A stretch of DNA of 64,000 bases from Hyperoplus lanceolatus (Eukaryota > Chordata > Actinopteri > Uranoscopiformes > Ammodytidae). The stretch lies in contig CM049400.1 in NCBI GenBank assembly GCA_026929865.2, positions 19,098,501-19,162,500 on the forward strand, given 5' to 3'. How positions within the stretch are numbered: position 1 is the stretch's first letter; each line of letters opens with the position of its first letter. Below, in pieces: positions 1-64,000 of this stretch. The position numbers were made by a program, and so were the translations under genes. A model generated the notes under the pieces. That model had not been told where the DNA came from. It ran no database searches and worked only from the letters and a program-made list of their open reading frames with translations.

Positions 1-1070
1 GCCCCCCAAATTCCCCCAGCTCCTCTTGTTCTCCTCTGTTCCAGACTCACACTATGAGGCAGGAAATACAAAACAGATATCTACCCCTGAACTTCAGAGC
101 TTGACTAAAGATCACATCACATCTTCATGCATCACTCACTCTATCTACTGTAGAGCCTTAGTAAATGTATATCTGTGCCATTTACTCAATTGCAGTGACA
201 AGAATTTAACTTTGAGTTTGCTTAGGGTACATACAGAAACACATTCATGGTATGTTTGTATGTAAGTGCTAATACAACACAGAGTGCCATTTGTACTGGG
301 ACATTATTTTGCCTAGACATGCTTTAATAGCACTAGTATGAAAACAAATACCGGGACTGTGAGTATGATACTTTTCTTTCTTTTTCTGTGATTCAGACTT
401 TTGTAGGTGTGAGTGAGAGGAGGCCTTACAATTATTTGAGTGATTCTCTACTGCGCATGTACGTACGTACATAGCCACTCTCTACCCACCATGATTTAGG
501 TGATCGTAACGGGGGAGCTTGTAAATGAGCACGTAGGATCCGGGAAATGAGCTCATTGTCACTACTCGGGCCCCCCATTTCTCTACTTCTCCTTCACTTT
601 TTCTGTCACTTTCTCTCTCACACACACATGCACACAAAAACATCCGAACAACCCTGCTCTCCTTCCCCCACTGCTGTGTGTGAAAAGCTCATCTATTTGG
701 GTTTTAATTAGGGCCTCCTTTAGTTATGGCTTGATTGGCCGCTTCCAGAACAGAAAGACTATGGAGACACACATTAAGATCTGTCCAGCTTGTAGCACAC
801 AGTGAGGGGGAAAGGGTGGGTGTGCGTGAGAAAGAGAAGAGAGACAGAACGGGGTGTGGGGGTTGCTTTAGGGGTATTAATGACGCAATTTCCCCTGAGG
901 GGGGGGACCTCCCATCTGTGAGTGGAAGAGACAGGATCTGGCCCAAAAAAAGGAAGAAAAATAAGCGAGATTGAACAAGATGAACTATTTAGGGCAAGAG
1001 GGACATGTCAGAACAAGAGCGGATATATACTGTGACAGTTTCAAAGCTGATCTGTTTTTTTCACATATGT
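1..1070. other. Gene-free stretch at the left edge
   Basis: No open reading frame here has splice context or a recognisable domain. The stretch holds pyrimidine-rich patches near 580-670, purine-rich patches near 800-960 and short CA runs. I see no RNA gene. It may be far upstream or intronic DNA of a gene outside the window. Confidence 0.6.
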
Positions 1071-1078
1071 ATGCATTT

Positions 1079-2904
1079 TAGGACTGGCCCGAATACCATT
1101 TTACAGGCTTCGAATACTCGTTGGATTTTTCGAGAGAGTATTCGAATACTCGTTCTAAAAAAACACACCATCAAACCAACATTGATAATGCCAATGTACT
1201 CACTGAAACCCAGTGTGTGAGCTGAGACAGCAAGCTGCGTAGTTTGTTGATGCTTTAATAACTTTCGAACGGTAATAAAGTCGGAGTTCCTTACTTTTTC
1301 CCCGTGGAAGCGAACAGCTGTTGTTCCGTTCCAAATCAGCTGTCCTCTGCGCCATCATAACCCGTACAGGGCTGGGTTGCACCAACTGGGCATAGGCCTG
1401 GTCTTAACTGCGCCTGGTCGTAACTTGGCATTCTAAGTCCGACCTAACCGTTACGCCGGTTGCACCAACTGGGCTTAGACTAGGCGTAAATCCTACTCCT
1501 GGTCAGGGGCAGGCGTAAAGTAAAAATTCTAAGCTGTTTTTATAAAGCAAAGGTATGAGAGAATATGAGTAATGCTCGCGTAAAGAAATTGTGTGCCGCA
1601 CGTATACTCTCTCTCTCTCTCTCTCTCTCTCAAGATAATACGCCATACAGGTGTCTGCCTACCTGCTCTTCCTTTTTAATTATTGCGCATCAAGTTAACT
1701 GGTTACTCACGGTAGGCTACACATAAACAAATCAAAAACCAATAGCCTATCCCTAATGCCTTAATCACGTTATTTTATTTCACCTTGATGCACAGAGAGC
1801 CACCAAAAACGGGGTCGATCCCCGTCCAACGTTGATGTCTGGTCGCCTTAAAAGACATATATGTGTTAATACAGCGGACAATAATCCTGTAGAGCTATTG
1901 AGTAGTGTGACTGATCAGAAGTTGCTGCCGCACACACGTTTCGAGGCGATATAGCCCAGTTTAAACAGGCTGTGCGCGCTCCCACGGCTGAAATCACTTT
2001 ATGGCGGCCGATCACTTTTTGGCACCACATCGGGCGTAGTTAAGACCAGGCGTAAGTCCCGTTGGTGCAACCGGCGTTAGGTTCATTCTTAAGCCTGGTC
2101 TTAGCTACGCCCTACTTAGCAGTTACGACCAGGCTTGACCAGTTGGTGCAACCGGCCCCAGGAGCTTATCAATTCATCCAGGAACGTGCATCTTTTCGGC
2201 CATTTATAAATCCGTACAAAGATCGAATATTGATAGTCTTTTGTGTCCATATTATATCCATTATTGACTACCTATTCCCATGATGCAAGCAAGTCACGGT
2301 TGATGATGGGCAATAGCAGCGCTGAATGTAAACACACAGCTGAGCTAAGCTAACGTTAGCATTACGCCAAGCATTACCTTTCCTTCCGAAATCGCGCTAA
2401 TGGTGTGGTATAGAGTTATTAGGAACACAATCTATTCTTCCTCCATCTCTCTCTCCCTCCTGCGCTTGGTGCCACTTTTAGTTTGCCTCACTCTGGTAAC
2501 ATCACATAGCCTACAGCTGATATCACCGGTTGCGCTTTGAAAGGTCAGCAGCCAACTAGGTCAAAGTTCAAATAATTTGATAATATATTTTAAATGTCTA
2601 ATTTGTATTTTACAAATTATTATTTGCTTCAAAATATACTGCAGTTTAAAGGCCTACTTCACCGGTTTGAATATGAAGGTGTATTGAATTCTGAGATCCT
2701 ATGTAGGCCTAGTATAAATGTGCAAAAAAAAAATCGGTTCATCCTAGCCTGAGAAAAGGCAGAAAGTGTTTTTTTAACCCTATATTTCTCTTTCTCGTGA
2801 CATCACAGAAAGATATATATATACATATATATATATACACACACACACACACGAATACTAATTTAACAAACGAATACTCGGATATTCGAATAATTCGGGC
2901 ATTT
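1079..2904. mobile_element. hAT-like DNA transposon remnant (non-autonomous)
   Basis: The left part carries CCCGAATAC and CTTCGAATACTCG (about 1089-1122). The right part carries the inverted counterparts CGAATACTCGGATATTCGAA and ATTCGGGC (about 2872-2900). The flanks share an 8-9 bp direct repeat, ATGCATTTT, at 1071-1079 and 2905-2913, as expected for an 8-bp hAT target duplication. There is no transposase reading frame. A second TIR element (1369-2159) sits inside it. The exact ends are uncertain because the terminal few bases of the two sides do not match well. Confidence 0.5.
1369..2159. mobile_element. Nested TIR element (Harbinger-like MITE)
   Basis: The left end reads GGGCTGGGTTGCACCAACT and the right end is its near-perfect inverse (AGTTGGTGCAACCGGCCCC at 2141-2159). 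Inside each end the motif recurs (GGTTGCACCAACTGGGCTTA near 1458 and GTTGGTGCAACCGGCG near 2059), together with inverted copies of the words CTGGTCTTAACTGCGCC and GGCGTAAGTC, so each arm is internally duplicated. The body holds a CT microsatellite (about 1608-1631) and no coding sequence. Fish Harbinger/ISL2EU elements start with similar GGTTGCACCAAC ends; that family assignment is from memory. Confidence 0.6.
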
Positions 2905-5049
2905 ATGCATTTTGTTGAGCTTCTTTTGGTGTTTCAGCTAATATCATATAGACAGGAGCATGGGTTGCCCATTTGGTTACATGAGTATAGTTCTGCATGA
3001 ATTCTGCTCGATAAGCTTCTTCTCAACCAATGAGTAAGAAAAAAAACAATATTGGCTTTTGGCTCCGCTCTTTCAACAGTCAAATCCTTTTTGCGTTAGA
3101 TGTGCCCATGCATGATCTGCAGCATGTTTCGAACAGGGTGCGAATGTGCAGATTGAATCCTATAATTTTCTTTTTACATAATAGATGCCCCCTGTGAACC
3201 TTTGTGCAGGATACCGTGTAAAAACCAGCCGTGGCTTGGTTGTGATGACATGGGTGTGGTCAGCCATGTGTTCACACAACCAATGACAGTTGACGGCCAA
3301 ACCCCACCCTGTCCCTGTGTGCAGAGGGCTGCATGATGGTGTGCTCTGTTTGTGCCTGCATCCTGGAGCAGGACAGGGTGGTCAGACGGTGAAGCAGGAC
3401 ACCAGCTGCTCTCCTCCTCGCCTTCATTTTCTCTGTCTGTAGAGGTTGCAGCAGGATGGAGGCCCACGTTTGACTCTTGATATAGCTAAACCATGTCATT
3501 TGTCTGTGTTTGTAATGTATTTATTTTTCCTGCAGTCCGTCCGTCTGATGATGATCCCCACATGAGGTTATCTACCGCTTCCTTTCTTTTCTTCCCCGCT
3601 GTCAGAAACGATCCACTTTTTGTAATTGTTTGTCTTTGCTGTAGTATTCACATTATTGCTTGTCTGCTTCCTGGCAGTGAGGCAAAAGAGAGCACTGATA
3701 ATGGCCAATTTAGGTTCTCCTCCCCAGCCCTCATTACTCTCTGTGCCCATCTGTGCTCGTCATCTTTGTTGGTTAAGATGATTTAAATGTACTTATTTCT
3801 CTCTTATAATACACAGGCCTATAATTATTTACAGTATGTGCATACAAGCTCTGCGTGAAAGAGGTTGAAACCTACATTAGGGCCTAACCGAGTTTTACTG
3901 CACCAGAAACAAGCTGTGATACCAACCAACAATGGCATATCACCTTTTAGTTAGATACGTTGTAGTCAACTTTGCATCTGGCTTGCACGGAAAGGACTCC
4001 AATATGTGTACTCTTCTTGCTGTTGGTTGTCTCAAAATGTCTGCTTAAAGCTCCACTATGTTTAGCAGCTATGCACTTGTGTGAGGTGAACAGTGGCTTC
4101 ATCTGAGCTTTTATTCTGAAAAGAGGTACCCTCTGTAAAAACACCACTTGAGAGCAGTGAGTGGGAGGCCAAACAGTGAAGTTGGGGGCCTGGAAAACAA
4201 CAACAACAACAATGAGCTGAAAGAAGCTATTAAGCTATGTCAAGCTGAAGTGAACTGCAGTTCCGGGATAATTCTGTGTAAATGCATTGTCTCGAGCAAC
4301 ACCTTGTACAGAACATTTAGTCATTTGATGGATTTTTTACTTATAGATATCGATCCGCAGCGTGAGTTGGCAGCTGTTCTGTCCTCCTCCCTAATGCCGA
4401 GTCACTAAATGAAGGGAGAGTGACGCCTGGTCTCCATGGCAACTTCGAAAAGATGACAGTCAATTCAGAAATTGAGAAATGAGTCCGTATTATGAATGCA
4501 AGTCTTTGTGAGTGTTAGCTCATGGAGCATAGCTGGCCCCAGTGATGCAATCACTTGGCACAGTGCAGGCACTCTCTCCTTCCAAGATAAGTCATTCTAT
4601 CAACTCTAATGCAATCTGCCACTGTGAGGTACACGCACACACACACTAGTGCAAAAATGCTTTTCAAACATATTCCATTACCTCTTGTTTAGGTAGCTAC
4701 GAATGCTATTGACTTTATACCACGAAAGTGGTAACATGTTGTCTGGTAATTACCCTGCAGCTGGCTGATTAAAAAAATGTGACATTTAACAGTATCTGAG
4801 ATCACTGTCATACACAGGACTTGAGAATGACAGGGAGTGCTCAGTGCCGAAGAATGAAGTAAACGGAGGAGAGCTGTCTTTGGCCAACTCGCTTTTTCTC
4901 CCATCCTAGACTCTACAATGACCCAGTTTCTCTTCTTTCTTTCCATTGTTTTCACCAACTTTCTGAATAGTTTTCCCCTGAATGATTGGACATTTTTAAA
5001 ATGCTGTGCACCTTCTTGAAGATTCCAAGTTTTCACAAGGATCATTATT

Positions 5050-5155
<106 letters not shown>

Positions 5156-6300
5156 TTCTTCCCTGTTTTCTGTGTTTTTTGGTTTTGGAAACACCCCCTC
5201 AGAGCAAACGGGTTTAATGGGATTCCTGGAGTAGCAGAAATGTTGTGTTATCCACTCACTGACGTGCTTGTGAAGGAGGTTTTGCTTCCATATTACACAT
5301 TTTGTTATATAGTTGTGTTGCAGATATTAACAAACAAAACTGTATGTGTTAAAGAAATGCTTGTTGTATTGTAGAAAGCCACACATAGTAGGCCACCCCC
5401 TGTAAAAGAACATATCTTCCAGGGACAACTATAAATGCAGGACTATGACAGACTGAGACTGGAACATGTTAACTTCATCTCATTTACGATGGGCGCCGCT
5501 TTTTAAGTCAAACCAGAGGGGATGCTCGCTAACTTTAACATGCAAAACTACCCTTGATGAGGTAGACTTTGAGCAGGGCTTCAATTTTAGGGGTTTGCAG
5601 GCTGCTTTTGAACTCCCTAGGTCACTTCCCTCTCCCTTCGGGCACAGAGGAAGTAGGAGCAGATGTGTTAAGCTAACGGACACTTTGACAACACTGCCAG
5701 CCTTCAGCTTCCTCTACCCCCTACTGCCGACATTCACAAAAGCCACCTTTGATGTTTTGCGGCACGTGTGTGCTCAGACGCAGCCTCTGAACACAGCCAC
5801 AAAGCTGCTCTGCCATCTCCCATGTACAAACTCGGTCACTGTGTCACAGCTTTATCACAAAACACAACAACAATTTTCAGTAACAGCATTGTTTCTGATG
5901 ATGGTGTCCTTAAATGAACCAGTAAAAACCTCTTAATTTTAAGCAACAGATTCATAAATATTTTCTTTTCCATAATAGACTCTAAACTTGTATTGAGATG
6001 ATGATTTTATGAATGTATTGCTTACATATATTTTACAATTTCTGTCAGCCATATACATTAGTAAATCCATTTTTTTAAGAAGGTTACTAATCTGAGATTA
6101 AAAGAGATTATCTGACACTATCTATGACTATAGATAACAACTGGAAAGCAGTGTTTTCATGTCAACATTTTCCACGACATCCATCAAGCGTATTTTTCTC
6201 TCCCTTTGTTCTGCAGCGTGCAGAGCTGACACAAACCATGTTTATCTTTGGCTTCTTTGTTATGTAACTGACATGGTTAGATTCAGGGATGCAAGAATAT

Positions 6301-6320
6301 CGACCCCTAGTGGCGGCAGT
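6301..6320 (-). promoter_or_regulatory. CTCF-like site, minus orientation
   Basis: On the minus strand the sequence reads ACTGCCGCCACTAGGGGTCG, which matches the vertebrate CTCF core (CCACNAGGGGGCGC) except for one base in the G-run. It lies about 640 bp upstream of the fam107b TATA box. Binding is inferred from the motif only. Confidence 0.4.
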
Positions 6321-6724
6321 ATGTTATTACACTGAAGATCTGAGCGCATGTTTTGGTTCTGAGGACACACTCCCCCGCATATGTGTCGAGCACGTGCTGC
6401 ACCAGAATGCAGCTTCAGTGCAGCCGATAAATGTGATTGGCCCTGCTTGAGATCCAAAACACTCTTTGTTTTTAGTCTGTTTCAGGCCTTATCAGTCGCT
6501 TACAGCATTTTGAGAACAGTCTGAGAAAATCGAAGACCTCATTCCTCAGACTGTGGGAGAAAAAATGCACATGCATTAGTTATCTAATGTTGAAGTAAAC
6601 AGGCTCAGCTATTTTTGCTATTCAAATAAAATAAATCCATTTTTGCTCACTATTTCTGCATGTTACAATTTCAGGATCAATGTCTTGTTGCCAGTTATGA
6701 ATCTATATAGAACTAATTCTTAGA

Positions 6725-6727
<3 letters not shown>

Positions 6728-6761
<34 letters not shown>
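6728..6761. repeat. (AT)n microsatellite
   Basis: An uninterrupted AT tract of about 17 units upstream of the fam107b promoter. Confidence 0.9.
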
Positions 6762-6762
<1 letters not shown>

Positions 6763-6859
6763 ATATCATAAAGTTCCATAAATGACCAAGTAATAACATT
6801 CATCGTTGAAGTGCCTGTTTCATATTTTTGCTATATGCTTATGGAAGGGAGTAGGTGAG

Positions 6860-6954
6860 GGAGGAGCAGAGAGAGAGAGAAAGAGAGAGAGAGATGGTGT
6901 GTGTGTGTGTGTGTGTGTGTGTGGGGGGGGGGGGGTGTCAGCGTAGCTATAAAA
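6860..6954 (+). promoter_or_regulatory. fam107b: fam107b core promoter with GA/GT/G tract and TATA box
   Basis: A GA-rich run (about 6868-6894) is followed by a GT run (6897-6922), an unbroken run of 13 G (6923-6935) and then GTGTCAGCGTAGC before TATAAAA at 6948-6954. A TATA box here predicts transcription start near 6978, about 100 bp before the ATG at 7079. The tract is of the kind that can form non-B DNA next to the core promoter; that consequence is inferred. Confidence 0.55.
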
Positions 6955-7078
6955 CAGACTCTGAACTCCACCAGCTCATTACAGACGGCTGTATAGAACA
7001 GAGCACCTCTTCTTTGCGAGGCTCTGCCTTAAACTGATTAACAGGACGGCAAGTTTTTTTTTTCCTGGAAAAGCAGAG

Positions 7079-9445
7079 ATGGCGATGATATTCAGATACC
7101 CCGTCATTCCTCATCTGCAGGGTGAGTTAAGCAAAGATTGAATGAGCTGTTTGAGCTTTACATGAGTTAAATATGTTTCAAAGGGTGATATATTCTTATT
7201 TCAGTTGTTTGGATTGTAAATTGTATCACTTTATGTGTTGTCTTCAAAAAAGTCACAATCATTCACTGTTGTGAACGGAGCATGTGAGCCAGCATGTGAT
7301 GGAAGAACATTTTCATTGAGCAGAGCTGACTGGGGAACAGTGGCACTTGCTTGCTATAAGTTGTTTATCATTGTGTTATTGTTGTACCCTGCGAATAACA
7401 TGAGGCATTGGTCAAACTTTTGCTGCACCCATATTTCTCAGCCTTTTAGAATAGCCTGAGAGTTATTCTAATGGCACATTTTCATTCAAATTCTTTTAAA
7501 TGGATGAACCAAAAAATACTGTATACAAACTTATGATCATGTATGGGAATCACAAATCAATAGCTTGAACCTTTGGGTTACTAATGTTTTAGCAACTTTT
7601 TGAATATTTGCATAACTTTGTGCCTGAAAGATATTCAATGTACTGTCCTGATTCATCTACTCATCCGTTTAAATATGTCCTCCGACAGCTGTATGAAATG
7701 TTCCTTTTCGCACAGTCTGGAACAATTATATAATTCCATCCCTGATTCTCTCCATCACTCTAGAGACCATTCAAAAACTCTGGTCTCATGCCACAGGATC
7801 AGCCAGATGCTCATGTCACAATTTGAAAGGAGTGTAATTTCAGAGAAATAAGAAGTCCCCGAAATGTGTTTGACTGAGCAACACAGATTGAAATGTCTCT
7901 CGGACCCACATAGTTATGTCCTTTTTAATTTGTTTTCTGTTGATTTAGATCCCTGTGATCCTGGTGTATCGCTGTCGCCGGGGAGGAGTGTCATGGCGGA
8001 GCCCGACTACCTGGACGGAGACTGTGATGAGCTCATTAAGCCCAAGAAGCTGATCAACCCCGTCAAGAGCTCCCGTAACCACCAGGACCTGCACCGAGAG
8101 CTGCTCATGAACCAGAAGAGGTCAGGACCCAGAAATTAATACACATTTCAATATTTTTATCACTTCTGTTTATTTCTTATGCACACATGGTGATTTTCTA
8201 GTTATTTTTACATTTAAAATTTAACAATTAGCTGCCTGTTTCTGTTAAATAATCTGACCTGTGATTGAGACAATAATAATAGGGCTGGCTAGTGATGATT
8301 CTTCACATGAAGCTCACAACTGGACAGATAATTGTTAATTTGTTTATTGGTTTTTAAAACTTTGTTAATGTCCAACAGTTCAACAAGATCATCTCTGTGT
8401 TTTTTTATAACAATATCAGATTTGCCCCTATCCAAACAGGTTAGACAGGGTAAAACAGTTCAGTGTCTAAGTCCCAGCTAATTCAGTTAAACCTCTTCTC
8501 ATGGAGGATGATTTAACACAGTAACCCTACCACTTTCTTGTAATTGGTTTGATAGTATCCATGCAGACTGTACTGACGTGTCTGCAGTGTGTCACTTTAG
8601 TTGTCTTCACTGCTTCCGCCGACTTCAGGCAGCAGTATTATGTAAACCTCATAATATAAAACTTTCATAGATGCTATTATATAAATCCCCAAGTGCATTA
8701 GTGTGTCAAAAATTGGTTATGTAAAGGTCACACAGATATACAGAGCAGGCTAAACCTGGTGTGTCTGCTGTTAATGCTAGATCATCAAACACAGGATTTT
8801 ATGCAGTTTGCGTGAGCATCGATGCATTAGTGTACAAATACACAATGCGTACTGGGTTCCGTCAGGATCACCCTTTTTGACACTGAACACATGAATTTGC
8901 TCTCAACACAGTGGTGGCAGCTTTGTGCCTGATCTATAAATAGCAATGTAAACACACATGCTGTTGTCAGCTGTTACATCACAGCAGCGATGCTCTGCCT
9001 TAATAAAAAGGTCAGAATATGAGGGGATGGAGGCAGGGCATTAACGGATGACAGGAAAGAGGCTGGGATGTGTGGGGTAACGTGGTCATGGCATGAATGT
9101 CATAAAAACATTAGGAAAAAATATATATATATATTTTATTTACATTTATATTTCTTCTTTTTTTACATTCCAAATGCTGCAGAATATCCGGGGGTATCAG
9201 CAAAAATCTTGTGGGCTTTCATGGGGATGAACTTGTTTTGATTGGGATCTCCATCAGGCACCAAAAGTATAGAAAGCTAGCCTGAATAGTGGATTAGTCA
9301 TGCTGATGAGAGTGGGTGACTGGCTGGATGGATGCATGGATGGATGGCTGCACGAGGAGAAAAAAATGTGTTATGTTATTGAGATTATAAAACAATCTAT
9401 GGCCAGGGGCCTTTCTCTGCCTTTGCTACCTTAGCGGTCCTGTCA

Positions 9446-9523
<78 letters not shown>

Positions 9524-12500
9524 CTCACTCTACGAGGAATGTTTGAAATGTAGCCTCTAAGAAAGGTGAAGCATTAACTTGAGGAAATAATTGCATAGTT
9601 GACGTGTAAGATTTGGAGTGCACTCATAGGACTTATCTTGCATAAGGGGGCTGCTGATTATGTAAACGTTGCCCATTGAACGGAGAGTGCCGTCTGCATC
9701 TTTACAGCTGGTATTATGCAGTTCAGTGACCTTGACCCTTTTTCCTCTCTGCTGAAGGTGTGAGAACACTGCCTCTGCCTAGCCTATGCTCCACCTCAGC
9801 CCGATAAGTGCTTTCATAAGAAAAGGAAAAATGTGGCTGCAGTAGTGATTTCAGGAAAAAACAGAGGGAGTGCCTTGTTGTAAATGAACTCCCACTCATT
9901 CTCTGAACATTCTGGCCTCTGTTATGTAATCTTCAAGATTCAATAATGCATTTAATTAAGGCTTTGTTGATGCTCAACTGCAGTTTGTTTTTTTTGTTTA
10001 AGAAGTGACGCAGCCTGTGCACAGTCAGGCTTTCATGACAAATTTTAAACTAGTAACCACAAGGGGAGAAAAGTAGTCAGGATAATGTTTTTTCAATTGA
10101 ATTTTCGAAGGTCGTAGAAAGCTCTGCCCTTATACTATTTTTCTTATTTTTGTATGTGTGTCTTTCTGTGGCTCGCTCATCCTTTAAGGGCTTTGCTGTT
10201 TATTGGCTCTTCCTGTTACAATCTGACTTGAACCCATCTCCGTTCCTCTTTCTGTCTTAAGAACCCCTGCCTTTTAAGGCCCGGCCCGATAATCGCCGTC
10301 GTAGAGTCCTGAGGGGGCGGGGACACGAATCTGTTTGGTGTGTGCCGTGAAATCGGTCGTCGTAGATGTCGTTGGGCTTCTTTCAAGCGGGCAGTCTTTC
10401 AGTGGGAGCAATTTGATTTGTGGAGGGCTAGCAAATCAGTGAAGCCCGGAAGTGAGGCGGGTAGCACAAACAGCTAACAACAGTTAGCCATCGTTTTAAT
10501 GTGTTTGTTTGTTTCGTTCAGCGAGTACTCACATGCATCAACCCTTGTTGACTGCTCGACACCATGGTCAACACTCTCTGCTAAAAATGGTGCTCTTTAT
10601 GGTCCATAAATATAAATACGTATTTCTATCTATGTTTATGGTCTAGAGAGCCGTCCCATCATTTCCGGTTTCTGTATTTTTTCAGGCCGCCTGCTGTTAT
10701 GGAGACATTACGTCCCGCGCAAGCGCAGAGCGTACTGAAAGTCAGCAGTCGGCTTGGTGTGTTCTTTGCACTTTTTTGGCCTCGACGGGAAGACTGGAGC
10801 TGCCTGAATCGGCAAACTCCATTTTCGGGTAGTCGGACTGGTGTGTCCTTGCCTTTAGCCTCATCCTCAGCCCCTTACCCATCTCACTTATAATTCATAG
10901 GACTTTGGAGCATAACATAACATTTGGCATTTTAGCTCTTCCTCGCGAGACAAATTGTCACTTTACTAAGATGTCCCTGTCCTCTTGTTGAATTATGTTA
11001 CACAGGCCCTGGCAGTTGTGTAACAATCCCTTTGGTTAACCAATGACTTTAACCTTTTTTCTTTCTTTCTGATAGCGAGTCCCAATGCTGGCAACCATGA
11101 CATGAGCAAATTCGAAATGTGGATCAATCTGCGATTAGCTCTCAGTCAAAACTTCCCCGAAACAGGACAAACATGTTTAATCCAGAACATCTAATACAAA
11201 TCTGCATGTCAAAACTAAAATGAGGTCATGGTCATCATCTGTTACGCAGGAATGTGAACGCTAATCTCCAACTCAGTGGGGCCCTGCAGTGTCATTGGGT
11301 GGTCAGTGGTTGTTCATTAAGCTTTTTCCTTGAAGTAACATGATGTTTCACTGATTTGTTTCTGAACAGAGGTCTGGCTCCTCAGAACAAACCTGAGCTC
11401 CAGAAGGTTCTGGAGAAGAGAAAGAGGGAGCAAGTTCTCAAGGCCCAGAAGGAGGAGCAGGATGCCCACAAGAAGAGGAGCGACCTGGAGATAGAGCTTG
11501 AGAAAAGACAATTGAAACTGGAGCAGGTAAAATGTTTGAAAGAATAAATATAAACAGTCACTTAAGCACATAGACAGATGCACATTGTTACTGTTTGTGA
11601 TCACAAGGGGAAACAAGCAAAAGTACTTATTAACGGATCAGAAATGATGCAAGTAAAGGCTACCAAATTTTTGGGAATTCTAGTTGACGAAAGACTTAAC
11701 TGGTCAAATCACATAGACCTGGTTTGCAAAAGGTCCACGAAGATGATGGGCATATTAAGGAAAGTTTGTCCTTTAATTCATCCTTCTGCCCATTTAACTT
11801 TATACTATAGCTTTTTGTTTCCTTTCCTGAACTACTGTAATCTGGTCTGGGCAGCTTCATATCCCAACCATCTCAAAATTATGTATTATTCAGAAGCAAT
11901 TTTTAAGATTCATCTCACATTCAAACAGATATGCTCCGTCAGCACCACTTTTTATAAATTTTTATATTTTTCCAATTCACAAATTGAATATTTATCACAT
12001 ATGTTTATTCATTCACAAGTTTATTTACAGAAACCAAGATCTCCCGGAAAGCTTTCAGACTTGGTTTACTTATTCATTTAACGTACATTCACATTGCACT
12101 ACACAGAGCAACAATAACAACTTATCTTTACCCTTTTCCCGCACATCACATCATCAATTTAGTATATATTATAGAGGCCCGGCTTTATGGAATGTTTACC
12201 TCCCCTTTTAAGATCCATATCATCCCACTCACTCTTTAAAAAGCAGCCTAAAAAACATATTATCTTTTTGTGAATCTTCTAATCACCTCCTGTCCTCTCC
12301 ATTGCTTTTTTCTTTCTAATTTTTTCATTATCTTTGACATGTATTTATCACATTTTTTCCATCTATTTTTGAGTATTTATGTCTCCTTAATTTCTAGAGT
12401 TTATTTGTTAGCCTGAATATGATTTCATTGTGATTATTGATAGGGGTGGAACTCTGTACGAGCCCATTGGGCTTCGTTCCCTCCTTGCACCATTAATTGT

Positions 12501-13293
12501 TAATGTGTGCTAAATAAATAAACTAAACTAAACTACTGTTTGTGATCACAAGGGGAAACAAAGAGGAAAGTTGTTGATGCCTGGTTTTGTAAGAGTTAAA
12601 GGTGGAGTAAGTGATTCTGGAGAGTGCTTGTTGCCAACATCACTTTTTGTCAAAGTCGGTGAATATCTCCTTACAACTCACTACCTGCCCGTACTGTGTG
12701 CACTCTGAAAACTAATCAAGTGTTATTACACAACCTAGGCTCTGTAAAGGGGCATATTGCTAGCTAGGGTGGGCCCCCTAAGTTTACTTACCTTTTGTTA
12801 AGCTACCAGTCTACAGAACTAAGGCTGTGTATTAACACCATACATTTTTTCAGCGCGCCGTGCACACAGTATGCACATGTAGTGGGTGGTATGATGGCCT
12901 AGAGAAAAGAGGGCCGACCAGTTACCGTGAGCTCGCTCGTTCAATCCCCTGCACCGGACAGGAGGTTGTTATTTGAAACACGAGTGGTGGTGCCCACCAT
13001 CTACCATTGTGTTCTCTGTAGCAACCGATTATGTTGACAAAAAGTGTTCAACATAATCGGTTACTCCACCTTTAAATTAAATGCAGCTCATATACGTAGC
13101 TATGAACAGATTATCATGTCTGCAATTTTGTAAATCTGAATTCTGAATTTTGCCAATGTATGTGTTCTTGCAGCTGGAGCTGGAGCAACAGAAAAACGAG
13201 GAGGAGCAGGAGAACACCCCTGAGTTTGTGAAGATGAAGAGCAACCTGCGCAGGACCAAGCAGGAGACCGACGGGGAGGAACGGACCACCTAA
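7079..13293 (+). CDS. fam107b: FAM107B (DUF1151 family coiled-coil protein)
   Basis: Coding exons are 7079-7121 (optional first exon), 7949-8120, 11370-11526 and 13174-13293 (stop TAA). The core start ATG at 7993 gives a 134-aa product beginning [14 protein letters not shown], close to the about 131-aa vertebrate FAM107B. Using the TATA-driven first exon adds 29 in-frame residues beginning [14 protein letters not shown] (163 aa). Hallmarks are the conserved block [20 protein letters not shown], then [20 protein letters not shown], a highly charged helical stretch (about residues 65-108) and the C-terminal [16 protein letters not shown]107 proteins bind actin or regulate cytoskeleton dynamics and respond to stress; this comes from the family, not the sequence. 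All junctions are GT/AG and keep frame. B is chosen over FAM107A from the MAEPDY start and the central [17 protein letters not shown] wording. Confidence 0.95.
9305..9521. repeat. Simple repeats in fam107b intron
   Basis: A degenerate TGGA/CTGG tract (about 9318-9350) is followed by an uninterrupted (CA)n tract at 9448-9521. The rest of the 8121-11369 intron, apart from a CpG-rich patch at 10263-10880, shows nothing I can name. Confidence 0.85.
10263..10880. other. CpG-rich insertion-like patch in fam107b intron
   Basis: Composition jumps from AT-rich intron to CpG-rich DNA. A motif of the form TTGGTGTGT or CTGGTGTGT occurs at about 10335, 10754 and 10839. The left edge begins TTTTAAGGCCCGGCCC and the right edge ends CTTGCCTTTA, loosely inverted. 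A degraded MITE is the most likely explanation. The alternative is an internal promoter/CpG island, but no first exon with a convincing donor was found. Confidence 0.3.
11617..12533 (+). mobile_element. 5'-truncated LINE (L2/Rex-like) with target duplication
   Basis: The 28-bp sequence at 11589-11616 is repeated exactly at 12534-12561, flanking the element. The insert begins inside a reverse-transcriptase-type C-terminal region on the plus strand, with hallmarks [17 protein letters not shown] and [12 protein letters not shown]. It decays into stops and ends with a 3' tail of short repeats (TAAATAAATAAACTAAACTA). This is the classic product of target-primed reverse transcription. It sits in the last fam107b intron in the same orientation as the gene and has no intact open reading frame. 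Confidence 0.9.
12600..13071. mobile_element. TTAA-flanked MITE (piggyBac-type) with tRNA-like module
   Basis: TTAA at 12596-12599 and 13072-13075 flanks inverted ends AGGTGGAGTAAGTGATT and AGGTGGAGTAACCGATT (right end read on the minus strand; 15 of 17 match). Inside, about 12885-12950, lies a tRNA-like stretch with a B-box-type GTTCAATCC at 12939-12947 and an A-box-like TGGCCTAGAG, resembling a fish tRNA-derived SINE head. There is no transposase. It is located just upstream of the last fam107b exon. Confidence 0.75.
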
Positions 13294-13698
13294 AAACCCA
13301 GCAGGGGTGTCTGGGTCTGGCTGATTGTGCGTGTGATTGTGGGAATGGAAGGCGTCAGGAGTGTGTGTGTACAAAAGAGAGAGAGAGAGAGGATGTTTGG
13401 TTCGGTGGTGACCTGTCCTTGGTCCGAGACGAACTTCCTGGCTTTCCCGACCCAGCTGTTCCTTCATGCAGTGGGGAGAGAGACTTTACAGACTAAAGCC
13501 GCCCTTCTGTCGGCCTGCCACGGACTGCCAGTGCTCACCTCTGCTCCACACAGCGATCCAGCGGCACACAGCACCCCCTGCAGTACGGACCTCATGCAGA
13601 CATGTTAACATGTTACACGCCTTTCGACGAGGGCGAGCGAGCTTCCACTGAGCTCTGGTGGAGAAGAAACCAAACACACACAGACACAGACAAAGACA

Positions 13699-13737
<39 letters not shown>

Positions 13738-14190
13738 GTTTTCCCCCTCCGTTTTCGATCCTCATTTCTCTTTTACTGTTATCGGTGTTGTTATCGTTGT
13801 TGTTTCTTTTTGTTCTCACCTTCAGAATCAAATAAGGAAAAGTGGACACTGGATGGACTCTTGAAGCTGTGTAATGTAAAAGCCAAACCAATGTGCTTTT
13901 GTTATTTATGTTTGTAGCTCTTAGCCCATGGTATAGGGGAGGACACTTTTTAGTCATTCTGTATTTGATTTTTGTTCTACAGTATAGAGTTTATGAAGCC
14001 AGAACAGGACAAAGGGAGTGTATGGTTGTGTGAAACGCTCAAGTTTGCTTTATTTTTTTTTATTTCAAACATGCCATTTCCTCAGCTAATGCAATTTTGA
14101 GCAATAGTAGAACTCCCAGGCATGTGAGTGACCTTTTCTTTATATATTCTGTTGTTTTGTATAAAATAAAAGTGTTACTTAATAAATAAT
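13294..14190 (+). other. fam107b: fam107b 3' untranslated region and polyA signals
   Basis: The sequence following the TAA stop contains a (CA)n microsatellite at about 13699-13736 and ends in polyadenylation signals: AATAAA at 14165-14170 and a second near 14180. Reading frames in this interval come from the repeat and are not genes. Confidence 0.7.
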
Positions 14191-15222
14191 ATAAGTTGTT
14201 CTTAGGTTGGTCAATAAGTATAAGCCTGAGCCCTGTCTGATCAGTCTTTGTGTGCTTTTATGTACATATAGGGCAGGCCGCCAGTCATAAAATGTATAAT
14301 TGATTTATTTGGATATCTGCCTGGCTCCTAGAACGACTTACAAGTATTTACAATGGAGCCATAGACAAGCAGACAGATCATTTAATCTTGATTAAAGTAG
14401 CCATCTACAAAACAAATAAACAAGTATGTGGCATACACAAATTCCAAAATGGTTACAAAACATGAGAAACTATAATAAATGTGGATTTTATCATGCACAT
14501 GTAGAGTATATTTAAATATCACACCATTATATAATGGGTCCAGAAATTTTGGTTTGTGGGTCTCCAAGAGAAAATTGCGATAATCTCATGGAGATAAACT
14601 GATTTATTAATCAAACCTTGTGTTCATTTCCACAATCTTTTAAATAAACTTAATTTTAACACGTTTCCTTCTTCTTGATTTTGTTGATTTTGTGTGCTGC
14701 TAGTGTCGATTTGATATCCTAGCCATCTTTATTTTCTGGGTGGAACATCAATTTTGCTCACAACACAGACTATAATGTTCAGATGTCCAGAGCATTTTTT
14801 GGAACAGTAAGGCTCCAACTGGTTTTCTGTGATGGATAAACAGAGCCGTTTAATTAAATCTGAGATTCTAGTACAGTTGACACAATAATCCAGCAAAGCA
14901 ATCAAACATAGGCCTAACAGGCTATAAAATCATGAATAGCAATATCAGTTTGGGCAGTGGGAATTTGGAAAAATTATTTAACAGGATTTGGCTGCTGTAT
15001 TGCTTTGAAGAGTTGCACACCAAAATCTTGCTCTATCTCCATGCATGAGATTAAGTTCATGTTGAATGTGGAAATTGGACTACTAATATGGGGCAAATAA
15101 TAGGTCAGCGCAGTCATTTAGAGTTTGGGAGAGGCCTCTGTAGCAGAAGTCAGCCTAAAGCCAGAGGGGGCCAGAAAAAAAAAACGTTTTTCCTACATGC
15201 TTACCTTAAACCTAAATATCCT
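14191..15222. other. Gene-free AT-rich spacer
   Basis: No domain, exon-like structure or repeat boundary could be recognised. It is AT-rich throughout. Confidence 0.55.
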
Positions 15223-15226
15223 TTAA

Positions 15227-15868
15227 AGCCACTACGAGTAACATGGCACGTTGGCGTCCCCTTTGGACAAAAGCGGTAGTATTTTTACGACGCCCGCTGT
15301 CGCAAAGCTGTTTTCTAGCGCGTGAGTGTGAACTGAGAAGGGAGCAATATAGAGCATGTCCGTGTGTTGAAAGTGTGAGGACTCTTTTCGGCTCCGTGAG
15401 AGTGGTTTTGACACTGCATGAACTAATGCCAGTCACTGCCACACGCACCTGATTGCAATGAGTTGATGCAGGTTCACCGAACTACTCTCTCTCTCATGGA
15501 GCTGAAAGATTACGTGTCCTCACAGAAAGCGAATGAACGAGAGACGGCAGTTAGTATGGATCACGATGAGGTAATGTGTTTATGTTGTTGTAAATAATTA
15601 CTATTTCAGATAATGGTTATCTGATGATGGTGAAGAAAAGCAAACTTTGTGTTAGTACCAACCGCTCATTCATTTAGGAGTAAACACTGCAGTCTAGTTT
15701 CGCTCTTGTGAAATTGCATACACGTTGCTTGGCAACGCCCTCGTCCCCCTAGCCTATATCACTCTCCCTTTTGGCTTTTCTTCATTGCATTTTCTTTTTT
15801 TTTCTTTGATGGTTCAGCCCCGTTATCAGTCATTATGACGACAAATAACTGTATCAAACAAGGCTCCC
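15227..15868 (+). mobile_element. TTAA MITE family A, copy 1 (right end missing)
   Basis: This copy is collinear with 25856-26503, sharing about 650 bp at roughly 85-90 percent by eye. It is preceded by TTAA (15223-15226) and starts AGCCACTACGAGTAAC. Similarity stops after CAAACAAGGCTCCC, and no right inverted end follows, so this copy is truncated or was interrupted by the neighbouring transposon nest. Confidence 0.75.
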
Positions 15869-15894
15869 TATGAAGGTATTATTGTAGCATAAGT

Positions 15895-16318
15895 CTTTAG
15901 CACATGTAACGGCAGATTTCGAATGCGTAAACTGAAGTGACAAATGTGTAACAGTAGATTTGAAGTTGTAAATATTTGTTTTGCATGTGTACTCCAAAGT
16001 CACAAATGTGTAACAGTAAATTTGAAGTCGTAAATATTTTTTCTACCATTGTGGACACAAAATAGGGGCTATGAGTTCACAAATCGTTGTTACGGGTGCA
16101 CAAATCCTATCCTGTGCATCGCAACTTCAAAGAGTCATGCGCTTGACACTTTTGCTACAATCATTGCAGCACAGTTGGTGCAAAACACATTTGCACACCC
16201 GTGTTTCATAATGTGAGAACATGCCCAAAATGTGTGCATTCGTAAACCCAAATGTGAACTAACGCATCAGAAGTTGCACATCTGTGAAAAATGTCCTCTC
16301 AAATAAAATGATATCGAG
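15895..16318. repeat. Degenerate direct repeats rich in CACAAATG words
   Basis: Two clear copies of a block containing CACAAATGTGTAACAGTA and TTTGAAGTNGTAAATATTT start near 15938 and 16000, with a weaker third copy near 15900. Related words such as CACAAATC, TTTGCACAC and CCAAATGTG continue up to and into the inverted-repeat arm starting at 16319. They may be subterminal transposase-binding repeats of the adjacent element. Confidence 0.4.
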
Positions 16319-16924
16319 CACAGCATTTTAATGAGCGAGCACAAATCCATCGATACAACTGCTCGAATCTGTTCCTACAAGTCTAAACTGAGGGTTTTCT
16401 CTGCTCGAATCTGCTCCTGCAAGTCTCAGCAGTGGGTTTTTTGCAGGTAGATTTGCACCACGTCCTGCTGCTATATTTGGTGCAAAAGTATTTCGTACCT
16501 GTAGAACAGAGTTGTATCCGTAGAAGGTGGGCGGGACAACATTGTGTATCATCCAATGAAAGCGCCGGTTGGGACCTGTGACGTCAGCATTTAAACAGAC
16601 TGAGGGAAAGCCTGTTTCCGTCGTCTCCCTCATATGTCCATGGCTGGTCCATGGTCGTCTCTTTTCACCAGAAAATGTAGGAAATGTAATAATAAGGGAA
16701 TTGAATAAGAGGGAACTACAGCGGAGCCTTATGCCAGTAGTGAAAGTCATAAACAAGTTTACTTTAGCAGATATAAGGGCCAGCGTCGACGTCAGTTAAC
16801 GTCTGCTGTGTGATTGGCACTGGTGTAACTGTTTAAACCTGCTGTTTTTCTCTTTAAAACCTTTACATTTTAATAAAAGTAGTCTTATTAAATAGAGAAT
16901 GAATTTCCATTATATATTTTTTTA

Positions 16925-17055
16925 ACCTTTATTTATACAGGTATATCCCATTGAGTCCGAAGACTCTTTTGCAAGGGAGACCTGTTCCCATTTACACGTT
17001 ACCATTCACACACATTCATACACCGATAGCAGGCTAACTATTGACAATAGTTTAT
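16925..17055. repeat. Dispersed repeat shared with 33000-33120
   Basis: The wording CCCATTGAG, GAAGACTCTTTTGCAAGGGA, GTTACCATTCACACAC and ATAGCAGGCTAA recurs in the same order near 33019-33113. This marks a dispersed SINE-type fish repeat inside the large TIR element. Confidence 0.65.
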
Positions 17056-18209
17056 TGTCCCGCAGCCGCTGTCAAGGCTCCTGGCTGTTAAAACTATCTA
17101 TGGTTAAAACACACCACACGCAGGGGGTGGAGGACGTTGCAGGCATTGAGGACCAAAGTAAATAAAGTAGGCCTACATATCTTGCTGCAGAGTATTCAGC
17201 ATGTATCTAAATCCAGAAATATGCTTATAAATCATACACTTAGTCTTCTAAATGTAGTAAGCTTAATTAATTTAAACGTGTGAATAGTGAAGTGAATAAG
17301 TAACCTACTCTACAAGGCAATAGAAAAGTATAGAGGAAATATTAAAACTGAATTGGAATAATTGTTCCTCTATCTCACATTTTCCATGTGAAATTATCAC
17401 TACTTGTATCACAAACTGATAATTAGATGATCAGGTTTAACTAGTGTGCTTATCCCCAGACAGTTCTGCTATACACCTTACCTCATGTGACGTGTCCAGA
17501 AGAACAGGGTACAAAGCTTCATATAACCTCATTTCAGTGATTACTTTAATTAATCACAATCACAAAGTGTCACACCATAACATTTTATGCAGTTTAGAAC
17601 ATGTTAATTCAGATCACGTGCTGCATTAATAAGTAGGTCTGCATGCTGCTAAAGCAAGACTAATACATGCCCTATATCAATTATATTTATGATTTGCAGT
17701 TATCACATCAAAGCACAATCAGTACAAATGTATAGTAAAAGCTTACCCCACAAACAAATCACAAGATTTGGACTTTTTAAAATATTTGTGGATTTACTAA
17801 ACATATACATACGGTCAAAATGAAAAAATACAAATCAACCAGTTTAAAACTATAATGCACTCACAATTGCATACCTCCAAGTAAAGTTTTGTATGGCGTT
17901 ATTTTATTAAGAGAAAATGAACAAAATACCCAAAATGCTCTGGCATGTGCCGGAACAAGACTTTATAAAACAAAACATAAAACTAGTAACTTAGTCCTTG
18001 GTCTGTAGCCCAACTGTTTACCATATTTAATCAAAATCTCCCCTACCTTTTTAATATGTCAAACAAATAAACATGACTGAGTATGTCACCTCATTTACTG
18101 CAATCAATATGATTATGAATTGAGTATGATCTGACTTTGTCTAGATTTATAATAATCACAATCTAAAAATTGAAAACAAATTGTGTGTAGAGTGTAGAGT
18201 CAGACTGAT

Positions 18210-19460
18210 GTGCTGTGACTGCCAGGTGAGTTCCACGCTGCTCCATCTTCGGAGATCTTCTCAAGGCAGCAGGAGCAGTGAAGTCTTCAGTTATCTGGAG
18301 TGTCCTTCCCTCAGCAATGCATACACTGGGGACGGAAACAATTGTTAGATCCCATTAGTGATGTTATAGTAAACACATGACGGATAATAGTTAGGACTGA
18401 CTGTAGCTGCTCACTGTACAATGGCTTCTCCCTGACAGGATGGAAATCCCAGACACTTGTGCAGGACAGCCAAGATGAGTCTGTGGAAAAGCAGATTGTG
18501 CCATTCAGATGTTAAGATAATGTTAAGATTTATAAAATAAATAAAATACATGTAGGTTCGAGTTGATGAAGAACACAAAGCTAAAAACTAATCAATATAG
18601 TTTATTATAACAGCCCTGCAATTCATTCTCTTCGTGGGGGGTATCTTGTCATTAGTGACTTTTAAAATTAGTTGTAAATGTTTTTTTTCAGGCTGGAAAA
18701 ACAGATATAAAATATGATTTAAACACGATGGAGCTGCACAATTAAAAAAATCCTTTGCATAATGGGACGCTTGTCTACCTGTTTTTATTCAGAAACAGCA
18801 ACATGATGTTGAGACGGGCTGAGCAGAATAGTATACTGCTCACATGTGTTTATTTGGACCTTCATAGCCACTATTAAGACAGAAAACGCTCTATATGAGG
18901 TCGACACATGCTAACATTACATCCTGATGTAAAACTAGTAGGCTATGTATGAAGGTGCCGATGTCCCAGAAAAGCAGACATACAGACACGCTGATTATTA
19001 TTATAGCAACAAGACTCCAGTATTCAGCTGACTCATATTTCCCTGGCTAGCGCCGGGATTATTTTAACTGATTAACGGAAGGATTCATTGGTCAGCCTTC
19101 TTATTTTACGTTAACAGCTAATTATTAACATCCTTAGAAGTGACCAAATGCCTTAAAAAACGGTACATCCTTTAAAAGAATATGCTAACGAACATTAGCT
19201 GGTATACCCATTATGACTTGTTAGCTAGTGGTTAGCTATGCTGCCTGCAATACATTATAACCACACGTTGCTTCTCATCATTGAACGTATTATACCGACC
19301 AACTTTGAAGTTTAAAAACATAAGAAAACCAGACTTACAGTTCATAGTTTCCGTGGGATGGCTCCGTGTCCTGTAGGCTCTAGCTAAACCCTAGGTCTGT
19401 GTCCGTGACCGTCAGTCCAGACACTGCTGCGGCTCCGGACAGAGATTGTGAAGCAGCTCA
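18210..19460 (-). other. Possible spliced, mostly non-coding transcript inside the TIR element
   Basis: On the minus strand a CpG-rich block (about 19460-19339) ends in a strong donor (AACT followed by GTAAGTCT). A 66-bp block, 18480-18415, is bounded by a polypyrimidine acceptor (CTTTTCCACAG) and a GTGAGC donor. A third block starts at 18325 after TTTCCGTCCCCAG. An ATG at 19345 would read only about 35 codons across these junctions before a stop. This looks like a captured 5' gene end or a lncRNA rather than a protein gene. Transcription is not shown by the sequence. Confidence 0.3.
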
Positions 19461-19904
19461 ACTGTTTATTAAACCACCGCAGGTCCTGGTGTTTAACGGG
19501 TATCCCCTCCTCAACTTCACCGTGTCACATAATAAGCCTCCTGTCCTGTCTAAAATGATCGGGAAACCACCTCAAAGCTAGCTAACGCGGCTTATTTACT
19601 GTTACAGACACCTTGGACTACTTTTCCTCAAAGGCTGGAGTACATATAATATAATTCTCCATTACTTAAAAAATGCTATGTAAAACTACAGAAAAAGAGT
19701 TCAATTCGCTACTACCTACTACTTCGCATTAGTTTGATAGTTGTTGTTGCTCATTTAGTCATTTCCTACAATTTCTGGTGAAAAGGGACGAAGGAAAAAG
19801 GCTTTTCCTCCGTTTGTTCACATGCTGACGTCACGGGTCCCAACCGGCGCTTTCATTGGATGATGCGACAATGTTGTCCCGCCCACCTTCTACGGATACA
19901 AGTA

Positions 19905-20997
19905 GGCTCGTTCGACCTAACTTTCAGCTCGTCTGGAAAGTAGACGAGAGTAGCCGAGTGCAGTCGGGGGAGTGACGAAAATGCCTGACTGAAGCCGGAC
20001 AGCTCCGAGTCGGAAGTAGCGTCCTTGTTGCGGATGCAGTTCGTTTTCTAGTTTTATTTTGAAGGCCTATTAGAAACATATTCGCAGGAGAGTCACACAT
20101 GCTACAACCGATTAGAAGCAGAACACAACACAAAGACGAGTAAACACTTTAAAAGCGAGGGGCATTTTCAAAACAAGAAACGAGATATAAGCTAATATCC
20201 CCATTCCCCACACATCTTTATCTTTCTTGTTACTTTACTAGAACACCTACTTTTAAGTGATAAAGAATAATTTACAAGAATAATTTACAAATCCAAATAA
20301 AGGAGGTTTAGTATTTCTCCCTTCACATAACGAATATGATCGGCCTAAATAAAGAAGGTCTAAGAAAAGATCCCTTATTATTATTGTAGAGATGGATATG
20401 ATGAACTGTATTATGATGTGTAACAAACAAACTACTTGTTGTAGTTTTGGTCTGGCTTTGCGACACTACATGTAAAATACAATTCCCAGACCATTTAGAT
20501 CACTTGAAATAAGCCTATGATTTAATCTTAATGGTATAAAAATCACTTCACCAAGATCTTATGTGACTCAAGTTTGTGTTCACTTTTAAATATATCTATA
20601 CAGGAGAGTTACACATCCAAATTATTTCTATGTCAAGGGTTCAGAGGTTTAACTCTGATTAAGTACATTTCTGCTTAAATGCATATTGTGGCGGCCTAAT
20701 GATTAAACATAAATTAAAATCAAAAAGAATGGATCGTAATTTAATTTTGAGCGGTGATGTCAGACTTTTGCCTAACCAATTGGGGAAACGCATCAAAGGC
20801 ACGAGGTTTAAACTCCCAATTAGCGCTCAGCTCCGCCTGTCAGCAAGACGTTTCCCATCAGACATTTCGCTCCCGCAGCCCGTGGGGAGCAACTGCAGCG
20901 ACTTGCTCCAGTGTCTGTGTCCGTCTTGATACCGCGGGACTTCAAAGTCTCAAGCAGCCGAGCCGCAGCCAGCCACGGGTGCAAGTGGGACAAAAAA
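19905..20997 (+). repeat. 1.1-kb tandem unit, copy 1
   Basis: Begins with the element's terminal repeat GGCTCGTTCGACCT and ends in a short A-run. It differs from copy 2 by only about three substitutions and one 12-bp indel, by eye. Confidence 0.9.
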
Positions 20998-22101
20998 GGC
21001 TCGTTCGACCTAACTTTCAGCTCGTCTGGAAAGTAGACGAGAGTAGCCGAGTGCAGTCGGGGGAGTGACGAAAATGCCTGACTGAAGCCGGACAGCTCCG
21101 AGTCGGAAGCATAGTCGGAAGTAGCGTCCTTGTTGCGGATGCAGTTCGTTTTCTAGTTTTATTTTGAAGGCCTATTAGAAACATATTCGCAGGAGAGTCA
21201 CACATGCTACAACCGATTAGAAGCAGAACACAACACAAAGACGAGTAAACACTTTAAAAGCGAGGGGCATTTTCAAAACAAGAAACGAGATATAAGCTAA
21301 TATCCCCATTCCCCACACATCTTTATCTTTCTTGTTACTTTACTAGAACACCTACTTTTAAGTGATAAAGAATAATTTACAAGAATAATTTACAAATCCA
21401 AATAAAGGAGGTTTAGTATTTCTCCCTTCACATAACGAATATGATCGGCCTAAATAAAGAAGGTCTAAGAAAAGATCCCTTATTATTATTGTAGAGATGG
21501 ATATGATGAACTGTATTATGATGTGTAACAAACAAACTACTTGTTGTAGTTTTGGTCTGGCTTTGCGACACTACATGTAAAATACAATTCCCAGACCATT
21601 TAGATCACTTGAAATAAGCCTATGATTTAATCTTAATGGTACAAAAATCACTTCACCAAGATCTTATGTGACTCAAGTTTGTGTTCACTTTTAAATATAT
21701 CTATACAGGAGAGTTACACATCCAAATTATTTCTATGTCAAGGGTTCAGAGGTTTAACTCTGATTAAGTACATTTCTGCTTAAATGCATATTGTGGCGGC
21801 CTAATGATTAAACATAAATTAAAATCAAAAAGAATGGATCGTAATTTAATTTTGAGCGGTGATGTCAGACTTTTGCCTAACCAATTGGGGAAACGCATCA
21901 AAGGCACGAGGTTTAAACTCCCAATTAGCGCTCAGCTCCGCCTGTCAGCAAGACGTTTCCCATCAGACATTTCGCTCCCGCAGCCCGTGGGGAACAACTG
22001 CAGCGACTTGCTCCAGTGTCTGTGTCCGTCTTGATACCGCGGGACTTCAAAGTCTCAAGCAGCCGAGCCGCAGCCAGCCACGGGTGCAAGTGGGACAAAA
22101 A
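20998..22101 (+). repeat. 1.1-kb tandem unit, copy 2
   Basis: Nearly identical to the preceding unit, including a fresh internal copy of the terminal repeat at its start. It carries 12 extra bases near 21108-21119. Such low divergence implies a very recent duplication or an assembly artefact. Confidence 0.9.
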
Positions 22102-22263
22102 GTCTAACCATAATGCAGTGCGCTCAGCAAGACGAGCGTAATAATTTCGCAGGTCTTAGCAAGACGGCGACAGGTCGAACGAGCCTAAAGTCTAACCATA
22201 ATGCAGTGCGCTCAGCAAGACGAGCGTCATAATTGCGCAAGACGGCGACAGGTCGAACGAGCC
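22102..22263 (+). repeat. Two tandem right-end modules (about 80 bp each)
   Basis: GTCTAACCATAATGCAGTGC begins each module (about 22102 and 22188). Each ends with the terminal AGGTCGAACGAGCC. The first has 8-10 extra bases, including GGTCTTAG. Confidence 0.9.
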
Positions 22264-22458
22264 TAGTCTGTTCTACGCATACGAAACACTTTTGCACCAC
22301 ATTTACCACCTGGGCGTGGTGCAAATCTACCTGCAAAAAAACCCACAGCCGAGACTTGCAGGAGCAGATTCGAGCAGAGAAAACCCTCAGCTGAGACTTG
22401 TAGGAACAGATTTGAGCAGTTGTATCATCGATTTGTGCTCGCTCATTAAAATGCTGTG

Positions 22459-23654
22459 ATATAGATATATATAGAACACTAGATACGTCACGTCAATGTT
22501 GAGCTCCAGTCGGCTGACGGCACACGCGGCAGCCATCTTGGAGAGGTCAACCTGCTGCCTAGTGCATTACACCATATGGAAAATTCATACAAACATGTAG
22601 CAAATTTGAGCCGTGATGGCTCGGTGGATGACACTAAAAACATCATAGTTGATGATCCATATTTGATTCTGGGAGGTAGGAAGATTGTTTTCCTTCTGTT
22701 ACACAAAAAAACACACTTTTAAACACATGGCATTTTAACTTGCCACTGATTGTATCTACTATCAGAAATGGTTTGCCATGGCCATATTTCGTTATGAACT
22801 GTATTTCTGATTTGATATGCAGCATATTAAGGTATGCTCTTAATTCAGTTTTGTTGTTGTTGCAGAAAATAACTAAAGATAAAATTTAAAAAGCCAAATT
22901 TAAAGCAAATTATTGAAAATTACTTCAATACTTATTGAAAATCATGGACTTTGTTGAACTTAAAATTTGAACTATGTATTCAAGCAAAATAATGTTTACC
23001 AAAACATTTGCAGAACGTGTTTAGATAAAGAGATAAATGCTGACATGTTGAAAAGCAGAAGAAAATAAACAATAAGTACAAGCTTTTTACATTAATCACA
23101 CCCTTAGAAATAACCTGATTATTTGTAATGGAAGCCCAAGAAAAATTAGAAGGACAATGTTTCTGCTGGTCTCAGATAAACAGTTTATTTCTCAAAAAGT
23201 ATATATCTTCTTATCCATTTAGCTTTTTGGCTAATAACTCTCAAACCACTCGAACACTGCACCACACTGGACATGAACCAGCAACCCTCCAGACTGAAAT
23301 ACAACTAGAACTATTGATTGAATTTATTTCAGTCATATCAAATACAAATTAAACATATGGAAAATACAAAACAAAATGAAAAGCACAATACAAAATATTT
23401 AATAAATTAACTTCCTGTGTTCCTTATCTTTTTATATATCTATGTACAATTTGCTATATTTATGATACTATATTTAATATCTACAATCCATACATATACA
23501 ACTTAAAATACTATATTCTATCATTTATATGTTTATACAATCCAGTCTATTTGTGTAAGTTGATGTACTATATTTACACTTTATATATATTTATATACAA
23601 TCCTTATATCTATACAGTTAGGTACAGTATGTTTACAATTATACATTTAATACA

Positions 23655-23655
<1 letters not shown>
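22459..23655. other. Gene-free AT-rich region
   Basis: No coding feature is visible. A tRNA-derived SINE-like fragment lies at about 23240-23300 on the minus strand. The remainder is AT-rich DNA without recognisable structure. Confidence 0.5.
23240..23300 (-). repeat. tRNA-derived SINE fragment
   Basis: The minus strand reads GGAGGGTTGCTGGTTCATGT followed by GTGGTGCAGTGTTCGAGTGG, wording typical of the tRNA-related head of fish SINEs with a degenerate B box. It is short and isolated. Confidence 0.4.

Positions 23656-23695
<40 letters not shown>
23656..23695. repeat. (ATCT)n microsatellite
   Basis: About ten uninterrupted tetranucleotide units. Confidence 0.9.
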
Positions 23696-23696
<1 letters not shown>

Positions 23697-24522
23697 GGTT
23701 TTTCCAAGTTGTTTGGGAATTTCCTCTCTGCCAGGTAGGCGAGGTTAATTTGGCGACATGATGCAGCCATATTCGCATAAAGACAGACACAACCAGCGAC
23801 AGGAGGAGGGACAGGTGATTGTCGATGCCAAACTGGCTTTCTTGGACATGGCTCCCCAGTGCAAAGACGTCCTCTGTCCTGATTTCCTCTCTGACAAAGT
23901 GGCTACAACAACCTCATCAGGGGCTTTCCCTGCAGAGTGTTGACGTATTGCCCTCTCCGCAGCTCTCACCACCTTCAAAAAGAGAATTAGAAAATGTTAA
24001 AGCTGTGTCTGTTGTATGTCCTAGTAGAAGGGAGGAAAAACACAACTCCTGTCATATCTAACTCAAAGGGTTATTTCTGTTGGCTCGACAACTCCCCATT
24101 GTATGTGAAAGTATTTATTATTAATCTGTGAAATAACCCCAACACATGTTAAAATAACACTTTGGGAGTTGAATTCAACTGGGAAATGTTTAACCGTGAA
24201 ATTTTAACAATCTTGTCATAGGCAGACATCAAAGCAAATAATACCATTAAAAAACCTTACATTTGAACAGATTTATTTTTAAGTAGAACTTTATCAAGTA
24301 TTGATTATTGTATGAACAATTAATGTCATTGAACAACAAAAAGATTAATGTTGTTGTTGAGTAAACTAAAGTATTACTCATCTGTCTGATCCCACTCATT
24401 CAATAAATAAAGTCAAATGCCCCCAACCACCTACCCTGGCTGTTGACTTTAGTGAAATAACATAATAAATCAATAAGTTTCACTGCCATACAAGAACGCC
24501 TAAATAGTATACCTACTCTTAG

Positions 24523-24678
24523 AAGATGAGCGGGGAAAGCAAAGATGGACGGGACCCGTCTGATCCTGACAGTTTGACCAGTCCTGAAATGTTTACTGCA
24601 CAGCATGGTATCATCACTGGGGGCAAAACCCCTCTCTTTTAAGAGTGTCTTCTTCTCTGGTCACCAGCTTTGGGAAAC
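24523..24678 (-). pseudogene. THAP-domain exon remnant with a frameshift
   Basis: On the minus strand an acceptor (TTATTCCTCAAG) is followed by GFPKLVTREEDTLKREGF, then, one base out of frame, APSDDTMLCSKHF, then RTGQTVRIRRVPSIFAFPAH. This order (FPK, REGF, C-x2-H, TGQTVRIR, VPSIF, FPAHL) is the second half of a THAP zinc-binding domain, including the C-x2-H pair and the VPSIF motif. The first C-x-C half would be in an upstream exon, which I did not find. The single-base frameshift in the GGGTTTTGCCCCC run and the absence of further exons indicate a relic of a THAP gene or THAP-type transposase. Confidence 0.65.
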
Positions 24679-25041
24679 CTTGAGGAATAAGAAAAGAGAC
24701 AAAAGAAGTTACCATTTAGGTGATGGCCTTTACCAAAACCAATTTACATTTAAACTCAAGCTAAGGTTAAGGGGGAGCAATTAATTTCACATTGTAATGA
24801 CCTCCTTGGCAAAAATAGTTTCAGAGGGGGTCAGCCCATTTGTTTCCAACTATTATTTAGGCTACTATCCATGGCTTCCACATTTCTAGAACATTTTAAA
24901 AAGTTGGTCTTGTGTTAGGGTAAGGGATCAATCTTGAGAGAGGAGCAACGTGAGCATTAATTGAGTTTGATAACAATATTTAGGATAATCATTTCTATTT
25001 AACTGCTCCAACTTCAGTTTCACTGTGTTTCTCCCTTGTTT

Positions 25042-25078
25042 ACGAAAGTAGCCGTTTGTGTCAAACGGCTACTTTCGT
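25042..25078. other. Perfect 17-bp hairpin
   Basis: ACGAAAGTAGCCGTTTG (25042-25058), a TGT loop, then the exact inverse CAAACGGCTACTTTCGT (25062-25078). It is not within a gene. It may be the fused ends of a small palindromic element. Confidence 0.85.
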
Positions 25079-25851
25079 CGCCGTTTCTACTTGTTGTCGC
25101 CGTGACAGCGGGAGTCAGTCTAAAGTCAGATGATCACTTTGAAGTCAAAAAGTAAAATTATAAAATAAAGCCTGACCCTCTCGGCCTAACACTGTCAATC
25201 AGTCTGTCTGTCTGTCTGTCAGAAGAAAAAACATCGCCCCCGTTAAACGTGTAGCCTAGGCCTACACGAAAACATTGCAGTCGTGTAACCGTTAGACATG
25301 TTTGTAAACATTCACACCCTACATAGTTTAATTGGAATAAAGGTTACCAAACTTAAGTTACAGGGGAAATTGAATTGTTTGAATATTAAAGTAAGCAGAC
25401 GTTTAACCAGCGATGCAGTGTTACTAGCGCGAACAATTCAATTTCACCGTAGTTCTCCACAATGTAGGCCTAAGCTAGCTAATAATGACTAAAACATTTA
25501 CTTAAAAAATGGGGATGTCCCCCCCCCCAATAATCAGAAGACATACATTTTTTCCCCTCAAAAAGTAAGGAAGACAACCCTATTCTCCCCAAAAGAGGAA
25601 AAATAACAGTTCAGGATGTTGAAACATTGATATATCTCCTAATTGTTAATACATATTCCCCTAAGATATTAAAATGTAAAGTATCATAATAGTTCACACT
25701 GCTGCTATGTCATGAGTAGTGAGTCCTAGATTTATTTTTTTAACAATACAGTAGAGTAAATATTTGAAAGCAATACAGAATGCCTGAGAGCCTTACTGCT
25801 TTTTATAGCCTAACATTATATTTACATCATTGGGAGCCTGTTGTCTTTTCC
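25079..25851. other. Gene-free spacer
   Basis: Contains a short (TCTG)n run near 25201-25220 and a C-run near 25520. No gene or bounded repeat was recognised. Confidence 0.5.
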
Positions 25852-25855
25852 TTAA

Positions 25856-26777
25856 AGCCACTACGAGTAAGTCGGCACGTTGGCGACACCTTTGAACAAA
25901 TGCGGTAGTATTTTAACTACGCCAGCTGTCGTGAAGCTGTTTGCTAGCTCGTGCAGGGAGTGCAAGATTCAAATAATCAGGAAGCAATATGGTGCGTGTC
26001 CGTGTGTTGAAAGTGTGGAGGGCACCGGACTCTTTTCGGCTCTGTGAGTCTATGGGTGAGACAGCATCAACTAATGGCAGTAAGTGCTAAACACACCTGA
26101 TTGCAATGAGTTGATGCATTGTCACCTCTCACGGAGCTGAACGAGTCCGTGTCCTCACACCAAACGAATGAACGAGAGATGGCAGTTAGTTAGTATGGAT
26201 CACGATGAGGTAATGTGTTTATGTTGTAAATAATGACTATTTCAGATGAATAATGGTCATCTGATGATGCTGGTGAGGCAAAGTAAACTTTGTTTTAGTA
26301 GGCTACCGCTCATTCATTTAGGAGTAAACACTGCAGTCTAGGTTCGCTGCGTGAAATTGTGTATACGTTGCTTGGCAACGCCCTCCCGCCCGCCTATCAC
26401 TCTCCCTTTTAGCATTTCTTCATTGCATTTTCTTTTTTTTCTTTGATGGTTCAGCCCCGTTATCAGTCATTATGAACAAACAACTGTCTCAAACAAGGCT
26501 CCCGCTCCCCTTCCCTCACCTGGAGCCATAGGCTTCTCAAATCGCGTTCCTGCGCAGCACTGAAATCTGCGACCAATACGGATATGTGACCATAGAGCAT
26601 GCACGCGTGAACCGAAAATCGGACTGGGTGTACGACCAGATCAAATGCAGTAATAAAAACTATATAAAAAAGTCTTTCTTTGCACAGGTGGTCTCGTTTG
26701 CTGTTAAAGGTAATTTATGATTATGAGAGGAAACATGAGGCTGTTTAAAAGATATTTAAATGTTACTCGTTGCTGCT
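25856..26777 (+). mobile_element. TTAA MITE family A, copy 2 (complete)
   Basis: Flanked by TTAA at 25852-25855 and 26778-26781. The inverted ends are AGCCACTACGAGTAAG and, on the minus strand, AGCAGCAACGAGTAAC. The left 650 bp is homologous to 15227-15868. It has no coding potential. The TTAA duplication points to piggyBac-type mobilisation. Confidence 0.75.
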
Positions 26778-26864
26778 TTAACAGAATGTAGACATGTCCA
26801 CCATAAATAATTAAATACAGAAGGCATAAATAAGTACATTAAAATTCACCAGAATGCACAAAAT

Positions 26865-27020
26865 GGTATGTTTGAAGCACATTTTTTTCTGGGGGAGTAC
26901 CCCCAGACCACCACTTATGTTGAAGCGAAACCGAAGCCCTTGTGCTTGCCACCCAAAAATTAACACTGGTCCCATCCTGGCCACCCCAATGAAAATTTCC
27001 TGGCTCCGCCACTGTAGTTT
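26865..27020 (-). repeat. Degraded dispersed repeat
   Basis: The minus strand reads CAGTGGCGGAGCCAGGAAAT, GGGGTGGCCAGGATGGGACC and GGTCTGGGGGTACTCCCCCA, a wording common in animal interspersed repeats. It lies about 300 bp upstream of the gcsh start. Confidence 0.5.
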
Positions 27021-27307
27021 TCCCGATTATTTTTGTTTTAATTTGCTTAATTAGTAGGCCATATAGGTACGTGTATTTTTTGTTACTTTGTATTATCACC
27101 ACAGTACCAGTCTGGTTATACGAAATAAGATCCATACATTTCTGCACTGCTTCAAAATAACACCCAGCATTCCAGCAAACAGGCCTCATTACATGTTTAT
27201 TATAGCAGTGATTTTCTCCTTGATCGGTGGAGGGCAGTGAAGCTGCTACCGCTGCGTCCCATATACCAGAAGAAGCCGACCCTTGCTCTCATCATTAAGC
27301 GACAAAG

Positions 27308-30300
27308 ATGGCCGCCTGTGGGCTTCTCCGCTCCCTGTCTTCCAACTTTTTTACAGTTTTGCCTTCACTCTCCCGCACGGCACCGCTTTCATCGTTGCGG
27401 CTGGCGTCTCAATCTTATTTCGGAAGAACACTAGCCTCCTCTAGCCGAGTAACAGCAGGTATTCCCATCTGAATGTTGTTTTTTTTAACGTAGCGTGCTA
27501 GCAAAAATGTTGCGATAGCTAGAGGGTCACAGTAGACCAGAAGAAAGGGGCAGGAGACGCAGACTGCGCTGCTGTGTGTCTGTCAGTTTTTTGCCATAAC
27601 AAAATACTTCAAACTCTACTGGTGGAAGTCTCTCTGTGTGTTTTAAGTCTGTTGTGTTGTCTTGCAGCACTTAAATTCACAGACAAGCACGAATGGATCC
27701 GAGTAGAAGACGGCGGGGTTGGGACTGTCGGTATCAGCAACTTTGCGCAAGTACGTTTCCCTTCTCACACAGACATACACAAACGCACGAGCTCTCTCTC
27801 ACACTCGTGCATGCATAAGCCCACACTTAAAAATAAATTCATGCAGCTATGTTTGACCTTGCTGTATTGCTTGCAGGAGGCGCTGGGAGATGTAGTTTAC
27901 TGCGGACTGCCAGAGGTGGGAACTCAGCTGGCTCAGCAGGGTATGATGATAATAATAATAATAATAATAATAATAATTATAATAATACACTTTATTTGTA
28001 AAGCACCTTTTACACACGAAATGCAGCTCAAGTTCTTTGCAATATAGAAATGACGTGCACATAATGCAATTTAAGTTTCCTTTTTTACCACAACAAAAAA
28101 CTGGTGAAGTCGTTGCCAATTAAATTGTTAAATGTACCAGCAAAACGAACAATGACGCGTGCATTTGCTTGATCAACTTACATATGATTGATCTAAATTA
28201 GTCACTATTAGCATTGATCACAGATGTCAGCATTCAGTTAATATTTACTTACCAACTCAAGGGGGGACATTTACAGATAAATATAGTTTAATTTATTCTA
28301 CCTGTTTTAAGAGAATATGTTTCCTTCTTTTTAATGCACTTTTCATTTTAGTTTCGCTAAATTAATGATTCTGTATTATCCGTAACATTTGTGTTGACAA
28401 ACAAGCTGTTGCACATCTCCCTACATCCAAACATGCAAATGGTTGTAATATTCAGTTGGCGTGTCGCACCAAACATATACAGATGTCCTTGTGCCAAAAA
28501 ACACGTACCCTTTTAAGATCAAAGTAACTCCATATATTTGCCTGTTGTGTGTATTAACCGTTGAGATTACCTTAATTTTTTTGGTGTACTTTTATATATT
28601 ATATTTTTCAACATGTTCTCTTACAGACGAGTTTGGAGCTCTGGAAAGTGTAAAAGCAGCCAGTGAGCTCTACTCCCCTTTGACTGGAGAAGTTTTAGAG
28701 GTGAACGAACTACTGGCCGACAAACCTGGTCTGGTCAACAAGTCTTGCTACAAAGACGGTAAGGACACATACATAACGCCGTCCAGTCCACGTAGATCAT
28801 GATGGTATGTGAAGAAGACATTAGAAATGGAAGTGAAATTAAAATTATTTTGGTCCAGGTAAGAAAGCTTAGCAAGTGCAAATTGTAGGAGGATTAGGGC
28901 TGGGTAGCGTTAAATCTTTTTCCGATACCGGTTCCTGAACAATACTTTTTTTTTCGATACCAATTTGATGAAATCAGTGTAAACAACATGAAATGACTCA
29001 TTATTGACATTCCGATACCTTACATTTTTCGATACTCGATGCTATTGAGGCATTTCGGTAGGTACCGAAAAAGTATTGAACTTCGATACCCAGCCCTATG
29101 GATGATATTTGACACTATTGACCACCCTCTGGAGTCTAAGGTTGTTAGTTTAGTTTGTAAACTGATGTCAATCTTTTTTCATCTAAAACTTGTTGCCTCA
29201 GTTTACTTTTCATTGATGTATCTTTGTTTGTGCAGTGTTTGGAGTCAGTACACTACATACAGATAAATGCTTTGCCTATACAGGGTTCCCGTAGATCCTT
29301 AAAAAGTCTTAAATTCATAAATCTAAAAATAAGGCCTTAATTAGCATTAGAAGTCTTAAATCCATCTTTGAAAGGTCATAAAAATTGTAACACATGGTAA
29401 GTAGGATTTTATGACTGTAATTGGTCTCAAATCTTAAAATAATAGGTAACATTTATTTATTTTGAATAAATTGCCGAATAGCGGTAATGTCGCGCAATCA
29501 AAAGAGCGGAACCAACAAAACATTTGTTTGAGGCCGTGACTCAGAGCAGATGCACGTCGTTCAGGTAGCAGTAGCAGCATGTGTAGCAGTGGGCCCGCAT
29601 CACGGGAAAGTTTAAATTCAACGAAATTTGGCTATCCAACAAGGATTTTTCTGCCTGGCTGAAACTGGTACCGGCCTATTTATATCCCCATCTCTTCTCA
29701 ACCGGGACAGCAGTACCAAATCTCCGGGCAATGTTCGGTTGCACGCCTACTAGGGATGAGCCCGAATCCGAACATGTATTCGGAAAAGCATGAATAAAGC
29801 AGGCTTAAAGCTGGGGTGGATAACTTTTTCACTGTAATATTTGGTAAAAATGTCATATTAGCCATTCAGCTATATGTAGGTGACGTGGTCTGAGAATATC
29901 TACGCATCATTTTGCTCTCCCCTGCCTCTGTGTGCCGCCCCCAAAAATTTCCACCGCTCATGTACACTTTGACCAATCAGAGCGAGGCTCCGATTCGCCG
30001 TTCTTATTGGCTGTTGAGACTGTCCATTCACTTTGGAACCGACCTTGTTGCGTCAGTTGCGTGAGCGTTCACGACCCTAGCAGTCTGACAGTTTGGCACT
30101 ACGGCAGCCAACAAACAGCAATGTCTACAACTAAATGTCCTATTTCCCATTTAACAACAACTGCTTACACCGCTAAGAGAGCAAGGATACGAGGAAAGAC
30201 CGGGAAAGACACTAGTTGAAAAGACATTAACACGCATAACTCATTCGGAGGGAGGAGCTACAGCAGGTAGAGGGTGTCAGGGAGGGACCAGAGAGAACAC

Positions 30301-32068
30301 AAGTGGAGCGGTTGAGGTATTTGGATTCGAATCTCTATCCAAACTGCTATTTTCTCCCAAATCATATACCCCAGCTTTAACTAGAGTGGCACCGATCAGC
30401 TGTTCATCTCCACTGCCGTGGCGGAGAAGAGAAAGACTGGCTGCATTTATGCATGGCTCTGTGACCCGCGGTCTCTCTATATTCCGCTGGAATTGTATGC
30501 ACCCCGAGTCACCTTCAGCCCCTCCTGCCTTTCATTTATTTCAAACCTCTGAACGTGGACCACGTCTCTCTAGTAGCAGGCTGCGGGCTGTATAATGCCA
30601 TTAAATAGACAAATTTGATCTTAAAATATTTGATATGTGAGGCTTCGTCTGTTTAGTTCATACACTCTGTTTATAACTAAGAGATTTGCTGAAAAAAGTT
30701 TTCATTTTTGTGCGTTGATCACTTGTAGAGCACTAAACGTTGTTTCCTGGTCCAAAGTAATTATTCATTGAACCAAATTAGAAATTAAAAAAGAGAGGGA
30801 GATAGAGAGAGTGAGTGAGAGAGTAGAGGGAAATAAATTGGACAAAATAGATTGATTAGATCTAAGATCGATATATCATAAAACTGAGTTAAAACTAAAA
30901 GGGGAGAAAGATGAAAAAATAAAACGGACAAATTTAATTACTGTGATGTAATACTGTTCTGTTTTAGATTCTGAATGTTCAATGTCCCCCAGTCAAAGGG
31001 CTAGTTGGGCTCAGACAGTTCATATAACTTATGAGAGAGAGAAACAGATGAAAAGTACAGTATGAGGTAGAAATGTATCTCATAATTAATTATATGCCAA
31101 TATTAAATCAATTTGATGCACTGAAAGAACAGTAATTGCAAAAGAAAAATATTCATACATAAGCCCCGGCTGCATATCCGAATACAGATACATATATTTG
31201 TTGGTTGAACAGATACAGATAATGACTTATACGCTGAAAGCAGAGATACTGTGGTGTCTGAACACCGAGACAATAAGTTTTTCCTTTTCTGTTGATTGCG
31301 TTGTTGGTCTAAAATTTAATTTCAAGTGGCATTAAAAAGGTCTTAAAAAGTCTTAAATTTAACTTGCATTAAGCTGTAGGAACCATGCCTATACTAACTT
31401 TTATATGGCACTGATTGAGCAAATTTAAACAAACAGATTTTTACTGTTTTCAGTTTTACCAACCATAATAATGTATAGTAATTGTCTGGTTTAAGCAAAC
31501 TGCCTGCTAGCTTCAGAATATTTTGAACAGTAGGTAGCAGTGTCGCAACATAATAAAAAACAGAGCCAATTTAGGATAAATGATTAAGCCAGTTTTGTAT
31601 TACTAAAATGTATATGGAACCTTGTACCAATTTTTTATTTTTTTGGTTTTTATAGCGTATTTGTATCCTTCTTAAGTATGAACAATTTTTTAACTCGACA
31701 CTTGATCCATACTAATGATTTTGCATTGATTAGCCCATTTTCTATATTACAACTACTAAATGTGTTTTTCTGTGGCATACCAGTGTTTTACACTGACTTA
31801 TTCATTTTTTTCTTTCCTCCCAAACAGCAATTATTTTATGACTATGAAAATACACTCAGGGACTTTATGGATATAGTAATCCATTACTCTTAAAATTGTC
31901 TGTTTTTTGCTATTGTCTTACACCAATCTGATTTTTTGCTGACCCTCATTTTAACCTTTTTTTAATATAGGTTGGCTGATGAAGATGACCATTGCTAACC
32001 CTACAGAGCTTGATACTCTAATGGACGAAGCAGCCTATGAGAGATACATCCGCTCTATTGAGGACTAA
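27308..32068 (+). CDS. gcsh: Glycine cleavage system H protein, mitochondrial
   Basis: Exons 27308-27458, 27668-27750, 27877-27940, 28627-28758 and 31971-32068 join in frame to 175 residues (human is 173). Residues 1 to about 48 form an Arg/Ser-rich mitochondrial transit peptide ([20 protein letters not shown]). The mature H-protein follows: [40 protein letters not shown], then [20 protein letters not shown] with the lipoyl-lysine at K109, and the C-terminal helix [16 protein letters not shown]. The lipoylated arm shuttles the aminomethyl group between the P, T and L proteins. The ATG sits in AAAGATGG. All junctions are GT/AG. Intron 3 begins six bases before an (ATA)n tract, and intron 4 carries two DNA transposons. 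Confidence 0.98.
27944..27986. repeat. (ATA)n repeat abutting the gcsh exon 3 donor
   Basis: ATG-ATG-ATA then about eleven ATA/ATT units start immediately after the GTATG of the splice donor. The frames reading through it encode poly-Ile and are not genes. Confidence 0.85.
28895..29098. mobile_element. Short hAT-type MITE (about 204 bp)
   Basis: The ends TAGGGCTGGGTA (28895-28906) and TACCCAGCCCTA (29087-29098) are exact inverses. The body repeats TTTCGATACC or GGTACCGAAA words in both orientations, as in the very common fish elements with ends of this kind. It sits within gcsh intron 4. Confidence 0.8.
29281..31385. mobile_element. hAT-type element with 8-bp target duplication in gcsh intron 4
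   Basis: TGCCTATA at 29273-29280 and 31386-31393 is a perfect 8-bp direct repeat. The left end is CAGGGTTCCCGTAGATCC followed by TTAAAAAGTCTTAAATT. The right end contains the inverse words AAGTCTTAAATTTAAC and GTAGGAACCA, and has lost the expected final CTG. No transposase frame was found. A TTAA MITE is nested within it at 29809-30376. Confidence 0.75.
29809..30376. mobile_element. TTAA-flanked MITE nested in the hAT element
   Basis: TTAA at 29805-29808 and 30377-30380 flanks inverted ends AGCTGGGGTGGA and AGCTGGGGTATA (right end on the minus strand). The body contains a CpG-rich stretch with GACCAATCAGAGCGAGGC. It is therefore younger than the host element. Confidence 0.7.
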
Positions 32069-32525
32069 CCTAACACCTCCTCATAAGTGCTATACTCCCT
32101 TTCTCAATTTCAAACAACACTGGCAGGGAAATCCATAAATTGTGCCTGTGTCAGTCACAACGATATGCTTAGCATCGACCATCGGAGCTCAAGACCTACA
32201 GATTGCTGACCTGCCAGTGTTGTAGAGCTGTGAACTTTAGGAATCCTTTATCAACTGTTGAAGACTGAATTTAGGGGATCTGTCAATCTGCACCGACTGA
32301 ACATCCAATGTTGAGTTGTTGTAGCTTGAAGTCCCCACGCAGAAGAGACTGAGACTGAGTCGATAGAATTTTCCAAGCATTTTAATCAAAGGAAAACTTG
32401 AATTTCTGTTGTAGGACATTTGTTAGACGTAAAAAGCACTTTGGTCTATATGGTATTAATAATAATGTTGGTCTGCATTGCATGTATGACTGCTACACTG
32501 TAGACATGGAACCTGTAAATTAGAA

Positions 32526-32531
32526 AATAAA
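32526..32531 (+). other. gcsh: gcsh polyadenylation signal
   Basis: AATAAA lies 458 bp after the stop codon, and a GT-rich stretch follows. Confidence 0.7.
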
Positions 32532-33002
32532 CATTTCTGAAACATTGTGTTCTTTGGCATGTATTTATTCCCAAAGTTTATACTTTATATTATAAATGTG
32601 GGAAGAGTGGTTTAAAAAATACAGCTCTTCACTTGTCATTCTTTTGAACACATGATGCTTGACACAAATTTGTATTGCTTAAAAGTAAAAAAGACAATTG
32701 CAACAGTCAAAACATGTTATGTATACACCCACCCGCACATAATCATTACAATAATTTACTAACTTGTAGAAGTTAGTAAAATGTGCAAGTATATACAAAA
32801 AGGTAGCACCACAACAACCAAAATAATAGGGAATCGAAATACTAGATTGTGACCTGAGAGAACCTCCAACTTGACGGAGTTATTTCCATACTCGCACTGA
32901 CTTAATTTAGTTTTTAAACTGAAATAGAGTGTAATTATTTCCCCCCACTTACAACTCAAACTCTAAAATGTATGAATATTTATGTGAAACATCCCTCATA
33001 TT

Positions 33003-33275
33003 TTTATTTATAGAGGTTAATCCCATTGAGATCGGAGACTCTTTTTCAAGGGAGGCATGTTTTCATTTACGTTACCATTCACACACACATCCATACACAG
33101 ATAGCAGGCTAATTATCAACATTCACACGAGGCAAGGAGTGTTAAGTGTCTTGCCCAAGGAGACAACAACCATGACACAAGTGGCAGGGCGGGGTAGACC
33201 ACCAACCCTTCGATCATTGGCCGACCTGAGCTACAGTTGCTCTGGTATGATACCATTGCTCAATGGCCGAGATTT
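33003..33275 (-). repeat. tRNA-derived SINE-like repeat between gcsh and the cryptochrome
   Basis: Read on the minus strand, a tRNA-like head (GTAGCTCAGGTCGGCCAATG, GGGTTGGTGGTC) is followed by TCTCCTTGGGCAAGACACTT and then the block shared with 16925-17055. It lies just beyond the cryptochrome stop. Its left edge contains TTTATT at 33003-33008, which on the minus strand is AATAAA and could serve as that gene's polyA signal. Confidence 0.6.
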
Positions 33276-33401
33276 GACTGAAAAGTCCATTTAAAAAGAA
33301 ATTACTTCACAAGTCTCTTGTAAGCATTGTCTCCAATGTTCAACACATTTTCCTCAGTCTGGTCACATATAACTTGTAAACTTCCATCATTGACCTCTGG
33401 G

Positions 33402-36400
33402 TCACCTGAGGGAGGTGCTCGCCCCACCAGGTACTATAGAAACCCTGTCCTTGGCTGTGGGAGTTCGCCTGGCCCTGCCCCGTGGTGCAGCGGGCTGAGG
33501 GAGTCCCTCCATTCTGCGATAATCGCTCTCCAGCCTCTCCTTTCGCTGGGTTCCCTCATACAGCACGCTGGCAGTGAAGTCTCTCTCATTGAAGAAGGCG
33601 ATGGTCTCATCCCTCTTGCGGCTCATGTATCCTTTCAGAACAGCGTTGTAAGGGTTTGATGCGGCGTCTGCATCTGGATCTTCCTGCTGGTGTTTAAATT
33701 CCATACGTGTGATAACTGGCAACAGGAATTGCTCCCCTTCTTTCACCACACCCCCCTCCCTGTGTGATGAGCCCAGAGCCTCAGAGACCAGGCGCGGGGG
33801 CAGAGGCACCATGTCACAGCCAGAGCGCTTGTCCACGTACTGGTCAAACTCTTTCCGCACCAGAGCTACATCTTGCAGAGAGTGATTCCTCCTCTCCTCC
33901 AGGTCTGTAACTATTCGCTCAGGATATGTCTGGCCAAACACCACACCTAAACAATGAGGATTGCAAGGAAATTAGATTTTTATGGAACAGGAACTGTATA
34001 CTGTAGGTAGCATTTTTTTTCTTGTGAAAAGTAAAACATATGAGACAGTAAATATGTCTTAGGATCATAATTTTCTCACCAGCACGTCGAAGCATGGACG
34101 CGGGACATTTCCAAGGCTTGTGAATGAGCTCATCTGGCAAATCTGCAAGTTCAGGACACCATTTTCTAACATAGCTGCCTTTAGGGTCACAGGTCATTGC
34201 TGCATCGACGGGGTGCATGACAAAATTCCAGTGATCAAGACCACACATGCCTCCATTCTGCCACATCATGGCATCTATGGCAACATCTGCATCCACCAGG
34301 GTGTCCTGAACACAGTCAGGAAGTAGTTCTTATTAGTGTGTGTGTGCGTGCGAGTGTGTGTCACAACTACGTGAGTCTATTCCCTGCATGCTTGCACGTC
34401 TCACCTGGAACCAGCGATAGCCTTCTTGCCAGGGCAGGTAGAGGTATGCTATGAGAAAAGACGCCACCACGTGTCTCATGTAGTTGTTCATCCAGCCCGT
34501 CAGCCACAGCTGCCTCATGGCTGCGTCCACCAGAGGGTAGCCTGTACGACCTCTCTGCCAGGCCTTCAGGTGGCTACGGTCACTGCTCCACCGCAGAGCC
34601 TGTAAACACCAAAGGATAAGCAATGCTTTGTATTAAATGCAGTTCTTCATTGTGAGATTAAGCGGTTAATTATTGAGGAATAAAAAGCTATTTCAACTCA
34701 ACATATTTATTTATTTGCATTTATGTGGTAAACCTCCAACAAGAAACTTTAAAATGTTTATGAAACAGCCCAATTTTTCCTCCATTAATAATTAATGCCC
34801 TGCAACAGCAAACAAGGCCATCAGCAAAAACAACGCTACTCATATAGTTTTTATTTATGCCTATTATACGGGTCCGATTTCCGAGGGACTGAGACTAAAC
34901 GATTTACAGCAGGCAGGAACATCCTGTTTCTCCCAAAGGTACTAAATCAAAGTTTACTTTGCTTTATTGTCATATTACCATAATTAATCTTACGTAGTCA
35001 CATATAAATAGATAACCTCATCGCAATGCATCCTGCAGTCTCTCTTTCACTCGCTTCCCAAGCAAATGCACACAGTGCCGGCAAGAGTATGCTAGGATCC
35101 ATAAACACTGAACATTTCTCGCAGCTACTTTAATGTGCTATCAAGATGTCAGCTGCAAATTTCTACCTTGTATGGAGGCCTGAGGGATTCCCAGGGGAGG
35201 TCTGGAAACAACGTCAGCTGCCAGTAAGACAAATCTCTCCATGCCAGTTTGCGTTGAAACTTTGGGGGTCGACATCGAGCCCCTTTGGCATCCCACAAAA
35301 GCCACCGTGAGCTCAGCTGACCAAAGTGAAGGTATGGAGACAGACTGCTGGTATTTGGGGCATCCGCCCTGCCTGACTCTTTTTCATATCTGTAGACACC
35401 TAGGAGGCACAGGGAGAATAATGATCAATGTCTTACCTCATAACATTCCACCAAGGACGGTGTAGGATTTGTTTAAAATGTGAACGCAAGGTGTCTCACC
35501 ATCATGAAGAAAGGCCTCCAGCCGTGCATGTGCTCCCTCTTCACTGAAATCCCAGGATTTCCGAATGTTAGCCGCCCAATCAATCTGAATGCCAAAATGA
35601 ACACAAGAAATTGTTGAGGACTGACTTCACAATCTAATCTCATCCATACACTGGGCTGTAGACTCTTTTATAAACAGTCTATGACTGTAGCTCGATTCTA
35701 TGGGACTGCTCTGCTGTGGTTACTGACCGTTGTGCCATCCTTCCTGCGGGGCATGCGTGCCAGGTCCAACATATCAAGAGAGACACAACAAGGCCATTGT
35801 GCCGGTTTGGGGAGGGATGTAGGAGGGTCCAGGGGAAGCCCTAACCCGGAACCTGGGTTCTGCCTACAGCAGCTCATGAAGTGAGACACTGAACCTATTC
35901 CTAAATGAAGTACAGAAAACCCAAGATATCACTATAAAGTTCTCATATTAACCACATGTTTGTAAACAAGCTCAGTACACCAAATGAATATGTTTGCAAC
36001 TGACCTCTTAGTCCCACACCCTCCGTGCTGACAGTGTAAGGGTCTCTGAGGCAGTATGAGTGGAACATCTTGAATTCAACGCCGTCTTTCTGCAGGGCCG
36101 AAACCACCACGTCATCCCTCTCCTTCAGCCACGGCTCATAGAGGGCATTAGCCAAGACTGTTCTGGCCCCGGTCTCCTTCACTAGCTTCCTGAGGCTACG
36201 TAGAGAAGATCCCAGCTCATTCCCCTCTCCACTTGCTTTGAGGAACAATATACGACTGCCAATGTGCTCCAGAGATGAACAGAAACAAGACAGAGCTTGA
36301 TGGAGCCAGTATTTACCTGTTTGAAAGAAAATATGTGACAACAAGTCAGCAGCCAATTAATATGTTTTAGTTCTGAATGAAAAGTTACTTGTTGTCAGTT

Positions 36401-38613
36401 TTGACACAGATGAATCACTGATTCCTCCGTCAACTTACAAGCTCCCCCCATAGCCACCGTAATCCCAGGTCCCTCCTCCTCTTCAGGGCTCCAGATGAAT
36501 ATAGGGATGACAGGTGCACCAACCTCCAATGAGCCAATGAGAGCAGGGTTGTCACAAAGTCGCAAGTCCCTCCTGAACCACAGCAGCACGGGTTGCGGAG
36601 CTGATGGAGAACAGGGCAAACCAACAACATGTTGGCCAGCACCTTTACGCCGCTGTCGCCTGTTCTTTGAGCGTTTAGGTTTTTCTGATTGGTTCAAATC
36701 TGCTTTATTCATCAATTGGTCACCTTCCTCGTGCTTGTAAAATGAGCCTGACAGTCTGGAGGCACACACAGTTGGACTCGTCTGTAGCATCACCTTGTTA
36801 TATTTGAGAACATGTGTGCTTCCCTGAATCTCAGTCTCTCCAAGTTTCCTTGGTGGGCTCACCTTGGCCCAGGGTCCAGTTTGCGGTGAGTCTCTCCTGC
36901 CAACTACATCTGCTAGTAGCCGTGTGTGGCCGCTTCCCTGATATACCGAGGTCAGTTGAAAACAGTTTCTCTGATTCGGTCCCTCTTCAGGTCGCTGGAG
37001 TCGGGAATCTTGGCTGATGGTTGACAGATGGGGATCTTTGATTTCCAGTAGAGAGAGAGACAATGCAAGTTCCAGTTCATCGTCTTCTGTCTACAGTTTG
37101 ATTAGGACAGTCAATTATTATCACTGTAAAAATTACTGTTTACAGTCTCGAATGAAAGATGTGCAAAAAGTAACAACAATCAAGTATGACTATGACAAAA
37201 ATTATGCAAAAATATTTTGTGGTCCCTTATTTTTTTTATTGATAATCAAGATTGCAGTTGGGGGGAATGATAGATTACTAAGTGTTAATGCTTCTTTTGT
37301 TAAGTTTTCTGAATAAGCTGCACTCAATGATTTAAGACAATTTATTTTTACAATAGGCTAAATAACTACAGAGGTAGGCTATCAGGTGTCATGAATTAGT
37401 CCAAAGTGTAACTTAAAATTTCTAAATGGAGCCATGATGTTAAGAGGCCTGACAGCCTCTTCTTACAGCCAAACAGGGGTTTCCACTAATTTTAACTGAT
37501 TAGGCCTATAGCTCTTTTCAGGAGGCCTGTAGCGGTTTATATTTGATAGACATACTGTATCTCTGTTCCACAAAACTTACACATTTTCTATTCGTGTTAG
37601 CACTAGTGTTGATAATTAATACAGCCTAAAAATAGCCTCATAAAGTTTGTTTGTAATAATATTAAGGCATAATGACAAGTAATTATTTTCTAATGTAACA
37701 ACACACTTATGAGTGTAACATTAAATAGGCTACTTAAAAATAAATCTTATTTTAAATGTTATCCTTAGTGCACATATTAACTTTCACAAATACCACGAGA
37801 ACAGGCTAGCTTTGCCTGGCAGCAGGCAGTCAAGTAAAATAAAGGGAGTGACTAATGAATATTTGCATATTCAGCAAGCCAAGATGGTACTATCACTCAA
37901 AAAAGAAGCTATACCATAAAAGGCTAAAATGCCACCGAAATTGATATTTAAATCTAACAGGTGACCAGAAAGAGAAGATGAAAAGGGAGGCGCGAGCTCC
38001 AATTCGGTTGCTTAATTACCTAGATAATGTTTCGCAAACAAATAGCCACAGGGACCTATAAAGAAAGTATCTAAGTATAGTAGCCTATAGGCTAGCCAGG
38101 ACAACTTATTAGCCAAGACAACATCACTCAAGCCAGAACAACTTCACTCAAGTTTAGCTAGTCGAAACTCGGTAGGTAGCCTATAAGCAATACAGATTGA
38201 CATTTGCCTTTTCTGTTATTTGCTTTCATATTATTTTGTCTCTCGTAGGCTATTTCTTTATTTCTCTCTTATCCTTTTTTGTTGTTCTTAGAAATGTTTT
38301 GCATGTAGGTTTTGAACTCCTTTGTAACCCTTGTAGTGCTACAACGTAATAACATTTTCCCCAAACGCGCACTGACCTTAAAGAAATATTCCTTGTAGAT
38401 GGATGTGAGGATGCAGTGCAGGGGATTGCTGGCCTCGGATAGGGGCTGAATGAGGATCGGGAACTGTGACCGGGTCTCCTGGTGCCCCAGGACTGACACA
38501 CACATCGCAAAGAACCCTTCTGGATCCTCTCGACCCACCAGAACGTCGCTTAACATCTTCCTCACCAAGGCTTTACTGTCCTCGGCAGCAGCAGCTGATG
38601 GAGACATCTTCAA
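33402..38613 (-). CDS. Plant-like cryptochrome with N-terminal UIM extension
   Basis: Nine exons (38613-38377, 37090-36439, 36316-36005, 35900-35728, 35584-35500, 35399-35167, 34599-34405, 34305-34080, 33946-33402) join in frame to 885 residues. Residues 1-79 are an unrecognised domain. Residues 82-95 are a perfect ubiquitin-interacting motif (DDELELALSLSLLE). A basic NLS-like stretch (KPKRSKNRRQRRKG) is near 216-229. The photolyase/cryptochrome core starts near 245 (PVLLWFRRDLRLCDNPAL, FIWSPEEEEGP). Its FAD half shows TSSLSPYLHFGQLSSR, GRTGYPLVDAAMRQLWLTGW, DTLVDADVAIDAMMWQ and GLDHWNFVMHP. A roughly 150-residue tail (NPYNAVLKGYMSRKRDE) follows. The IWSPEEE and TSSLSPYLHFGQLSSR wording resembles plant cryptochromes and animal L-Cry, not CRY1/2, (6-4) photolyase or CRY-DASH. 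Light sensing or repair activity is inferred. It is tail to tail with gcsh. Confidence 0.9.
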
Positions 38614-38840
38614 GTGAAAGGTGACGATAAATTACAGCCACAAAATGTGTTTAGACTGCTTTTAAATTGTCGGCTAGTAGGTCGAGTTATCCGCTCCAAG
38701 TAGGCTACTGAACATACCCTCACTGATTACCAAATAACAGCTGAGTTTTAGTTACACAAGCTATGTCGCTGTGTTTCGTAACCTAAAAAGCTAAGGTTTT
38801 GTAACGGGAAGATATTACCACTAGGGGGCGTACAAGTCTA
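38614..38840 (-). promoter_or_regulatory. Cryptochrome promoter region with D-box-like elements
   Basis: The 5' flank contains GTTTCGTAAC (38773-38782) and GTTTTGTAAC (38796-38805), each one or two bases from the D-box (TTAYGTAA) that drives light induction of teleost clock and repair genes. There is no TATA box. Function is inferred from the motif and the gene class only. Confidence 0.35.
38818..38830 (+). promoter_or_regulatory. CTCF-like site, plus orientation
   Basis: CCACTAGGGGGCG is an exact match to the 13-base CTCF core. It lies about 200 bp upstream of the cryptochrome ATG, at the border with the long gene desert. Confidence 0.55.
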
Positions 38841-42955
<4,115 letters not shown>

Positions 42956-42959
42956 GATG

Positions 42960-44240
42960 GCGGTGGCAGGTTGGCACAGTGCCATCCAGTCAGGACTTGA
43001 GCAGGGGCGGGCATGGGCGAAGGGGCGAACAGAAGAAGAATGGAAGAGGAAGAGAAACAGACCTCCATACTACTACCATGGTGCCACCTTGGCACAGGCA
43101 CAATGTGGCGAAACAAACGGCAGAACCGATGAACACAACAGTAGAGAAAATTACGATATAAAAATATCAGAAGACTACAATGCATGGAATTAAGCGATGC
43201 CAGCATACAGATGAAGACTCAGATGTAAAAGGATGAAGGGAAGCATAGAAGGATGTTAAAGAACCAAATGGAGGATAACATAACTATGAGGTATAACACC
43301 GCGATGACCATTGATCATACGACAAAAACAGTTGACGGGGAATCCACCATTCTATCCTTTTTTCGACCTCCCCTTCTCTGTGCCAGCCACTGCGTGCCAG
43401 CCAGCGGGCACCATGCCAACCTGGAGTCGTGGCATACCTATGGCAATTGGAGCAATTGGCCGAGAACTTTTTTATTCAAAGATGACTCACCTCTTAAGAT
43501 TTGCAGCTAATCACTGTTTGATTTATTGGACAAAGCCAAGAAGAGGTGCCCGGGCAACGGTTGCCAGCAATTCTGTGATGGCATCTTTTCAGGGGCGACA
43601 AGGGCACGAGGAGAAATATGGCAGGCTGCCAAGCCAACATAGCATTTGCAAACAGAAACCTCCATACGGTCAGCAAAACATTTCGGATATCTTGCATGTT
43701 TTGGCGATGGCATCCCCCTCAAGGGAGAGACCCGAAATAGAGATGGCATCATGCCAAACGCAAACTAGGAGGCATTCGCGGGCGCCACCAGAAGCTATAC
43801 AAAAGCGTAGTAAACGCATGCACAAAATAGTCGCAGAATGTGGGAACCAGTCTCAAATGCAGTTGTGGTGGAAGTATGGGTAAAAAAACATTTCTTCAAT
43901 GCCAACTCTGCTCAGTGCCAACTGCTGCCCTGGAGGGAAGCTGCTGCCCATTACAAAGAAATAAGACGAGGGATCGCACTATTCCACTATCGCGAGGAAG
44001 AGACAGGGGATAATGAGCAAAATGAATAAAGGATATATAAGAAGAAAAAGGGAGAATTTCGTGCTTAACGAAGAACAGTGGGAGTGGGTGGACAAGGATG
44101 ATGAAGAGCCTCTTTCCTGCACATGCACACCTGGGATGTTCTTAAAGGGATATCCCCTCAAACTGCTGTGCATGTCAAAGGGAGGGATGTGTTGGCATCA
44201 TCACTGGGATGTCAAGCTGTGTTTCTCTATTGCCAGTCAG
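42960..44240. promoter_or_regulatory. Candidate enhancer: dense cluster of NFI half-sites (TGCCA/TGGCA)
   Basis: Counting by hand gives 22 occurrences of TGCCA or TGGCA in about 1.28 kb; about 2.5 are expected in random DNA. Several are extended to TTGGCA or TGCCAA and some form inverted pairs, for example TTGGCACAGTGCCA near 42970 and GGCAACGGTTGCC near 43553. GATGGCATC occurs three times exactly (about 43577, 43706, 43742). It is non-coding on both strands. NFI binding and enhancer function are inferred. Confidence 0.4.
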
Positions 44241-44284
44241 GGAGGGTGCTGCAGTCGTCATGGGCGGGCAACTGTCTGGGCATC

Positions 44285-45165
44285 TCGTCTGCAGCTAATT
44301 AACAGCCACACACTAATTCTAACAGCCGATCATAATTAGCGATTTAATCGCTCGTCAACTCATCTATTTCTCCCCCCTTAAATTGTGCGTCCTATCTGGA
44401 CACGTGCGGATAAGCTAAGGAACGCTGGATCCTTCCTCCCCTCCTTCTCGTACTTCTTTCCTTCATCCTTGGCTCCAGACTCCAGTGGGATCTTAATTAA
44501 GCCTGGGCTTCATTATGCAAATGGAGTACAATAAACGACAGCAGAGGTGAAGCCGGATCCAGACAGAAATGGAACGGTGGGGGGAGCATTGGAAGTAGAA
44601 CATGAGGAGTGTGTGGAATGTTACCAAAATATTCCATATGATATTAATGCGTTACAATACTTATATTGTTGTGACACGTCTGTCTTCAGTGTACCACTTC
44701 CACGTGGTGTGAAAACCCACATTTCAAGCTCTGATGCTCCACCTCTTGCACCTGGAAAAACTTCTGTGAAATAACACTGGATACGCCAAATGTCGTCTCT
44801 CACAGAGCAAATTCATAAGGGAATAGTGACAATGAACCCCTTAAAATCACCAGTTGGCTGTTGTCGTGGATATGAGGAAAGATTGTAGAGATATGGAGAG
44901 AAAAACGGAGACAGACAGAAACACTGACAGTGGTAGCAGCATGGCAGCTAATGTCATCTCAGTTTAATCATCGCATGGGATCATGGGGTTCATGAAAATT
45001 CATTTGCATATCATTAAATGGAGAGAGGTTATTTGGTGCGGGCAGCCAAAATGGGATTGGATGAAGGAAGGAGAAAAAAAAGCAAATGGAGGGTCTCGTT
45101 ATTAAACGGCAATGTTTTATAGTCCACCAGCCGATTCATTTAATTTGGGCATAATTAAAATGTGT
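44285..45165. promoter_or_regulatory. Candidate conserved element with homeodomain and POU sites
   Basis: CAGCTAATTAACAGCC, ATAATTAGCGATTTAATCGC (containing the palindrome AGCGAT-TTA-ATCGCT), TTAATTAAGCC and CATTATGCAAATGG lie in 44290-44530. CATTTGCATATCATTAAATG follows near 45000, and TTTAATTTGGGCATAATTAA near 45140. These are homeodomain (TAATTA) and octamer (ATGCAAAT) type sites in an otherwise empty region next to a developmental regulator. This is inference; conservation was not tested. Confidence 0.4.
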
Positions 45166-47737
45166 CAGACTCAATCAATCATTCCAACAGGGATACTATC
45201 AATGTTTCAGTCTAAAAAAAAACTAATCAGTGGAAATATGGTAGGACATTGTCCAATAACAGTCTAAGTGTTATAGTTTGAGCTTGACCCATCATCTATT
45301 TTTTTCTCATTTATCTGAAGGAGTGTAGGAAAACATCTATTGTGACTCCTGAGTATTGTGTCAAGACAAGTCTATCCCTGAGAGGTGGCGATGCCACCCT
45401 GCTTTCCTCAATAGGAGGATAGCTCACACTGTCTTTTTGACCTTAGTAGTAAGCTGTCAGTAGTGTGTATGTATGTGCGTGCATATGTGCGTTTCTCATT
45501 TTCATAAGTGATGTAATTAGACTGTCCTTTCACATGCAGATCAGTTTGACAACATGGCAATCACTTCAACACACACACACACACATATAGCACACACACA
45601 CACGCGACAACACACGCTTACTGCCGTGACCACCCCCATATCATGGGGAGTCTGTTGTCTGTGAGCAGAGAGTGTAAAGATTAACATAATCCAGCTAATA
45701 AGTGTGAGTAATATTCACACAGTGACGCGTGGCATAGACACTGTCCTGCTGATGCGTATTTGTATCTCATTATGGATGCAAAGTACTAAAGGGGGACCAA
45801 CGGGGGTGCAGTCTGGATGGGGAATGGTGAGAGGTCACAAAAAAGTGTGGGCCTGAATGTAGAGGTCCCCAAGAATAAGAATAAAAAGCAGTATTTTTAT
45901 AAAATAACACTATCTACCATTTCTACAGAGGTCTTGTCTACGGAGTGTTGATATAAGGAAGATTGAATATAGCATATAGCAACTATGATGCTGGATAAAG
46001 GAAATATTCCTATTTCCACAAAATCAGAAAGACAATTTCACAAATGTTTCTCTTTGTTTACAGTACTAACATTAACAGTGTCGATTTTTGCAGCAGAATG
46101 TAGGAATTATAAACAGACTGTATTTGCGATTTGCAGGTTAGCTCTGCCACATGATTGATTAGGATGGTGTGACGACCATTAAAAAGTAATTTAAAAGATG
46201 GATAGGGACCACATTTCCAAATAAAAACCACTTTATACCTGATGAAGTGCTGAACAAACTCTCCTTCAAAGACATTCACTGATTACTGTGAGTGTGAGTG
46301 AGTTCAATGTGGGAAGCACCCATGGACTGTGTGTAGCTCTGCATCAGCTGAAGAGTGGCAGAGGGTAGTGATGTTCTCATTTTAAAAAACTAAATGTAAA
46401 TCTTATTTTCTTATTTAAAAGAAGCATCATGATTCATTTAGACAGAGGTATAATCTGTCTGCATACACACAATGCCACAAACAGGCCTGCACACACTGAT
46501 TGAAATGTATCTGATCGCAGAGCGTCGCATTGATGCTTTATCCAAAGAAGCAGAGCTGTGTCTAAATGTGCGACTGTATTTCAGCTCTGTCTCTTTAACT
46601 CAGGGTTCCACCACAGCAGCATGCTTTAAGATTCATGCATAAACATGAGCTGGCCTTTCAGCTCTCTCCTCACATAACCAATCTAAATCTAAATGAGCCC
46701 CCACTACAGATACACCAGCAGGCAATGACATTACCCCCCCTCTACAACCCCAACCCCCTACTACCTCCAGTGACACATATACACCAGCACGCAATAATTT
46801 CACGCCATCCCTCAAAGCCCCCCCCCCCCCACACACACACAAACTCGTACCCCTTTTTTGCCGCAACCCCACCAGCTGCACAGTACTCATTTGATTAAGA
46901 GGGGGAGGACAGGGAGAAGGAGAAATGGTGGGGGATCACTTTATCAGAATGACTTTCTAAGATGGCTATCATCAGCTACCATCTATCTCAAGCCCTCTTC
47001 TATGTTTATTTTTCTATTGTTCTGCCCGTGTATCCGTTAGTCTGTTCTCTGACACCCCAATCAGAATTGTTTCAGGGATATTTTTCCCTCTTGTCGCATT
47101 TGTGTGTAATGGTAAAATGAACGTCCTCCTGCTAAAGAACAGGGATCAGATACCAGTTTTTTGCTTGAGACTCCTTACAACGCATATTTGTATTGAACTT
47201 ATTCTCTCCTGCAAGTTGTCAGATCAACCAATGGAAAGTTTAGCTCAATAAGGAACTAAATAATAAAATCTGCTTTACCAACCTATGCTGTGGTCTTTGA
47301 AATGTTGCATATGAAAATGTGCGCGTCCTAAATGTGCTGTAGTGTGCAATTTTCCTCCCCTCTCCCAGAGTCGTAAAACACATTATCATCAGGAACAGCA
47401 GCAGAAGCAGCAGTGTAATTCATCCGAGGTCGTTAATATTCATCATATCATTTAGTCACAAAGGAAACTCATCTGGCTGAATGTCACAGATGTAATTAAT
47501 GAAGTGACCCCAGAGGTCATGGCTCCATTCACCAAACGCCTTCCACACATTTCCATGATATATATACACACACACACGGTTGCACATCAAAAGCCTTCCA
47601 GCCAGACACACACCACCACTGAACATACTACCTGGAATATGTAACACATAACCAGCAGACACATACCACAACATTCACAAAATGGCTTCTCTTGGTTAGA
47701 CTAAAGGGATGAGACCAGGGCATGCACCAAAGCAGAC
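45166..47737. other. Gene desert, right part
   Basis: No gene was recognised. It contains a CA run near 45572-45600, a C-run near 46818-46830 and an AT-rich element GTTAATATTCATCATATCAT near 47432. Frames in 46633-46898 read through low-complexity Pro/Gly tracts and are not genes. Confidence 0.5.
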
Positions 47738-50601
47738 TTTATTTAGCTCAGTGGAGTATGGGAAGGGAAAGGAAGAAAACACACCAGTAGGGGAGAATTG
47801 GGAATTGGAGTATAGAGACACACTACACCACTGGAGCAGGACATAAGGACAGGTGCACATCACAGGTATCTTTTTGGTCATCACTATGGCAACAACATAT
47901 CCAGAAAAAAATTAAAATAATTGTTTTACCTACAGTAAAGATAACAGAGTCCCTTAACCACAGGGAACCTCAATATGTACATCTTACAGTCACTAAGATC
48001 AAGATAATAGGAGAAATGAAATTGAAAACAATCAGTATACAAAAAAACTGCCTTTGTGGTATTTGGAATGCACATTTCTGTACAGAAGAAAGCTCATTGG
48101 TATTGTCGTAAACATTGGTTAGTTTAAAAACAAAATATGACGGAGTTAGTCAGTTCACATCCTTTGGAAAGTTGGCTGTGATGTCAGTGAGTTCAGCTGT
48201 TGTAGCTGGACAAATGGACTAGAGACATTGCGACACAGAAAGACTGACAACATACTAATGGAAGGTTTGGGGCTGAACTCCTTCAAATAGCTATGCAGTA
48301 TCATAACCATAAGTACTGAGAAGTTAATGCCCCAAGCAGGTTGCTCTGAAACTAGAAGCTTCAAAAATATTTCTGGTATTACTATAGCCATTTTTATCTG
48401 CTGAGTAGGGGTAATTAAAATGACACTGACAAACAAACCTGATGGAATTGAGCCCCACATATCCATTTGTTTTCAACAGAAAAGGAGCAGTTTATCAACA
48501 GCATCACAGGTATCATTACAGTTTTTAGTCATTAAAGCCTAGTTGTAAAGCGATCAGAGCATGCATTCTAATACAGTATTGTTAGAAACTACAGTACATT
48601 AGCAGCAAACTGGACATCCTTAAGGGCTGAAGTTCAACACTATGGTAAAAAAGAAAGAAAAATAAACTGCAACATTTTTTTAAGAGAAGTAAAACTCTTT
48701 AACCACAATATCACAGACTGCCATGGCTCTAGTTAGGGGTTTTGGTTAGTTTCCAGTGTGCTTATGAGAGGCAGAAAACAGTAGCTTAGATATAGGGACT
48801 CCTTTAAAAACAAGCAATACATCGTCAAGTAAACAGTAGCGCTTTTTTTGTGTAGGTCATATGGTTAAAGTATTATCACGTCTTTGGATTTTTGTCTTAA
48901 AGCATTACTTATTGTTTAGCTATTATTGTTATATTATCATTATTACAGTTAGAATAAGAACTGGTTGCAAATTAACACAAAAAGGTAGAAACAAAAAGAG
49001 GACCATAGGGAAAGAGAAAGAGGGAAATAAGGGAAATAAATTAAGTGTACAAAAATAACATCAATAACATCCAAAAGTTTTTCTCAGCCTTGCGCAGTAG
49101 CTCCTTATCTCTAAGTGGAAACGGGAGCTATGTCTCAATCATCCAATGAAGTCTTGAGTCAACCATACAAAAGCTAAATACTGTACATTTACCCCTCACA
49201 CTATTAAACACTTTAGTTTCAATAAGGTTTTTGTAACAATCTATTACTCAGAGGTGAAAAGCTCAGATCTTTGAAATACAGAGATGTTTTTGTAGATATA
49301 TTTTAATACTTAGTCCGAGGTTAAACCATGCCTCTTCTGTTTTAAAAACAGAAAACTACAGTATTAAGATCACATTTGAAGCAGAGCCATGTTGAGCTAT
49401 TGACCTGAGCATAGAAAGCTTTACATTAATCACATAACATTGGTCAGCCATTGGTATATTCAAATAGAACGGAAAGGCAGTAAGTCACCTTGCCTGAACA
49501 TATCAAAGCTGTCATAATCTTTTCTTAATCATGACACTATTATATCGAAGCAAGACAGTTCATCTCAATCCATAAGATTTATATTAAGAAACTATTACTA
49601 AACACACACAATGTAAATTTGAGTTTGGTTAAAGTTTTCATATACAGTATAATGGTTGAGTGCTATAAAAAATAGTTTGACCCTTTCAGGACAAACTTGC
49701 CTTTACGTTCTGTGCTATTTGGGCTGTTTTCCACTAAGGAACATAGAAGGAGAACATGTACAACAGAAGACTCATCATTGGCTTGTGAAGGTTGAAGCTG
49801 CATTCTAGCACCATATCAGTCTATTGGTACTGCAGATCTCACCCATTCACCGTACAGACGTCAGCTCTGCAGTTTGTTATTGAAAACAAACATGTTGAAA
49901 CTAAATCCACAGACATGTAAAATTTTGGTTACGAGCTTTGGAATCTGAGTCAGTCTTTACAAAAGCTCTATGTGAATACCTCCATCTTTTTTCAAGGATA
50001 TTTTTTTTTTTCCCCCATCATCTTCTTCCACTGTTCACGGCTTTGTTTTTCTTCAAGTTTATCTTTTGGAACTCTCTATTTACACTTAAATCTCTTTGAC
50101 AATTTATTTTCCAGACTCTTATAGACTGGCAATACATGCTACACAGCTAGTCATCTAGCACTGTCTGGTGGAGGGCCCACTTTGAGTCTGTCATGCAGAC
50201 TTAGAGGTAGACTGCAGGTCTAGCTGGGCAGTGAGGTCACATACTTGGAGAATGCTCTTTGGCCTCTGTGGCATCTGGTTGGTTTTATTAAGGTGGTGTT
50301 TGGTTGTGGTAAGGTGTCTGACATAATAGGGAGCGGAGCTCTTTTCAACAAGAAAGTACAGACCATGAAAGACTTTTAAGAACAATATGAAAAGAGGAAA
50401 GCTGTGGTCAAAAAGGACTTGGTTTGGGCTCTCTCTACTTTCAGTTTAGAGAGTTTTTCTTTGGGCCACTATGGCTCTGCATCTTTGGGGTGTTCAGGTT
50501 ACAGGTTTGGCAGCAACGTGGACAGGGTATATCTTTAGAGCTCAACTGCAGGTGGGGTTTTGGTGAGAATGTAGAAAGAAGAAGTGTACTATTCTGCCTC
50601 T
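47738..50601 (-). other. zfhx2: Probable 3' untranslated region of the ZFHX gene
   Basis: Between the ZFHX stop codon (50602) and the AATAAA read on the minus strand at 47743-47738 there is no coding sequence; other minus-strand AATAAA signals occur, for example near 50103-50108. I specifically looked here for the C-terminal zinc fingers found in other ZFHX proteins and saw none. The true 3' end is unknown. Confidence 0.45.
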
Positions 50602-53600
50602 CTAAGCTCTGTCTCTCTCCCCTGCCCGTGCAGACAACTCAGCCTGCTCCCTCTCTGCAGAGTCAGAGCTCAGGCTCCTGGCCCTCTTCTCCTTGGCTCT
50701 GGCATTCTGGAACCATACCTGCAATCAAAATAAAAGAATTCTTATGAATATGCTATTACTTTGAAAATACTTAATTGTTCTGGACTTATTCTTTTTAATC
50801 TTTAATAAATGCAAACCAAACTGAATTTAATTTTTTATAAAGATGTAAATGATTTACCTGCACCACACGGTGAGGCAGTCCCAACTCCTGGCCTAGTGCC
50901 TCACACTCATGTCGATTGGGTGTACGGTGGCTCCTGTAGAAGTCTCTGAGCTGAAGTACTTGGAAGTGGCTCATCTGTGTCCTTTGGCGCTGATGGTGGT
51001 GCTGTTGCAGAGATTTTGTCTCACCCCAATCTATGCTTGGACCCCCAGATCCCTCAGGACTAGGAGACCCTTGATCAGCAATACTGGAACCCTCCTCACA
51101 TGTGTACTCCTCATCATCTTCCTCATAGTCATCTTCCTCCTCTACATTGTTCAGATCAGTGGTTAAGGACAAAGAGGTCCCAGGTGGCTTCACAGTTAAC
51201 TCTGTGTTGCTGATGACATAACCATGGTTTGGGATGGGGTTAGAGGAGATAGATGGGCCTGGTCTGTCCATGGCAGATGATATCGCCATCAAAAGCTGCC
51301 CATTGGATCCATTACTCATCGATAAGTTGTAGCCTGCTCTTTCAGCCTCCGCCCAGTGGCGTGACCTCATATGGGCATCCAAAGCACTCTTTACCTTGAA
51401 GAGAGCCCTGCAGAATGGGCAGCGTAGGTGGTTAAAACCCAAGTTGAAACTGGATCCTGGCCCCATTGACCGGAACTGCCCTTTTCTCTCTCTGGCTCGT
51501 GTATTCTGAAACCAGACCTGTGAATGAAAGAGCAGTATGATTTAAAAATACAAAGACGAGACACACAACAGCATTAGGCCATGCTTTCTGGCCATTACTT
51601 AAAAACAATTTATTTATTTATTAAACAACACATATTTTGACTCAGCAACCATTCTTTAGGTACCTGAACCACACGTCTTGAGAGGCCTACATCACGTGCA
51701 ATGCTTTCCAGGACTCCTCTGGTGGGGTTAGAGTCCAAGCTGTAGCGCTGATACAACACTTCAAGCTGTTCTGGGGTGATGGTGGTTCTCTGACGCTTAT
51801 CCCTTCGGTGCTCCTCCTCAATATCTCTACTGCTCCTTTGGCCTTCAAAACTGGTGTCTGACATAAGCTTTGAATTTTGGTTTATAGGTGTCAGGGAGCT
51901 TTGGGAGAGGCTGGTGAGTGTGTTACTTGAGTGATCAGAGAGTGTGTTCTTAATTTGTAAGCTGTTTAAGTGTGACATCATGGAATGTGTGGGATTAGGG
52001 TGCATCTGTGACATGGCACCTGAAATCATTTGGCTGGCCATCAGGGTGTGGTTTGGATGGAGCATCATGTAAGGCATGGTTCGGTCTGTGAAGCTAGAGT
52101 GGAGAAATTGGACCTGGGACTGAGCTGCCAGGAGATGCCTGGTCTGATGCTCTTGCCACAGCTGGAATGACGGTAAGGATACTGGGCAGATACTGCACTG
52201 GAACTGAGCCTGGCTTTGGGGTTGGAGATGGTTTTTTGGCTGGGTCTCAGTAGATAAGCCTTTGGTGGCCTCAGGCAGTGGAAGGTGGCTTGTTTCAGAC
52301 ACTGGAGCAGTTGGGAGGCTAGGTAATTTATCAGCAGGCATTTCAACAACTCGATCAGTAGTAGGGCTATGTGTAAGTTCCTGGCTGGGATGGGCCATAG
52401 ACGGAATTTTGGGAACTTTCTTTTGTGAAGTTTCTGAAGTACTTTCCGGCTGCAGATTGGGCTCAGGTTGTGGAGAGGAACCTATTTTAATAGCATGAGA
52501 AATGTCTTTGCACTGGATATCTGCCTCTGAAATTCCATTTTGTGTTTGAACAAGAGCTGGGCTCTTGTTAGCAAGAAAAGAGATGGGTTTAGCGTCTTCT
52601 TTTCTAGTAACAGGTGTTGGTTCACCTTTGGCTGTTGAAGGCTCACTTTCTGTGCAATGAGAAAAAGAATCAGAGAAAGGTGAATCAGGGTGGGAGTAAT
52701 ACTCATAAGTCAGATCCATGGAGTTTTCATTCTGAGTTTCACTTTGTCCTTCATCCCTACAGCTTTTATCCTCATTATCATCATCATTGTTGTAGTAGCT
52801 ATTTCTCTGTCTGTGAATGTTTTCAAGCTGGCTCTCCTCTAACACATCCTCTGTCCCCCAGTCTTGATTTTTTCGGGCTCTCTGTCTGGCATTTTGGAAC
52901 CATACCACAATGATTCTGTTAGGGAGAGACAACAGAGCAGACAACCTGTCATATTCTTCTTCTCTGGGGTAGGGAGTTGCCTCAAACACCCCCTGCAGGG
53001 TCTCCAGCTGTTGCTCTGTGAAGCGAGTTCTGGAAGAGCGTCTACCCTTATGAGGCTCTCCTATCTGGAAATCTGTTGTCTGGGGCTGTGGGGAGGAGTT
53101 GGCATGAAGGACCAGGGACGGTGAACATGGGGAAAGGGTCAAAGGCTGGTTTGGTGTTACATCCTCTCTGGAGTCCTCCAGTGCTATGGTGGGGGGGTTG
53201 TTAAAATTGTAAGGGGAATCCTTATCTCGCTGGCGCTCCTTAAATAGGGTGTTGCGAAACCAGTGTTTCATGACTTTATGAGGCAGACCAGAAAGAGCAG
53301 ACATCCTGTTCATCTCTTCATCACTGGGGAGGCTGTTGATATCAAAGTGTTTCCTCAGAACAGTCAGTTGCTCCTCAGAGATTCGTGTTCGGGTTCTCTT
53401 ACCTTGCTGTTCAAGTACTGTTGGACTGACTTGGGGTTGCTGTCCTGTTTGGATGGGGCTGGGTTGGGAAGGTTGACCCATCAGTGGAGAGTTGAGTTGT
53501 GGAGGCTGACCTTGCAAAGCTGGGCTGAGTTGGGGTTGCTCGGCTTGTAAAGCTGGACTAAGCTGCGACTGTTGCCCAAGGAGCGCTTGGTTGAGTTGAT

Positions 53601-56600
53601 ATTGGTAGAGTTTTGCCAAATCAGGGTTCACACTTGAGTCTAACCAAGGTTGGGGCTGTAGAGCTAAGGACTGCATGACAACTGGAGGGAGGAGAGGTAG
53701 TTCCATGGGAAAGGGAATGGGGGGTAGGGGAAGTTTAGGTAAAGTCAGAGCTGTGGGAAGCTGTGGCAAGGAAAGAGGAAGCATAGACATTTTAGGAAAG
53801 GGAAGAGATATGGATGTAGCTTTGGATGTTGTAGCTGTAGCAGATGTGCTTGAGATGGATGCCTCTTGTTGTTGAGAAGGAAATGGATAAGGTGAAGGAG
53901 CAGCTAGTGTTAGGTCTGTAGCTTGAGTACATGTTTTTGCTAAAGGGTCTGAAACTGAAGGTACAGGTGAGGGTGAAAGGGTTCTAACTTGAGGCTTATC
54001 TGGTTCTGGCGCTGGTTCCGAGTCTGAGGAAGGGGCTGCAGTTTGGGTGCAACTAGTTAAATTCTCCCCATGGTTAAGCTGTGTGAGGGGGTACGTCTGG
54101 TCATACTGCACCCTGTATTCTCTGGAATACCTCTCGAGTGCAGCAGTGGGAAACAGCATTCTGTGAATGTACTCCTGGTGGCTTTTTAAAATCAAGGCAT
54201 CTGAAAAAAACTTGCCACAGTCGCCACACTTTTCTCCTCTTCCACAGCATTGTTTCTCTTTGTTTGCCGATTCCTCATTTTTTATCTGCATTGGCTCTTG
54301 TGGCAAGCTCTCTATCTCTCCATTGCCTTCTATTACTTTGATATCCTTGTTACAGCCTTCCAACTGGACATCCTGTAGTCTACTTAACTTTTCTTTTGCT
54401 TCATCTGAACGCACCTCCATTGTGTCAATATCAGAGCATTCCTGTTTATCTGGTATCATATGAGTTGATATCTGATGTCTTTGTCTACTTTGTATATACT
54501 GCAGTGCCACCTCAAAGCCATAGCTCTGCAGCAGGGCTCTTAGAGGCTCCCCATTCACAGCAGCATAGGGCACTCTGGGAGGTGGACACTGCAGCCCAAG
54601 AAGATTTGATGAGGAGGAATCTCTTTCCTCCTTCTGACTCTCATTTTTTATAGTAGGAAAAGGCATTTCTTCCTTTTCTTCCTCAATATTATATTTCCCG
54701 TGTTGTCGTTCTGTCTGGTTGATGGAGGATCCACTGCAGCCAGCTTCATTGTTGGCTTCACACGGCACATTATCCTTTGGTTGGCTATCAGCTGAGATTG
54801 GACTGTGTTTCTGTGTTTGTGTCACATCCACTTGAGGCTGAGACTCCCCTTTAGCTTCTGCCTTAACTTGTTTTTTTGAGATGGACTCCGCAGATACTAA
54901 CTGACTAACCTCTTGGCTCTTAACAGCAAACTCTGGGTTAAGGTTCATGTCTGACAAGTAAAAGGGTAAAAGAAGTTGCTGTTGCAGAGCAAGCAGGTTT
55001 TCTGGTGCAAGAGAGAATTGTTGTTGAAGGAACTGTTCTGGCCCTAATGGAAAATGCTGTAGTAACTGGGACTGAAGCAGAGCTGTGTGTTGTTGTAATT
55101 GAGCTTGGGCCTGTGCCTGAGCATGGGCTAACTGCTGCTGTTGTATAAGCATTAGCTGGTTTCTTGAGGCTAGAAGCTCTGCCACTCTCTTTTTAGCCTG
55201 CTGGCTGTCGGTTGGGTTGGAGAAGGTTGGCTGGGCCTCTGCTGCTGAGCCTTGGTTTAATAGTGAAGTGTTCAAAGAGCTTCCTACAGCCGGCCTCTTG
55301 AGGAAAGGCAAACTCTTGGAAGTTGAGTCTTCTCTGGAGTTAGCAACCTGATTTGCAGTAGAGTGTGCTGAGCCTGCAGCAGCTACACCAGATGCTGGGC
55401 TCTGTGGACCCGGGTTCTGGGCAGCACGAGCTCTGGTCTGGTGAAGTACAGAGCGAAGATGTATGTCCAGTGTGGAACTCTGGCTATAGCCCACTCCACA
55501 CAATCGACAGCGGTAGGGCCTCGGATCTGGGCCACGGGGAGCCTCAGTGGTAGAAGTACCTGTGCCAGAGTCCTGAAGGGCTCGCCTGGCCCGGTGAAGA
55601 TGGGACACAGAATTATAGTGGACCAGAAGAATGGTTTTTTGGGTAAAAGATTCAGAGCATATGGTGCATTTATAGGGCCTGGTTGGGTCTAGATATCGGT
55701 CCATTGTGGGGTTTGAGCTCTTTTTGACAAGTGAGCTGGAACTAAGTTCTGATATGATTTCCTCATTTAGCCCTTTCAATGCCTCAGTTAAATCCTCTTT
55801 GCTTCCATCAACTTCACCAACCATTTCCTTCTCTTTTGTATCTCCTTGTAGTTCCTCTTTTCCCTCCATGTCCAGTGTGTCTTCCTCTATCTCTTCATCC
55901 TCACCCTCTCCTGCTTCTTGACCCACTTGAGGAGATAAACTAAAATCTTGTTGAACTGAACTCTTATTATGCTTCATGTATTGCACAGTTTGAGGTGGTA
56001 AGAGTGCATTCTGCCCCTGTGGGTTGTCCAGCTGTGAATGTGTGTTCTGCATGTGTCTCTGCAGGGCCTCCTGACTGCGGCATTGTCTAGAACAGAGGGG
56101 GCACTCTGTCGCCGCCCTCATGGCATGGTACTGCATATGCAGCTGGAGCTTCTCCTGAGTGGGGAAGGCCAGGCTGCACCTGCTGCAACGAAACCTGTAA
56201 CCATGGCGATCAGGAAGGAGAGCGGGCTCGCTAGCTGGGGAGGTGGGCGGGGAAGAGGGGGAGATCTGAGTTGGGGACTGAGGAGTCAGTCTGCCATTGG
56301 AAGGGTGAGCGCTGTTGTCTTCTAGGGGTGGGGTGAGTAGAGCTGTGACATCTTTGGGTGCGGCTACATCTCCCTCAGTGTTCTCCATGGAAATTCCTGC
56401 AAAATAGATGAAAAATTGTGATTGGGAACTAAAAATTATTTTACAATGACATTTGGCTATCCACACAATGTGTTTTGAATGACAATAACAGTTTGGTAAT
56501 AATGATCTTTTATGAATTACGATGATTGAAATATTTGAATCAGTTTTATCATGCATTTCCTGCCAACCTTTGTTTTCCTGTGAATCAACTAGGGCAAAGG

Positions 56601-59600
56601 ATTCAGCAGTGTGGGAACAATTTGCATTGTTACTCTTGGTATTTTTATTTTGTTCATCGGTGTGTGCCTCTATCAGTGGTTCGACGTTCAGCTGAGGGTG
56701 CAGTTGTTCCATGGATAGGGTGACCTAGAAGTAAAAAAAATGTGAGGGTCAGTCAGTTTTTTTGTTTGTTTTTTATTGACAGTTCCGTCTAAAAGAAAAA
56801 TGAGATACAAGCATATTTTATTATCCAACATTCTGAATAAAACATGTTTAATTGTAGAACATATGAGCATGCACAAATAATGATATATTAACATGGAGTG
56901 CCTGCACACCCTGTCCTAGTATCATAAACATAAACAATGTGAAAATGTAAGTCTATCGTTAGATATTGCACCTACCCTCAAAGCAATATAGACAGCAAGG
57001 CATCCATTTGGTAATAAATGTATATGGTTGAGATATGTGGGTCTGCCCATCAGCCCCTACGACACTCTCCAACATGCCCCAAGGGTTTAATAAAACTTTA
57101 CTGAGCTGAATAATGAATTTATTTAAAATCATTCTTCATATAGAAAACCTCCATCTTCACAGCTTCAAGCACTGAGAGCAAATACTATACTATGCAGCTA
57201 GCTACCCCAAGGAAAGGACGGACAGCTAAAGATGAGATTTACATGACAAGAGTTTTCTCTGCGTAACGGCTTCATAAGAGAGAAAGGGAAGAACAACCAT
57301 GCACACACACTGCAGAAAAAACTGAAGGTCAGGCTTAATCTAGAGAGCGTAATTGGAAAGCAAGGTACATAATGGCCATCATCACCTCAGTCTGAATTAA
57401 TGAACCTCAATTACTATCGGAAAGAGTGAGGGAGGGGAAGGACGGGAGGACGATGATGGGGGGTTAGGGTTGCAGAATATGAAAAAGGGAGTAGGCAGAA
57501 GGAGGGATGAAGTATGGGGCAATGAACAAAAAAGAGTGAGTTAGGGAGGGGTAGCGCATACGAAATCGAGAGAGAGCTCGGGAGAGGTGGAAAGGGAGGG
57601 GCAGGGACAGAGATTGCTGAATAGGAATGATAGGAGTAGCTGGAGGGGGGAGAAAGGGACAGCAGAGGGGAGAGAGGGTGAAAAGCAGTCAGTCAAGTGG
57701 AGGCGAAGAGCGCAAGAGACAAAGGCCACTTAGCATACGGGCCAGGGAGATGGAGGATGGTGATGTGGATAGATGACCAGTCTTTGTTAGTTGGAGAAAC
57801 ACAGTAAAAAGCATGGGGGCCCCTTTTTTAGCTTGACTGCACTTCTGGTAATAGAGGGCTACTTAAACATGCATTATAGAAAGACTGGCTTTTCCCTCAC
57901 TCAGTCAAACCCTCTCTTCTCCACTCTAGAAGACGCACATCCACATACACACAGAATGCACGGCTGCATCAAAGATGATAGCGGGGAGCTACTTAAACAT
58001 GCATTAAAAAAGCGCTGCCTTTCTCTCTGGTGCCTTCTTAATGGAATTGTCTCCCTACATTTCACTCGGCCCCAACCCCCAACGCTTTGCCTTCTCATTT
58101 TCTTTTGCTTCCTGACAAACGCAAATACAACGAATACACACTTGCATACACTTACTGTGCTGACGAGCTTGTCTACACAGTCCTGTGCCACACTGTGCAC
58201 ATGTGTAAGATGCTGTTGAAGCTGTATGTATGGGAGTTTTCCCTGGCACAAAGGGCACTGGACAGTCTAAAAGAGTGCAGGGGAAAAATGGTTACTAAAG
58301 TATTGAATTAGAAGGTCGCAAGAGAGCATTAATGTGCGTGAGACTTTTCGATTACACATGCAACTGCCATATGCTCTAATGTTAAACAGCATTTATTGTA
58401 TCTGTTGTTAAATTTTATATTTCACATGGACATGCTTAAATTATTAAAACATATCTCAACTGCTCACCTGCTGGTTCTCATTTTGCTGGTGTATTCTGGG
58501 ACGTTTGGTTGAGCTGGAGTTTTCTTCACATCCAGAAGATGGGCGCTTGACTGAGGGCAATGACTCCCTCTTTTCTCTTTCCTCCCCCCTGGTTTCTTCT
58601 TCAAGTAAAGATGAAATTAAAAATATTAGTGATAATAACTGTGGATGTAATATATTATTATACTATCATTTGAGTTAACTATAATATGTTGCAGAATATG
58701 TGGAATTGTTTTGCATGTAGAAGCAGCCATACCTGTCTCGTCAGACACATGCTTTGCCCCCAAGTTACATATGTCTTTGGTTGTGTCCAAAGGACCAGTT
58801 GTGGTCTCACTTGAAGTTTCCATATCCTCACTGGACTCTCCTAAGACAAAACAAATAATTGTGTTAAACAAACATTGTGCTTCAAAAAATATATTCTCAG
58901 AAAAATATCAGGTTGATTGTAGGTTATATTACTCTCTAGATAGCATTATTCAAAAAGTCCAATGTCTTTGGTCCAGACTTCATTCTGTTTGTTTGCTTCC
59001 ATACACTATTGATCAAGTATTGATTCTCCATTAAACTCTCCTCAGAGGTGGAGTAGAGGTAATATGGACTTACAACACATGAGTTCACCTCAATAAGTCT
59101 TAATCAGAGCATAGACAAATCACAGGATACACTTCATTCACAACTGTGAACGAAACTACTAATTTTATTTAAATTTAGGGTTTTATCTTGAAGGGAGCGC
59201 AAACTAGTGACTAACCTCCACCTCCCCAATTCTTGTACAAGGGATTTCGTATTGGTCCATTGATTAGCAGGTGCTAGTTAGCCATTGTCAAGGGTCATTG
59301 GGGATATAACAAGGATATGTATCGACTAATCAATTTACTTGATCAATATCACAGCCACAGCCATTATTCTCTTTCTCACTCTTTTCATCTTAATCTTGTG
59401 TCGGCTCTCTGAAGTCAGCAAGCTCATGAAACAGGAAATCACATACACCCACACAGTTAATATTCTCACCTGTATCACCATCAGAGCTTTTCCTGATGGT
59501 AAAAATGGCTGCCAGCTCCTCTCCGCCCATTGGCTGCAGCTGTAGTAGCCCTTCCCTCTGCTGATGGGTTAGCGTTTGACTGTGTTTCAGTACTTGGAGC

Positions 59601-62112
59601 TTAGAAGAGGAGGAGTGGTTGCATAGGAGACAATGGAACAGCCACGAACCTCCATCAACCTCCCCATCATACTGCTGCAGGAACTAAAAGTAATGAGGTA
59701 GAACGGAGTAAAAGCAGGAAAATGATTATGGTTGAAAATGGTTTATAAATCTAGTCTGATTGTCATGAATAGCTAAATACATTTTGTTTCAAATGCTGCT
59801 TGCAGGTCCTAAGAGAAAAGAGTTATTGATTAAAAGTGTACTGACTCGGTAAACCCGGACGCTGGCCTTGTGGTGTGAACTGAGGGAATGTCCGCGTAGC
59901 TTCTCCAAACTGCTGGTCACGTAGTCACAAAGGTTGCACCTCAGCTGGACCGGGTTGCCCTTGGCAATAATGGCAGCCCCTTCTTGACCCCTGTCTCCAC
60001 CCTCCTGAAGATGAGCGGCTAGCTGGTAGCGGGTGCGGTGTCTGTCAGTCTGGCAGTGCAAGGAGAAGTTAGCCCTTAGTGGCGTGGTGTAGCCGCACAG
60101 CCTGCAGTGACAGCCACCGGCAACCAGTGAGCACCATTCAGACTGGGGCAGAGAACGAGCAGTGTTCAGGTGCTGCTCCAAGGACTCTAAGCTGTCGGAT
60201 GAAAAGCAGGAGCACACAAGACATTGAAACAGGCCCTGGGAGAGGGGTCCAGTGGGGGACATGGATGGGGCTGGTGGGGGAGACGGAGAGGGTGAGGGGG
60301 AAGGAGTCAGTGTAGACCCAAGGGTGACTGGCTGTTCTGCAACTTGTTGACTGGTCAATCGCATGTTCAAGGAGAGCTCGGCACCTAAAACAGAGAGAAA
60401 CCTTGTAAGATTTGTTTTTTACATGTAAATGTTGGAATGGCAGCGTGAGTTGTGATGCATGGCTCACCTGTGTTTTGTAGGTGTTTAAGCTGCGGGGCGA
60501 GGCTCCTGCAGTGAGACAGATAGTAACCTCTCTGGAGCCTTAGCATGTTATGTGTGTGTTTCTCGCTGGTGGTGTGTATGCGCAGGTTGCGGGCAATGCT
60601 GGTCTCATAGTCGCACACATCACACCGCCACCGCTTACCGTGAGAGGGAGAGTGTGTAGGTGGCGGGAGCGTGGCTGGCGGGGTAGCAGGTGTGGGAATA
60701 GAGTGTGGGAGCTTGTATGCAGGCTCTTCCACCACGTGACCATTGGAGGAGCTGCTATCGTTGGTATTTTGAGAGGTGGGCATGTGAGCATTCGAGTGTC
60801 CCCCATTTTGAACATTATTAAGGTGTTTATCTGACTGCATGTGTATGCTGAGGTTGCCTTTCGATGAGGTAGCATAGTCGCAGACCTCACAGCGGTAGGG
60901 CTTGTAGCCACAGGCGTATGTTTCACCCCGGGCCAAGCGAGGATGGGGTTTCCCCGAACTGCAATATCCACACACATCTCGTGTTGCACCGCCGCACACA
61001 CACTTTCCCCTGGAGGCGCCACACACACACTGGCTTTCCGTCTCTGGGTGTTTCTCTTTCATGTGGACTTGCAGTGTATGCTGAGACTTATAGTGCCAGT
61101 TACACTTAGGGCATTTCAGTGTCTTGCAGGAATTGCGTGAGTGCATTATGGTCATGTGACTAGTCAGTGAATTCGGAGAGAGGTCTTGGTTGAGGTTTTT
61201 GAGGACAGCTTCTTTCTGTTCTCCTTCTTTGTCTCTCTCATCCTCCACCTCTATGTCTAGCTGGCTATCATTTGGTTCTGGAGCTTTGGCACCATCTCCA
61301 TTGGAAATGGAAGAGTGAGGAACCCCTGCCGGCCCGTCATCCTCAGCAGGTGTACGAGCAGGCTCAGTGCCTGCCAATGGAAAAGCCAGAGTTGACTTCT
61401 GGGATTTAAAGCTCTGAGGAAACCCAGAAATCCAGCCCTGATCCCCCGTAATGTCTTTTACCCCTGTCTCGCTCGGCAGGGCGGAAGAGGAGGACGGACA
61501 AGTGAAGTGCTTTGGAGAGGTGGAAAGAAAAGGGGAGGGCTTTGGAGAGGCTGCTGTTTTGCTGTCGAGTGTGCCACTGGCCTTCGCAGTGCTGGAAGAA
61601 GAGCTGTGCTGGCTCTGAGGTAATAAAGAACATTTGGATTTGGTTTGGCTTTGGTTTGAGATGGCCTCCTCCTCCTCTTCCGTCTCCTCCTCTCCACTGC
61701 TAACGGCTGCCGGGAGGCCCCCTGTAACTGACGCCTCTCCCACACCTCCGTGCACCTCCCTTTCTTCATTCCTTTGCCCTGACAAATATCCCTCCCCGAA
61801 GTCCTCCTCCATCCCCTGCTTTTGACACGCTCCGTTCTCCTGTGAACGTTGGCCTCCTTCTGTCTGCTGCTCACCTCCCCGGGTCTCTTCTCTAGCCTGG
61901 GACCCCTCTGCACCCCCCTCCTCCTGCTGCTGAGGCAGGGTCAGGGGCTCTTTGGCAGGGGCCACGGCTGAGGTATGAGAGGATGACCCCTGCTCTGGAT
62001 TGACCGCCAGGGTCAGGAGAGGAAGAGATAAAGCCTGGGGACTGAGGTCAGCATCTCTCTCCTCTCCTCCCCCTCCATCCCCCCCTCCTCCTCCTCCCTC
62101 ACCGCTGTCCAT
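50602..62112 (-). CDS. zfhx2: Zinc finger homeobox (ZFHX) transcription factor, probably ZFHX2
   Basis: Ten coding exons (62112-60468, 60384-59846, 59683-59470, 58840-58733, 58598-58468, 58266-58156, 56724-56568, 56396-51664, 51517-50858, 50718-50602) stay in frame and give about 2,804 residues. C2H2 fingers include [59 protein letters not shown], and about 12 more through [20 protein letters not shown]. Four homeodomains start near residues 1968 ([12 protein letters not shown]), 2085 ([14 protein letters not shown]), 2499 ([13 protein letters not shown]) and 2722 (QRTQMSHFQ); the last two are split at VVQ-VWFQN. A Gln-rich stretch ([13 protein letters not shown]) and acidic runs separate them. 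ZFHX proteins are large nuclear regulators of neuronal and muscle differentiation. Compact size and a short N-terminus favour zfhx2; linkage to gcsh (as ZFHX3 on human 16q) leaves zfhx3-type possible. The protein stops 26 residues after homeodomain 4. Confidence 0.85.
57280..58155. other. ZFHX intron with short direct repeat
   Basis: A 19-bp sequence GCTACTTAAACATGCATTA occurs at 57858-57876 and 57988-58006, in similar following context. Purine-rich simple sequence spans 57420-57720. A stretch at 57340-57420 containing GAGCGTAATTGGAAAGC and GAATTAATGAACCTCAATTA looks like a possible regulatory element. Confidence 0.4.
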
Positions 62113-62148
62113 ACCAGAGGCTACAGCTGCGAAGCATCACTACCCCAC

Positions 62149-63960
62149 CTGTAGTAGATATAGAGGAAGAGAAGAAGAAGAAGACGAGAGCAGGACAGTT
62201 AGAGAGACAGGAGAGAGAGGTGAAGGGGGAAAAAGAGGAGAAATACATGAGTCATGTAAATAGTATTGCATAACAGTGGAGGCCATTGATTACAGTCCCT
62301 GGATAGCATCTGTTCAATACTGCCTTCACAGTGCGCAATACGGAGGCTGGTTACTCAGGTGTTAGCGTTAGCCCTTAATGGGAAAATCAATAGCATGAGC
62401 GCTAAACTAGGTAGAGGAATGCGGGTAAAGGCTACGCAGGAGGTCTATAATATTCCTCAGGGGATCGGATTAAATAAAGAACTGAACGCTTGTGAGCTAA
62501 AGGGTTTCCACTAAATTGCCACACTTAGATAAAAGCGGTTAAAAGAAGAGTTTTTAAAGGCCATTTTATCTTTTTATATATCTGTTGCTGTGCGAGATTT
62601 TGAATCTGGATTTGTGCTTGTGCACGAGCCATTTTATTTAACATGTAATGCGAACACAGATGGTGCACACAATATAGTAAACACCTGTAATTTAGACCAA
62701 AATATAACAAATGCTTGTGTTGCTCTTATACAAATATGTGTTGTGATCCCAGATGGGTGTTGATGAACACCAGTGGTAATTGTTAAAGCAACAGTTTCTG
62801 ATGTTGCAGTGCAACATATTTCTCCTCATTGTCTGTGTATAATATCATGTCTACGCCATTTTCACACTATAAACACTCACATAAACACTTGTGCAATGAT
62901 GTCAAATAAAATGATAAATCCTCTATTGTTATAAACTAAAATTATCTATCGTGCATTTTGTGTGTTTGAAAAAAATATATATTTAAAGCGCAATTGTTAA
63001 AACTGCATTTTTTTTTACAAGATTGCATTCTCTTGGCTTTTACAATAATTTGGTTTTAATGAAACTAGTCTAAGGGTGATGATATTTTACCCTACGTGAA
63101 TAACCATCAACAAAAGTACAAAAATTGAGCAATGACTTATTAACAAAGATTCTGAATCACCAGCACAACCATGCACCACTACAAAGACTCCCTAAAAAAA
63201 TAATCAGGGCCTTTCCTTCTCTTCTGTCCCTGACTGACAGATGGATGCCAGATGAGACAGATACGTCTTTCTCACTCTGCGCGCGTCCCACAATCTCATT
63301 ACTGACCTTTTTTAATCAAGGAGAGACCTTAAGGAACCCTTTCACCTTCTCCTCCAAATGACCAACCCCCTCCTCCTCGTCCTCCTCCTTAAACACCCTC
63401 TCTCTCCTTCAGCCACCCCCTCTCCCTTCTCCGCACCTTAAAGATATATGGCTCATATCGGCACTCTGATAGTGCTTTAATGTACTGTGTTTATGTCACA
63501 GGCCACAGACCCTTGCCCACTGCAGCTGTCCGCTGTCCCGCCAGGATAGCACTGAGGGGTTGAGCCGGCCTGCCAGCAGCTGAGAACAGTCCCTAATCTG
63601 ATAAAGATTTTCATTTACACTGCAATCAATAACCTGGGTCTATCGGCAATGTAACTATTTATACAAACATTCCTGGCTCTCTATCGATCACTAGTGCGGG
63701 AAACCATCATTTAGCAACGTGTGCGTGTGTGTGCATGTGTACATCTATCTGAGTGTTAATGTGTGTACATCCTGTTGTGCACAGACTCTGATATTGACAA
63801 TGAAGCACACACACACAGTACTGCTGAAATCTAGCATGCATATTACAATGTTAGATTACAATTTTAAAATATTAATACACAAGACATATCTTTATGAGGT
63901 CTGCATGTTACTGATTTTGCAAGATACAATTGAGTCTAAAAATTGTTTTATTCCACCTTA
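62149..63960. other. ZFHX 5' intron or upstream DNA
   Basis: The first coding exon begins at 62148 after a minus-strand acceptor (ATATCTACTACAG) only 36 bp before the ATG. The true first exon and promoter must therefore lie further right, possibly outside the window. No exon was recognised here. 63420-63660 is GC-balanced and contains GATAAAGATTTTCATTTACA and CAATCAATAACC, possibly regulatory. Confidence 0.5.
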
Positions 63961-63964
63961 GGCT

Positions 63965-63965
<1 letters not shown>

Positions 63966-64000
<35 letters not shown>
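63966..64000. repeat. (TG)n microsatellite running off the window
   Basis: An uninterrupted TG tract continues to the last base, so its length is unknown. Confidence 0.95.

Follow-up and report, generated by a model that had tools for sequence, protein, structure and literature searches.

Does a vertebrate cryptochrome carry a ubiquitin receptor motif of its own, and would such a protein be new? The question is raised by a locus of Hyperoplus lanceolatus, where a plant-like cryptochrome was predicted to have a ubiquitin-interacting motif (UIM) joined in frame to a photolyase/cryptochrome core, an arrangement said to have no described vertebrate example. The window, that is, the whole stretch of DNA analysed, comprises 64,000 nt of contig CM049400.1 (19,098,501–19,162,500), and gene coordinates are given as window positions. 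The claim of novelty fell: Xenopus tropicalis CRY6, with the same order of parts (UIM, then the photolyase (PHR) domain), had already been published (Okano et al. 2023, PMC11520951). According to that paper, the CRY6 proteins of Takifugu and zebrafish also keep the UIM; by its text, other fish orthologues do have the motif, and the UIM–cryptochrome architecture is already known from a frog and, by report, two other fishes. The additions made by the window are small: a further intact CRY6 orthologue from a fish, in which no UIM consensus position is lost, and evidence from individual residues that favours a flavin photoreceptor over a repair enzyme.

An intact CRY6 gene

The gene is intact on the minus strand (38607..33402), with nine coding exons and a product of 883 aa (Table 1). 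All eight introns of the predicted model are GT–AG, an in-frame TAA (38634–38632) lies upstream of the start ATG at 38607, and the stop codon occupies 33404–33402. The original prediction likewise ended at 33402; its start at 38613 and its length of 885 aa are replaced by 38607 and 883 aa. Pfam searches with the whole protein confirmed the photolyase/cryptochrome core (DNA_photolyase, 1.5e-27; FAD_binding_7, 3.2e-68), while Rfam and ARAGORN gave no matches over the window. A bacterial-type promoter scan upstream of CRY6 has no bearing on a fish gene.

Table 1 Coding exons and protein features of H. lanceolatus CRY6 in window positions.
Feature	Position	Strand	Content or basis
Coding exon 1, residues 1–77	38377..38607	−	Start of CRY N-terminal extension
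Coding exon 2, from residue 78 into codon 295 (first base)	36439..37090	−	UIM and linker, then basic NLS-like stretch and beginning of photolyase domain
Ubiquitin-interacting motif EDDELELALSLSLLE, residues 79–93 (DI-UIM of CRY6)	37043..37087	−	Consensus match; comparison with Xenopus peptide
Basic stretch KPKRSKNRRQRRK, residues 214–226	36644..36682	−	Near the place of Xenopus CRY6 NLS/NoLS
Coding exon 3	36005..36316	−	Contains pl1 VGLR (36017..36006)
Coding exon 4	35728..35900	−	Takifugu Cry6 primer, 18/19 bases over exon 4/5 junction
Coding exon 5	35500..35584	−	Takifugu Cry6 primer, 20/23 bases over exon 5/6 junction
Coding exon 6	35167..35399	−	Contains WRDLSY (35241..35224), and K535 in the column of the CPD-photolyase repair Glu
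Coding exon 7	34405..34599	−	Trp-triad W566 and W619; H605 in the column of the CPD-photolyase repair Met
Coding exon 8	34080..34305	−	D638 (flavin-N5 position), W642, pl3 MWQNGG (34266..34249)
Coding exon 9 with stop codon	33402..33946	−	End of PHR and C-terminal extension (residues 728–883)

Signature motifs, the order of parts and published orthologues make it almost certain that the gene is a ray-finned fish orthologue of CRY6 (PCRY-like). The pl3 signature MWQNxG, which was present in 100 of 103 PCRY-like sequences and in 0 of 2144 others (Deppisch et al. 2022, PMC9498864), is found exactly, as MWQNGG at residues 641–646. The pl1 motif VGLR is also exact (residues 395–398; the bare 4-mer occurs in 2 of 80 bacterial frames among the matches listed), and the pl2 place reads WRDLSY, five of the six residues of WRDLAY, a motif with a frequency of 83% in the subfamily (PMC9498864). 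The description of the protein as a vertebrate plant-like cryptochrome stands in the sense that its group is called plant-CRY-like in print. A term search of the text of PMC9498864 found neither a UIM nor an N-terminal extension, whereas fish CRY6 has both.

Four printed primers for Takifugu rubripes Cry6 (Okano et al. 2017, PMC5394683) matched the window coding sequence at 19/22, 18/19, 16/20 and 20/23 bases, whereas 200 shuffles of each primer, scored in the same orientation, reached at most 14–16 bases. The two matches of 18/19 and 20/23 bases span predicted splice junctions. That study describes Takifugu CRY6 as nearer to the CRYs of plants than to those of other animals. The Cry6 of PMC4350181 (2015), a Drosophila-type invertebrate CRY, is another gene with only the name in common.

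The order of parts is that of a CRY6-type protein with a long N-terminal extension: the UIM at residues 79–93 (about 83–97 in Xenopus CRY6, counted from the printed peptide), the basic stretch at 214–226 (NLS/NoLS at 212–221 in Xenopus) and the PHR from residue 244, the trimmed frog alignment beginning at Asp244, possibly in another column (PMC11520951). In both proteins the PHR is followed by a C-terminal extension, and the text on the frog protein names residues up to 862, compared with the 883 aa of fish CRY6.

The ubiquitin-interacting motif

Exon 2 opens with TEDDELELALSLSLLE, and E79–E93 fills every position of the UIM consensus in the form that goes with the original prediction ([DE]3-x-hydrophobic-x-x-A-x-x-x-S-x-x-[DE]). 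Over all six reading frames of the window, 127,996 codons in total, this strict pattern has a single occurrence, and it was matched in 1 of 20,000 shuffles of the CRY6 protein. At the level of sequence, the motif is confirmed as a genuine UIM consensus match, and it is joined to the photolyase/cryptochrome core as had been proposed, within the same exon and a single open frame. The Pfam result speaks against the motif: UIM (PF02809) reached 11.6 bits (E 0.27) with the exon-2 piece alone, below the gathering cut-off of 21 bits, and was absent from the whole-protein results at E ≤ 10.

Such a score would also suit a Leu-rich acidic amphipathic helix with some other role, for example contact with a corepressor or another helix. 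The same residues score about as poorly with the plant EAR repression motif (8.5 bits against a cut-off of 28.9), and the only two solved chains at E ≤ 10, both non-significant, were nucleophosmin (E 0.25) and AN1-type zinc finger protein 2B (E 0.29), the latter a UIM protein. We nevertheless regard a helix unrelated to ubiquitin as improbable, given the complete consensus and its rarity among shuffles, and given that the frog orthologue's motif, in the same register, binds polyubiquitin: the frog DI-UIM peptide pulled down K48 polyubiquitin and a shuffled peptide did so less (PMC11520951).

Because it fills the same consensus positions as the frog peptide, the UIM helix of fish CRY6 probably binds ubiquitin, and we hold the joint claim, identity as CRY6 together with a ubiquitin-binding role for the motif, to be very probable. 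Eight of 13 residues are identical between the frog and fish motifs, and the ELAxxLxxxE core common to the Rabex5 inverted UIM and Xenopus CRY6 is kept in the fish. The offset second UIM of Xenopus has a central Ala, where fish CRY6 has Ser88 (aligned by eye); because of this replacement, two-sided ubiquitin binding may be weaker in this fish than in the frog.

Photoreceptor and photolyase residues

In a ranking of PDB chains, the best match to fish CRY6 was the bacterial class III CPD photolyase PhrA (chain 4u63, 297 bits), followed by plant CRYs at 239–247 bits and all others listed at ≤161. Over the PHR, identity was 38% to PhrA, 35% to AtCRY1 and 34% to AtCRY2. This closeness to PhrA, and the grouping of TrCry6 with light-responsive repair genes (PMC5394683), could be taken to indicate a DNA photolyase of the CPD class III type in which a ubiquitin-binding helix links repair to ubiquitin. 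That is very improbable, as the columns of the PhrA repair Glu and Met hold Lys535 and His605 in fish CRY6, and the flavin-N5 position holds Asp, not the Asn of PhrA and of all 73 readable bacterial relatives (80 among the matches listed, seven falling outside the search pattern). The CPD-photolyase repair residues are E274 and M345 in E. coli.

The flavin-N5 residue, D638, aligns with Asp396 of AtCRY1 and is of the plant-CRY type, and the Trp triad (W566, W619 and W642) is invariant in a four-way alignment of fish CRY6, PhrA, AtCRY1 and AtCRY2; both plant cryptochromes have the N5 Asp and the triad in common with the fish protein. D638, the kept triad and the replacement of two CPD-repair residues together argue for fish CRY6 as a photoreceptor rather than a repair enzyme. 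The plant and fish proteins differ by the N-terminal extension of the fish and by a two-residue gap (WQ--NGG) that follows the proximal Trp, and the plant-CRY tail motifs DQQVPSAV and STAES are absent from fish CRY6 as exact strings.

The MWQNxG signature was found in 0 of 80 bacterial relatives (among the matches listed); 77 of these have recognisable photolyase motifs, and the three frames without one (L004, L038 and L070) are probably misread. In the tree set, the row closest to the fish PHR by identity was a bacterial photolyase (L003; 44% identity over 462 columns). A first tree had 61 rows with 55 of the 80 bacterial loci, including L004 (end branch 10), and a second had 39 rows with 34 of the 80 and L004 left out; both were built without algal or other animal PCRY-like sequences. 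A free search of the 39-row set did not join fish CRY6 with plant CRY, while holding the two together was 2.47 log units better (p-AU 0.60); the bootstrap of this set had not settled. CRY6, a long branch, was firmly placed in neither tree, and the 39-row tree allows kinship of fish CRY6 to plant CRY but does not show it. A horizontal-transfer view for PCRY-like proteins is given in PMC9498864.

One further chain of the PDB ranking, 6lz3 from maize, has Ala at the W619 column, probably through an engineered change; it is outside the four-way alignment and the 39-row tree.

The N-terminal extension and a possible light-gated receptor

The UIM and the first PHR strand lie within one 231-codon open frame, and when 498-nt stretches were drawn from local background DNA 200,000 times, the frame examined was open in 85. 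A codon-usage score trained on the ZFHX-like frames in the window gave 0.131 for the N-terminal part of exon 2, higher than for any of those 85 open stretches, but put sure PHR stretches (the PHR part of exon 2, and exons 3 and 8) below zero. Exon 1 is weaker by openness, 231-nt background stretches being open in 500 of 20,770 draws; its score of 0.103 bits per codon, to be read with the same negative PHR values, compares with 95% of the 500 open background segments below 0.110. Origin of exons 1–2 in another gene, or an exon-2 N-terminal stretch that is really an intron open by chance, might draw on this uneven scoring but is hardly credible beside the single open frame, the exon-2 score and a cloned Xenopus CRY6 cDNA with the same N-terminal order of parts (PMC11520951).

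Exon 1 had no Pfam match at E ≤ 10, and the N-terminal domain found nothing better than E 0.32 among PDB sequences. A harmonin-homology-like helical domain was also considered; it has nothing in its support and is not claimed. In Xenopus CRY6 a tetrahelical (KaiA/RbsU-like) domain is predicted before the UIM (PMC11520951), and exon 1 is the corresponding place.

With a photoreceptor fold and a ubiquitin-binding helix coupled in one chain, a light-controlled vertebrate ubiquitin receptor is a fair hypothesis. Fish CRY6 would most likely be a flavin-binding blue-light receptor whose UIM helix binds ubiquitin chains and so keeps ubiquitinated proteins tethered, either in the cytoplasm or in the nucleolus. 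From the residues present, we lean towards a flavin that is photoreduced via the Trp triad, the plant-type N5 Asp favouring a signalling radical state. Photoreduction of this centre (Asp638 and the triad) could rearrange the extensions and so expose or hide the UIM helix, such that blue light would sort ubiquitinated proteins into those held and those passed to degradation. Control by light, whether of the UIM or of what becomes of its ubiquitinated partner, is a tentative idea and less probable than not, and gating via the flavin centre, as a candidate mechanism for a light-gated receptor, is more speculative still and unlikely. This gating is the addition made here; light-dependent protein degradation was already suggested in the 2023 abstract of PMC11520951, and the paper leaves it to later studies whether CRY6 binds a chromophore and is photosensitive. 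The full-length GFP-XtCRY6 fusion was located mostly in the cytoplasm (PMC11520951), and Takifugu Cry6 mRNA was higher in blue light (PMC5394683).

Gene structure and subfamily of cry6

The cryptochrome gene cry6 occupied positions 38607–33402 (minus strand) and comprised nine coding exons with GT–AG introns throughout, encoding 883 residues without an internal stop; the original prediction, with its limit at 38613 and a product of 885 residues, was off by only a few units. The ATG at 38607 was preceded by an in-frame TAA (38634–38632), and AATAAA occurred 3′ of the stop codon at 33008 and 32569. Pfam matches were to DNA_photolyase (residues 245–393, 1.5e-27) and FAD_binding_7 (residues 532–727, 3.2e-68).

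Coding exons of cry6 and neighbouring features in the window
Feature	Positions	Strand
cry6 coding exon 1	38607–38377	minus
cry6 coding exon 2	37090–36439	minus
cry6 coding exon 3	36316–36005	minus
cry6 coding exon 4	35900–35728	minus
cry6 coding exon 5	35584–35500	minus
cry6 coding exon 6	35399–35167	minus
cry6 coding exon 7	34599–34405	minus
cry6 coding exon 8	34305–34080	minus
cry6 coding exon 9	33946–33402	minus
171-codon open frame	11566–12081	plus
Glycine cleavage H-protein gene start	27523–28044	plus
ZFHX3-type gene	50798–62106	minus

The protein carried VGLR, WRDLSY and MWQNGG. PMC9498864 defines the PCRY-like subfamily, whose occurrence it reports in frogs and in Neopterygii bony fishes, by VGLR, WRDLAY and MWQNxG; according to that paper, 100 of 103 members carry MWQNxG, against 0 of 2144 other sequences. 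Among the 80 bacterial relatives listed (77 with recognisable photolyase motifs), no frame contained MWQNxG. PMC5394683 lists four Takifugu Cry6 primers, which matched cry6 at 19/22, 18/19, 16/20 and 20/23 bases; the second spanned the junction predicted between exons 4 and 5, and the fourth that between exons 5 and 6. Together with the gene's published distribution, these matches point to a ray-finned fish as the source of the window. A plant-like Cry of zebrafish had been named earlier in PMC4564169, and confusion may arise from PMC4350181, where Cry6 denotes a different gene, of Drosophila type.

The ubiquitin-interacting motif

At the start of exon 2, residues 79–93 (EDDELELALSLSLLE; 37087..37043) satisfied the full ubiquitin-interacting motif (UIM) consensus; the original prediction was right in this observation. 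Across the six frames of the window the strict pattern occurred only here, and when the protein was shuffled 20,000 times it arose once. The exon-2 frame was unbroken from the UIM through the first photolyase-domain strand (231 codons); 498-nt background stretches, read in a chosen frame, were open in 85 of 200,000 draws. The open frame of exon 1 is weak evidence on its own (500 of 20,770 equal-length stretches were open). Counting against the motif, the Pfam UIM score was 11.6 bits against a cut-off of 21, and the full-protein search did not list a UIM.

The architecture, originally thought undescribed, is already published: Okano et al. 2023 (PMC11520951) report that Xenopus tropicalis CRY6 has a long extension ahead of its photolyase/cryptochrome core (PHR), containing a domain predicted to be tetrahelical, a UIM that is both double-sided and inverted, and an NLS/NoLS. 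The original prediction had staked itself on other fish keeping the motif and, by the text of that paper, Takifugu and zebrafish CRY6 do. In the same paper, K48-linked polyubiquitin was pulled down by the frog motif and to a lesser extent by a shuffled form of it, and full-length frog CRY6 was mostly cytoplasmic; chromophore binding and photosensitivity are deferred there to future work.

The UIM register was identical between the window protein (DELELALSLSLLE) and frog CRY6 (TDLELAIALSLQE), with 8 of 13 residues identical, and the ELAxxLxxxE core common to the Rabex5 inverted UIM was kept. Positions also corresponded: residues 79–93 against about 83–97 in the frog (counted from the printed peptide), a basic stretch at 214–226 against the frog NLS/NoLS at 212–221, and a first PHR strand from 244 against a trimmed frog alignment from Asp244, although these columns may differ. 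By analogy, the ubiquitin reading of the motif is probably correct, and the putative UIM helix behind exon 1 would bind ubiquitin chains as the frog motif does. By eye, Ser88 stands at the place of the central Ala of the frog's offset second UIM, so the second ubiquitin face may be weaker than that of the frog.

Probable photoreceptor features and possible kinship with plant cryptochromes

In the PDB ranking the window protein scored highest with the bacterial photolyase PhrA (4u63, 297 bits), followed by plant cryptochromes (239–247 bits), with the rest listed at 161 bits or below, among them 1np7, a bacterial DASH (138 bits), and chains named DASH (90–93 bits).

In a four-way alignment with PhrA and plant cryptochromes, D638 occupied the flavin-N5 position, corresponding to Asp396 of the plant cryptochrome AtCRY1 and to Asn in PhrA; Asn was also found in all 73 readable sequences among the 80 bacterial matches listed. 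W566, W619 and W642 were invariant, at the places expected for the electron-transfer triad of E. coli photolyase and AtCRY1. The repair Glu and Met of PhrA were replaced by Lys535 and His605. Together, D638, the kept triad, Lys535/His605 and the bacterial Asn fit a photoreceptor rather than a repair enzyme.

The signature DAMMWQNGG (residues 638–646; 34275–34249, minus) had a two-residue gap right behind the proximal Trp (WQ--NGG, compared with WQYISG or WQWVAG in plant cryptochromes and PhrA), a difference that may alter the shape of the flavin pocket.

In earlier publications (PMC11520951, PMC5394683, PMC9498864), CRY6 falls close to plant CRY. Our tree held 39 rows (three plant CRYs, PhrA, the fish protein and 34 of the 80 bacterial loci listed), in which the fish protein formed a long branch, its highest identity being 44%, to a bacterial row (L003) among the matches listed. 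The free search left fish and plant CRY apart, yet the tree joining them scored 2.47 log units better (p-AU 0.60); kinship is thus allowed, not shown, by this tree.

Upstream region and neighbouring genes

Upstream of the cry6 ATG, the first 1 kb (38608–39608) contained nine D-box-like sites (TTAYRTAA, with at most one mismatch); dinucleotide shuffles gave a mean of 3.07 and reached nine in 1 of 500. At least nine sites occurred in 5 of 252 one-kb windows, three of which overlapped this region. The D-box was one of two motifs tried; the E-box CACGTG was absent from the same interval. From sequence, the cluster would be in keeping with the response of Takifugu Cry6 to light that PMC5394683 reports.

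By eye, the 171-codon open frame resembled the C-terminal portion of a reverse transcriptase from a non-LTR retrotransposon; it gave no Pfam match at 0.001. A glycine cleavage H-protein gene began to the left of cry6 (GCV_H, 5.5e-10, covering the first 29 of the profile's 122 positions), and a large ZFHX3-type zinc-finger homeobox gene (homeodomains, 7.2e-37; zf-C2H2_ZFHX3, 2.4e-11) lay to the right of cry6. The order GCSH–cry6–ZFHX3-like is a possible synteny anchor.
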